From NCBI GenBank assembly GCA_903813345.2, contig CAIIXF020000009.1, positions 5,700,030 through 5,764,029 on the forward strand: DNA of 64,000 bases. Direction: 5' to 3'. This DNA comes from Owenia fusiformis. Its lineage: Eukaryota; Annelida; Polychaeta; Sabellida; Oweniidae. The translations under genes and the position numbers were made by a program. Numbering within the stretch: position 1 is the first letter of the stretch; every line of letters starts with the position of its first letter. Positions 1-64,000 of the stretch are shown piece by piece. Under the pieces are notes generated by a model. The model had not been told where the DNA came from. It did no database searches and saw only the letters and a list, made by a program, of their open reading frames with translations.

Positions 1-209
1 GCAAAAATAAGAAATTGGGAGACCATTGTGCAATAATATATGGAAAAGTATATTCATAATGTACATGAATGACATTTGTATATCTTGGATTGCTTCTAGT
101 TTGGCCTATAAAGTGTGTGGCCTCTTATATTGGGATGCTTCACAATGGTCTCCCAATTTCTTATTTTTGCCATTCTACTGACGAAATGAAGCAGTGAAAT
201 GGACTTTAG
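1..209. repeat. Right part of a palindromic MITE, cut by the window edge
   Basis: The first bases (CAAAAATAAGAAATTGGGAG) recur in inverse orientation near 150-172, so this stretch folds on itself. The right arm then reads TTCTACTGACGAAATGAAGC and AGTGAAATGGACT, the same terminal arm as the complete element at 9891-10287. The left arm lies outside the window. No coding capacity is seen. It is a non-autonomous DNA element by structure; the superfamily is uncertain. Confidence 0.6.
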
Positions 210-287
210 ATATACAATACACATATTGCAGTTCATGTATTCAAAATGTTATTCAGAATATTTCTACAAAGCCATTACAAATAGATA

Positions 288-457
288 GAGAGTGAAACCT
301 GAACATCCGAACATCTGACTAGTCCGAACACCTTCCAATCCAAACGCTTTTTCCAATCCTATTTTTCCTCCAATTGGCTCCCATGTTTAATGAGCCAAAA
401 AACCTCCTAATCCAAAACCCTTTAGCCGATCCCATTTGGATTACATAGGTTTTTCAG
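288..457. repeat. Pogo-like MITE (decayed)
   Basis: It begins with AGTGAAACCTGAACATCCGA and ends with AGGTTTTTCAGTA, a degenerate inverted pair of the CAGTGAAACCT type also seen at 45210-45384 and 31084-31528. The interior repeats 'CCGAACA' and 'AATCC' words as in the 45.2-kb copy. From 458 to about 1847 I see no gene, only AT-rich sequence. Confidence 0.4.
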
Positions 458-1847
458 TATACAATTACTACATTTACACCCTCTAATCCATTTCTCTCAT
501 ACCATTCATACCCTAGTACAAGTATTAATACAATGGTAGCTAATTTTTCTCTGATACCGAGACTGTCATTTCAACAGGTTCTCTTCACAAAATAATATTG
601 CATTTTAACCCAAACAAATGACTGTATCAAAAAATGAAACAAAACAATTCGGTTCGGTTCATAACACTTAAAATATAATTGTCAAAATATAAAGTACAAT
701 GTTAACATAACATTTGTGGTTCATAAAATTATTGTTTTGTACTCATGTATTCAGCATTCAAATATATCAGAGGCTAAGTTGAACTGAACAAATAACAGCC
801 AAGGTCAAAAAAACAAAATGTTCATAATTTCTAAGCTGATACCAATCTTTGAACCATATCAAAATGGGGAAATTGAAATGACATTTGCGATAAAGATGAT
901 TTTCAGCATGATTATGTAAGATGATATTGAAAATCTTATAAAAAAACATATGAAAAGCAATTTATTGGTTTAAGGCCTGTAAGGGGAACTACTGTACTTC
1001 AACTTAATTTGGCGGCCGTTTTAATTTGGCGGATCCGCAAAATTTTTAAAGTCAGCTGAAATTAAAAAGTCGCCAACTTCCCCAGTCCCAAATTAGGTAG
1101 CTGCCAAATAAACTAAACAGCAAATCCGCCAAAATAAGTAGCGCAAAATTAAGTAGAAGTATAGTAAGTTAAGTAAGCACTGAACCATAACAACTAAGGT
1201 GAAGACTAACATAACCTTCACCTTAACGTACATCTTTTCAACTTATCAAAATAAAATTTTCAGGTGCATCTTTATTGATAAACATTCTGAAAAATTCAAC
1301 ATGGGATTACACTACCAAGTTTTCACTCAAAATTTTTTACAAACGAGACACTGCATTATAACATGGAGGGGGGATTAATAAATTAATAGGACTTCAATTC
1401 TGAAGTTTCTGTTCATCTTTTCTCAATATCAAATGATGAATCTGCATATCTATTAACTTCATGCAAAGCTCATTTCATGATAAACTTCCCTCTAAGATCA
1501 AAAGTACAAACTAAAGAATGTCATCAAAAGTTCAAATGTTCAAGGGGAGGTTATCTTCTTATACATGTACATATCCAATTCACCTACTGAGATAATAACT
1601 ATACATATTTTACACTCATTTGATGAAATTCACAACATTGTCAAATTTATGAATTTGCATACCACAAAATCAATGACTTTACCATTGATCTCAACGCACA
1701 AAAATTTGAAATAGTTAATTCTGCATGATGCGAAACAATAGGGGGGATCACAGATACTGCAAATGAGAATTTTAATATCCTGAACAATATTACTATCCAA
1801 CAGATGTTGAATACTACAGGTGATAAACTTCAATATCTTTGTAACTA

Positions 1848-2030
1848 CAGTAAAACCTATAAAGTGGAACACCTCTAGAAATGGAACACCTCTGTTAGTG
1901 GAACACTTTTTAGAGTCCCAAGACTTAAAGACTTAAATGTTAACTGAACCTCAATAAAAGGAACACCTCCCAAGTGGAACACTTTTTAGAGGTACCATTT
2001 AGTGTTCGATTAAGATGAGGTTTTCTATAT
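1848..2030. repeat. Half of a pogo-like element
   Basis: The left end ACAGTAAAACCTATAAAG matches the termini of the other CAGT(A/G)AAACCT elements here, and it is followed by three GGAACACCTC/GGAACACTTTTTAGAG words. No matching right end is visible, so it is either truncated or the far end has decayed. It lies in the NCOA4-like intron or 3' region. Confidence 0.3.
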
Positions 2031-2103
2031 ATCATCGACTTCTCACAAAAATGAGAGTAAAATGTGAAAAGTTGAAAAGGTCAAATAACAATTGAGTACT
2101 TAC

Positions 2104-4270
2104 TTATCCAGGCACTCAGAGAGTTTGTAGTCTATATCAGTTGCCGTGTTGTTATCTGTATAGTCTAGACTATTCTTTAGGCCCCCTAGTTCCTGGTTAA
2201 GTTCCGCATGTTGCTTCCTGAGAACATCTTCTTTAAGTTGTTGTATGAGCTCTACCTGACTGAGTAACCAGACCTCTCGATTACGTAGCGACTCCAATTG
2301 ACGACTGATCGTGCTATGGATCTGTGACTTCACCTATTGATTGAAAATTCAATAATCATGTTTCATGGTTTCATGTTACAGTCATCGTGATAACTTAGAT
2401 GCTTGATTAGAATATCCGACATGCAACGCAAAAAACAGGCAAAAATATTTGAATTTTTTACATTTTAACATTTAAAACAGGTGATTTTAGTAAATGGAAC
2501 TGATTACATTACATAGATTACTGTGTTTGATTAATGTTGGGCCTTATTACATTTAATACATCTAATATATCCCATTGTCTCCTTAAGGAGAAACATCTCT
2601 GCAGCTGTCAGGTCTGCAGTATCTAATTATCTATTTCAAAATACAGCAAGCCACCCTGGAAGCTGTATCCAGTATTATATACAATGTGCTAGCCCCAGAC
2701 CCCATATTCTCTAAATCTAGAATTTAGACCCATATGTTAATCGTTTACTCATAAACGATTTATGAATAGCTCTTAATCAAATAAATATGGAAAGTGGAAT
2801 TTTCTTACTTTCCTTTCTCATTTTCTCCTTTATTTTTTACTTTTCCTCAATCTCAATTTTACACTCCCTCGTAATGCATTCAAATGGGTACAAACAAGCC
2901 TGAATGTGTTGGCACAATCAAGTTTTATTTCTTTGCAGTTAACCAAATTAAATGAAGACTAAAAATCTATTAGCTGAGATTTATGTAAATTTTAATATGA
3001 TATACAATTCTAGCGACACTGCTGATGAGAAAATCCGTCACAAAGTTTTTCATTACAATCGCTCTCATTTGAACAATTTTCATCCAATTTACAAAAAAAA
3101 TGTTTTAAAATGTGTTAAAATGAACTCTGCCATCTAATTTTACTAAAACGAGCATCTAAAGTTGTATGGGTATGTAGTAAAATGTCGAAAGCTGGCAAAA
3201 ATGATTCAAGAGGTTAAATAAAAAAAAGATTTGCCATAAGAATTTTCACCTTGAATTGACTTTCATAAACAATTTTTTCTTAAGGCTCAAAATCTGTGCA
3301 GTAAAAAGTACTTGATAAATATCAATAAAACCCTTTTAGAATACATATGAATGACTATACAAGTATGCACTAAGAGCAACCTTGATAACATTCATACATT
3401 ATTCATGTTTTGACACTCTGCCAATATTGACTGTAAAGCTTGCTGGCACATGTCAGACAGAAACGTGACCAACACATGTACAGTATATCGTGTGAGGATA
3501 TACAACAGCTAGTAGACACGTTCATTATATAGGGAAACTCAGGTTTACAGCTTTCTATTTTTTAAATTCAATTCATTACTTGTCTTTACCCATGAAAAGT
3601 AAGTGATTTTTGTAAAATTAGTATGATGAACAAATGAACATTCTGGACTTGGTACTTTATATTGGTTTTCCATATTATCCAGTTTGCAAATATACTGTAT
3701 ATTATATAATGATTATTTATCGGTTAATGATAATATACATGAACATTTAACATGATATCAAAGTCATGGCTTACTGTATATACCAGTTTTATAAGCAGTA
3801 GGCAAAAGGCAATTTTCTCAGGTTTTCTTTCAAAGAAAGAAAACCACCTGCTGTATTGAGGAAACTGTTTCCATGATAAAATACAATTTCCAATAATTTG
3901 GCTTCTATGTTTGAATTCTTATTAGCTGTATATTTATGTTGGCTCTAATACTATTTTTACTCCAAGATTTTTATAAAGTAAAATTTGGTACAAATATAAT
4001 AATCCATGCAATATGTCACTACCTGCCATTTGTTAAATATACCCACTGCTAAACACCAAACACAGACCATCTTCCGTGAAAAAAGTTGGAGATTGTCACC
4101 ACTTGTGATGATGTCATGGTAATTATAGAACAGAGAAGCAAGCATACCTCTTTGACATTATCATGTAGATGTTTCTTTACGTTGGTCACCTGGGTAATAG
4201 CCTCCTCTAAAGTGTGAATCTTCTCTCTCACCTCCATCAATAACTGCTGCTTATTCCCTATGAAGCTCAT
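2104..4270 (-). CDS. NCOA4: NCOA4-like protein, N-terminal coiled-coil exons (partial)
   Basis: Two consecutive minus-strand exons are visible: 4270-4148 (41 codons, starting at an ATG directly after a TTTTTCAG acceptor) and 2333-2104 (76 codons plus 2 nt, donor GTAAGT). They join in phase 0. The joined product has the NCOA4/ARA70 N-terminal coiled coil: about 40 residues of helix, then a conserved core (VKSQIHSTISRQLESLR, followed by NREVWLLSQVELIQQLKED). That core closely follows the vertebrate NCOA4 segment around its 'REVWL..QV.LI.QLKE' motif. In vertebrates NCOA4 delivers ferritin to autophagosomes; its ferritin-binding region lies further C-terminal. The remaining exons must lie left of the window, so neither ferritin binding nor total length can be judged. 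The exon start immediately after an acceptor implies an upstream non-coding exon, perhaps near 5.8-6.0 kb. Confidence 0.82.
3985..4140. repeat. Dispersed 'GTCACCACC' repeat, copy 1
   Basis: It contains ATATGTCACTACCTGCCATT, then TGCTAAACACCAAACACAG, then AAAAAGTTGGAGATTGTCAC CACTTGTG. The same order of words occurs in about ten copies across the window (18.6, 24.0, 24.7, 35.1, 39.5, 43.3, 46.7, 50.0 and 57.6 kb). This copy lies in the intron between the two NCOA4-like exons, right beside the donor of the first exon. Confidence 0.55.
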
Positions 4271-4423
4271 CTGAAAAACATTTAATAATATCACTGTCAG
4301 AGAAGTTGATCACGCCAGTGGAGAGTAGAAATCTATGTTAATTAATTAATTAGTTCATAATGATCAACTTTATATTAGTAATGAAAACACAGAATGAAAT
4401 CCTGTGCTAAGGGTTGATGTGAA

Positions 4424-4497
4424 AAAGTCAGTCCAACCCAGTGGGGATTGAAGAACCCACGACCCCTCGCTTGCCAGACGGTTGTTCTACCACTGAT
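4424..4497 (-). repeat. tRNA-derived SINE fragment
   Basis: On the minus strand there is a TGGTAGAACAACCGTCTGGC box-A-like word followed by GTCGTGGGTTCTTCAATCCC, a box-B-like word, in tRNA-like order and spacing. The arms do not form a clean cloverleaf, so I call a degraded SINE head and not a tRNA gene. The rest of 4498-5780 shows only one possible short exon (see findings). Confidence 0.35.
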
Positions 4498-5779
4498 TTT
4501 ATTATCTTATTGTATAATTTCAGGCTATTGCAGGTCTTGTACTATTTCTGTATGTGATTTTGGCAATCGTTTTCATGCTATCATAAATGAACTAAGAATA
4601 TGCATTGCTTATTCCTTGTGATTGCTTACCAGTTTTATTTTCAACTTTGAAACGTGAACTCTGAAATCATTTTGACTAATATTACGTACAAGGTTAGGTA
4701 AAAAACAGTTTCTAGAAAAATCTATGAATAACCTGATCCAAGGTCACAGAAATCAAAACAAGTCAGACTGATGCCAACTAATTGAAGACAGTACTAAATA
4801 CCAATTCCCTTTAATTTTCACGTCTGAACAAAATGAAAGACCATTATAATAACATTGATACAGTAGTTCATCTGCATGGCTTTGTAAACACTAGATTGAA
4901 GTTCAAAGCCTTTATTATTTTAATGTAATCTGCTAATTGCTCTGACATATTCACTATAGTCAGATAATTCAGCGAGGCCGTTCAAATCATTATGGTCTTT
5001 ACTCCCTAATCCTCTCAAATGCAATAAGTACAGACTTACATTTAGCATCTCAAAGCAACAATCATCTATTGTAGATTGTAGATTGTTCAGGTATTGATCA
5101 GCATTATATGAAATTATAGAAATTACCATCAGCCTCGGGTAAAATGAATATCAATGTCAATAACCTCTGCAGTAATGGGATGGGATGGTTCTGTAAAAGC
5201 TTTGGAATAGAATGACAATACATATACAGCCATTCAGTATAATATATTCAGAATGGAACAAAATTCACTCCGTAAGTTCAACAAAAATTATGGTATATTA
5301 AAAACTCATATTGACATTATTTGACTAAGCTGTATAATCGAACTAATTAATGGAAAGGGTGAACAACTGTATTCCCTAGTTATATTTTACTTAGTAATAA
5401 CCTAGACCTGAATTTAAGTAAACCCTAACAGAGAAATGATTTTCTTTTTATATTGAGTAATCACCTTTGCTTTTATCTCTAAAGCAACAACCTTCAATTA
5501 TGTCTAATACCCTATGGCAGTGGTAAAATGCCCTAAAAATAATAAATAACAACTGATGTAGACAGACATGTGATCTAACACCACATACGATGAAGGTCAA
5601 TGAAGGTATGTTTATCATATTTCAGCTGTTCGCAAGAGGTTATTATACCGAGCTGGATTGAAAATTCTTGAAGAGAAAAAATCGAGCCCATTTTGACTAA
5701 ACGCTGTGCTGAGTAGCGTTTATAATACACTATATATTTGAATCAATACATAATTTATTTGTTATCTTATTTTGATCCT

Positions 5780-6060
5780 TCAACAGTCTGTTGTTGTAGT
5801 AAATCAATGTTCTATTAGACAACAAAACTTTTGAATTAAGATTGCAGCCATTTTAGGTCTCGAGAGATCAATTGACTTTCGAAAGCAAAGATTTGCTATA
5901 AAATAACTCGCGCTAGCTAAATATGAATGGCCACGTGATCTTTTAGCGGCAATGCCCATGTAAAGTACAAAGTGCATGCATGCGCAAAAGTTAAAAAATG
6001 GTGCGCACCAGGTCTGGAATTTCTCCACTTTAATTGCAAATTACACAACAAGTAGGACTT
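5780..6060 (-). promoter_or_regulatory. Possible NCOA4-like promoter / first-exon region
   Basis: This short stretch has more CpG than its surroundings (AACTCGCGCTAGC, TGCGCACC) and carries a GGCCACGTGATC E-box at about 5930-5941 and a GCATGCATGCGC word. It lies 1.5-1.8 kb upstream of the NCOA4-like start codon, where a non-coding first exon would be expected. No TATA box or defined start could be chosen. This is inference from composition and position only. Confidence 0.25.
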
Positions 6061-7380
6061 ATTGTCACCACTCGTCATGAAAAGGGCAAGTTACATTCAA
6101 TTATCTTCTTAAATACCGTTAACTTATTCCAGCACGCCTGCTGGAAATTGGAGAAAACCACTTCACAAGACGGTATATTTCAACATTTCCTCTGGCTTTT
6201 GAGCTGACTTTGTTCAGTAAGCAAGAGGTGGTAATGATCAAGAAAACCTCGGATAAACCCTTACTTTTGTGAGAGTATCGTATTTGAATGAAATGGAGAC
6301 TAATTGTGTCAACCTACAGAATGTTTATCTGGGCATGTGTTTCATATTAAATACCCATACAACAGATAACTTGGAATAAATATTCAAATAACACCCCTCC
6401 CCCTCACCAACCACACAATACAAGGTGAACGTGCAGATTTAAAGATACTCTATTGAGACTTCTCTGTGGCATTTTTTCTTTATTCCTTTTTGTTTTGAAT
6501 TCTTAACACCATTACATTAACTAACTACTCAATATGCAACTTTTCACCACGTAGAATTTTAAAATATTAAGTTTGAAAATTCCATTTTTATAATGGAGCT
6601 CAATGGGAAAAACTACATAATTTGAATTATTTTCAAACGTAGCGGCGCGATTTTGATAAAATTGACAGATATAATAAATATTAGTAAGACGAAATGTTTG
6701 ATGAAAAATGAAGAAAATTCACCGTCCTGGTTACGCAAACTATAGAAAAATCTGAAATAATCATAAAAACCTGTAAAAATAGATTGAAGGGGGTGATATT
6801 CATTTCTAATGTGCCTTTCACTACTACAGGGTAACCATAATTTTGGTACTGATTTGATTTTTCAATGAAAATCATTTCTATAGTGTATAGTCAGTTTAAA
6901 TAATACAATTGCTTTATTTCTTTACTGAACAGTGCAATCATTTATTTATTCATCAACAGTAATGCAAACTACATATTATACCTGTCAGTTAGTAAAATAT
7001 TAAAATAATTCTATTAAAATTAAAGCATTGAGATGATACTTAAATAATTACATATTATATTGATAGGCATATTATATTATAGGATTTAAGCCAATGACTC
7101 AATGCATTTTAGATGATTAAATTTAACATATGTCCTGATTCTAGACTATGAACGAGGGTGGTAGTCCGAATTCAAAGCCTAGACTAGAAGACATAAGTGA
7201 ATTGAAGCATCCACTATTCATTGAATCATGTGCTTTAATCCAATTTCACACATTGCAAAATATTTTTTACAATTTCACTTAACAGAATGATATTTTTCAA
7301 AGATATCTTGTACTTTTAGAATCATTTGCTTCAAAGAATTGAATTATGGCGGCCTTTACTCGTTATTTTACGATTTTTGC

Positions 7381-7770
7381 TATAACTCGAAAAGTAGTCA
7401 AGCGATTTTGTTCATATTTGGTATATGAATACTATAAGCATGGCACACTGTCTAATGACTCTTCTGGTAGAAGGCGGCCATTTGAACGTATTTTACTATA
7501 ACACGAAAAGTAGTGGAGCGATTTTGTTCATATTTGGTATGTGAATACTATAAGCATGGCACACTGTCTAATGACACTTTTGGTAGAAGGCAGCCATTTT
7601 GAAAAATGGCAGTCATTTTAACGTATTTTACTATAACTCGAAAAGTAGTAGAGCGATTTTGTTCATATTTGATGCGTGAATACTATAAGCGTGGCACACT
7701 GTCTAATGACACTTTTGGTAGAAGGTGGCCATTTTGAAAAACGGCTGCCATTTTTGCTGTATACTTTGTT
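7381..7770 (+). repeat. Tandem triplication inside the 2.5-kb repeat
   Basis: Three units start at about 7381, 7497 and 7633. Each has 'CGAAAAGTAGT', 'AGCGATTTTGTTCATATTTG', 'CATGGCACACTGTCTAATGA' and a 'GGCAGCCATTTTGAAAAATG' block. Unit lengths are about 116 and 136 bp because the final block is expanded in later units. The same three units recur in copy B near 62597, 63139 and 63276. Confidence 0.75.
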
Positions 7771-7995
7771 TGTAAAAAAAATGCCAGCCATGGCTGTTCG
7801 ATCGGATTTGCTACACTTTGGTGTTGCTGTTGTCTAGTTGAAGGATGGATGGACGGACAAATGGAGGGGTCTCTATAGCTTATCCCCTAATCTTCGTTGG
7901 ATTGAACAATTGTGAATATGGTTTGTTGGACAAATAAAAATTGATTGAATGTCTAAATGCAAATAATGAAGTGGTAATTTATTTAAAATCATTAA

Positions 7996-8567
7996 AGGGT
8001 TCCGATTAGCATCCCGTATAAAAACAATATGGCGGCTCCAGGCGAATCAACTGGATCAGTCCATTTTTAAGAAATAAGGGGAGTTCTGTAAAATCCAGTT
8101 TATTGAAATTGTCTTTGAGATAAAGTAATCCGTTTATAATGATTTTGAAAACGTTATCCAAAGAGTGATTGCGTTCAAAGAATACATGTACAACAGCCAA
8201 TATAAATCCTTGTATTAGAAACCGGTTTGTCTTGCTTTGTTTCATTTGTAGGATATTTCATATGCCAAGCTGTGTGCTATTACGTTATGGGGAAATTTAG
8301 ATGCCAATCTTTCCTTATTATACACAAATAGAAGATCCTGAAACTTCACCCATAAATGTGGAATTGATTTGTCAAAATAAAAATCACCCTTTTATAAATG
8401 TGTGACGATCTATAATATACTTATGCTATATAACAGTTAGAGGTGTTGACACAACGACCTCGAACCTGTGAACCCTTGAGTATTATTCCGGGATCGGGCC
8501 TTTTATACTAAACGGTGAGCAACACCAGAAACGAGCGTTCGATTTGCTAAACGATATGCGTCACCCT
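7996..8567. mobile_element. TTAA-flanked non-autonomous element (piggyBac-like MITE)
   Basis: The sequence between TTAA at 7992-7995 and TTAA at 8568-8571 is absent from copy B of the surrounding repeat, where a single TTAA occupies the site (near 63636). The ends begin AGGGT and, read inward from the right, AGGGT. The TTAA duplication and AGG ends are piggyBac-type features. An 79-codon minus-strand frame (8006-8245) inside has no recognisable relatives. Confidence 0.75.
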
Positions 8568-9456
8568 TTAAAATCTCAAACATGCTTGCTTTAATATTTG
8601 GTCTAGTCACTTAATTCCTAAATGTCTCGTAATTAGTATCTATATACCTTATTAGATGCAGTGAAGGAGTAAAATCATTGGGATATGAATAAATCATGCA
8701 AAACATATTTTGTACATATTTCTCATCATTTAGGGTTACCCAGTAGTTTACAAGCTGACCTTTGCAAAATATATTTCACTTACTATCCTCATTCGCTATC
8801 ACGCTATCTAGTTTCTTTCCAAATTGGCCTGAATTGCCTGGTTTATTGGTTTTAGTGAACCGTCCATTTCGTCGAACCATCATTTTGCTAAGGTTGTTTG
8901 TGATGAATATACAATATTCAGTTACATATAACTGTACAGCAACTTTATGCAAGGGAAGGTAATTGTGTGAGAGCACATAAAGTACACAAAGTACTGACCC
9001 ACTTGTCTCAGTGAATCTTATAAACAGTGCATAAAGTTTTTTCTATGCAATGATTGGCTCACAGTTACTTATAGTGTAAGTTATTTTATTTCTATACAGT
9101 GTGGAATAGAGTGTATAAACTTTTACAGTTTCAAGCAGGTTTTAGTGTTTTCTGACCAATGATATATTCAGACTTATACATTTAACGGTTATGTAATACT
9201 GACCTACATATCTGTATAGCATATCTTTAACCCAGTTTTCTGACAAAACAAAAAGGGAGAGATCAGTACAATTGTCTCCCTAATTCGTATGTCTTATCCC
9301 ATACCGATGACACTGGTTTTTGTTACACCTACACCTCATATATTAATGTCTCATTAAAATGCTACAAACATATATATAGTTATCAACAAGTACTATAAAA
9401 TTAACGATAAATATACAGCAAATTTTAGCCTCACCTTCTCTATCTCCCAGTCCCAA

Positions 9457-9489
9457 TGACGTCACTTGAATTCTCATGCGACCAATCAG
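9457..9489. promoter_or_regulatory. CRE plus CCAAT module, upstream copy
   Basis: A perfect palindromic TGACGTCA (9457-9464) is followed 17 bp later by CCAATCAG (9482-9489). It lies in a short stretch with more CpG than its surroundings, between the divergent NCOA4-like and EF-hand/death-domain genes. A second module with the same order is found at 10454-10488. The arrangement suggests a promoter, but no start site can be read from the sequence. Confidence 0.4.
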
Positions 9490-9890
9490 AAGGATCGTAA
9501 CAGGTTCTGTCGAAATTCCTCAGAATGAAACGTAAAAGCCCATTGGCTATGCAAACGGAAGTGATAATTTTTAATAATATTTTTATTTTGCCGAAAATAT
9601 CAAGAAATTAGCTGTTTTTGATCTTCATATCATGCATTAATCCACAATACTATTCTCTCACAAGGTGGGTTCACTTAGGAAGATCCTAGTAAATAATGCA
9701 GATGCGAGTAGGTAGTTACCAGTTTGGTGTCTTGATCATTACCATGTTGTTCAGTAGATCTAGATCATGGGCTCCGAGATCTAAAAATTCACAGGAACAT
9801 AACAAGAGGAGGGAAAGCCCCAGAGTTTCAAGATGACAGACATAATTACCTCTCTTGCTTACCACCTTCGTTCGTTCGAATTTTCATCGG

Positions 9891-10287
9891 CTAGAGTCCA
9901 TTTCACTGCTTCATTTCGTCAGTAGAACGGCAAAAATAAGAAATTGGGAGACCATTGTGCAATAATATATGGAAAAGAATATTCATAATGTACATGAATG
10001 ACATTTGTATATTTCAGATTTTTTAGTTTTTTGTGCAATAAGCCTGTGCCGTCTTGTAATTTGAAGAATTTCAGCCATGTTAATCTTATTGAAAATAACA
10101 TGGCAGAGAAACATCCAAATATAAGAAGCCACACACTTTATTAGCCAAACTAGAAGCAATCCAAGATATACAAATCTCATTCATGTACATTATGAATATA
10201 CTTTTCCATATATTATTGCACAATGGTCTCCAAATTTCTTATTTTTGCCGTTCTACTGACGAAATGTAGCAGTGAAATGGACTCTAG
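9891..10287. mobile_element. Complete long-inverted-repeat MITE
   Basis: The left arm begins CTAGAGTCCATTTCACTG and runs through CGTCAGTAGAACGGCAAAAA and TTGGGAGACCATTGTGCAAT to TACATGAATG. The right arm is its near-perfect inverse, ending CAGTGAAATGGACTCTAG. Arms are about 120 bp with an unrelated centre of about 140 bp. A TA duplication is possible within CTAG on both sides. A partial copy begins the window (1-209). Confidence 0.75.
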
Positions 10288-10453
10288 TTATCAAATACTA
10301 CACTTCGATGGGATGTTATAATTGATATAGGCATATTCCGTACACCTTTCTTTATCTTGATGTGAAATGAGAAGCTATGATATTGGTTAACACGCCAGAA
10401 ATGAACATAATATTATTCGAAGCGTATTTCGAAAATTTTGAAACTGCCATTGA

Positions 10454-10488
10454 TGACGTCATTTGTTTGTCGACTTTTGACCAATCAG
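10454..10488 (+). promoter_or_regulatory. CRE plus CCAAT module, candidate promoter of the EF-hand/death gene
   Basis: TGACGTCA at 10454-10461 and CCAATCAG at 10481-10488 are separated by 19 bp, with extra CpG around them (GTCGAC, AGCGACCG). The site lies about 0.8 kb upstream of the exon that carries the start codon at 11252. That exon begins at a good acceptor (ATTTTATTTAG), so a non-coding first exon close to 10.5 kb is plausible. There is no direct evidence of a start site. Confidence 0.4.
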
Positions 10489-11251
10489 CGACCGTGTCAT
10501 CTCAATACAGATTTACATTATAAGCGTATGTCATCTTTGAACCCTGGTGTTTCTCCCCCTCTGGAACATAACCTAACATTAAACATGTAGATGTACAAAA
10601 AAGATACTGAGAAAGGCTGGATCTAGGGCAAAGGGGTGTAATGTTGATGTTTGTGGTAATATGGACATACGAGACAGGGTAACTTAGACACTAACATATT
10701 AGAAGTGGAATTTCCATTTTCTGCCATGTTTGATATCTGGAAAAATTAAATTCTTGCAACATCTCGATCCATGCTGAGACAGATCCATGTGAGAAAAAAT
10801 AATAGCTTCCCCCTAAATCGGAAATGAGAGCAAATAAACAAAAGGTGTTGAAGTTACCCCATATGTTGAAGTTATCCCAAAATGGTGTCGATGTTACACC
10901 CCTTTCACCCTGGGGAGATCCATTGAACTTTGACGTATAGGCTTACTTCGTCATGGGGCTATTTCGACTATGGGGCTAATCCCCCCGGGTCTAATCAGTG
11001 CTAGCAAGGGTTTCACTATTACCTCACAACAGACTAAATAAATGAAAACAACAAGCAAAATTAATGAAAATCATAAAATTAATATGGAAAGGTTGAAAAG
11101 ACCCTAAAACATCAGGCGATTTTATGGAAACAACCGGTGAAAATCATCTGTTGTCTGCTGCTAATGAAACCCCTGCGCTAGTGTTAACTTTGTGTTATAC
11201 TTTGCTAGAAAAGGTGCACACTTCAATGCCTTGTATTTTATTTAGGAAGGA

Positions 11252-14200
11252 ATGGGTGCGTATGCCAGTAACTTCCAGCCTGACACAGGAAGCATTGTAT
11301 CTGATATAACCGATCCTACAAGGTCAAACTGGATAACAGCCCATGCTGAAGCAACTGGTTGTAAGTGCATTCAAATAGCTATAGTATTCATTTGGAAATT
11401 GATGACTCAAGATACATTTATGTGTGCAGTGATCTCCAAGTATTGGTATTGCGTGGCACCAAGTTGGTGCTGCACCCATTTAAGATTTTTGAAATAGGCT
11501 TGCGACCATATTAAAATCTATTTCTACCTATTTGTAAATGAAAAAAATAAAAAAGGCATTTTCAACCAACATTTGTGTGAAAATGAGAAATTTTGTCCCA
11601 GGATAGAAAAAATTCTGAGGAGAATATGGTGTTTTGTACACAAAAAAATTATTTGACATGCTAAACTGTTGAAATATATACAAAAACAAAATACAACCAA
11701 GAAATAGACTCATAAATTCTAAAATATATTTTGGGGTTTTAATATTAATGGGAAATGTCTCCTATTTATCTACATGTGTACAATCATATTGTTTCATTAC
11801 AGTCTCATTAATGTTAAAATATATTTTGGGGTTTTCTTAAAAAATAATGGAAAATGTCTGCTGTTGTTTCATTACAGTGGCTATTGTTGAAGTAGAGCGC
11901 CTGTGGTTGAGGTTCAAGCAGTTAGGATGTGACAAGTATGGGACTCTGCCTGGTAGCAAGCTCAATGAGCCACAGCTCACACAGGATCCCTTCTTTAAGA
12001 ATGTAAGTCACATGTTTGGAATCAAATGATTAGCCTGCCTAATTTTTGAACCTTCCTATACTCCTGGTATACAGGGTGATCCAGAAGTAACGTCAAAGAC
12101 ATTGTAATTTCAAAAGTATTCATCAGATCTTCATGAAATTTGGTATACATGTACCCACAACATTTCTGAGTTACCATCTCAAAGATTGGAATTCAATTAT
12201 TTCATTGGTTGAAATTATGGTTGCTATAGTAACCCGATATCGCGTAATCCGGGGCAAATTGAAGAGAAACCATAACGTTTTTGTGAATTTCTCTAATTTA
12301 AAAAGTCAGTAACATTTGAAAATGTTCATTGTTTGTTTTCTATGATTTTTATATTTGTTGCCATGGTAACAAATATGTAATAGTTGTGATGTCACAATAG
12401 GCATTCATAAAAAGCTTTCAATTTCTTTGAATTGCTTCCATCATCCATGACAAATACTAACATGACCAAGGACACTAACCCACCCAATTCAAGATGGCGC
12501 CAAGTCAGAGTAAAATAGAGCAAAGAACAAACATTAAGTTCTGTGTAAAGTTGGGGAAAGGTGTAAAAGAGACTATAAGACAGATAAAGAAGGCATATGG
12601 TAAAGCTGCCATTGCTGAGAGAAACATTTACAGGTGGTTTAACAAGTATTCCAGTGGATATGATGAAGTGGTAGACAAGCAGCGAGGAGGCAGGCCAGTG
12701 TCGTCATTCGATGATCAAACCATCAAAGCAATTGAAGCTGATGTTATGGACAATAGGCAAATTTCTATCAGAGAATTGGCTGAAAAACACGATCTGAGCT
12801 ATGGGACTGTGCAACGGATACTGACAAAGAACTGTCTGTTAAAGAAGGTGTCTGCTAAATGGGTGCCGCATGACTTGACACAGGAGCAGAAAGACCGGCG
12901 TGTTAAGGCTTCAAGGGACTTTCTTGCAAAATATCGGAGAGATGGAGATGACTTTCTTAACAAGATCATTACGAGTGACGAATCATTGCTATCATTCTAC
13001 ATCCCAGAGACCACGCAACAAAGTTCATCGTGGAAACATGACAACTCCCCAACACCAACCAAGCCTAAAATAGTACCAGGAATTCCACAAAAGAAACAAA
13101 TGGTTGTGACATTCTTTGACATTAGAGGAATGGTGTTAACCCATTTTGTTCCCATTGGCCAGAGAATTAATGCCGTTTACATTGCAAAGGTAAGATATCA
13201 TTTGTTCTAATAATACATCATACTGTGAATTTTATTTTTAAATTAAAGTATTTAAATGTTGTTCACTGTCAATATAATTATAACTCCATGGCCATGATTC
13301 AAATCCAAATCCAATCAATGAAACAACTGGTTTAACAACCATTAAACATTTGTTTTTCAGGTTCTGAAGCGTGATCTTCAACGTTCCCTGAGGAAAAAGC
13401 GTCCCGGACATCTGCAGCAGTTTATCTTGCATTGGGACAATGCCCCTACGCACACTGCAATCCTGACCAGCAACACAGTCCAAACACTTGGATTTCAACA
13501 ACTTGAACATGCCCCTTATTCACCTGATCTTGCCCCCAGTGACTTTTATTTGTATGGGGAACTAAAAAGAAACCTTAGTGGAAATAATTTTCAATCCTGT
13601 GAGGAATTGAAAAATGCCGTAGTACTAGCCCTACAAGGAATGAGTTCTAATGGATTTAATTCTGTGTTCAAGGAATGGGTATCCAGACATGAGAAATGTG
13701 TTGCAAATGGTGGCAATTATGTAGAATGAACTATTATTAGTAACTGTGCAATAGTATGATTTATATTGTTGTGAAATAAAATGTTGAGGATATAACAATT
13801 TCAGATCTTGTTGATATTTTGAGATTACGCATTACACGTTAAGTAATTTGCCCCGGGTTACGCGATATCGGGTTACTATAGCAACCATAATTTCAACCAA
13901 TGAAATGATTGAATTCCAATCTTTGAGATGGTAACTCAGAAATGTTGTGGGTACATGTATACCAAATTTCATGAAGATCTGATGAATACTTTTGAAATTA
14001 CAACATCTTTGACGTTACTTCTGGATCACCCTGTATATGCAGAAATCGCTGTCAAATTGAAAACAGTATTTTGGTTGTTGCTCAAAGTATCCTTCAACCT
14101 GCTGTCAAATAAATGAAATCCTCTGAATTCTAATTTACTAGGATCTTCCTAAATGTACAAAAGGACATTAAATACACTGATGCTGCACACAAAATCATAA

Positions 14201-17200
14201 AATATAATATTTTCCTTCAGAATTATGGCCATAGATTTCCATTCCTCAATTTTCTCCCATATATCACTTATCATAAAAAGGCCCATATAATACATGTACA
14301 TTATATAATGTTTATGTTGAAAACAGGTACTGAGGTCATTTAGATCTGACGATGGAGACATTGCATTTCAAACATTCCTTAATGCAATGCAATGGTGTGA
14401 GGTATCAGAAACAGAAATGAAGCTTAGAGGTAAGTTTATAACTTTAATAGTTCTCAAATGTAATATCAGGGGCAGTGAATTCATAAGATCTGTGATCTGA
14501 TCCGGTTAAATTTCATTGTAGTAATGATGCATTGTGGGATTAATCTTGAAATTCATCTCAACATTGGGGAATTTGTACAATCTTTAGGATCAATATTATC
14601 CAAATCTCACATCAGTGGATTAATCTTTGGATAAAATTTGTCTGAATTCCAATTTAATTTGGATAAATCTTGGGGATTCCGCCCAAAATCCTGGGATTGT
14701 ACCAATTCACCAAATATTTATCGGGATCAATAATCCAAAATGATAAAATTTATCCGGATAAATTCTCGGATCGTACTAATTCATGGCCCCTGATGTTTGT
14801 TCACATTATCCTATTAAATATGAATCTGTCCAAAATTAACTGTAACACATACTGAATATTTATATAGAATTTTTGTATATTACTTCAAGAGTTTTTTACA
14901 TGTAATTAAATTCCTTAGTCTGACTGAAAGTGTTGGTTTTATGGTTTCCTTTGGTTTATTGGGATTTTAGATCTTAAATTAAATTAGATAGAAATACTTT
15001 AAATGTCAGTTTATTTATAGCGATTTATTGGGATTTTACAGCATCCAGATCTTGTCCTTTGTGCTTTAATTATCTATTTTTGTTGATGTGTAATTCTAGC
15101 CATATTCCAACTCTTGAACAATGGAGATCCTGTAGACCAAGACCACCTTGTGAGGATTCTCACCAGACTCTATCCTGAGGATAGTGAGGTATGCTGGGAT
15201 TGCACTAGCCTTCTTCTCATATAAACTTTCCAAAATTAGTCTGCATTCACTCATTTGAGATTTTGAAAAGAGGCTGGCTCTTCCCTGAAAACCAATTTGC
15301 ACTCACCTAAAATTCCATTTCTTCAAATACTTGGTACGTATTTACGAACTTCGGTAAGCATTGTGAAAAGTATAAAATTCATATTCAAAAATACTCTGAA
15401 GGAAACTAGTTCCCCATGTCAAACCCAAAATCTTAAGGGTGTCAGGTTTAAATTGAATTACTGAATTCAAAATGAATACAAATTTCAAGGTATGAAAGCC
15501 AGGTGTCAATTTTTCATATCCAAACATAATATAAAGGTGAAATTTTTATGTTTTTAGGAAGCAGTTCAAAGGATTGCTGGTGTTTTTATGGAACAAATGG
15601 ACAAAAGAAAGAAAGGTAACGTAATGGTTCATCCGACCATCTACCAATATACAAGCCATAGGTACAAGTTTTCCGTCATACTGCACCGCGGATGGAATTA
15701 GTCAAAACCTCCACATTTTCACAAACTGAAAGCACTGATTGAGTATCGTGAGATTTTTCTTCTAAGTCATGTTTATTTCAGGATACATCGATGAGCAAAC
15801 ATTTGTACAATGGATCCTAAAAATGCCACGGGAGACAGTGGAGCCTGTGTTAGAGTTTAGTATCATCCCTTCAGATATAAACGCTGATGCTCATAGAGCT
15901 TTCTCTACAGCACAACCTGCTTCTCTGGATGAGGTAAGATTTCTTATGAAAGAAAGCTTCTTCCAAATATTTTCATGCTCATATTCTCTATACACATAGA
16001 TCTGTAATGGTAAACAATTAAAAAGTCAAAAGTTGTTGATTTTCTTTCTCAGAGATATTTCTTTTTCTTTTTGACGTTTCGTAGGATGTCCATCCTACTT
16101 CTTCAGAAATAAAATTATATTTGAATCAAACTGAAATAATTAATTATTACATAACAATGAGAAAAAAAAATGATAGAAAAAAAAATAATTAAAAAGTCAC
16201 GTTAACCAACTTCATTTAAGATGGATGGTCGATTGAATGTTTTACATTAGCATTATAGGTAGCAAGAATCCAACCACCCAATGTATGATTTACCCTCACA
16301 AGTATTGCATATGAAAAATAATTTGTGTGTCTTTATCAGAAAATGCAGAATCATGATAAATATGGTAGAATATGGATTATTAGAAAAGAGTATGACCAGG
16401 AATGACATGAGCCTAAAAGATTCTTAAATTACAACAAAGAAATAGAAATATATCTATATTCCTATGAGAACTTTTTTAACCTCCTGCTTCATAAATGAGA
16501 CATCATTATCATCATTCAAAACTTAAATCTTCTGTCTGAATTATTTTTTAATATCAGGTTTGTCATTATTGTATTGTATAGCCCCAAATCCCTAGTGATG
16601 AGCTCCTAGGTCATGTCGCACGGAGATGTCACAAGCGAGACTGGAGCCTACTTGCAAACAACCTTGGTTACCTTCAAGAGGATATCGCCAACATAAAAAA
16701 GACTATAGGAAATGATTCAGAAAAACAAGTAAGTTGAGAAACCACATAAATGTATTACAATAGAGAACATAAAAATTATATTTGTGGGCATTTGATTCAT
16801 CTTCGTTCACTCGGCTCCCGTCAGTCGAACGCAGTGAAGACCGGAGCATGCGAAGATGCATTTGATTCCTATGCTTGATATGATTAAATTTTAAACAATA
16901 TGTTCTGTTTGTTTATTTTTGGTCTGTCTTGGTCTGTCCATCTATATGTCGATTATTATTGTTTTATTTGCATTATTTAATGATTGTGTGGCTTTGGTTT
17001 TCCATAAATGGCTTTGTCCCAAATACAAATATTAGCCACCTGGTGTCAGTATGTGCTTTTAGCCATGCAATATTTTTTTATCATTTATCTATTTTGCATT
17101 TTATAGTTGCTAGAAATCCTTACAAGATGGCGGGTTCAAAACGGCACTTCTGCTACAACAGATGAGCTAGAAACTGCACTGAGGGAATCTGGATTTGGAA

Positions 17201-17226
17201 ATGTTGCCACTCAACTTTCAATATGA
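11252..17226 (+). CDS. Calcineurin-B-like (degenerate EF-hand) protein fused to a death domain
   Basis: Eight exons join in frame: 11252-11360, 11878-12002, 14327-14429, 15100-15188, 15558-15615, 15782-15933, 16582-16728, 17107-17226; 903 nt, 300 residues. All introns are GT-AG, mostly GTAAG. The protein starts MGAYAS, matching the N-myristoylation pattern (Gly2, Ser6) of calcineurin B and CHP proteins. Residues about 40-185 align with four EF-hands of that subfamily (RFKQLG...GTL; QWCEVSETEMKLRAIFQLL; DKRKKGYIDEQTF). All four Ca2+ loops are abnormal: the last has Arg, Lys and Thr at positions 3, 5 and 12, and loop 2 is shortened. Residues about 215-299 form a death domain (WSLLANNLGYLQEDI; LLEILTRWRVQNG; ELETALRESGFGNVATQL). 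A Ca2+-insensitive, membrane-tethered death-domain adaptor is the simplest inference. The partner and pathway are unknown. Confidence 0.85.
11719..11877 (+). repeat. Tandem duplication of the exon-2 splice acceptor region
   Basis: The words AAAATATATTTTGGGGTTTT, ATGG(G)AAATGTCT and GTTTCATTACAG occur twice: once ending at an AG at 11801-11802, and again ending at the AG at 11876-11877 used for exon 2 of the EF-hand/death gene. The upstream copy is a complete decoy acceptor. From it the frame would enter TCTCATTAATG and read intron sequence. Confidence 0.7.
12072..14033 (+). mobile_element. Mariner (DD34D) transposon with 189-bp terminal inverted repeats
   Basis: The element is bounded by TA at 12070-12071 and 14034-14035. 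The left repeat 12072-12260 (CAGGGTGATCCAGAAGTAAC onward to GGGGCAAATT) is matched almost base for base by the inverse of 13845-14033. One open transposase gene lies inside on the plus strand. The element sits in intron 2 of the EF-hand/death gene, in the same orientation as the host gene. Such long inverted repeats are unusual for a mariner, where 20-40 bp is usual. The intact frame and near-identical arms suggest a recent insertion. Confidence 0.92.
12494..13729 (+). CDS. Mariner transposase, two exons
   Basis: The first part, 12494-13189 (232 codons), has helix-turn-helix motifs (IYRWFNKYSSG, DKQRGGRP), the mariner linker word WVPHDLT and the first catalytic Asp (Asp162 in TSDES). Here a GTAAGA donor opens a 171-bp intron (13190-13360, acceptor TGTTTTTCAG). 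The second part, 13361-13729 (122 codons), has the second Asp (Asp258 in HWDNAPTH) and the third (Asp293 in YSPDLAPSDF), exactly 34 residues apart as in mariners, and ends with the usual family tail (VSRHEKCVANGGNYVE). The total of 354 residues is close to the family length. Read without splicing, the protein would stop five codons into the intron and lose two catalytic Asp. No internal stop or frameshift is seen, so it may be active. Confidence 0.9.
14467..14792. mobile_element. MITE with CAGGGGC termini
   Basis: The left end CAGGGGCAGTGAATTCAT pairs with the right end ATTCATGGCCCCTG. The interior is rich in GGATAAAT/TGGATTAA words and has no open frame. No convincing target duplication could be matched. 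It lies in intron 3 of the EF-hand/death gene, just after exon 3. Confidence 0.5.
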
Positions 17227-17708
17227 TATCTGTTATAATGCAGCCACATTAGAAACTGCACTGAGGGAATCTGGATTTGGAAATGTTGCCACTCAACTTT
17301 CGATATGATATCTCTTATAATGCAGCCACATTAGAAACTGCACTGAGGGAATCTGGATTTGGAAATGTTGCCACTCAACTTTCGATATGATATCTCTTAT
17401 AATGCAGCCACATTAGAAACTGCACTGAGGGAATCTGGATTTGGAAATGTTGCCACTCAACTTTCAATATGATATCTGTTATAATGCAGCCACATTAGAA
17501 ACTGCACTGAGGGAATCTGGATTTGGAAATGTTGCCACTCAACTTTCAATATGATATCTGTTATAATGCACATTAGAAACTGCACTGAGGGAATCTGGAT
17601 TTGGAAATGTTGCCACTCAACTTTCAATATGATATCTGTTATAATGCACATTAGAAACTGCATTGAGGGAATCTGGATTTGGAAATGCATGATATCTGTT
17701 ATAATGCG
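17170..17708 (+). repeat. Minisatellite copied from the last coding exon
   Basis: Units begin at 17170, 17252, 17334, 17416, 17498, 17576 and 17654 (GAAACTGCACTGAGGGAATC), spaced 82 bp five... specifically 82, 82, 82, 82, 78 and 78 bp. The first unit is the authentic 3' end of the EF-hand/death gene, coding the last death-domain helix, with the stop codon and the start of the 3' UTR. Later units repeat coding sequence and stop. The last unit is truncated, and a diverged remnant occurs near 17770. Two unit types alternate in blocks (TCAATATG...CTGTT versus TCGATATG...CTCTT). Confidence 0.92.
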
Positions 17709-18033
17709 ACCTAAGACTAAGAGACTCAAATGTCATTATATTATCTATCATGGTGTAACATTTGAAAATAGAGACTGCATTGAGGTAGTCTTGATTTGGA
17801 AATGGTGCCCATATACCATGTATATTAGATATAGCAGTATTCTAGCTGTAATGTCGGACTGTAGTCCAGAAACATACTTTGACATTATGATACCTTAAGT
17901 ATTATCAGCCCATTGTAGCTATAAGATTTATTGGTTGAATGGTCATTTAATTGTTAAAATACAAGTCAACAGTGTCATAGGCGTTTGTGTAAGTTTAAAC
18001 AACAGACAAGAGTAATCGGAATTTATTGGGTTG

Positions 18034-18233
18034 CAGGCCCGTAGCCAGGGGGGTTTGCAGGGTTCGCAACCTCCCCCTGGCCAAAAATTCTTTCAAAATC
18101 ATGCAGTTTTTCACCATTTTGAGCACTTCCCAATTGATTTTAGTCATATTTGGGCCAAAATTGTCAAATGTGAACCCCCCCTGGAAATTTTTCAAAACTG
18201 AACCCCCCTTGGCAAATCCTGGCTACGGGCCTG
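18034..18233. mobile_element. MITE with CAGGCCCGTAGCC termini, copy 1
   Basis: It begins CAGGCCCGTAGCCAGG and ends CCTGGCTACGGGCCTG. The interior has C-runs and the words TTCTTTCAAAATCATGCAG and TTGTCAAATGTG. It closely matches 52869-53057 and, inverted and diverged, 39731-39930. Small frames in this stretch are not real genes. Confidence 0.7.
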
Positions 18234-18552
18234 GGTTGCAACTGGCCAACCAAACACAAACAATGTGTGACAGATATAAAATCAAATCTTTCTATTACAT
18301 ACATACATGTAATCTTATGTCACAGTCATATTAGCATATGCACAGATGATGTCTTTTCCCTAAGCTTAATGACCTCTAGGTATATGTTCAAACATGAGTG
18401 TAGTTGTAGATCTCAAAATATGAGCTATCTTGGATTAACAAATCCATGCAAGCCATATTACCATGGGACCTTATGGCTGAGAAGAAATAGAGATGTCATT
18501 GTTTATGATTCATAATTCATAGTACATTTTTGAAATATTTTCACTCATTATG

Positions 18553-18667
18553 TCGCACTGAAAGTCGTGACATATTGTTTTGGTCTCCATTTTTTGTGAT
18601 AGCGGTTGGTGTCTGACGTTCGGCATTTGGTGTCAGGTTGTGACATTTTGCATTTAATGCCTTGTTT
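18553..18667. repeat. Dispersed 'GTCACCACC' repeat, copy 2 (inverse)
   Basis: The word series GTGACATATTGTTTTGGTCT, GTTCGGCATTTGGTGTC and TGACATTTTGCATTTAATGC CTTG is the inverse of the copies at 24.0 and 35.1 kb. It lies downstream of the EF-hand/death gene, possibly in its 3' UTR. Confidence 0.5.
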
Positions 18668-18913
18668 TGTATATTGTTTTTGAATGTATTGTATTATTTA
18701 ATTGTGTTGATCACATTATTTTATTCCGTCCTAGAATATAGTAGTTATTTTTTATTATTTTATTATTTTATATTGACAAGAAAAATCTGTAAATGGCTGA
18801 ACTATTTTTGTTTACATCATTGAATTGTTTACATCACATATCAACAATGTGCTAGTTTTCTTACACATATTTACATAATCTATGTACTGTATAATGATTT
18901 TAAGATAGATTAA

Positions 18914-18919
18914 AATAAA
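18914..18919 (+). other. Possible polyadenylation signal
   Basis: An AATAAA occurs 1.7 kb after the EF-hand/death stop codon. If it is used, the exon-derived minisatellite at 17170-17708 would be transcribed in the 3' UTR. Other weak signals may be used earlier, so this is only a candidate. Confidence 0.25.
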
Positions 18920-19019
18920 AAAGTTACAAGAGTAGAACATGTTTTTGTCATGGATGTTGAAAGTTAAGTTTCCTTGAAGAATGGAACAGACATTATAGTG
19001 TATTTACTGCCCATACATA

Positions 19020-19218
19020 CAGGGTGATCAAAAATATCAAATATATTGTCATTCTAAGACTACTGAATGTTCCCCATACATTAATGAGTTACAACCTCAA
19101 GATACTGATTCAATTAACTATCTGATGATTGACACCTTTGTTGCTATGGTAACCAAATGTAGACACCAGCGCCAAAATATTTGCATTAAAAGAAAAATCT
19201 TCCTTTTTAATCACCCTG
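19020..19218. mobile_element. Short mariner-type MITE
   Basis: Bounded by TA on both sides, with ends CAGGGTGATCAAAAAT and TTTTTAATCACCCTG. The interior still has TTGCTATGGTAACCAAATG and GAGTTACAACCTCAAGATAC, which recall the inverted repeats of the intact mariner at 12072-14033. It may be an internally deleted relative. Confidence 0.65.
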
Positions 19219-19418
19219 TATATTCCAGGTGCCAGTGATATATGAGGTAACGAGCGCTTAATTTAATTCTGATTCTTAAGCAACCAAAAGTATTTTTAAT
19301 TGATTCATTTCCTAAGTGACATCTATATTATTGAGTAGAGTGAATGTTTATTCTAAATAGGGAATTTGAAGTGGCCAGACGTACATTCAGCAGTGGTAAG
19401 CATATTTTGATTTACATG

Positions 19419-19830
19419 CCCGAGCAAGGGGCGCCCGAGCAAGGGGCTAAAATAAAAGGCTTTGAGGGCCTAGAGATATAATGCCCGAGCAAGGGGCTAA
19501 AATAAAAGGCTTTGAGGGCCAAGAGATTAAAAGGCTTTGAGGGCCTAGAGATATAAATGCCCGAGCAAGGGGCTAAAAATAAAAGGCTTTGAGGGCCCAG
19601 ATATAAATGCCCGAGCAAGGGGCTAAAATAAAAGGCTTTGAGGGCCTAGATATAAATGCCCGAGCAAGGGGCGCCCGAGCAAGGGGCTAAAATAAAGGGA
19701 AATATATACGCAAGCAGGGGGCAAAAAAAAAATGAACCATAAGGGGTAATGAATAAAAGTAAAGGCCTTGAGAGCCTAGACATACAGAGATATATGCCAG
19801 AGCAAGGGGCTATTAAATATAACTATGAGA
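19419..19830. repeat. Minisatellite of GCCCGAGCAAGGGGCTAAAA units
   Basis: The words GCCCGAGCAAGGGGCTAAAA, TAAAAGGCTTTGAGGGCC and TAGAGATATAA repeat about seven times with unit lengths near 50-60 bp, decaying toward 19830. It is GC-richer than its surroundings. No coding role is seen. Confidence 0.8.
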
Positions 19831-22239
19831 CAATATAAGAGAAGTTTTCTGAGAGGCAAATATTTGACAGAAACAAAGAAAAATAGAACATTGATGACAT
19901 GAAAAATCTTGATAACATGGCCTTATAATGAACACTGGAAATTCAACGTGTTAATAACACAGTAAAATTAGAGGTCATTATACAGTACGTTATAGTACAG
20001 TGTGACGAAAATAATGACACTCAGGTATAATCTGGTAATTGGCAATTGAATGAAAACTGAGGTTTACTCAATAGAAAGTAGGTTGAATTGTTTTGACATG
20101 ACTGGATAACCTATGCAAGTGATTGGTTATGTAATGGTTTAATTCCATGTACCCTCTTGTAAACTAATTTGAAAATGACTTGAGTTTGTAACATTTGAAA
20201 CTAGTGAAGTCTGATAAACAATTGGCTTCTCTTTACATCTAAAGTCCGGGAGCACTGATCTCTTAGTGGTTTTAACCACGTGGACTTCGGATGTGAGAGT
20301 TGTCTCTCCACAGTAGGAGGTAATTGGCAATTGAGGTTAATTACTCATGTTAGGGGACTGATTTTTCCCCACCAGTAATTCATGAATGAAACATTGATAT
20401 GAGGTCAATTTTAGGTTTTATTAGCTTCATAATTACATCATGGAAAACCATCTACTAGAACTACTGGGAGAGATTGCTCTCAAATCTGATGTCCACGTTA
20501 GTTTTTTGTTAATTTTTTATTAAAGATTTGAGGATTGGGAGTAGTAAAAATTAACAAATCACATTATTCAGATGTAAATACACCGTAAAGGGTAAAATTA
20601 AATGTGTATTTCACCCAATCCTTTAACATGAAATCTACTTGAATGTATGGATGTCACTTAGGAAACATAGATTTCCTAAGTGACATCTATATTATTGAGT
20701 AGAGTGAATGTTTATTCTAAATAGGGAATTCGAGGGAGGTAGTCATTAGCGAATGGAATGGATAATAGTTTACATATCATGAAATTTGGATGAAATATCA
20801 TGAAATTGGGAAATGATTGAAAAATAAGTTACCCTCCCGCCCAACCCATTTCCTGAGGTTTGTACAATCTGTACATTCTGGTGGGTTTCACTTAAATATG
20901 TATTTCACCCAATCCTTTAACATGAAATCTACTTGAATGTATGGATGTCACTTAGGAAACATAGAAACTCTATTTTTGAAAGTATCATTAAGCATGAACA
21001 GTACCCAAGTAAGTACTAGTAGTCAACAGTACAGTACTTCAAAAGTTAACAGTACACTGTATTGGTCAAAAGTCAAAATTGTTGATCTTTCCTGTTAAAA
21101 TGGAGGACTAAGACTGAAGTACAATAGTACATATTTTACCAATGTAAACAAATTGAGACATCTATCTGTTAATTCCAATCTGTTTTTTAGAGAAATAACC
21201 AGCTTGAGAATGATTCATTTTTTGATAAATCTATAGCAACATTTTTCAAATTACATGTATTTAAATGTTTTTATGTTATTACTATACCAAGTGTGTGGAT
21301 GTTTACAAGTCTAAAATCTATCTGGAATAGCATGTTTTTGGACGATGAAGAATTTCAGGTCCGGTTTCTAAATCCAACATTTTTTGGATGACAATTGTCT
21401 GAAAGAATATCATATCCAAATGGGGTTGGTTTCACCCCTCAGGATAGGACGGAATGGGGTGGGGGATCATAGTTCCAGAAAACAAGTTACTCAAGAGCAA
21501 AATCATTTATTTTATATCAGATATATATTTTAATATTAAGAAAATAACATTTTATAAGAATTCAAATCATCAAGCTATGATTTGATTATCAAATTCATAT
21601 GAAAGTAGAAAATTTAAAAAATATACTATGGTACATTTACACAAGCGTCACAATATGGAAATCATGGGAGATAAAGGTGTAAGGCTACTGACTACATGAG
21701 TTTAATTCTGCATTACCAATAGACAGCTCTTACTTCAAAGCGTTTTGGTTTCAACTGCTCACTGTGTACATTGTCCTCCATCGGGTATCAAAATTAAAAA
21801 TGGCGGATACATGATCAATATGTTTTCAATCAAGGTTGATCCTTGAATTTTGGAAGGTCGTATTTCTAAATCTAATCTGACTCCCGCCTGTATACTATTG
21901 CTAAGGAGGAATACAACAAATTGAAATCATGTTTTTTGTTTGTTTCTTAAACAAAATAATATTTTTATGCAGTATAAACAAAATCCTCTGGAGTAAGAGC
22001 CACCTTTGTAACATTTCTAAACCTGGTCAAAGAGCTCCTAATACCTCACTGTCCCCCCATGTAAATACATAATAAAAAAGTCTACCAATTTAATTGTCAT
22101 ACAAGTACATGTACACCCAAAATCCAATCCATATGGAATCTGTATTACATGGATTCAATGTGGATTTGCTGTGTATAATGTCAATTCTATACATTAAAGT
22201 CCTCTAATCTGTTCACTCATGATTATTCCACAAGCAGTC
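19831..22239. other. Intergenic stretch with a rearranged duplicated block
   Basis: No gene was recognised. A block TTTCACCCAATCCTTTAACA through GTCACTTAGGAAACATAGA occurs at about 20610-20670 and again at 20902-20962. The block CCTAAGTGACATCTATATTA through AATAGGGAAT occurs at about 19312-19365 and 20673-20730. At 20655-20690 the two blocks meet head to head around TTAGGAAACATAGATTTCCT. This looks like fragments of a repeat that were duplicated and reshuffled. The remainder is plain AT-rich sequence. Confidence 0.5.
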
Positions 22240-22480
22240 AATTAAGTTGTACAATCATCAATTGGGTTGTACAATCTTCAATTGGGTTGTACAATCTTCA
22301 ATTGGGTTGTACAATCTACAATTAGGTTGTACAATCTACAATTAGGTTGTACATTCATCAATTAAATTGTACAAACTTCCATAAGTTATACCATATTTAA
22401 TTAGGTTGTACAATCATCAATAAGGTTGTACAATCTTCAATTAGGTTGTACAATCTTCAATTAGGTTTGTACAATCTACA
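22240..22480. repeat. 20-bp minisatellite (TTGTACAATCTTCAATTGGG)
   Basis: About eleven units of TTGTACAATC(T/A)(T/A)CAATT(G/A)GG follow one another at about 20-bp spacing, with a few degenerate members near 22370-22400. No intervening unique spacers are seen, so it is not a CRISPR. It lies between the convergent EF-hand/death and DAPP1-like genes. Confidence 0.85.
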
Positions 22481-23964
22481 GTATAGAGATCCTATATATT
22501 TACCTTTACCCATCTTTTCAATCATTGTTTTTAAGAAAAGTTTCAGTCAATTTTACCAGACAAAATTATCCAACAATAAATGTATTGTACATAAAATACA
22601 GCATTACTACATAGTTCACTTATTGCTAAATACCAGTAGTTATTATAATACAGTATTTATATACTTCTGTTTATTTTTGGCGCTGTCCAGAATGGCCTTT
22701 TGAACATTTCAAATAGTAATCCAGTTCGAGTTATCCAGATCAAAATGGACATTTTGATTTGAAAAATGTGAACGTTTTGATAATCTGCCATCTAGAATAG
22801 CCTGTCCAATGATAGGTCCCACGACACCTACATATTTTGGAAAACTAGGAGTTTAATTTTTTTTAAATTATTATTATTATTTATTTCATTGATATAGGAA
22901 TGACTCGAACTGGCAGACCTCAATCATTCATCACAAATTAAAGCAAGCGTCAAATTAATTAGAAGTACAGAATTTACGTAACTCAGCATTGTAGTGAATC
23001 TCAATTTGAGAAAATAATGAACTCCAATTCTACTTTCAACTACATACCTGACATTTCTTCTGGAATTTACAAAAACATATGAAAAATTGCCTGCGAGTGT
23101 ATGTTACTCAACACTCGATATTTGAGTAAGTCAAGTCTGACTGACTTAAATCTGGTGCATAAGCACAGGAAGATGGTTTCATCGATTTCGCATGAGGTAA
23201 ATTGTCATTTGAGTGGGTTACTTTTGATTGATAACATGGGGAAATATGTCCCATTTGTTAATATAAACAGCTTTTCTTTTTTGAACTGAATTCTACACAT
23301 AATTCATTTTGAGACGGCTTATATGTAGATTACTGTCATCATCGATATAAAGTACATCATTTCATTACATGTTAATCCAAACGTAGTATATGTATATGTA
23401 TACAAAATGTTAACATATATGAAAAGTTAAAACAAACAAAAGTTATAAATGACTCACACAGGAGGATGTGTCCCATTTCCCATTGCCTCCATCTTTTTGA
23501 CTCATCCTAAAGTCACATGCCTGAAACTGGCCAATCAGCCAATAAGAAATCATAATCCCTTTCTGAGCATACGCTACAAAAGGATAACATAGTAATATGA
23601 TACTAGAATAGCTTATCACACATTGGAAATGTCACAAAATGTCTAACTTAACTCTAACTCTACCTGGAAATGTTACACAAAATGTCTAACTTAACTCGTA
23701 ACTCTACCTGGAATTGTTACACAAAATGTCTAAATTCTGACCCTGTTCACAAGTGGAATGATAAAAGTGTGTCATTTCATCATATTTTTGATCCATGTTC
23801 CATTCTGTAAGCATAAATACCCGAAGAGAATCAGACGATCCACTCTAAAGGGCCACATGTGGGAGATATAAAGGTGTACTTGTGAGTGGATTAGTTCCTG
23901 GTTTTGGGTCTTTGTCCATTTCATCTAATAGTATATATAATGTTGCTTCACTTTGTATGATTCA
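22481..23964. other. Intergenic stretch, nothing recognised
   Basis: Only short unrelated frames (plus 23101-23289) occur. A local duplication TGTTACACAAAATGTCTAAC is seen near 23665-23735. No gene, RNA or complete element could be identified. Confidence 0.4.
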
Positions 23965-24095
23965 ACAAGACATTAACATGCAAAATGTCACCACCTTCTA
24001 TTTGTTACAGACACTGACCACCAAACACCAACCACCGAACACCATCCATATAAGTTGGAGACTATAACAATATGTCACCACTTCTGGCGGTGATA
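23965..24095. repeat. Dispersed 'GTCACCACC' repeat, copy 3
   Basis: ACATTAACATGCAAAATGTC ACCACC, then GTTACAGACACTGACCACCA, then AAGTTGGAGACTATAACAAT ATGTCACCAC. It lies just 3' of the DAPP1-like gene, a few hundred bases from a second copy at 24704-24822. Confidence 0.6.
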
Positions 24096-24244
24096 TAATT
24101 ATGTACTGTTTGCAACATTGTAATAATATATCACATTGCCATTTTTAGTTATAATCACATTTCTTGGTCTCATTTTCCACTTTTCGTGAAGTCAATAAGC
24201 TGTTGTAATATATCGCAGTCACGTCATATAGCACATTACTTTTA

Positions 24245-27200
24245 TTAACCTGGAAAGTAAAAACGTTTTCAATCAGTTAAAAGTAAAAACATAAAATAGC
24301 AAAAGACCAATAAACCATACAAATCTCGTGATTTCTCCACATGTAATAACTATGCAAATTGGCGTAGACGCAAATTAAAAAAAGCGAAGAGGCAGAAACT
24401 ATTTCTAAGGCTGCCTAATTCTGGCTACATACATGTACATGGGTCTTTTTTGAACAAATCTAATTCAAATGATAATTTTCATTGAATAAAAATACAAAAC
24501 ATGTAGTAATAATAATTCTATTACAGCAAAAAATAATATTAAACTTGTATAAATACCATTAAGGTTCATTTGTGCCTTTATAGCTGCGACCCATTCCTCA
24601 GCATCTTCTGCAGTGCTTGCGTATATAAAGAATTTGCGCCAAGAGAACATTAGTCTGAAATTACAAGTGAGCTACCTTGACCATGGACATGTAAATATCT
24701 AAACAAGGCATTAACATGCAAAATTTCACCACCTACCATTTGTTACAAGCATCAAATGCCAAACACAAAATTTCAAACACCAAACATCATCCATAAAAAA
24801 GCTGGAGACAAGAACAATATGTCCGCACAAAAACATAAAATTGGTCTGATATTAATTGTGATATCAGTAGTCCGCCTATATAGTACTAATAATTCACTAG
24901 TTGTTGATATTTGAAATGGTTATATGACAAGTATTGTAACAAAATAGTCTCTTTGAATGGGTTTTGCATTTCTATCATTTGACTGTATGTTCTCCATTTT
25001 TATTACATATCTGGAGATGCAATAATGATGATAATAACGTTAGCTCAAAAAACATTAATATGAATTAAATCATAACTAGGTAAGATGTGTTCAATTCCAG
25101 CAATTCAGAATACAGTGTTTCATAATATCATGATCTCAAACTGAGAGTTTTTTATTCATCACAGAGGCTTTTCCATATAGCTTTGAAACCTCGTTAGTCT
25201 TTTAGTTTACTGTTAATAGTTTTTAATGAGATTTTAGGAGATCTGCACTTTTAACCACTAAAGACAAACATTTTCTTCTATTTGATGGCATATTTGAATT
25301 CTTTGTGTAATTTTCTATCAAAACAATTTTGATTTGCACTCTTATTTACCTTTATTCAAATTCTAGAGATTTTCAAGTTTTCTAACTGCACTTCATTTGA
25401 TAATGTTAGCTCAAAAAACATTAATATGGATTAAAATATAACTCGATAAGATGTGTTCAATTCCAGCCAATCAGAATACAGTATTTCAAAATATGAGCCT
25501 GGCCATAGGAAAACCGGTCTTATCACAAAAATTAAAATTGTGATACAGAGCCAAAAATGTGCCCACGATTAAGAGGAAAATGTGCTAAATTCAGATCCGA
25601 CTTTTTGGTCTATATATGCAAGGAAAAATTGTTAAGACATAAGCCATGGCTCATTTGAAAGGTTTCGTTGTGATTTTTAAGATATAACAAAAAATCAGAA
25701 TATTGAAAAAATCTGTGATAAGACCCCTTTTCCCGTGGCCTGGCTCATATCATGAAATACCGTCACACTCATGCAAAGGTCTAGAAACAACACATTATAG
25801 TGGATTAAATCATCCACAGTGCATCGAGTTCTGGGCTTAAATCCTATAACAGTATTTTACTCCATTCAACAACAACATGATAGAGTATCAAAAAATCCTC
25901 CTTACGTGAAACAATTAGGTTTTTCTATTGTATAGTCCATCATGCAGTTTTCACATTCATGTAGATCTAATGTTTTCACAGGTTCTTTGTCGGTCTTTTC
26001 TTTGAAGTACTTTAGACGATTTTTTTCTAACGTAAACCAGCGAGTTTTCCAATTCTGAAATGTACAAATAATATAGATTTCACATCGCAAAACAATGTTA
26101 CTTGGAAATTTTTGTTTCATACAGAACTCCTGGTAATATTCACACAGTTCAAATTTTGGAAATATAAATAGCTATGTAACTCAAGAAGTTTTAATTCACA
26201 AATTCTCTTTATGCCCAAAAATAATATTGCAAAGAGTAAATGCAAATCGTAAATCAGCAAAAAAATGTATGGCAGTGAAATTTCAAAATCACAAGAACGT
26301 GTAATATTACACCATCAAAAATTACAAGGAGTACAGAGTCAAGTTCATGACATGTGACCAGATTTTGACCAATCACACAATAACAAAATTGACAGTAGTG
26401 CAATTTTATACTGTACCTGGACATTACCTCCCCTCTTTGTTAGGAAACCTTGTTTGTACTCGAGCTGGAAAATAAAAGAGCATTATCAAATATATGGGGA
26501 GGAGACAAATGAGCTATTTTTATATTCATGTATTCTTAGCGTACAAGGCCTTGTGTAATGGGGGGGGGGGGTATCAAAGGCTAGATACAAAATATAACAC
26601 TACTAGCCCTGCATGTTATTTTTTTAATTAATAAGTTCTCGAACATTACAAGCATGGTGGCCATCTTGAATTTTATATGAAAAATCCAAAATGGCTGCAT
26701 TTCATTTTTTATTTTCATCATTTTTCATAGAAACTATGTACTAAAATTTTGACTTCTGTCACAAGTGAAGATGATTTGCTGAAATTTACTCTTACAATTG
26801 TATGAGATATGTCAGTGCAATAAAACACTTGAAGCCTGAACACTGAACAACACTGATGAATTTAAACAATAATTCAACACTAATCTCTTAATTTGGTTCA
26901 TCAGTCATTATCTATCATTGTTGCAATTATATAGTTTGCCTTGTCATTCCAATAAGCTTTGTATTAAGATGGCATTTCCTGATAAACACATAGAGTGATT
27001 TTTATCAAACTTTATTTGAACAAATACAGAATCGTAAATACAAAATACAAAACTTTTTTATAGGTGATGATGAGAAGACGAGGTTATCTAGGCCAATATA
27101 TTCAAGGATATTGATTTTTTTATGATGATTAAAAGTATCTAAAAGTACATGTACTACTTAAAGGCAGAATCAGAGCAATAGGGGGTGACAAAATTGCAAG

Positions 27201-30200
27201 CAACATGTAAACTTAATCTACAAATATATTCTTTACCATTTCAAATCCAATATCTTCAAAAAGATACGCAGTTTGATATCAATGGTAAAGTTATTCAAGA
27301 TTTAAAGTTCTCGATTTGCCACAAAAATGTGGATTGCTACTTGTTCAATAAAGTAATTCTCACATATCAGAGTCTCTCTTTATCTAAAACTTGCGAGCTT
27401 GTGTATTCCAAGAGACGGTAGAGGCTGTTAAAGGCCCTCTATGAATATATGTGGTTGTAATATTTATAGAGAAATGAACACATTATTGTGAAAGTCTTTA
27501 GTATTCCTCAAATAAAGAATACATTACAGAGTCTGGACAGCATAGTTCTTGAATGGTGGGGGAAAGGGGGTATTAGACATTGTTTCTTTTCACGTTAGAT
27601 CATGGTTCTGGGCTAAATGGGGTTTGTTTTTCTTGACTGGTATGCACTTAGAGTTTGCTTTGTCTTGCTAAGTTCCATTACAACTTTTGGTCCTTTCCCT
27701 TCGGCACTTGTGCTTATATATTAAGACTTTGAAGATTTTTATGATATATATGAAAAGGAATGACACGAGCCAAAAATATTCTAAAATTGAGACAATTTTT
27801 GTTTAGGTTGCTCACAAGATCTGATACTCCCTTTAAATAATGGTAGTTTATATCAGACTCACCGATTTTGTAGCAGCTAACATTTTATGAGTTTTTTCAG
27901 GAAGTGTGCTTGACCTTGGTGGGTTTATTATTTCTGTCAATCCCTGTATCTTCCCTGTAGGTGGCAATGTTGAAGGTTTCGCGATGTCTGGTGGAGCAGG
28001 AGGAGAAAATGGTGGTATTGAATCTATTCTTTCATCATCATTATCATTAATATCAAGTCTTTCAAAGTCTTCGTTTTTGGGGCCAGCTATAGGTGGCACT
28101 CTAGGAGGTACTCTTGGGGGAGCAACTGGTTTATCAACTGATGTAGACTGATTTGTGGCTTGCGGTTTTCTGGGTTTGGGCTTCATAGGAGCATGGACAG
28201 ATGGTTTACTGAAGTTTTCTCTTTCAACTGGTTGAGATATTACTGTTGCATTTTCTACAAATAGAAACAAAGTTCAGTCACATTTTGTGTCAAAATAAAT
28301 GATTTATCAAACATTTTAGCTGTGGAGTCTGGAGATCCGCTGTAAATTTTATTTTTAAGAATGCATAGGCGCAGCCAGTGTGTGATGGGTGCGATCCCCC
28401 ATAACCAATAAAAATAAGATTATGAGATAGAAGAAAAGAGCTTTAAAATGCTTTTATTTGAAGTCTCTAGTTCAATTTTGAAGGAAGTTGCATCAAGTTT
28501 TGTATAAATTCAAAACAGATCTTTTTTAGCTTGCTTATGCCACGATCACACCCCCCCTATCCCTACTGAAAACAAAAAAAATTTGGTGATCGCACCCCCC
28601 TAACTGAAAGCTGGCTTAACGCCCATGGGGTGTTATTTTAAGCAATAATCAGCATGTTAGACATTTGTTTTTGGAACAATAAGAAATAACCAACTAACAG
28701 TACATAATGAAAATCATACTAACACCTTGTACATGAAGAACTTGAGATTGAACTAAACCCAAAGTTAATCCTAGATGGGACTCGTAATGAGTTATAATTT
28801 TCATAGAATAAATATTAAATCTCATTCATTAAAAGTTCACTTATTATACAAAAAAAAATTTTCACTCTTAACAGATTTTTATTGTTTAATCGATTCTTAT
28901 AAAAAATATTTTGTTGATTCAACAGAGTACTAAATGTCTTTAAACCCTTAATATCAGGGATTTACAATTACTATATGCTGTATTATAAAGAAATTATGTG
29001 AAATCAAGGATATGTAGGCAATGAGAGAAAAAATATTGCTTAAGATGTTAACCATAAAGGATAAAAAGTCAAGTACCCTAGATCTCAAGGGATGTCCTTT
29101 CATATTTATTCAAGGCTTTAGATGGTAAATAACATACCTGTTCCATGCGCAATGACAGGGTTGGAGGTCAAATATGTTACAAATTCTTCAAATGTTGTAT
29201 ATCTCAGTTTGCCGAATATAATTGTATTGTCCTTCACATCAATGTTATAGTGCTTCACTTTGTTTTTTGTGCTGAAATGAAATCAAAACATTAATACTTG
29301 AAAAATGTAGATGTGAATATGTCCCTTATCTCAGTAGCTACATGGGAATTATAAATGAAAAATATCTCAGAGGTTTTTCTATTAACTTTTGCTGATTTTT
29401 TAAACTTAAATTGCATTATTAAAATGAAAAACTTCTGAATATTTATTTTTCATATGTTATTCCCAGGAACTTAGACTCAGATTAGAGACATGTTCACATG
29501 TGTACAAAAATGAAAAACTCAAATCAAATAAACAGTTTTTAGAATAGTGCATTAATAGTAAATTTATCAACCAAGACATCTGTATAGTGAAGATAAGTTC
29601 GTGCTGAAAAGAGAAAATGTTAAAACTATATATACTTTAAGAGAAAAAAACGAAATAAAAACTAAAAACATCAAAACCGTTTTAGCGTTTCTCATCAGCA
29701 ATAATTTACAGATACACCAACCATTATAAACAAACAAATACAAAGATTGGTCCAAGACGTATCATGGTTCATAATTCATAATTTTAAATAATCTAATTAA
29801 ATAGAAGAGAAACAAGTCAACAAAGACAAAATATCATCACATACCAAAAAATCAAAAATAAGATATCAAACTATTTAACTCAGAAATAAAATACAATTAA
29901 ATTGCAATTTTTACAATGTATAACCAAATGCCTTACTGTCTTTCCTACTCAACGATAAACATTTACTTTACGAAACATCGAACTATAAATTCTTTATATA
30001 TGGTTAGGGCGATGGTGAACATGTTTTCCTACATGCTTAAATCATCTTAAATAATTGCTGTCATCGGTTTCAATGTATACACACGTTCTTCCTGCTCTTT
30101 CAATTTCACATCTTAAAAATGTTTGTTTTACTTAGAATACTTCATCAAGTGTTGTTAGGAACTCCTAATTGTACCATATGAAGCACTTTAATTAGTCATT

Positions 30201-33200
30201 AGACTTAATATACAGTTACAAACAAGGAAGTCTTATTTCTGGAAACGCTATTTTTATAGATTAGGCACTTGTATGTATTTTATAATGTGGCTAGCTAGTT
30301 ATAACAACCTACACATAGATTTATCAATAGACTTTCAAAGAATGAGGAAGTTGATTCAGAATTCTGTTTATTTGTTTTTACATATTGTATGTATTTATAT
30401 GTGTTAGATAATCTCTCTATGAACTCTTGAATTAACTGATTAACTGGAAACATATACTATATGTAGTGCTCAATTTTGTAATTGTGAGGAGTATTGATCC
30501 TTTTCACAGGCTTGAAAAGCATAATTTGAAAAATTTGATTAGAGCAATTTTAGAGAAATATTCTGTGACAGATTATCATATCGAGTCATTTGGGTTTCAG
30601 GGTCAATTCTTTTGACCACCCATCACTCTGTGTGGATGTCCAAAGGTTAATCAATGTAAAGCCGTATGAGAGGGGTCTTTATCAAAAATATATACAATTG
30701 TATCTGTGCGTGGCCATTGCCAGACATGAGTCAGGGGGGGGGGCAAGTACATCCCCAAATTTTACAGAAATATATTTTCAGAACAAATCTTGCGGAAATA
30801 AACTTCAAATGAAATCATGAAATATCTCCTTCAGTTTAAACTTGTCAGGCCTAGTTTTTGATTCTGCCTTGAAATGGCATTACACTTACACATACAGTAC
30901 AGTTAACTTATATGTATTTGTACATTTCTAGGTTTAAAACTGTCATAAAAACAGCTCTACTTCAGTAAAAAACATCTACTTAAAACATACATTCAAATCT
31001 TATCACCTTACAAGGATAGGAGTTTTTATTTACATATGCTAAAAACCAACAAACTTACATCTTGGGAACAGATTTGTTAAATACAGTAAAACCTGTTTAA
31101 TCCGATCAGGTGTCCCGATTTCGAAGTTTTTGCATCCTCATGATATTCTGGATTTTGAAGAAATATAAATGCATCGTTAATGATATTAATGTTTCTTTTG
31201 ATCACAAAGCTTAATAGAATTCCAAAATCTGATTCAAATGAATTTGGTCATGCCAGAAAGACCAATTATGATTGATTTCTTTCAAAAGTTTTGATGTCTT
31301 AACAAATCAGTGTTAAAAATATTTGAGTAATATTAGGCTATAAGAAATATGTGATATTTTGTGAAAAGTTTTTTTGTAATTTTTCAAATGTGAGTGTCCA
31401 TTGTTCAAATTAGGAGATGTTCAGATTTTAACAGGAGAGTCAATGGGAGGAAAGAATTGGACCAGAAAAAACTGTTTGGATTGGAAGGTGTCGGAAAAGC
31501 CAGGTCTTCAGATATACAGGTTTTAGTGTACTATAAAAAAAATAAATGCTCTCCTTTGAACATTGTTTTCTACATATCAATTTTGTATTCTTTGTACATG
31601 TACATGATTGTTTACAAATACACATATTGTACTAAAACCTTCTCTCACACCAGGAGAACAATACCAATACCAATTTAAAATACCAGCTTTATTAAAGATT
31701 TTTCCTTTACCCTCATTACCCTTTGGCATTTTGCTCATAGTCTACTTGACCTAAACATTCACAGTGAACAATGTCAACTCATAACTCATGTTTTATGACC
31801 TTTCAGTTGAGTAGCTTTATTAACTCTAAAGAAAAGTGAATAAAAACATTTAAAGATTAATGGGAATAAAAACAAACAGTTTAACACTTCCTAAATGATT
31901 CATAAAGAAAGATGATTATAATTCTCCCTATCTCAATTGCACACGCATTTTCTGAATCAAATTAAGATTATTACATCAAAGGATATTTAAAGTAACAATT
32001 TATCAGCATCGTGATAAGCGATCATCTTATTTCTTCTCAGACATGTTTCTTGTGAAAAAGAAAGATGGGATGAGTATCAAAATGATTTATCTGAGGCTTG
32101 ATGTTTATATGGGGAATATTGTCATGATAAATATCATGTAAGTGATAAATGTCATCACCTGATTGCAATTTCAGATGTGTAACCATTTGCATCAGACACT
32201 GGATCCAAAATATTGGTCGCAAAAAAATGGTGGCTATAGCAATATATCACCATTCCTTGATCATCTCAGTCCTCAATATAGGATCCATGAGACCTGTGCT
32301 CACAGAGTAAATTGATACCAAAATGTGAATTTTTATGTACAAATCGCTGATTTCTCAAAAACAGACAAGACTTTGGAAATGTTTATGATGAGTGAAAAAA
32401 TATAACTATGGAAGCCAGGGGCCCTATTACTAGGCCTTATTTTTAAATTTTAGGCCATATCAAGAAAATAGGCCTTAAATTTTGTTTTTAGGCCCAACAT
32501 TTTTCTGAGCCTTTTCATACTTGAAATGTGAGCTCCTCCCCCCCTGATATGAATATCAGCTCTAATTTGTATCATCAATGTTGATGGATGGACGGACAAA
32601 ATGACCAACAGACGGGTTAGTCGAGCCCTTAGGCTTACTGTGTGAGCCAAAAACACAATAAGAAAAAAATAAAATTCAAAAGGAAAAATAGTTATAAGGC
32701 ATCAAATCCGAACATCCCAAGCAAGTCTTTAACATCAAATCTAACGATATACAATCATACATATAACGGCTATATTTTTTAAAGTAATATGTGATTCATA
32801 CCCATACACTTTTCATAAATATTATCTGTATATGAATGTGTTTATCTATTTCAAAATATTTACTTTTAAATTATTTTTCAAATATTTTATGATTTATCTA
32901 AATCTGTGTTTATCAATGTTTTCAAGTAATTTAATAAATTAGGTAGGAGTAAACAAAACACTCTAGATTATGATAAATGTACTTCAAACTTTTTTATAGT
33001 AAAAATTATCAAAAAGTGAATTTTACTAGAATAGGATTAAAGTGGTTAGATAAAGAGGTGTTCACATTAATAGGCTCTGATAACATGGGATATCATTAGT
33101 GTTGTCGAAATTAATTGATACATAGCGATGTACAGCCCCTGAAGTGATTCTGGCGATGCATCGATTTCTGAAACAAAACAGCAGAAAACCTCCAAAAATA

Positions 33201-36200
33201 GCTTTGGCCAGCAATAAGTTAGATCTGCTAAAAATCACCTTTTCCTATTTGTATTACCTTTCTCATTCCGCAGTTCATTTTCCAATGTTCTCTGATTTGA
33301 TTCCACTTTATTGCTGATGCATCGATGTACGATAATGACACATTATGATGCTTTATGACAACACTAGATACCATACCATGAATCCCATAAGTTGGGACCA
33401 AAAAGATAGTTAAAGATAAAGTTAAGAAATGTCAATAAGTGTTCTGATATACAGGTTTGACTGTAGTTCAATGAAGGTGTGCCTCCTGTGCTGACATTTA
33501 GACCTGCTTGAATTAAATATAAATCAAAATATTGCAACATTACCTATTGTATTTGAGCCACTTTAAACCTTTCTTCAAACACTGATGTACGAGGCCAAGA
33601 AATAATTCTTGTTTTTGGTCACCAGACTTCCAAAATCAAAAATGACCATCAGACCTCTTTTCTTATTTTTCTGAACAATCTTTCCCTTTAATATCTATGT
33701 GAATTACACTCGAAAACTGAACATGAAATGCAAAGACTGATATTTATTTTAATGGATGTGTTTATGGGCATATCAACTGACAATGACAATGGAAAGGATA
33801 CATAAACTTATAAATAAGACTTTTTGTAAAAAAATTAAATTAATTAAAAAATTAGTACTGACCAGACTGGGTCAACTCTTCTATTCCTTGATATTTCCAC
33901 CAACTATCACAACGACCAGAAACACATTTTTTCTGCTTTTATAACTGTTTGGATAATGTACAATTAAGGGGTCAACTCAAACATTTTACAATAAACTACA
34001 TGATACATACGGTACTAATTCACTTTATTAACCACAAGATCATCCACTCAATCCTTTAATAACAAACAAAAATAGAAAACAATACACCGATTAACAATTT
34101 ATGGACTTTTTACTTCAGAAAATGGAAATTAGCTCATACCTTCAAAATGAAACTAAATTACATATAGACTTTAGAGTGAAACATTTAAGACAGTACATTG
34201 CATAGCTTTACCAAATGAACTCAAATAAACCAGTAAAATCATGCCAAGAATTATATAATTTTAAGTTCATATGAAAGCAATGTAAAGGGGAATACGAGCA
34301 AGATTACATATTATATCATCAGCCAGAGTAGTGCCTTTTCAAAATGCTTACCTAGCAACATCTCAGCAAGATTTGTGCCATTAATTTTTCTTCAAAAATC
34401 ACTATTTTATAAATTCGCAAAAAGTGGTTCTTTTGACTTGCCAATATCTCATGTCTCTATATTTTGCATCCTCCTCTAAGCAGGTATCCAGAATCCGTAC
34501 CTCCTTCTTCCCCCTGCTATAACCAATTTGGAAGCGCTTGATTAAACTGAATCACGTGATCTAATTATGCGCAATGACCTATACATGATTTCTGCCGCAG
34601 TGTTGCGACAGCCAATCAGATTGCGAGTTCTTAATCAGAGAAATGCTAACTGCTTATCGCAGGGGGTAAAAAGAAAGAATATATTCTGGATTTTGAAGCC
34701 CTGTGATCGGAGGATGTATATTTTGACACTGATGCATTTTTGATGTATTAAATTTCACCTGAATTAGCCAAACCCAGTAAAATTCCTTTTAACAAAATTG
34801 CATGTTGCACGACATGTTTGTATGTTTGTTTACAGCCAAACAAGCATGACAACTAATTTCACCAGGCACCTGTTAAAAACTGGGGTAATAACACCTTTTT
34901 GCCATCATATCAGTAAATATATATTCAGTTACATAATGATGGCAATTAATGTCTGCCATAGTTAAAAAAAACTTAAAATATTGAGGTAATGACATAAAAA
35001 ATAGTCACATGCCTTTCCTGAGACTTATTCATTTACCATTTTATTATTAATTGACCTCTATGATTAAATAAACAAGAACAGAAAAATAAATTATTGTTAT
35101 ATTATTTAATGGCCATTAACATGCAAAATGTCACCACCTGCCATTTGTTACAGACACTGAGCTCTGAATGCTCAGACCACCAACCACCATCACAAAAAAT
35201 TAAAGACCTTAACGATATGTCCCCTATTGGTGGTGGCATTTAATAAGTGCTTGATGTCCAATGGCTCACTGACTTCATATTAATTAAACCTCTCAAGTGA
35301 AACACATCCCAAATGAACACTTTAGAGGTATCACTGATATTCCACTTACTCAAGTTTTACTGTACATAACAACCATAACTCTATCCGAGTTACATATTTT
35401 TCGTCGAAACTTTGCAGTTTTAGTAACGATACATAAAAGTACATTATGTACAATTTTGAAGACGATTGGTGCATATTTAACAAAATGCCAGCACCAGTCC
35501 TGTTACTTTTGGAACACCCTGTATTCAGATACTTTAAAAATTAATACTTACTTGACAGACAATGCAAGTTCTCCGGGTTTGGAACTAGGACGTAATACAT
35601 AACTCCCTTCTTTGCAAGTTTCTAGTAATGCAATCGTTGATTTACGTGTCGCGTCTGGATGGTACCAACTGAAAAGAATAACAACTTTGTAAAAATATGC
35701 CTTTCTTAGTACTATTGTATCTTGGCTATATAACCGTAGTACATAAACTTGACATGGCTCATAGTAATCTGCTTATGAAATCAAATCAATTTGAATATGT
35801 ATATATAATTGTATCCTGTGGAGTTTTTAGCTGTAAATAATACCAAAGCCAACCCAAATTATGTCACTTAAAAAACTAGTTTAGGCCTAGTGCCAGGGGG
35901 ACAAGTAAGATAACATCACATAATTTGATCATTGCCATGGTAACCCATAATTTTGTTAATTGCCTTAATTTCATGTGAATAAATAAACCTCTCTCGGTGG
36001 AACTTCTTCCAAATTAAATGTTATTTTGAAGAATCAAATGTGTTCCTCTTATACAGATTCATCGTATAATTACTAAATATCTAATCTAAAATATGTGAAG
36101 AAATTTTGGCAAAACAAGCATCCATCAAATGGAGAAACATCTCATCTGACTTGATTTATACTTACATTTTCATGTATTAATTACAAAGTATGAAATTTTT

Positions 36201-36532
36201 ACTTGCTATGAAATAGAATAATTTTGATTGGTACATATAATGTTGTAAAATATGTTTCAATATCATATTCAATATTCAAACTCCCCCCCCCCCTCCCTTG
36301 GTTTTAAGACCTTATTTTTAAATTTCAGGCCAAATTTTGAAGAAAATGGGCCCAAAAAGTTTTCCATGCAAGTGCCGAATTTTTTTCTCTGACCTGAAAT
36401 TTGCCCCCCCCCCCTTGTTGGTTCCCAAAACCACCCCTGATATTGCATCCCTAAAGCATTTCCTGAAAAACGAGTTAAAAATAGAACTTACGGCAGTGAT
36501 TCAAGTGCATCAGCAATCCATAAATTGGTCAT
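24245..36532 (-). CDS. DAPP1: DAPP1-like adaptor: SH2 domain, proline-rich linker, PH domain
   Basis: Minus-strand exons: 36532-36492, 35668-35552, 29271-29138, 28254-27863, 26464-26417, 26054-25906, 24654-24557 and a short last exon beginning at 24249 (GGT then stop); 984 nt, about 327 residues. An in-frame TAA three codons upstream supports the start. SH2, residues about 15-97: WYHPDATRKS, GSYVLRPSS (phosphotyrosine Arg40), KVKHYNID. The linker, about 98-228, is coded by one 392-nt exon and has PxxP repeats (APPRVPPRVPP). PH, about 229-326: GFLTKRGG, NWKTRWFTL, AEEWVAAIKAQMN. Its Lys238, Lys247, Arg249 and Tyr260 fit the 3-phosphoinositide signature. SH2 before PH is the DAPP1/Bam32 order, a PI3K-responsive membrane adaptor in vertebrates. 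The vertebrate protein is shorter, with a smaller linker. The last exon is the least certain part. Confidence 0.85.
24704..24822. repeat. Dispersed 'GTCACCACC' repeat, copy 4
   Basis: GGCATTAACATGCAAAATTT CACCACC, then GTTACAAGCATCAAATGCC, then AAAGCTGGAGACAAGAACAA TATGTC. It lies in the DAPP1-like intron next to the last PH-domain exon. Confidence 0.55.
25390..25865. repeat. Dispersed repeat split by a nested MITE
   Basis: The left part (GATAATGTTAGCTCAAAAAA through AATTCCAGCCAATCAGAATA) is duplicated nearby at 25037-25130 and is related to 45640-45740. The right part (ACTCATGCAAAGGTCTAGAA through CTTAAATCCT) is related to 45995-46075. Between them lies the 254-bp element at 25494-25747. 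The 45.6-46.1 kb relative lacks that insertion. Confidence 0.5.
25494..25747. mobile_element. 254-bp MITE with TGAGCCTGGCC termini, copy 1
   Basis: The ends are TGAGCCTGGCCATAGGAAAA and, inward from the right, TGAGCCAGGCCACGGGAAAA, both followed by GGTCTTATCACA. It is nearly identical over its full length to 54486-54738. It lies in a DAPP1-like intron. Confidence 0.8.
27162..27830. mobile_element. TTAA-flanked piggyBac-like MITE
   Basis: TTAA at 27158-27161 and 27831-27834 flank ends AGGCAGAATCAGA and, from the right, AGGGAGTATCAGA. A 78-codon frame inside (27185-27421) has no recognisable relatives. A shorter inverted relative occurs at about 47931-48271. It lies in the DAPP1-like intron after the linker exon. 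Confidence 0.65.
28363..28627. mobile_element. Possible MITE with CATAGGCGCAGCC termini
   Basis: GCATAGGCGCAGCCAGTGTG at the left is mirrored by AGCTGGCTTAACGCCCATGG at the right. Internal arms TGGGTGCGATCCCCC and GGTGATCGCACCCCCC are also inverse. It resembles the CAGGCCCGTAGCC family in style but is not the same sequence. Confidence 0.4.
31084..31528. mobile_element. Pogo-like MITE
   Basis: Flanked by TA on both sides. The left end is CAGTAAAACCTGTTTAATCC and the right end, inverse, is CACTAAAACCTGTATATCTG. The interior contains inverse 'CCGATC/GATCAGG' words. A plus frame at 31394-31678 crosses its right end and is not a gene. It lies in the long DAPP1-like intron (29.3-35.5 kb). Confidence 0.55.
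33097..33366. mobile_element. hAT-type MITE, copy 2
   Basis: The ends are TAGTGTTGTCG(A) and TGACAACACTA, and the 8-bp flanks GATATCAT and GATACCAT differ by one base, as expected of an aged hAT target duplication. The interior ATGCATCGAT words match the element at 38241-39352. It lies in the DAPP1-like intron. Confidence 0.75.
34484..34700. repeat. Inverted-repeat element carrying a TCACGTGA site
   Basis: ATCCAGAATCCGTACCTCCT and CCCCCTGC at the left pair with GCAGGGGGTAAAAAGAAAGA and ATTCTGGAT at the right. The loop holds TCACGTGA (34552-34559), TTATGCGCAATGACC and AGCCAATCAG. These are promoter-like words within what looks like a transposable element in the long DAPP1-like intron. Confidence 0.45.
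35110..35235. repeat. Dispersed 'GTCACCACC' repeat, copy 5
   Basis: GGCCATTAACATGCAAAATG, then TCACCACCTGCCATTTGTTA CAGACACTGA, then AAAAATTAAAGACCTTAACG ATATGTC. It lies in the intron beside the SH2 exon of the DAPP1-like gene. Confidence 0.6.
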
Positions 36533-37224
36533 CTTCTTTTAGTGTTGCCTCCACAATGTTTTCCAAGTTTCTGAAAGTGAATTCGATGATTTTGATTTCT
36601 GTTATTTGTAGGAAAAGGTAAAAATAGACACAGAGCGCTATAAATTAGTGATTATTCATGTTTTTCTTGTGAAACAGCTGTAAGGAAACTGGAAGTGATT
36701 GTTTTCTTTACACCAGCCTAAATACTTTTAGTAAAGCTTTTATTAGAAACTCTTCAAAAAGAGCAGCAAAAATCATCTCTGATCTGGGTTTACATTTCGG
36801 AAAACCCAGAGTGAATAATATGACCAACTAACCAATAGAAATAAAGAAATAATATACATACTAACCATAGACATTGATGAGTCACTGATGCACAGCTGGG
36901 AATGATTATTGTGAGTGATTTCTGTCAGAGTGAAAAAATAGTTCAACAAAGTTTGAAAGAAGTGAATAATGTTTCAATTAGAAAAATAAGATCCATGAAA
37001 TTAAAAAGTTATATATTCATGTCAACTGTGTAACAATTAATAATTGTAAGCTTTATTATTCATAAGGTTTGTCTTTCCTTGTATTTGATTTTAAAAAATA
37101 TTTAATTATTCACTCCGTATTTGATAGAACACACTGCTTCCGGTTTAAAAATAAAATTTGTCCCAGTTTTTCCTCAATATCTCTATTATTTGTATACATC
37201 CAGGACATTATTTAACATATAATC
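36533..37224. promoter_or_regulatory. Presumed bidirectional promoter between the DAPP1-like gene and DRG2
   Basis: The two start codons are 692 bp apart and point away from each other. The interval contains ACTGGAAGTG (about 36688-36697) and CTTCCGG (about 37138-37144), both ETS-like words, the second close to the DRG2 start. No TATA box is in a suitable place. A shared promoter is inferred from geometry. Confidence 0.5.
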
Positions 37225-40200
37225 ATGGGTATACTAGAGAAGATATCGGATATTGAAAAGGAGATCAACAAAACCCAGAAAAATAAAGGTAGCTAGACTA
37301 AAAGTTGAAGCGCGAAAATATTTCTCTAAAAAAATTGTTCACTGAATCTGATCACTCATCGACTTGTCTGCCTCTGTGGTGTAATGATTAGCATGTTAGT
37401 CTCCCAATGCACAGAGAACCTTTAAGTGTATATTTAGATGAAGGTGTCCAAGGATCTCGTCCAAAAAACACTTGCTTCGGGTTCGTTCAAAGCCACCTAG
37501 AAAGAAAAATAGCCCAAATCCAGCATTTAACCTAGCTCTCAATTTTAAATATTATGTTTAGATTCAATGATGTAGATGAATCGAATCCATGTTGTCTACA
37601 GAGTAAAAAATGAAGAAATAGATAAAATAAGTTTTGCAGCAATTCTGCGCCGATTGCCTACAGAGTAAAAGTTGAAGAAAGAGATAAAATAAGTTTTGCA
37701 GCAATTCTGCGCCATTTCAATTTGATCCCAGCATTTGTCATGTCAACTTTTCAAAGTAGATCCTTAGATCCCCTCATCTAAGCTTAAATATACACTTAAA
37801 AGAATAGGAACACATGTAAATAGTCTTTCTTATTCTTTTAAGTTACTTTGTTTATGTATCTATTGGCACTGTTATGTTGCCATTGGACACTTGATACAGT
37901 CTTCCTCTGGATACTTCTTCAACTCATTTTAATACTAGACTCCATTCCAGAAGGTCTATATAGATATATAATGTGTATGTTAAGCCAATATTGTATGCAT
38001 ACTGCAGAATCTAAATGTATTGCATTTAATTATTTTCAGCTACGGAATATCACTTGGGTTTACTGAAAGCCAAGTTAGCCAAGTACAGATCTCAACTTTT
38101 AGAACCCACTGGAAAAGCTGGAGCAAAGGTACATTTAAATCTAGAAATACTTGAACTTAGGTTCTTGAAGTTCATAAAATAAATCGAATATTAAAGACAT
38201 TTCAATACAAGACTCAGACTGTAAATTTAACAGTGTCTAGTAGTGTTGTCGCGATTAATCGATACATCGCGATATACATCGCCAAAGCTGATTCTGGCGA
38301 TGCATCGATGTCTGAAACAAAACATCGATGTTTTTAAAAAAATTTAATTTGCTAAAAATCACCCTTTCTTATCTTATTTTGACGCAAATCGCTTACCTAT
38401 TTCATTCATTTTCTAATGTTTTCTGATATTCTTTCGCTTTAAAACTGTTTTAGCTGGTCGAAATGAACCATTAATCTAAAAAAAAATTACTTTACTTTAA
38501 TTTCACCGTTATTAGAAGTTCCCGGATGTACCAGCGTAGTCTTATTAATTTGTTCTGTTCGGTATTTTAGTGCATTAGCGTTCGGTATTTCCATGGGCTA
38601 TGGTATTTTAGTGCACTTTTTTCAGACTTTTTCTCGATGTACAGGGTGTCAAAAAACAACGGCACCCCCCTCTACAGCAAAAAGTCCTTAATGTTACATA
38701 TTGTGTCATACCTCATTTGAAAGATAATTTAATTCTGGAGTTACTCTTCAAATTTCATTTAATAAAACTTTATATTAAAAAAGCTACATTGTTTCAAAGT
38801 TTGCTACTTCGGTACTCTGTTTGCTGCTTTGTTACTGGTTAAAGGTCACATCTTAAGAAAGTAAAACATGAAAGAATTAGCTTAGATTTCAACTACACTG
38901 AACACATGGGCTCAGTTCTGCAAAACAGGGTATAGGAATTGATGGAAAAAGAGCCTCTTGAAAAAAGATACAGTAAGGGTGTAATTCTGAAGAATGTGAG
39001 GAAAGTGCTAAGAGGATTATGCAATGCTACACCTTTATCTGAATTTTTATTGAAATCATATCCATCCAGAAAAGCTGCTGTTCGAGCAGCAACTGGTAGT
39101 CATACCAACTACTGAAAATCAGCTGTAAATCTGTAAAATTATATGATATCGAGCTGATATTTCTCAGGTAACTCCAGAATTAAATTGTCTTTAAAATGAG
39201 ATATGACACATCATGTAACATTAAGTACCTTTTGCTGTAGAGGGGGGTGTCGTTGTTTTTTGACACCCTGTACATCGCGATGTGCATCGATGTTTACTAT
39301 TGAAAATTGCCGATGCATCGATGTACGATTATGGCACATCGCGACAACACTAGTGTCTAGTAGTTGCTGAAGGGAAGAATGAGTCTTATTTAATCCTGAT
39401 CCATATTCAATTTACAATGTGAATAAACAATGTCAAAAATACAAAACTTACAATTATAAATGTTTATTATTCACCACCAGAAGTTGTATTGTTTAGTCTC
39501 CAACTTTTTGTAGACAGTGGTTGGATTTCAGTAGTCAGCATCTGAAACAACTGGTAGGTGGTGACATTTTGCATGTTAATGCCTTGTTACAAATGTTACT
39601 TATAGCTCATTCATTGGGCTGTTAATGTTATTTCAGGGAGAGGGGTTTGATGTTATGAAATCAGGTGATGCCAGGGTTGCATTGATTGGATTCCCCTCTG
39701 TTGGAAAGGTAGGTCAAGGTCATCTAGGTGCAGGCCCTTAACAAGCTTTTTGCCAAGGGAGGCTCAGTTTTTTAAATTCAAATTTGACTGTTTTTACCCA
39801 AAATCATTTAAAAAGAGCTCAAAATAACTTGAAAGACTGCATGATTTTGAAAAGAACTTTTGGCCAGGTGGGAGTTACTTTGAATCCCCCTGGAGCCCCC
39901 CCCCCCTCCCCCGTCCTGAATTTGAGCCTGAATGAAATTACAATCTGCATCTAAAACCATATGTGCTTTGGGGTTGCTTGATAGAATACATCTTGATAGT
40001 CTTGATCCATTAAGGTATTGCATATGTCATTAAGGTGTTGCATTTGACATTAAGGTATTGCATATGACATTAAGGTATTGCATATGACATAAAGGTATTG
40101 TATATGACATTAAGGTATTGCATATGACATTAAGGTATTGCATATGACTGAAGGAATACACTGATTTAACAGTATGGATAGAATTTGTTAACTAAAAATT

Positions 40201-43200
40201 TGAAACAAATTATGTTGAACATCTACATCTATTCTGATACTTAGTAATTTAGTGAGGTCCTTATTGCATGTATGTTACACTGAGTTGAAGAACCATTATA
40301 ATATTGGTCATTGACTTTCTAATCTTTATTACATTGTATATTTCATTGTAGGTCATATTTTGTGTACATATGTTCTCTTATTATTTCAAAGTAGCATCAC
40401 TTATTTCACTGCAGGTTTGAAAACTGGACCTCCGATTTGCCCTTGCAAAAGCTCTCAACTTTTTGACCTCATTTTAAAATTCATTCAAGAACAGATCATG
40501 CATGAGGAACTCAGTCACCAATGGCATTGGATTAAGTAATAAAGATATTGATAAAAAATTCTTTTAAACTATACCTTTTTGTTTTAGTCTACCCTGTTAA
40601 ACACCCTGACAACCACACACAGTGAGTCTGCAGGCTACGAATTCACAACTCTCACATGTATTCCTGGCGTCATTGAGGTAAGAAAAATAATCATTTTGTC
40701 AAAAAATAACCAGATTGTCATAACTTAGAGGCTTTCTTAAATTTATGATCCCTGAATCATTGTAACCATGGTGATCATGTAATGATGTCATGAAGTAAAA
40801 GAACAATACTCTTAATTAGAAATCCTGTGTAAAAATACAGACTGTAAACTTTTAAGTCTATCTCTTCTATGTGGCTTTAACATTTTAATTTTGTATGCAT
40901 ATTTTATTGTTTGCAGTATAACGGGGCAAATATTCAACTGCTAGATCTCCCTGGGATCATCGAAGGGGCTGCACAAGGTAAGTGTATTAAAGGGTCTTGT
41001 TTAATGTACATTGTTCATCAGAAACAACTTTTTTCCAAATTATATGTTTTATTAGACACTATCAGTAGAAGGATTTTTTCCTTTAATGATGATAAACAGT
41101 ATTTATTGAAATTATTTGTTGGAGATTTTGTCAGACAAGTGTATACTCAGATTTTATGTAAATGTTAAAATGAATGAATAACGCAGATGCGAGTAGGTTG
41201 TTACCAGTTTCACCACCAGGTGGCTCGTTCGGGTCAGATAGCATGGCGGGTAAAGTAGAAAGTTCCCTTTAACTTCAATTACATCTGTTTTAGTGGTTCA
41301 ATTTTCATATAACCCTTATGTTTCTAATAGTTATGCAAATCAAAATACGTCCAGTAAATGAAAATGTTATCTGACCAATACAAGAAAAGATATTTCACTT
41401 TTTGTGATTTTGTAACGTGGGCTCTATGGAGAATCAACCCGAACTAGAAGTCACACTTTCAAAAATAATTAGATTTTCAAACTTGATAAACAATTTTCGA
41501 AACCATATTTCTAGATGTACTTTTACATGTAGATCTCAAATATAACATCGCTTTGATTGAATTTTGAATATTTAATGGTGTAAATCAAGATTTTTTTCTA
41601 CTCGCATCTAGTCTATTCAAATAAGCACTATCAGGAATGGATATACTATATATAGTACTTATACGAGGGGTGATCCAAAACTCTTGGACGCCCTGCTCTA
41701 ATTTTCTTGGTTTTTGATAAAATTACTTTAAACTTTCCAATAATAAAGACCAACAACCTAACTACTTTGTGTATTAATTTCATGGAGAAATGATATGTTT
41801 TATGTAGTTTCCTAGACAGTTTTTAATATAGGGACCCTGCCATCCGGAACGGTATTCACACATGTCAACTTTCAGCCTTAAATGTTGCTGCCATTTAACT
41901 TGTTTCGCAAGTCTTGACCACCGTCTTTCTTTGAATTGTGAATGTTAAACCATGTTAGTTTACTTCCTTTGTTACTAGGCAACCAATTAATTATGTTTTA
42001 ATTATAATGTCACATATGATAATGGTCATATATGTCAAATTCTAAGAAAATGACATCAGACAAGCAACCCTCATTCTGGTATCATTTTTGTTTCAAGATG
42101 GCTGCTGAAATGCAGAACATGAAAGAAATCAAAGTGGAACAAAGAATACTTCAAGATATTTTCACTATTATTGACCTTTAGCAGCTACCATATACACGAT
42201 ATAGTCTAGATATGGCTCCATCTGATTTTCTTCCTTTTCTCGAAGTTGAAAGGAGGGTTGAAAGAAAATGTTTTTTTTTACTGATTGGATGAGGTTTAGC
42301 GTGGCACTCCAGCAGCATTTGTATCACATAAGGAATGGCGGTTTCATAAATGTCTTCCATTCATTGGTAAAGCGGTATGAGAGATGTGTTCAAATTCGTG
42401 GAAAATATGTTGAAAAGTAGGTCTTAATATGTAAAGATGATGATGGCAGATGACACTCAGATTGAAAGTCGGAAATTCTCTCTTATAATGAGTCTGATGT
42501 TAGGTTGTGCGCCCGCACCCAAAGTATTTGCCATATTATAACAGTTGTGACGTGATTTGCTATATTTAAATACCGTTCCGGGTGGCAGGGACCCAGTGTT
42601 GAAAAACCTTTACCAAAAAGCTAAAATATACTATGTTCTGTTGAAACTTACACAAAAAGTTGTTAAGATGTTGATCTTTATTATCTGGAAGTTTCATGCA
42701 ATTATATTAGAAAATAGCAAAGTTAGAGCAGGGCGTCCAAGACTTTTGGATCACCCCTCGTATAGTACTTTTAAGATATATCATCTACAACATCTAGTAT
42801 CTTAAATCCAATATTATAAGTATATCCCATAATTTTTAGGCAAAGGTAGGGGTCGCCAGGTGATAGCTGTCGCAAGGACGGCAGACACCGTCATCATCAT
42901 GCTGGATGCCACCAAGAGTGACAAACAAAGAGAACTTTTAGAAAAAGAGTTAGAGTCTGTTGGAATAAGGCTCAATAAAAGAAAACCTAATATATATTTT
43001 AAGGTACGTAATTATTTGTACAATTTTGTCTCTATGGAACACCCATTTTCAAAAAGTGGTGTTGTAGTCAGGCATCTAATAATGACACATTGAGATTTGT
43101 TTTTTTAATTATATCAACGAGACATGTCATTTTTGACTTATGTACTTTTAGTTCAATGAATTAGGTGGCGGTTTTATCTTCTTATTCCCCAAAATGTAGT

Positions 43201-46200
43201 CTTACAAGAATATATTTAGTGCCATGGCTTTCATCTGACTCATTAGATAGAGAAAATAAGGAGTAAATAGGATTTTTACTGTTTTTTCGTCACCACCATA
43301 AGTTGTGACATGTAGTTATATTCTCCAACTTTTTTGCAAACAGTGTTCAGCATCTGGAAATTGGTGTTTGTCATTCAGCAATTGGCAGTTGGTGTTCAGT
43401 GTTTGGCATCTGTAAAAATGGCAGGTGGTGACATTTTGAATGTTAATGCCTTGTTTACTCTTGTATTATGATTCAGTTGGAACAATAGAATACATGGAGC
43501 TAAAGTGGAGCTTTTGAACATTATTGATATATATATTACATAGGCAACAAATTATATTAAACTGTTAATTTCTTTTTTAAGCCTATTGAAACTGAATAAA
43601 AAATATTTTCTATTTTCAGCAAAAGAAAGGTGGAGGATTAGCATTCAACTCTACTCTTACACTCACAAAATGTAATGAAAAACTTGTACAGTTAATATTA
43701 CATGAATACAGTATCCTTTAACATACATTATATATAAAGATGACCAAATATGGTATGTTTGCTTGTTATTCGTATTGTTAAACTATAGCTTAGGCCTTGT
43801 TTGTGGGAAACTAATCAATTAGCAAATAACAGTGAAATTTAAAAGATGCCCCCATTCCCCAAGCAGCTTTAACAGTCCCCTACCAAAAGAAACAAAATGT
43901 GAGGAATATTTTATCTTTGGGCCTAGCATTTGCCTTCATATGATCTCATTTTCAAAAAAAGGCCCAATCTGGAAAAATTGAGCTCAAATTCTCAAAATAA
44001 CATATTTTAAAAAGGAATACATTTTTTATCTAACAGGCCCCCTCCAATTGGCTTCCGAATCCGCCTCTCTAAAGATCACAATTGTTCTGCTTTATTTTGA
44101 GATATTCAGTCATGTACGAGTTCAAGTAAAATCAATTCCTTAACTGTATGCCAGAAATCTTCAATGCTGAAGTTTTATTTAGGGAAGACTGTACTGCAGA
44201 TGAACTCATTGATGTTATAGAGGACAATAGAGTCTATATGAACTGCTTATATGTAAGTACAGTCTATTATAGAGGACAATAGAGTCTATATGAACTGCTT
44301 ATATGTAAGTACAGTCCATTGCACACTGCACAGGTCATTAGAGTTTATATGTACTGCTTATATGTAAGTACAGTGTATTATAGTGGACACTAGAGTATAT
44401 ATGAACTGCTTATATGTAAGTACAGTCCATTGCACAGGTCATTAGAGTTTATATGTACTGCTTATATGTAAGTACAGTGTATTATAGTGGACACTAGAGT
44501 ATATATGAACTGCTTATATGTAAGTACAGTCCATTGCACAGGTCATTAGAGTTTATATGTACTGCTTATATGTAAGTACAGTGTATTATAGTGGACACTA
44601 GAGTATATATGAACTGCTTATATGTAAGTACAGTCTATTGTACAGGTCATTAGAGTTTATATGAACTGTTTATATGTGAGAACAGTCTATTGTACAGGTC
44701 ATTTGAGTTTATATGAACTGTTTATATAAGTACAGTCTACTAGAGGAAAATAAGAGTCTTATGATCTGTTTATATGTATATTTATTATATTTGGTACACG
44801 TTATTACATGTACAGTTTATTACAGGTTAAATGTATTACATGACTTGTTCAGTTTATTACATGTACAGAGTTTAGTACAAGTACAAGTACAGTTTATAAC
44901 ATAATGTCCAGTTTATTACACGTACAGTTAACAGTTTGATATTTACTTGCCCATGACATTTAGCATGTTAATACCTTTCTATTTACAGACACAGTTCTAT
45001 TTTTCAGGTTTACAATAAAATAGATCAGATATCAATAGAAGAAATTGACAGAATAGCCAGGCAGCCACATAGTGTAGTAGTCAGGTAAGCCATATGGAAA
45101 ACTATATACATGTACATATAGTAGTACACTTGTACATCTAGCAAAACTCAGCTGTGGTACATTACCTCTTGGAGTAGTAACAGGAAGAAACAATCCTAAA
45201 TTAAAGATACAGTGAAACCTTTATATTCGAACACTTCCAATCCAAACATCACTCAATGTGAAAACTTTTCTCAGTCCCAATTGTGTTATCTCCCATTGAC
45301 TTTTTATAAAACCATGAAATGTGAACACCTGCAAATCCGAACACTTCTGGTCCCAGAGGTGTTCGGATTTGACAGGTTTTACTGTACATGCTAATGATTG
45401 CTGGTTTCCCCTCTAGCTGTAACATGCAACTGAATCTGGACTACCTGTTGGAGAGACTTTGGGAGGAATTAGCTTTAGTCAGAGTCTTCACAAAGAAACG
45501 AGGCAGTAAGTATTCAGAGAACCTTGCAGGGGGCAGTTTCATAAAATATTTTGTGAATTTTGATTCATGCAGTTTAGGAGGATTGGCTGGCAGGGGCACA
45601 CTCGATATTTTCCAACAATGAAAATGTCAGAATGTTGTTATTTTCTGACATATAACTGACTATTAAATGATATTCACACATAGCTAGGCAAAGTGTGTCC
45701 TATTCCAGCCAATCCGAACAGAGTATTCACATAATGAACAGTGTGTGAAATATCAATATCACATGCAAGGTCACTAGTTAACAGTTGTCATGGTGATGAA
45801 TGGATTTTTCACATTGGATTTGATGACTTGCCAACTTGACCCTTGCAAAAAATTTCATTGAAAATATGTTCTTTTAGTGATTTTTTCCTTTTAGATGATT
45901 TTATAGATAAAATTTAAGCCCAAGACTCAATGCATTATAGCTGCTTCATTCCACTCATGCGCTGTTTCCTAAACTTTGTATTCCCGCTGCGCGGTCATGC
46001 AAAGGTTTGGAAACAACACCTTCATGGTATGATTCAGCAAACAATGCACTGAGTCCAGGACTTAAATCCTTTAAAAGATTCAAACCAACATCTTGATCAA
46101 TTCTTGCGTGCCTTGGAATTTTCTTTTTGGAAATAAGACCAAAACTCATGATTCATATTCTGAAGTGAACAAAATGACGGCTGCATGGGAGCAATAATAG

Positions 46201-48408
46201 ATGGTCAAATATAGTCAAAATTCTGTTTCCAAGGAATATGCATTTCAAAAGTTGTACACCTGGGATAAAGTATTTTGTTAAAACTCCATGCCTGGGACAA
46301 CAATGCTTGTCAAATGCCTAAACCTATCAAGTGGGGTCTCATACGTTTGAATGATCCATTTTACTTAAGGAATAAGGACCTCGATTTTATGATTTATGGC
46401 GTAATATTATGACCGAAAATTTGATTCTGTTCATTGTTAAAAGACCGAAATCTTGTAACAATTGAGGTCTTTGGCAATGGCCAGAATAAAATTTAAGGTC
46501 ATATATTTGACATAAATCATAAAATCAAGGTCTTTGCTACGATTCTAATATGATAAACAGACAAGAAACACAACTATTTGCATTTATGAATTTTAGCTTA
46601 ATTTCTTAGTTACTGTAAATGATGCAATCAGAGATTGTAAAATATTTGAGATAACCATTACCATCTAATACCATTTTTATGTCACAACCACAAGTGGTAA
46701 AATATTCTTATAGTCTCCAACTTTATTATTGACAGTGTTCGGCATTTGGCGCTTAATGTCTGTAACAAATGGCAGGTGACATTTTGCATGTTCAAGCCTC
46801 GTTCATTTTCTGATTGTCAATTGTCAGTTCATATTTTCTATTCAGTACCGTGTACATATTTTCCTGCACATATTATATGTTTTTACATGTGCTTTCAGGT
46901 AGGCCAGATTTTGAAGATGGTCTAGTGATGAGAAGGGGGTGCACTGTAGAACATGTAGTAAGTATACCAAGAAATAAATGTGATAATGTTGTCCTTCATA
47001 GTAAACAGACAGACTAATGAGGAAGCAAGAGTATCAATTGATAGATTTATGCATGGTCTCACTTACTCCGAACAATTTCCAAAATTATTTAAGATGAATA
47101 TAATATTCCTAAATATTTCTGCAAGATATTCAAGGGACTAAGTTTACCCTTTAAAAAGACATAGCTACACATCCAATGTAATTCGGCATCGAAAAAATTT
47201 GGCACTATTCCGGCACCGTTTCGACACCTTTCTGCACCGAAACCTTTCGACACCAAAGTTTGCCACCGGACTAGTCAGTCCATTGGGTGCCGAAACGGCA
47301 CCGAATTTTGGCACCGAAACAGCTTTGAAAATCAGATTGCATTTTGGGGGTGTAAACCACAATCACTCTCCATTTAGATCTACACTTATAGTATTAATAT
47401 TAATTAACATTATTTTTCAGTGTCATTCAATCCATAGGACATTAGTAGCAGACTTCAAATATGCTTTAGTTTGGGTAAGTAATTGCATAAGGATGCTTGG
47501 GATTAAAGAACATAACAATAAAAACATTGGTCTTGTTTACCACTGAATATTATGCAGGAAAGAAAATCAATTGTTCCATAATTCCACTTTGATTGAGCAT
47601 CGTAGACTTCTCCATGTTTTTCCCTAAGTACCTTTTTCAGGTGTATTCATCAGTCTCTATCAGTTTCTAATGTCGTGAGTGTCAAATTGATTATTTTTGT
47701 ACAATGTTCTATTTTCCCTAGCTATTTAAAACATATTGTTATATTTTTCTTTCAAATATAATTTTCTTAGATCTTAATGGGAAACATTGAATTAAAAAAA
47801 CAAAATGATTTCTTTACTCATAGAAACACTCAGTTGTGGGTTATGCATCACATTTTGAAAATGAAATAAAGGTTGAATCAGCAGCCATCACTTTTAATTT
47901 TGTCTTGGGGGCATCTTTAAACCACTACGTAAAGAGAGAATCAGATCTAGCAAGCGAGCCCAACAAAAAATTGTTCCAATTTTAGAATATTTCTGGCTCG
48001 TATCATTCCTTGTCTATTTTCTAAAAATCTCCAAAGTGCACACATTATTTCAGGAAAACTAAAGATTTTTGCATTAAGGTATTATTTTTCTATTAGAATG
48101 GTTACCATTTTTCACCCATTTTGCACTTTGAATCATTAATAACTTCATCAATTTATAGCATGTTGTGAACTTTTTTGTGGATACTGTTTTTGAAATTGTA
48201 AGGAATAGATTGGTAGGTAAATTGTACATGTTGCTTGTAATTTTGTCACCCCTATAGATCTGATTCTGCCTTTAAAGTAGATCTTTTTTTAATACAGCAG
48301 TTGTTCTTTTTGTATTTTCAGGGGACCAGTACCAAATACAACCCACAACGTGTTGGCCTTTCGCACCTTATGAACCACGATGATGTCATACAAGTTGTCA
48401 AGAAATAA
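37225..48408 (+). CDS. DRG2: DRG2, developmentally regulated GTP-binding protein 2
   Basis: Thirteen exons join in frame: 37225-37288, 38040-38128, 39637-39708, 40588-40677, 40917-40977, 42840-43003, 43620-43710, 44155-44252, 45008-45084, 45417-45505, 46899-46957, 47421-47474, 48322-48408; 1,095 nt, 364 residues, the length of vertebrate DRG2. Landmarks: N-terminal helix [20 protein letters not shown]1 GFPSVGKST (residues 69-77); G3 [12 protein letters not shown] (115 onward); the DRG motif [15 protein letters not shown]4 NKID (246-249); C-terminal TGS domain ending [13 protein letters not shown]2 is a conserved cytosolic GTPase of the OBG/DRG family, stabilised by the DFRP2 partner and linked to translation. 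All catalytic motifs are intact. Introns 2, 5 and 9 carry DNA transposons, and intron 8 begins with a minisatellite copied from exon 8. Confidence 0.97.
37370..37505 (+). repeat. tRNA-derived SINE-like sequence
   Basis: TGTGGTGTAATGATTAGCAT followed by GTTAGTCTCCCAA resembles a tRNA A box and anticodon region, and GGGTTCGTTCAAAGCC about 95 bp later resembles a B box. It is embedded in a larger inverted structure, with arms at about 37421-37460 and 37757-37801 (TTTAAGTGTATATTTA and its inverse). It lies in DRG2 intron 1. Confidence 0.4.
37599..37720 (+). repeat. Tandem duplication of about 66 bp
   Basis: The block TACAGAGTAAAA(A/G)(A/T)TGAAGAAA, AGATAAAATAAGTTTTGCAG and CAATTCTGCGCC occurs twice back to back in DRG2 intron 1. 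Confidence 0.75.
38241..39352. mobile_element. hAT-type MITE, copy 1, with a nested insertion
   Basis: A perfect 8-bp target duplication GTGTCTAG flanks it (38233-38240 and 39353-39360). The terminal repeats are TAGTGTTGTCGCGA and its inverse, ending GCGACAACACTA. The interior is rich in CATCGATG words and has no gene. A separate TA-flanked element (38642-39270) has inserted into it; without that, this hAT element is about 0.48 kb. It lies in DRG2 intron 2. Confidence 0.88.
38642..39270. mobile_element. TA-flanked MITE with about 108-bp inverted repeats, nested in a hAT element
   Basis: The ends CAGGGTGTCAAAAAACAACG and CACCCCCCTCTACAGCAAAA are matched inversely from 39270 leftward for roughly 108 bp (to AATTCTGGAGTTAC). 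TA occurs at both edges. The interior has no open transposase frame. It is a Tc1/mariner-type non-autonomous element by ends and target. Confidence 0.82.
39471..39590. repeat. Dispersed 'GTCACCACC' repeat, copy 6 (inverse)
   Basis: TCACCACCAGAAGTTGTATT, GTCTCCAACTTTTTGTAGAC and AGGTGGTGACATTTTGCATG TTAATGCCTTG. It ends 47 bp before exon 3 of DRG2. Confidence 0.6.
39731..39930. repeat. Diverged CAGGCCC-terminus MITE (inverse of copies at 18.0 and 52.9 kb)
   Basis: It begins CAGGCCCTTAACAAGC and contains CTGCATGATTTTGAAAAGAA CTTTTGGCCAGG, the inverse of the core shared by the two better copies. It ends with a C-run and GAGCCTG. It lies in DRG2 intron 3. Confidence 0.45.
40010..40147 (+). repeat. 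20-bp minisatellite (CATTAAGGTATTGCATATGA)
   Basis: Seven near-perfect units CATTAAGGT(A/G)TTGCAT(A/T)TGA in DRG2 intron 3. There are no spacers. Confidence 0.9.
41664..42760 (+). mobile_element. Decayed mariner-family transposon
   Basis: The terminal repeats CGAGGGGTGATCCAAAACTC TTGGACGCCCTGCTCTAA and its inverse (right end GGATCACCCCTCG) are flanked by TA. Remnants of a transposase lie near the right half. It differs from the intact 12-kb mariner in its ends and is much older. It lies in DRG2 intron 5, ending 79 bp before exon 6. Confidence 0.85.
42173..42420 (+). pseudogene. Mariner transposase remnant (C-terminal part)
   Basis: The plus-strand translation shows [13 protein letters not shown], matching the third catalytic Asp region of mariners, and later a degraded tail [17 protein letters not shown] followed by a stop at 42418-42420, the usual mariner C-terminus. 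Between them the frame shifts at a T-run (about 42271-42278). The first two catalytic Asp regions could not be found. Confidence 0.65.
43291..43455. repeat. Dispersed 'GTCACCACC' repeat, copy 7 (inverse)
   Basis: GTCACCACCATAAGTTGTGA CATG, TCTCCAACTTTTTTGCAAAC AGTGTTCAGC, then AGGTGGTGACATTTTGAATG TTAATGCCTTG. The GTTCAG/GGCATCTG words are internally repeated three times. It lies in DRG2 intron 6. Confidence 0.6.
44209..44745 (+). repeat. 52-bp minisatellite copied from DRG2 exon 8 and its splice donor
   Basis: The last 30 or so coding bases of exon 8 (AGAGTCTATATGAACTGCTT ATAT) plus GTAAGTACAGT recur about ten times. Donors GTAAGT lie at 44253 (the real one), 44305, 44364, 44416, 44468, 44520, 44572 and 44624; a mutated GTGAGA is at 44676, with one more degenerate unit after it. 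Spacing is 52 bp except one step of 59. Two unit types alternate (AACTGC with TCCATTGCACAGG, GTACTGC with GTATTATAGTGG), giving a 104-bp higher-order period. Confidence 0.93.
45210..45384. mobile_element. Pogo-like MITE, 175 bp
   Basis: The ends CAGTGAAACCTTTATATTCG and AGGTTTTACTG are flanked by TA on both sides, with inverse inner arms (TTCGAACACTTCC, GGTGTTCGGATTTG). It lies in DRG2 intron 9, ending 32 bp before exon 10. Confidence 0.75.
45640..46080. repeat. Dispersed repeat related to 25390-25865
   Basis: It shares TGTGT(C/T)C(T/A)ATTCCAGCCAATC at the left and CATGCAAAGGT(T/C)T(G/A)GAAACAACAC, then CTTAAATCCT, at the right with the 25.4-kb copy. It lacks the 254-bp MITE found there. It lies in DRG2 intron 10. 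Confidence 0.45.
46374..46537. repeat. Small inverted-repeat element
   Basis: AAGGACCTCGATTTTATGAT TTATG at the left is mirrored by CATAAATCATAAAATCAAGG TCTTTG at the right. Inner arms GACCGAAA and AGGTCTTT are also partly inverse. DRG2 intron 10. Confidence 0.5.
46680..46800. repeat. Dispersed 'GTCACCACC' repeat, copy 8 (inverse)
   Basis: GTCACAACCACAAGTGGTAA, GTCTCCAACTTTATTATTGA CAGTGTTCGGC, then GGCAGGTGACATTTTGCATG TTCAAGCCTCG. It lies about 100 bp before DRG2 exon 11. Confidence 0.55.
47175..47330. repeat. Cluster of GGCACCGAAA words in both orientations
   Basis: TTCGGCATCGAAA, GGCACCGTTTCG, GCACCGAAACC, GGTGCCGAAACGGCACCGAA and GGCACCGAAAC occur within 150 bp, giving an unusually CpG-rich spot in an AT-rich intron. 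Opposed frames through it (115 and 65 codons) are by-products. It lies in DRG2 intron 11. Confidence 0.5.
47931..48271. repeat. Diverged TTAA-type MITE, inverse relative of 27162-27830
   Basis: The left end AAAGAGAGAATCAGATC and right end GATCTGATTCTGCCT precede TTAA at 48272. CATGTTGCTTGTAATTTTGT CACCCC near the right is the inverse of sequence just inside the 27.2-kb element. It lies in DRG2 intron 12. Confidence 0.5.
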
Positions 48409-48458
48409 CCACCTATATGCAATATTAAATGTGAATCCAAGATTAGTTGTAATACTGT

Positions 48459-48464
48459 AATAAA
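48459..48464 (+). other. Polyadenylation signal of DRG2
   Basis: AATAAA lies 51 bp after the DRG2 stop codon, a suitable distance for a short 3' UTR. Confidence 0.6.
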
Positions 48465-48899
48465 GATGGCATGTCAGTCATATTGTCTACTCAAGTTATG
48501 GTATTTTCTGAATAGAGTTGGACATCAGCGACCATTGGAGCCAAGAAATTATTTTGAAAATCCAGTGGCATACAGTAATTGTATCTTACTATAATTTGCT
48601 CAATAATTGACCCCTTCATTTCCTTAAGTACCAATGTGAAACTTTAACTAATGTGATGTCCATAGGATCTGTGAAAAGGAGAAAATGCACAGACAATAAG
48701 TGTTTCTTCGAACTGTATGCGGACCTGATGATGATACATAGTGGTACTCGTAAAAACTTGGTTCAGTTTTGCCTCACCTATTTGAATTTGCCTCATGTAT
48801 TCTTTGATCGCGGCCATGCCTCATGTATATCCATACAGTTTTGTGCCAAAGAGCTGCATATTTGAGAGGCGTGACATTTTCTCTCCAAATTGTTTTTAT

Positions 48900-49852
48900 T
48901 ATCGCACTTTGAAAGTGCTATATTGTCGTCGTCTTGTGCTGTTGGGCGGGCGGGCGGCACATAAACCAAATCTTGTCATCAAATTTCCAGGATAACTGCT
49001 TAACTGTTCAACTTGAAATTTTTACAGATGCAAGAGCAGACTAGTACCAAGATCTGATTAGGTTAAGGGCATGCTGGGTAAACTACGTGGTGGCCATTTT
49101 GAATTTTTCAACAAATCTTGTCATCAAAATTCCAGGAAAACCACCTATCCGTTCAACTTGAAATTTTTACAGATGCAAGAGCAGACTATTGCCAAGATCT
49201 GATTAGGTTTTGGGTATGCTGGCTGAATTACATGGTGGCCATTTTGAATTTTTCAATTTGGCGGCCATTTTGAATTTTTCAACTTGCTCCAAATTGACCA
49301 AATTTTTTTTTAAAAACATCTACAAGTTCTCAGAAGTTCAAATCTGACCTTAGATTTCAGATTTAGATTTTCTAAATTGATATTTTGGATTTAAATTTAG
49401 GTCAGCTTAATTACAAAACACCTACTGAGGTCTGAAAAAGTGAAATTTTCAAGGTCGAAGGTCAAGGTCATTAAACTAGGTCACAGATTTGACCTTTCAT
49501 TCACCTTCAGTGACCTTGAAAAGGTCCAAAAAGTTGATTTTCTAAATTGATATTTTGGATTTAAATTTAGGTCAGCTTAATTACAAAACACCTACTGAGG
49601 TCTGAAAAAGTGAAATTTTCAAGGTCGAAGGTCAAGGTCATTAAACTAGGTCACAAATGATGTTATCCAAGTTTCTCAAAGTTTGAGACTACAAATCAAT
49701 TCTTGTCATCAAAATTGCAGGAAAACCACTAACCTTGTCAACTTGAAATGTTTACAGATGCAAGAGCAGACTAGTGCCAAGGTCTGATTAGGTTTTGGCC
49801 ATGCTGGGTAAATTGCATGGTGGCCAGTTTGCTCTTCAAAGTGCGATATTTA
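48900..49852. mobile_element. Non-autonomous element with ATCGCACTTTGAA termini
   Basis: ATCGCACTTTGAAAGTGC at the left is mirrored by CTTCAAAGTGCGAT at the right. The interior has three copies of a block (TTGTCATCAAA, ACAGATGCAAGAGCAGACTA, GATCTGATTAGGTT, GGTGGCCATTTTGAA) and two copies of another (TCTAAATTGATATTTTGGAT, AAGGTCGAAGGTCAAGGTCA). No transposase frame is seen. It lies downstream of DRG2. Confidence 0.6.
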
Positions 49853-49997
49853 TCACTGTGTGTCTTGTTGTTTATTTTCGAACAGCCATTTTTCCCCATA
49901 TAAATTGCTTAAAAGAGAGAATGGTTAAATTAAGAGTGAAATAGAGAGAAGTTGATGCATTTTTCTTACATCTCACATTTGATTGCTAATGCTAAGG

Positions 49998-50205
49998 TCA
50001 CCACCACAAGTGATGACATATTGATGCTATAGTCTTCAACTCTTTTGTGGATGGTTTTGACGTTCAGAGTTCGGCATCTGTAACAATTTGCAATAACTTA
50101 CAATGTGGTGACATTTTTTTAATGCCTTGTTACCTTTTATGTCACCACAAGTTTTACTCTCTAAAACTGTGTGTAACCTAGTGGTGACATTGTAAATGCC
50201 TTGTT
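49998..50205. repeat. Dispersed 'GTCACCACC' repeat, copy 9 (inverse), with an extra half unit
   Basis: GTCACCACCACAAGTGATGA, GTCTTCAACTCTTTTGTGGA, GTTCGGCATCTGTAACA, GTGGTGACATTTTTTTAATG CCTTG. A shortened unit follows directly at about 50140-50205 (TATGTCACCACAAGTTTTAC through GGTGACATTGTAAATGCCTT G). Confidence 0.55.
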
Positions 50206-50365
50206 TTTTCATGTGACCAAATGTTAAGGATTTCTAATACAACAAAAATCCAATAAATCTATTTATGTATAATTGTTTTACATTTGTGATATTCTCAGGA
50301 ATTTATTTACCATGTTACATTTTGTGGAGAATTTTTAATTGATTTGTCATTTTAGATACTGCATA

Positions 50366-50488
50366 CAGGGTGGGCAAAAAATGGGACACTTACATGTATT
50401 CTTGAGAGTAGAACACATGGTTTATCTATGTGATCATAAATACTTCCAAGAATGATTCAAAGTTTCCCATTTTTTGTTGCCCACCCTG
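50366..50488. mobile_element. Mariner-type MITE, 123 bp
   Basis: The ends CAGGGTGGGCAAAAAATGGG and CCCATTTTTTGTTGCCCACC CTG are flanked by TA. It has no coding capacity. Confidence 0.8.
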
Positions 50489-52868
50489 TATATGATTGCT
50501 GTTGTGACAGTTAAATGCCTATTCTATAACTTACTTAAGAGTAACATGAAAAAGTTGCATGAGAAAGTTACATCATACTAAAGTAAAGTAACATGTCCCT
50601 TGTCATGCTTTTACATTGTATTACATTAAGTTAAATGGATCATTTGGGGTTTAAAGTGAAAAATAAAAGGTACCAGTCATTTAATGATCTTCCAAATAGA
50701 TTGTACAGGACAAGAAATTTATCTCATGTTGACCTCCAAATAACCTGTTATACATCATTTTTGCTGGGAATTTGACAAGTAGTATTGTCCCAGTTGGTGG
50801 GGTTTTGACATACCAGTGATACTTTGTCCTGGGAGTAGGGACTCTCCAAATACAAATTCCCCTGAGCAGGAATTTCAACTATATTTGACCATTTAATATT
50901 GCCCCCAAGGTGGGGAAATTAACTCAATAGGTCACTCCCAAGGTGAAGAATTGAATTTGCAGCCCAATTTTTTTTTATTTATTATTTAGTTGTCGGGGTC
51001 TCAAACCTTTTCCACTTTGAATGGTGATGAATCATTTAATGGTTATGAATCATTTAAAACAATACACATGCTTCATTTCTTTATTTTGAGTCAATCGAAT
51101 AAGGGAGGGGTCTATTCATGAATTTCTCATATCATATATTTTGAGGCCCTTATCTCATTTTACCCCTTCCCTCAAATGGAAAGCTTAGCAATGAACCTTG
51201 GATGGCCTAGACATTAAATGACAAATACTAGGGATATATACTTTCTTATGATTGCCAAATAATTATCAGGCATTTTTTATTTATTTAAATATAAGCTCGA
51301 TTGTATGTTAATATTAGACTGAAAAAGCAATGAAAGTCTAATTTGAGTTGTTTCTACAAGGCAAGTAATCTAATATAGATGTCATACATCGTTCAGATAA
51401 GTGCTGCGCTGATTGTGTAGACTCATTTTTTGTTGTTATGTTTTTTCCATTCTGACTTTGTAAAGGTAGGAGGGATATTAAAAAATGAAGTGTAAGAAAA
51501 AGTGGAAGACAAATCCTGATTTAAAGCAAAATTGCTTAATATTATTATTTGGATTGAAAAATTACCTATTTTCTAAACTCCAGCCAGGGCATTGCAGTAA
51601 GGCATCACCGCTCCAACCGTCCCGCCTAGCCTAGCCACCCGCCAGCTGGCCAGGTGAGACTCCGAGGTGGTCAGAATTGATGAGGCATCATCTAATAAAT
51701 TCGATATTTGGTATGAATTTGAAGTTTGTGTGGGATTGTGACAGTACTTCATTCCTGGGGTAGCCCTTTTGAAATTCATATTGCCAGTATTCAGAATTTT
51801 GACTAAATTTGATCAGCTATTGTTGCTCCTAGGGTAGGGAAATTGAAACACTAGTATGTTGAATGATATAGAATTTGACAGCCCAATTCTACTTTTTTCA
51901 AGATTCCCAAACCTTTGAATGGCGCATAACAGAAATGGTGCATATTCACAGCTCATAGTGTGAAAAAATGATAAAATTAATTTGAGACCCTACCTAGTAT
52001 GAGCTAGTACAGGTGTTTTACTCTCGTCCTACATATGTGAATTAATTGTCAGGCGGCAGGCTGTGTTTTTGAGAGTTTATGATTCTACTTATTAATTAAG
52101 TAACTTCCCTTGCAAATTATTTCATACTGCTTATAATATACCTATTAGCTGCCATCCTTTGGTTGATTTAATTTATATTTTAATATTTTCCTGTCTTATA
52201 ATAAAGGATTTATTATATCATGTAAGATTATAAGAAAGTCCACTCCATGTACAACATTATTTTCTTGGATATTTGATCAAAATTGAAAAATGTCCATTTT
52301 TATTTTTTGCAAGGGTAATGATTTTCCATTTAATGAAAATACTACATTCAGTACCTTAAACTTTTATGTTGTGTTGTGTAATGTTGTACAGACAGTAGTT
52401 TAGAATAATTGATAATTGTAAAAGTGTCTAAACAAGCTGAGATATGGAATTAATGATGTAAAAATGAAATGGATACACAGTACAAGCAGAGTATTACCTT
52501 AAAGGATATGTTTTGGGACCAGTCTATGGATGTAGAATTCATTTCATAGAAAGCTTGGATTAAGAGCTATATGCTGGAATAATAGTGTTATGAAGGTGTA
52601 TTTGGCACCTATATCGTCATGGAATATTTGAATGTGTAGACCTCCAGTGTTTTGGATTGTATGATAACCTTATATTTGCAACGTACTATGAGGTCTAAAA
52701 AGATGGGTGTCTGAATGTAAGTACTGAATATATATGTGTTGCATCAAGTCTTTGTAATAACCCTAGTCTAAATTATCCCCTATCAGATCTGGGAAGAATG
52801 GGGATGTGGGATTTAAAATATGAGAATGGGAAGGCTTACAACCGGGCTTACAACAAAGACTTGGTGTA
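50489..52868. other. Intergenic stretch, nothing recognised
   Basis: This is AT-rich sequence. Two loosely similar segments (about 50,750-50,980 and 51,700-51,900, with words such as TTGACAGCCCAATT and GGGAAATT) suggest an old duplicated repeat. No gene or intact element was found. Confidence 0.4.
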
Positions 52869-53057
52869 CAGGCCCGAAGCCAGAGGACCCCCCCCCCTGG
52901 CCAAAAGTTCTTTCAAAATCATGCAGTTTTTCACCATTTTGAGCACTTCTCAAGTGATTTTAGCCATATTCGGGCCAAAATTGTCAAATGTGTACACCCC
53001 TGGAAATTTTTGAAAACTGAACGCCCCCCCCCCTGGCAAATCCTGGCTACGGGCCTG
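52869..53057. mobile_element. MITE with CAGGCCCGTAGCC termini, copy 2
   Basis: It starts CAGGCCCGAAGCCAG and ends CCTGGCTACGGGCCTG. The core TTCTTTCAAAATCATGCAGT TTTTCACC is shared with 18034-18233. Confidence 0.7.
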
Positions 53058-53729
53058 GTGTAAGTCAAGTTGAGAATCACATTAATAGTCACCTCCATCA
53101 GAATTGGGGAAGAACGGAGGAAGTGGAGATAGTAGAGATTTGAGAAATTGAAAACTGAGGAAATTTGACAACAAAGAGTTGATGTACAAGATAAACTGTG
53201 AAGAAAACATTCAAATGTAGGACTTCTGGAGAGAATTCTGAATTAACAAGTTATACTATACTCTGTGAATTCATTCATTTTGTATGACTTACTTGTTGCA
53301 TCAGGGCTCGGCAACATGTAAGACAAAGCAGGGATATACTTTAAGGATCATTGAAATTGTCCCCGAGAGTAACTTAGAATACTTATTGATTAATTAATGA
53401 TTAATCCTTAGATAAATGCAAATTAGCACAATACCAGGATCAATCTGATCTCCAATTTACTGGATTACACAATTGGATCAATGATCATATGATCAATTTA
53501 ATCCAAAGTGCTTGGATCATACAAAACCACAATCCTTGGTTTTGAATCACAATTTTACTACTTAAAGTAAAAAATAGAGGTCTACTTATGAACCATTTAA
53601 AGTGTTTCAGAAACTTGTCAATGTTGGTTTTATTTATGTTTTTATTGTTAAGTAAATGCCTGTAACAATGTAAGTGCCCTCCATTACAAGGAACACTTGG
53701 ACTTTGGGATTGTGAATATATATATTATA

Positions 53730-53922
53730 CAGGGTGAGTCAAAAAACGTGTGTCTATTAACCATAAATTTCTCATCCAGATAGAGATAAATTTGATACCA
53801 TTTTGGAAATAGTAGCTTGCATTTCCTGCAACTCTAGTGAAAATGCAAGTATTTTTGATGTTAAGGGACTTTAAACAAGTTATATCAAATGAAATATATG
53901 CACATTATTTTGGCCCACTCTG
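53730..53922. mobile_element. Mariner-type MITE, 193 bp
   Basis: The ends CAGGGTGAGTCAAAA and TTTTGGCCCACTCTG are flanked by TA. It is diverged and without coding capacity. Confidence 0.6.
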
Positions 53923-54485
53923 TATTATACTTGTGCCAATGATCTGATTGAACCTTTTTTATTACAGGTGTGCTTAGGTATGTATTAATCTGGCAATAGG
54001 ATTTGAAACTGCTTATGGATTGATCTACATCTTATCAACCGAAATGAAGGTAACTGACCAAAAGTACTTGTTTAGTATTTAATAGGGACGAGGAGACCGT
54101 ATATGTTAATGAATTACACTGGAGAGGAATAATCTATTTTGCTTTTTAACATGCTACAATTTATCGAATAACCAGCAAGGAACTTTTATTTAATTTTGAA
54201 AAATCTACAAATGTCAAAATGATTTTTTGGGAGGGAGGGAGTGGTTAATATAAGATGTTTTTTTAGGACTATTGACATCTCTGATACATTGTACATGTAA
54301 AGTGATGATTTTGGTCATGAGTAATACTGTATGTATGGGTTCGACTGAGATATCGCCAGATTTCGCAAAATGACAGTGGGCTTTTAAGGATGTATCCATT
54401 TGAGATTATGTTTTATTTGATTGACATTTCAAGGGTAATAGATTATGTGATAATCAATGAGAAAGGTACTATATGAGGTACTATA

Positions 54486-54738
54486 TGAGCCTGGTCATAG
54501 GAAAACCGGTCTTATCACAAAAATTAAAATTGTGCTACAGAGCCAAAAATGTGCCCACGCTTAAGAGGAAAATGTGCTAAATTCAGATCTGACTTTTTGG
54601 TCTATATATGCAAGGAAAAATTGTTATTACATAAGCCATGGCTCATTTGAAAGGTTTCTTTGTGCTTTTTAAGATAAACAAATAATTAGAAAATTGAAAA
54701 AATCTGTGATAAGACCCCTTTTCCTGAGGCCTGGCTCA
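54486..54738. mobile_element. MITE with TGAGCCTGGCC termini, copy 2
   Basis: It is nearly identical along its full length to 25494-25747, with ends TGAGCCTGGTCATAGGAAAA and AGGCCTGGCTCA. The few differences suggest fairly recent spread. Confidence 0.8.
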
Positions 54739-57540
54739 TATTGTGGCAATCCTCCACTCAGCAATCAGGTGTTCAGATAGAGTGTTAAAGAGGTGTTCAG
54801 ATAGACAGGTTTTACTATCTCGTACAAGTCCCCCCCCCAAAAAAAAAAAATTGGCTAAAATTGATAGATGAGTCAGTCCTCTTATAAGCATGTATTTTTA
54901 ATGGGCTATACACTCATCTGTACAAACGAGACCCCAAAGATGAAAAGGTAAACATAAGGAAGTACAATGCAATATACTTTATCTCCTGATTCGGGGAACC
55001 CTTCAACTTTTCAAGTCACATGTCATTAAAACAATACAACTTTTAGATAACAATAGAATAAAATAGATCAGTCAAAATATAACAGCATTTTTATTGTGAG
55101 GAAACTGACTAATGCAAGTGATAACCAAAAAACTTTGGATATATGAATATGAATTTTCAATATTATGCAGTTGGTGGTTAAATATACATGTACTGCTAAT
55201 ACAAGTAACAATTGCGGAATCTTACATCATCGCATGACAATACATGTTATACAGGGACTAATGAAATATTCGAAAATATATGACCTGGGATTTTTTGTTT
55301 GTAAGGATAATGTCTGCCTTGGGTGTTTATTTTTTAAACTTGATTGATTTATTGGTGTTTTGTTTGATTAATGGCAGTATTCCCTCAAATAAAACGTCAC
55401 AATGGCTTCGTGTTTAATTTCAATTTGAAAACAAAATAAAAAGGGGAAATTATGTAATATTAGTCAATGCTGGACACAGGATCTATGGAGGCAATGCAAA
55501 ATTAAGATTGATTACTACCACTTCATTTCAACACAGTTTCATTTGCAAATTGTGTGAGTGAATATTTTTTCTCTAAAGTTGTCTGAATGCCTTATCGATG
55601 CCTGTCTTAATTCCCCTTATAATATGGAAAGGATAAAATCAAATGCCAGAAATTTTGTGATTTATCCTCAAAAGTGTACTCAAATACCAGAGAATGACAT
55701 TTATTGTATTTTTAAAACACAAACAAGTATTAAAATTAGCATGATTGTTTTACATTTTATTTATAGGTTCATGACAAGTTTTTGTTTAAGCATCATCTTC
55801 ACATTTTTCAGGTTACCTAGTCTTACTGAATGGATAAAAAATTAAGTCAAGAAAAATCAGAAAGGTGATCAAGCTTACTACAATACTACATGCTTATCCC
55901 CTACACATTCATATTGGATACTGGTTTAACATGTCAAGAAAATAACATGGAAGGTAAGCTGATTCTTTAAGGTTATTGCTTTGATTAACGGTTGATTGAT
56001 TAATTGGAAGTTTAGGGTGAGTATATGGTACATTTGTTTTAGTTAAACATCACAGAATAAACCTTTCTGGGACAATGCGTCAGATTTTTGTCATTGATAA
56101 TTTTTGAATATTTTGATACTAGATGTTTTAGGCAGTCATTTTTCACTCATGTGCTGAGTCTTCAGAATCACTCACTCATCGGTCTGTCTGTCCCTCCCTC
56201 TGTAAACAATTTTTGGACAACTGGATACTGAATTCAAATGAAATAATGCCGATCAAACCAATTGATGGCGATCCATTCTGTTTCAGCTCATAGTTTTGCC
56301 TCTTTTTTACCATGTGACCTCTCCGATTGATGTCATTTTTAATTATTTGTTATCTCATCTTATGTGATGTCTTCTTATACCTGAATGGAGATAACAGGGC
56401 AATTTCTGCTGCCAATTTGTGATGATATCAGTCAATATCAGCTTATCAACCAAATTATAATTATCTTCAAGTTGAGTGATTTTCAAGCATTTAGATCCTA
56501 TACTACTTTACATGAATTCTTTTGCAACTATATGTACCGACTTTCTGCACATGTCAGAAAATTGAATGTCTCTTTATAGTTTTGTGCCAATTCTTGGTAT
56601 AATACCCCTGATACGAAATGGTAAAGAGGGGATATGTTATTTTAAATCATTGGTTTGGAAATGCATAACTGAATGAGTTGAAATGTTACATATACTGATA
56701 TAAATAAATAAAATAAAAAAGGTTTAAATGCTGTCCAAAGATCTAAATGCTCTCCATCTATCCTCACTCAAACCTGTTTAATTAATTTTTCAAGTACAAG
56801 ATTTTGGATATGTTAAAATTGTGAGAGTAGATAGAGAGGCCAGCATAAAAGAGCTTCATCATATCCTAATATGTTTAGTAGTACAGTCTTTAACCCATGT
56901 ATTCGTGTTCATAGTAAAATGCAAACTAGATCAAGACAAGGAATGCCAGGAGCCCATAACAATGCATACCTCGCAAAATATTGACAAATCTGACGATTAA
57001 ATATTAACTTTTATTTTCTGATATGTACAAGGAAGAATAAAGAATATAAAATGTTGACATCTATAAGTGGCCACTCTAGGCAATGAAACTGGGAGGTAAA
57101 ATACTTGAAATATGTCAAGTATTCACGAAAAATGAAATGTCAAGTACAAATCAAAAATTCATGATGATTTGAGCCATTGGAATCAATGCAATTGAGGATT
57201 TGAGTTCATAATTTTGTAGGTAGCTCTTTGAAAAGGTGTTCTTACAAATGTGAAGTGTGTTATAAATTTTGTTTAGTGTAATTTGTGTTTTGTGTATCTC
57301 AAGGATATGTAACACCCAGTTTTATACATGTGTTATATGTGCAAATCATACATGGGGTAGATAACTAGATGGATTAAACCTCATTTCACCTCTCTCAGCT
57401 TACCTCTCTCAAATCATCCTTTTAAACTCACTTCCCTTAATTTACCTCTCTCAACTTACCTCAACTTGCCTCTATCAACTCTCTCACTTGAGCTTTTTTC
57501 CTTGTAATAACTTTCATTATTTCACCTCCCTCAACCAGAA
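54739..57540. other. Intergenic stretch, nothing recognised
   Basis: AT-rich. Several short frames (for example plus 55558-55845 and 56385-56579) lack family motifs and splice context. A degraded ACAGGTTTTACTATC pogo-like end lies near 54810, and CCTCTCTCAACTTACC words cluster near 57400-57480. Confidence 0.4.
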
Positions 57541-57642
57541 GTCACCAAAGTTTTGTGGATGGTATTCGGCAGTTGGCATTTGTTGTTCATTGTCTGTAAT
57601 GAATGGCAGGTGGTGACATTTTGCATGTTAATACCTTGTTTA
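57541..57642. repeat. Dispersed 'GTCACCACC' repeat, copy 10 (inverse, shortened)
   Basis: GTCACCAAAGTTTTGTGGAT, TTCGGCAGTTGGCATTTG, then GGCAGGTGGTGACATTTTGC ATGTTAATACCTTG. The left part is lost. Confidence 0.5.
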
Positions 57643-57944
57643 ATTTGCCGTTTTGTCTCGATTCTTTATAATTCATGTTTTACAGTACATGGCAGATTGT
57701 TCTTGTGGTTCATCAAATCTTGTATTTATACTCTTAGTTATATCTCTTAGTTATCTTATGATGAATTTGGAAATAAGCTAGCTGACTACAGATGATTTTA
57801 CGGTTGCACCTGGTAAATTCTTGCATGATTTTGACTTTTATAGGAGATCAAACTTCACATGATTTACAGTTACATGTACTTTAATCGTAGAATATAGTGC
57901 TATAATCTATTAACTATTCATTTCTAATTGGCTATAGGTGTAAC

Positions 57945-58160
57945 GACTCTTTGGCACGTCCATCGGGGTTATAGTGTACCGAGCAAGATACTAGACTTGA
58001 AAGAGATGTGCAAAATTCAATCCCTCATATGAGAATTGAACCCAGAACCTTCCACTCTTGAGTCAGATGCTCTACCCCTGAGCCATACAGGCTAGCCACT
58101 ACAGCTGAGACTGTAGTAGCTACTTGGTATCGAAGGTCATCACATAGGCTATAGTTTAAT
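57945..58160 (-). repeat. tRNA-derived SINE
   Basis: On the minus strand there is a perfect A-box pattern TGGCTCAGGGG (plus 58075-58085) and, about 40 bp on, a B-box GGTTCAATTCT (plus 58032-58042), with a tRNA-like anticodon-arm spacing, followed by a body of unrelated sequence. The 3' part does not close into an acceptor stem, so it is a SINE head and not a tRNA gene. Confidence 0.6.
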
Positions 58161-58213
58161 CATCTCTCATTCAAAGAGGACAGACAATGTTAAGGTCTTG
58201 TCAAGGGTATATA

Positions 58214-58816
58214 CAGGGTGGGCCAAAAAAACGCCACTTTTTTTCAAAATGCTATAACTTTTTTATTTAATTTTTGATAAAAATCATGATTTGCATACCA
58301 AATGAAACTTGAGGTTGTTATCTAGCCATGGATCATGAATTATACACTTTTACTTGAATAAAATATGTCACTAGCGTCTCACTTAAACATGTGTTGTGCC
58401 ATGAGAAATAAGCATAATTTGCAAAATGTTCCTGAACAAATACGCCCTGATGACCGCAAAGCTAATAGCCCTAATGCAAACCCCAGTGAGTATAGGGTAT
58501 GGGAAGGTCTCCCGGAGATGGTATGAACTAAAGCTGGCAATTAAGACACATTGAAAAAAATATAGCTAACATTTCATTGATACTGCTATATCAGCAAGGC
58601 GGCTAAAACTAAAATCTATCATCAAATAGGGTGGCGGACCAATTGAACTCCTCTTTTAGATCAAATATAATCCAAGTTGAATGACTTGTTACATTATATT
58701 ATTACTAGGAACCCTTGGCACTATATAACTGCAAAATTTTGGGTATGTTACGTAGGTTGGAAAATAAAAAAGTTATAGTGTCTTGAAAAAAAAGTGGCGT
58801 TTTTTTGCCCACCCTG
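58214..58816. mobile_element. Mariner-type MITE, 603 bp
   Basis: The ends CAGGGTGGGCCAAAAAAACG CCACTTTTTTTCAA and the inverse at the right (ending GCCCACCCTG) are flanked by TA, with further inverse match through CTATAACTTTTT. There is no open transposase frame. Confidence 0.82.
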
Positions 58817-59617
58817 TATATATATATATAGATACATATGATGTTTATGTGCCTGTGTCCTAAACAGATGGATGACTTCTTTGATTAATGATTCAAAGAG
58901 ATATTAACACATTCCTAACATAGATGAGCCGAACATAAGTTGTCCTAATAGATCATGTAGTCTTTCCTATAAGTGATGATCAGCGTATTTCCTGGGCACA
59001 TTGATACGATTGTCACCTTAGGGGTATATACACTCTCCTCCAAAAGTCTGGAAACTGCATGTTAACTTTAGAACTAACATATTCTCTACAATGCGCACAC
59101 AGTGCGGTTTCCAAATTTAAATTTTTAAGGGCAGGATATTGAGTGATTCCAATTAGGGCATTTATACAAAAAAAGTAGAAAAGATATCACTGTTAATCTT
59201 TTTACTTGTTATCATTAAGGTTTACATACTCTACAAATCCTGTATTTCTTTCTTTGCGTTAAATAAAATCATCAATCGATATCATGTTATGTGAATAATC
59301 GAAACTAATGCATTGAACTTAGTGTTTTCTTGAGACCATATTGGACATAAAAGTTGTATGTACACTCATTGGAAATGTGCGCTCATTAGAGAGAATACGG
59401 TTATGTTGTTGAACAACTATAATTAATTCATCAAAGTTATTCATTTCTGACCTGTTGTCATTCAAGAATTAAGATTCAGATATTCACAAATAGACTATGA
59501 GACACTATCTGATGGGACTTCCAGGTGCTAAACTTATTGTGGGGGGGGGGGTGTACAATATATACATTACTTACATGTGAGGTTTGAGTGCTTCCTCTAA
59601 ATCTAATCAGTTCAAAG
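58817..59617. other. Intergenic stretch, nothing recognised
   Basis: AT-rich sequence with a TATATATA run at the border of the preceding element and a G-run at about 59540-59552. No gene is seen. Confidence 0.4.
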
Positions 59618-59905
59618 GGAATTGTTCATTCTTAATCAAAATGTGAAAGAGAAGGAGTTATTGTCATCATAATATAGTTTTTTAGCAGCTTACACTGAAG
59701 CAAATCCATAGAAATTGTTCATTCTAAATCAAAATGTGAAAGGGAATGAGTTATTGTCATCATAATATAGTTTTTAGCAGCTTACACTGAAGCAAATCCA
59801 TAGAAATTGTTCATTCTAAATCAAAATGTGAAAGGGAATGAGTTATTGTCATCATAATATAGTTTTTAGCAGCTTACACTGAAGCAAATCTATAGAAATT
59901 GTGCA
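59618..59905 (+). repeat. Tandem triplication, about 93-bp unit
   Basis: Three units of GAAATTGTTCATTCTAAATC, GTGAAAGGGAATGAGTTATT, CATAATATAGTTTTTAGCAG and CACTGAAGCAAATCCATA, with a partial fourth near 59895. The following 59906-61065 holds no recognised gene, only a threefold GCATGTTAATTGTCAAA word at about 60919-60975. Confidence 0.85.
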
Positions 59906-61666
59906 CTCAGTAATATTTCTGTTATCCTTTACATAAAGTGCAGCTGAGGTTTCTAAAATAGTTACTAGTATAATTGAGTTGCATATTGTAGTCACCCCCT
60001 GGATGGGATCCATTAATGCATCATTTCGACGTTCTATATCCGATTAGAAATCAACACCTATTGATTCGTCTTGGAACTAATCTATATATGGATGAAGTAC
60101 ATATAGGGAACCTCAAGAATCGAGTAGAATACCTTGAACAATACTATAATACAATCTCATTTCGACTTGTCTCGATTCTATTAGTAAACAAAATCACACC
60201 ATGGAATGTTTATTGAGTAGAGCATTACAGTGCTGAGTTAAGAAATATACCTAGCTAGAATTATTTATTAATAGTCTATAAGGAATTTTCATTGATTACC
60301 TTTCAGTGATTTTCTAAATACAATCAAATTAAGAATGTTGATCAAAAGGTCTACTGTGTTACATCTAGTTAATTTATCTACATATAATATTACCTAACAG
60401 CCAAAGATTGATATTTGAAAATTTGAATTAACATTTGGCTTTGTTGTTTGCTATAGGGTGAAAGGTCCAACTGTTGGGTTGAAGGTAAAATGGCCAATCA
60501 TTTAGGTGAAGGTCAAATATTTGGTATATTTTGATATTTCATAAATATATATCGCAAGGATATACTGTCTAGGATTGGCTGAAGAAACGTTTTAATGATG
60601 AAGACTTTAATTGTGTATAACTGACCTCAGATGTGTTTGGAGTTTCAGGAATAAATTGCATACTAATTAAAAAAAACATTGAGCTGAACTGTTGTGTCGT
60701 GTGCACTATTGAATAAATACTTTTTGTAAAATACATCATGTGACAGTCACCAACACACAGAATAAAATAAATTAAAGATATGATAACTAAATGAGTGGTA
60801 ATTGGAAATGAAATGGTACAAGTGTTGTCAGGCACAGCTGTTGGGGCATATGTTAAAACTGTCTGTATCATATACACTCCCCTCCACAAGTTTGGCAATT
60901 GGAGGTCAGAATCGGGAAGCATGTTAATTGTCAAAGCATGTTAATTGTCAAAGCATGTTAATTGTCAAAGCATGTTTATGTTTGAATCTTTATTTTGTTC
61001 ATTTATGACTATTGTTCAGAATTTATGTTTTTGTTGATTTTTTAAATTGCCAAACAGAAATAGGCTTTAAAGAGACTCTATTGAGACTTCTCTGTGGCAT
61101 TTTTTCTTTATTCCTTTTTGTTTTGAATTTTTAACACCATAACATTAACTAACTACTCAATATGCAACTTTTCACCACGTAGAATTTTAAAATATTAAGT
61201 TTGAAAATTCCATTTTTATAATGGAGCTCAATGGGAAAAACTACATAATTTGAATTATTTTCAAACGTAGCGGCGCGATTTTGATAAAATTGACAGATAT
61301 AATAAATATTGGTAAGACGAAATGTTTGATGAAAAATGAAGAAAATTCACCGTCCTGGTTACGCAAACTATAGAAAAATCTGAAATAATCATAAAAACCT
61401 GTAAAAATAGATTGAAGGGGGTGATATTCATTTCTAATGTGCCTTTCACTACGGCAGGGTAACCATAATTTTGGTACTGATTTGATTTTTCAATTAAAAT
61501 CATTTCTATAGTGTATAGTCAGTTTAAATAATACAATTGCGATATTTCTTTGCTGAACAGTGCAATCATTTATTTATTTATCAACAGTAATGCAAACTAC
61601 ATATTATACAGTTAGTAAAATATTAAAATAATTCTATTAAAATTAAAGCATTGAGATGATACTTAA

Positions 61667-62255
61667 AGGGGTATTCCTTGCCAGACCATCTCTCTCCTAA
61701 TATGGTAGCTATAACCATATACATACTTTGCAAGTTTATCAAAAAACAGAAAAATGTTTTGAAATGGTCAATATTGATCACTTAAAAATGTAGTGCTCAA
61801 TTCCAGTAGGCTGCCATCTTTTAAAATTTCACTCAGGAAGTGATGTCATCGACTCTCAACTTTGCATATAACATTAGGTAAGGAGCTATTAGAATTACTA
61901 AACCAGCTGAATATTTTTTTCAATTTGGTCTATGATTAAAATCCTTTTGATGATCTCTTCCTTAGTTCTAAGTTGACAACTCCTGAAAATATTTTTACAC
62001 GGAAGATAAGGGCTTCTTGTTTAGAAGTGATTTTGTACTTCTTTCCTATACTGTAATAGACAAGGTTATAACAGGTGAGAGTCGATGACATCACTTCCTG
62101 AAAGAAATCTGAAAAGATGGCAGCTTACTGGGAATAAGTACTACATTTTTAAATGATCAAAATTGACCATATGAAAAATATTTCCCGTGTTTTGCTAAAT
62201 ATGTAGATTGTAGCTACCATATCAGGAGAAAAATAGTCTGGCTAGGAATGTTCCT
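61667..62255. mobile_element. TTAA-flanked piggyBac-like MITE, 589 bp
   Basis: TTAA at 61663-61666 and 62256-62259; the ends are AGGGGTATTCCTTGCCAGAC and, from the right, AGGAACATTCCTAGCCAGAC, with the inverse match continuing to TATGGTAGCT. Copy A of the host repeat (near 7041) has a single TTAA and no insert, so target and ends are proven by the empty site. Long inner inverse segments (ATGTCATCGACTCTCA... and its inverse) make it a large hairpin. Confidence 0.9.
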
Positions 62256-62671
62256 TTAAATAATTACATATTATATTGATAGGCATATTATATTATAGGA
62301 TTTAAGCCAATGACTCAATGCATTGTAGATGATTAAATTTAACATATGTCCTGATTCTAGACTATGAACGAGGGTGGTAGTCCGAATTCAAAGCCTAGAC
62401 TAGAAGACATAAGTGAATTGAAGCATCCACTATTCATTGAATCATGTGCTTTAATTCAATTTCACACATTGCAAAATATTTTTTACAATTTCACTTAACA
62501 GAATGATATTTTTTCAAAGATATGTTGTACTTTTAGAATCATTTGCTTCAAAGAATTGAACTATGGCGGCCTTTACTCGTTATTTTACGATTTTTGTTGT
62601 AACTCGAAAAGTAGTCGAGCGATTTTGTTCATATTTGGTATATGAATACTATAAGCATGGCACACTGTCTA

Positions 62672-63095
62672 AGGTTGAAGACCACAGTAGAGTTTCCCAT
62701 AGGTGGCCATTATAACATTTTACCCTGTATCTTATTAACGATTAGTATCCAAGCCTAGTGCAACATACCACAGTGTTCGGGAGAGACTCGCCTAGACTGC
62801 TATAACAATCTTACCATGGGTTGTCCACCGAATTTTTGAGATAAATAAACTTGAAGACACTAACCCCCTCTATCGTCAGATTTCTCAGAGAATTCTGGTA
62901 AAATCACCAAGGTCAAAATCACTCCGCCGCCAGCTTAAAATGAGATTTCCCACTGAACGTTGGCATGTTTTCAGATAAAGCAGGACCTACCTTATAAATA
63001 TTTAGTCCCAATTCACTCCAATGGGGTAGGAAAGGAGAAAAATGACTTTTTATACAGAAAACCAAATCACTAGTGTCCTTACTCAGGACTATATC
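62672..63095. mobile_element. 424-bp insertion of unknown type
   Basis: This sequence separates CTGTCTA from CTAATGACTC, which are contiguous in copy A of the host repeat. A CTA (or TA) duplication is possible. It starts AGGTTGAAGACCACAGTAGA and ends CTCAGGACTATATC, with no inverted ends, no poly-A and no open frame. Confidence 0.6.
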
Positions 63096-64000
63096 CTAAT
63101 GACTCTTCTGGTAGAAGGCGGCCATTTTAACGTATTTTACTATAACACGAAAAGTAGTGGAGCGATTTTGTTCATATTTGGTATGTGAATACTATAAGCA
63201 TGGCACACTGTCTAGTGACACTTTTGGTAGAAGGCAGCCATTTTGAAAAATGGCCGTCATTTTAACGTATTTTACTAAAACTCGAAAAGTAGTAGAGCGA
63301 TTTTGTTCATATTTGATGCGTGAATACTATAAGCGTGGCACACTGTCTAATGACACTTTTGGTAGAAGGTGGCCATTTTGAAAAATGGCTGCCATTTTTG
63401 CTGTATACTTTGTTTGTAAAAAAATGTCAGCCATGGCTGTTCGATGGGATTTGCTACACTTTGGTGTTGCTGTTGTCTAGTTGAAGGATGGATGGACGGA
63501 CAAATGGAGGGGTCTCTATAGCTTATCCCCTAATCTTCGTTGGATTGAACTATTGTGAATATGGTTTGTTGGACAAATAAAACTGATTGAATGTCTAAAA
63601 GCAAATAATGAAGTGGTAATTTATTTAAAATCATTAAAATCTCAAACATGCTTGCTTTGGTCTAGTCACTTAATTCCTAAATGGCCCGTAATTAGTATCT
63701 ATATACCTTATTAGATGCAGTGAAGGAGTTAAATCATTGGGATATGAATAAATCATGGAAAACATATTTTGTACATATTTCTCATCATTTAGGGTTACCC
63801 AGTAGTTTACAAGCTGACCTTTGCAAAATATATTTTACTTACTATCCTCATTTGCTATCACGCTATCTAGTTTCTTTCCAAATTGGCCTGAATTGCCTGG
63901 TTTATTGGTTTAAGCGAACCGTCCATTTCGTCGAACCATCATTTTGCTAAGGTTGTTTGTGATGAATATACAATATTCAGTTACATATAACTGTACAGCA

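Follow-up and report, generated by a model that had tools for sequence, protein, structure and literature searches.

A putative EF-hand and death-domain adaptor related to calcineurin B, CHP and CIB proteins in the annelid Owenia fusiformis

The window analysed here is a stretch of 64,000 nucleotides of the Owenia fusiformis genome (assembly GCA_903813345.2, contig CAIIXF020000009.1, positions 5,700,030 to 5,764,029 of the forward strand), and all positions given without a contig name are counted from its first letter. Between 11252 and 17226, the first-pass annotation had recognised a gene joining an EF-hand block of the calcineurin B (CNB) and CHP type to a death domain. The locus raises the question of what such a protein would do: whether its two halves belong to one product, to which group of EF-hand proteins the front half belongs, whether this half would still sense Ca2+, and how the death domain behind it would be used.

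The gene model and its death domain

The gene was rebuilt from the sequence as eight exons on the forward strand (11252-17226), which splice in frame to 903 nucleotides, that is 300 codons and a stop (TGA at 17224-17226). All seven introns have GT-AG borders, their phases being, from the first to the seventh, 1, 0, 1, 0, 1, 0 and 0. The frame used is the sole stop-free frame in six of the eight exons; exon 5 (58 nucleotides) is open in all three frames and is too short to discriminate, and exon 8 contains in the used frame the terminal stop alone, one other frame also having a single stop. The eight in-frame exons and 300 residues of the first-pass annotation were thus borne out with correct coordinates, and its landmarks lie where it had placed them (MGAYAS at residue 1, W233, LANNLGYL at 236, W269 and FGNVATQL at 291).

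The first six exons, all on the forward strand, encode the EF-hand block and its flanks: exon 1 (11252-11360; residues 1-37) carries the MGAYAS start, an N-myristoylation-type sequence, and an N-terminal extension, and ends in a phase-1 donor; exon 2 (11878-12002; residues 37-78) carries the first EF-hand, with the degenerate loop GCDKYGTLPGSK; exon 3 (14327-14429; residues 79-113) the second, also degenerate, with a one-residue deletion in the alignment and a phase-1 donor after KLR; exon 4 (15100-15188; residues 113-142) the third, degenerate and with a deletion in the alignment; exon 5 (15558-15615; residues 143-162) the beginning of the fourth; and exon 6 (15782-15933; residues 162-212) the degenerate end of the fourth, a C-terminal tail and the linker. 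The two halves of the death domain are encoded by exon 7 (16582-16728; residues 213-261) and exon 8 (17107-17226; residues 262-300 and the stop), on the same strand.

The death domain covers residues 224-296 (Pfam PF00531; score 43.4 bits, cut-off 22.6; E 3.7e-11 with the whole protein) and was also backed when residues 213-300 were searched separately (E 5.3e-12). Its top match among the PDB chain sequences was the death domain of CRADD (E 1.3e-4), followed by those of ankyrin-1 (0.0025), THOC1 (0.0029), ankyrin-3 (0.012) and RIPK1 (0.026). The splice model, the Pfam match and the PDB matches agree with the order that had been claimed, an EF-hand block and then a death domain. There was no Pfam match to a CARD in the 300-residue protein at E values up to 1, so that the layout of CRADD (CARD and death domain) was not found here.

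The strongest match to this death domain outside the locus in the same genome was weak (E 0.0075), and lies in an open frame with tandem death domains on C10; the second (E 0.009) lies in a gene with a CARD exon and a Death exon on C9. The frame at C10:24629800-24631800 is open over 208 residues with two tandem death-domain matches. The two exons at C9:20653500-20655700 are on one strand (Pfam E 1.4e-11 for the CARD and 9.8e-16 for the death domain) and have a CRADD-type layout; in the PDB search FADD and RIPK1 come nearer to this death domain than CRADD does, which weakens any inference of partners from the CRADD match, and we did not retain it.

The whole protein was matched across its exons at one locus only in the same-genome search, with one more match, on C10, to the death domain alone. 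The closest pair of a death domain and an EF-hand_7 domain is 33 kb apart among the 67 death-domain and at least 131 EF-hand_7 matches listed; the EF-hand number is a lower bound, since scoring covered 150 of the 504 EF-hand candidates, and split or degenerate domains escape such lists, the present gene itself being in neither. Two adjacent stretches at 9907-10280 look by eye like mutual inverted copies and are perhaps a small non-autonomous transposon. Four ORFs or ORF parts were submitted to a profile scan, and two of them gave no family match.

Family and calcium loops of the EF-hand block

Calcineurin B was the best PDB sequence match of the front half (phmmer; residues 40-118, E 4.2e-9; residues 41-165, E 1e-7), and the five best chains were all calcineurin B, with E values from 4.2e-9 to 1e-7; further matches were CIB2 (0.0011) and CHP1, also named p22 (0.0084). 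The Pfam EF-hand models remained below their cut-offs with the whole protein (EF-hand_6, 16.8 bits against 25; EF-hand_1, 13.9 against 25.4), and the NCBIfam profiles gave no useful match. Searching the block separately, as the first-pass annotation had suggested, raised EF-hand_6 to 18.9 bits, still under the cut-off of 25, so that its EF-hand nature is backed by the calcineurin B matches and not by the profiles. Because the Pfam EF-hand models are under their cut-offs, the family call rests on the PDB matches and on the introns.

The same genome carries an ordinary CNB gene (C8:16.10-16.11 Mb), one exon of which is 97% identical to the human sequence, and a CHP gene (C8:23.06 Mb). A further ORF (C4:601400-602500), open without introns over 184 residues and beginning with MGSSQS, is one which we take to be CIB-like. 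Two of the five introns in the EF-hand part of the query, both of phase 1, have counterparts at the identical alignment column and in the same phase in CNB as well as in CHP. They are intron 1, immediately 5' of the helix that opens the first EF-hand, and intron 3, which follows KLR. Intron 4 (phase 0) is two residues away from a phase-0 intron of CHP, and introns 2 and 5 have no counterpart in the aligned CNB and CHP genes, the models of which start after the first exon, that of CNB also ending before the last. With introns placed at random, at least two exact coincidences would be expected with a probability of about 0.0003 for CNB and about 0.0014 for CHP, values which depend on the alignment and on a model that ignores preferred intron sites.

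Other comparisons point to a wider relationship. The query shares 45 of 172 residues with the CIB-like ORF, 34 of 135 with CNB and 38 of 152 with CHP from the same genome. The best same-genome match of the EF-hand part outside the locus was the CIB-like ORF (E 0.0016), followed by a CNB exon (1.06), in an exon-by-exon search which favours the CIB-like ORF since no introns divide it. The tree (six sequences, 156 columns, unrooted) splits CNB and CHP from the query and CIB with 84% support; the query branch is long (1.95), and its attraction to the other long branch is a likely artefact in such a tree. A simple assignment to CNB or CHP was dropped, since the identity to CIB is as high, the CIB-like ORF is the best genome match and the tree places the query outside CNB and CHP. 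As the tree did not group the query with either of them, the claim was widened from CNB/CHP to the CNB/CHP/CIB group: judged by its sequence, the front half is assigned to this group at large, rather than to one named branch. Of the CNB/CHP-type block that had been proposed, the calcineurin B match and the two shared introns stand, and the tree and the identities speak for the wider group.

The residues of the query at the loop positions of calcineurin B are, in the alignment, GCDKYGTLPGSK, RSD-DGDIAFQT, -LNNGDPVDQDH and DKRKKGYIDEQT. The acidic residue at position 12 is absent from all four loops, D is present at position 1 in one of the four, and two of the four contain a deletion; the placement of these gaps is uncertain, and the check was repeated without alignment. 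In the alignment-free scan, no 12-residue window of residues 1-196 fits a canonical EF loop, compared to four canonical loops in the same-genome CNB, two in CHP, and three overlapping windows in two loops of the CIB-like ORF. The alignment-based rule finds the full side-chain set in none of the four loops of the query, in four of four of CNB and in two of four of CHP, by the usual rule for canonical EF loops. The Ca2+ sensing implied by the first-pass annotation was consequently not borne out, no canonical loop being left by either check. The most fitting view of the block is that of an EF-hand fold which works independently of Ca2+, perhaps with unusual ligands, and the sequence is most likely that of a member of a Ca2+-sensor group turned plain scaffold, a reading which corrects that of a Ca2+ sensor.

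A proposed membrane-tethered adaptor and its alternatives

Read in order, the protein consists of a CNB/CHP/CIB-group EF-hand fold from which the canonical Ca2+ loops are gone, and which a short linker joins to the death domain at the C-terminus. We estimate at about one in two the probability of our main reading, namely that one gene encodes a 300-residue, membrane-tethered, Ca2+-independent, helix-binding adaptor with a C-terminal death domain. Its odds do not depend on the branch to which the front half is assigned, since CNB, CHP and CIB would all lead to the same mechanism.

N-myristoylation is frequent among proteins of the CNB/CHP/CIB group, and death domains associate with one another. 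Members of the group also bind an amphipathic helix of a partner, which is calcineurin A in the case of calcineurin B and a Na+/H+ exchanger in that of CHP. The N-terminal residues G2 to S6 of the query, within the MGAYAS start pointed out by the first-pass annotation, fit the N-myristoylation pattern. With a highest Kyte-Doolittle mean of 0.59 over 19 residues, no part of the protein has the hydrophobicity of a membrane span. In the proposed mechanism, glycine 2 would be myristoylated and would tether the protein to membranes; the EF-hand fold would no longer sense Ca2+, and its hydrophobic cleft would hold the amphipathic helix of a partner; and the death domain would pair with the death domains of downstream proteins, linking the membrane partner to a death-domain signalling complex. 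A role in innate immunity or apoptosis, as the first-pass annotation had suggested, would be conceivable for such an adaptor. The gene may have originated by the addition of two death-domain exons downstream of a CNB/CHP/CIB-group gene, through a phase-0 intron. A broader and more tentative proposal is that the protein founds a class of membrane-tethered, Ca2+-independent EF-hand/death-domain adaptors, in which a calcineurin-B-type cleft would couple a membrane protein to death-domain signalling. To our knowledge, such wiring of an EF-hand cleft to a death domain has no description in vertebrates or flies.

The alternative which survives best, although we find it unlikely, is that of a dominant-negative protein or decoy, whose death domain would cap or sequester other death domains at membranes. 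No CARD, DED, TIR or enzyme domain was over the Pfam cut-off across the 300 residues, and a death domain that comes with no further domain for recruitment or effector function would be expected to damp a signal rather than to launch it. However, such a make-up also fits a positive adaptor, and does not distinguish the sign of the effect.

It is improbable that the locus consists of two genes or two main transcripts, one for a CNB-like protein whose frame would close within intron 6 and another for the death domain. Such an arrangement would be favoured by the read-through of exon 6 (15934-16113 region): another 21 codons can be read before a stop that ends at 15999, and an AATAAA lies at 16108; this end may possibly belong to a short isoform without the death domain, which could coexist with the fusion. 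Against it, exon 7 contains no methionine and the codon directly before it is an in-frame TAG abutting the acceptor, so that the death domain needs an upstream exon, barring a non-ATG start. A search of intron 6 for frames that begin with ATG and lead to a phase-0 donor gave none for the set of donor patterns used, and the donor of exon 6 (GAG/gtaaga) is consensus-like, of phase 0, and fits exon 7; judging from these signals, exon 6 is the nearest upstream exon that does so.

We also give little credit to the view that the gene is decaying, a pseudogene in the making in which the fusion has no selected role. The degenerate EF loops and the long branch in the tree count in favour of this view, together with a 2-kb transposon in an intron and a tandem array in the last exon. 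The transposon is of the mariner/Mos1 type, and lies in intron 2, outside the protein (12068-14037, forward strand); it has 193-nucleotide terminal inverted repeats, 98% complementary, and two ORFs that resemble transposase genes, one at 12479-13210, with HTH_48 and Transposase_1 above cut-off, the other at 13346-13729, with DDE_3 below cut-off. The array (17168-17687, forward strand; 6.4 copies of 82 bp, 97% matches) starts within exon 8, and what it repeats is the last part of the coding sequence, stop included, together with the first part of the 3' UTR. Its copies contain AG dinucleotides, which are potential alternative acceptors. A gene under weak constraint might show such degenerate loops and a 3' end overlapped by a tandem array, but the 300 codons without a stop, the GT-AG borders of all seven introns, and a death-domain profile match well above the cut-off argue against decay.

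A Ca2+-switched adaptor, in which Ca2+ binding by the EF-hands would govern death-domain assembly as the homology to Ca2+-binding CNB and CHP might suggest, is hardly credible for a protein with no position-12 acid in four loops, deletions in two, D at position 1 in one, and no canonical window in residues 1-196 against four in the same-genome CNB and two in CHP.

Place among known EF-hand and death-domain proteins

The membrane-tethered adaptor preferred here would be, as far as its sequence tells, a new domain combination from known parts: a domain-shuffled death-domain adaptor, unusual as a combination. The first-pass annotation knew of no characterised protein with this order, and no described protein with an EF-hand followed by a death domain was found in the open-access full text searched. 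A putative Toll-like receptor of Aplysia has ROC and COR domains and an EF-hand (PMC9334734), and domain shuffling was reported to have rewired the innate-immune networks of amphioxus, death-domain proteins included (PMC2575513); an EF-hand and Death protein is absent from the parts of these two papers considered here. Other animals may have the same order of domains without its having been noticed. A scan of viral contigs for relatives, a collection in which animal genes are not expected and which carries no weight for the distribution, gave one pattern match and no confirmed relative. If the adaptor reading is true, a member of a Ca2+-sensor group would have become a plain membrane adaptor by losing its Ca2+ loops and gaining a death domain, and death-domain signalling would have a new entry point in an animal other than the common models.

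Calcineurin B (PPP3R1) and CHP1-3 share with the query the EF-hand layout, the MGxxAS start of the human sequences and, in the same genome, two introns that agree in aligned position and in phase. The query differs from them in its death domain, its non-canonical EF loops and its tree position outside CNB and CHP, and the insert of CHP between EF2 and EF3 is absent from it. The CIB family (CIB2, calmyrin) is similar in EF-hand layout, in the identity of 45 of 172 residues with the CIB-like ORF, in being the tree neighbour of the query and in the PDB match to CIB2 (0.0011); in contrast to the query, it has no death domain, and the same-genome CIB-like ORF is intronless, so there are no introns to compare.

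On the side of the death domain, the most similar system is CRADD/RAIDD, whose death domain is the best PDB match of the query (E 1.3e-4), and which is also a small adaptor made of a single recruiting domain and a death domain; its partner domain is a CARD instead of an EF-hand block, and it is not known to have a membrane anchor. The death domains of the ankyrins, THOC1 and RIPK1 resemble that of the query less closely (E 0.0025-0.026), and sit among other surrounding domains than those of the query.
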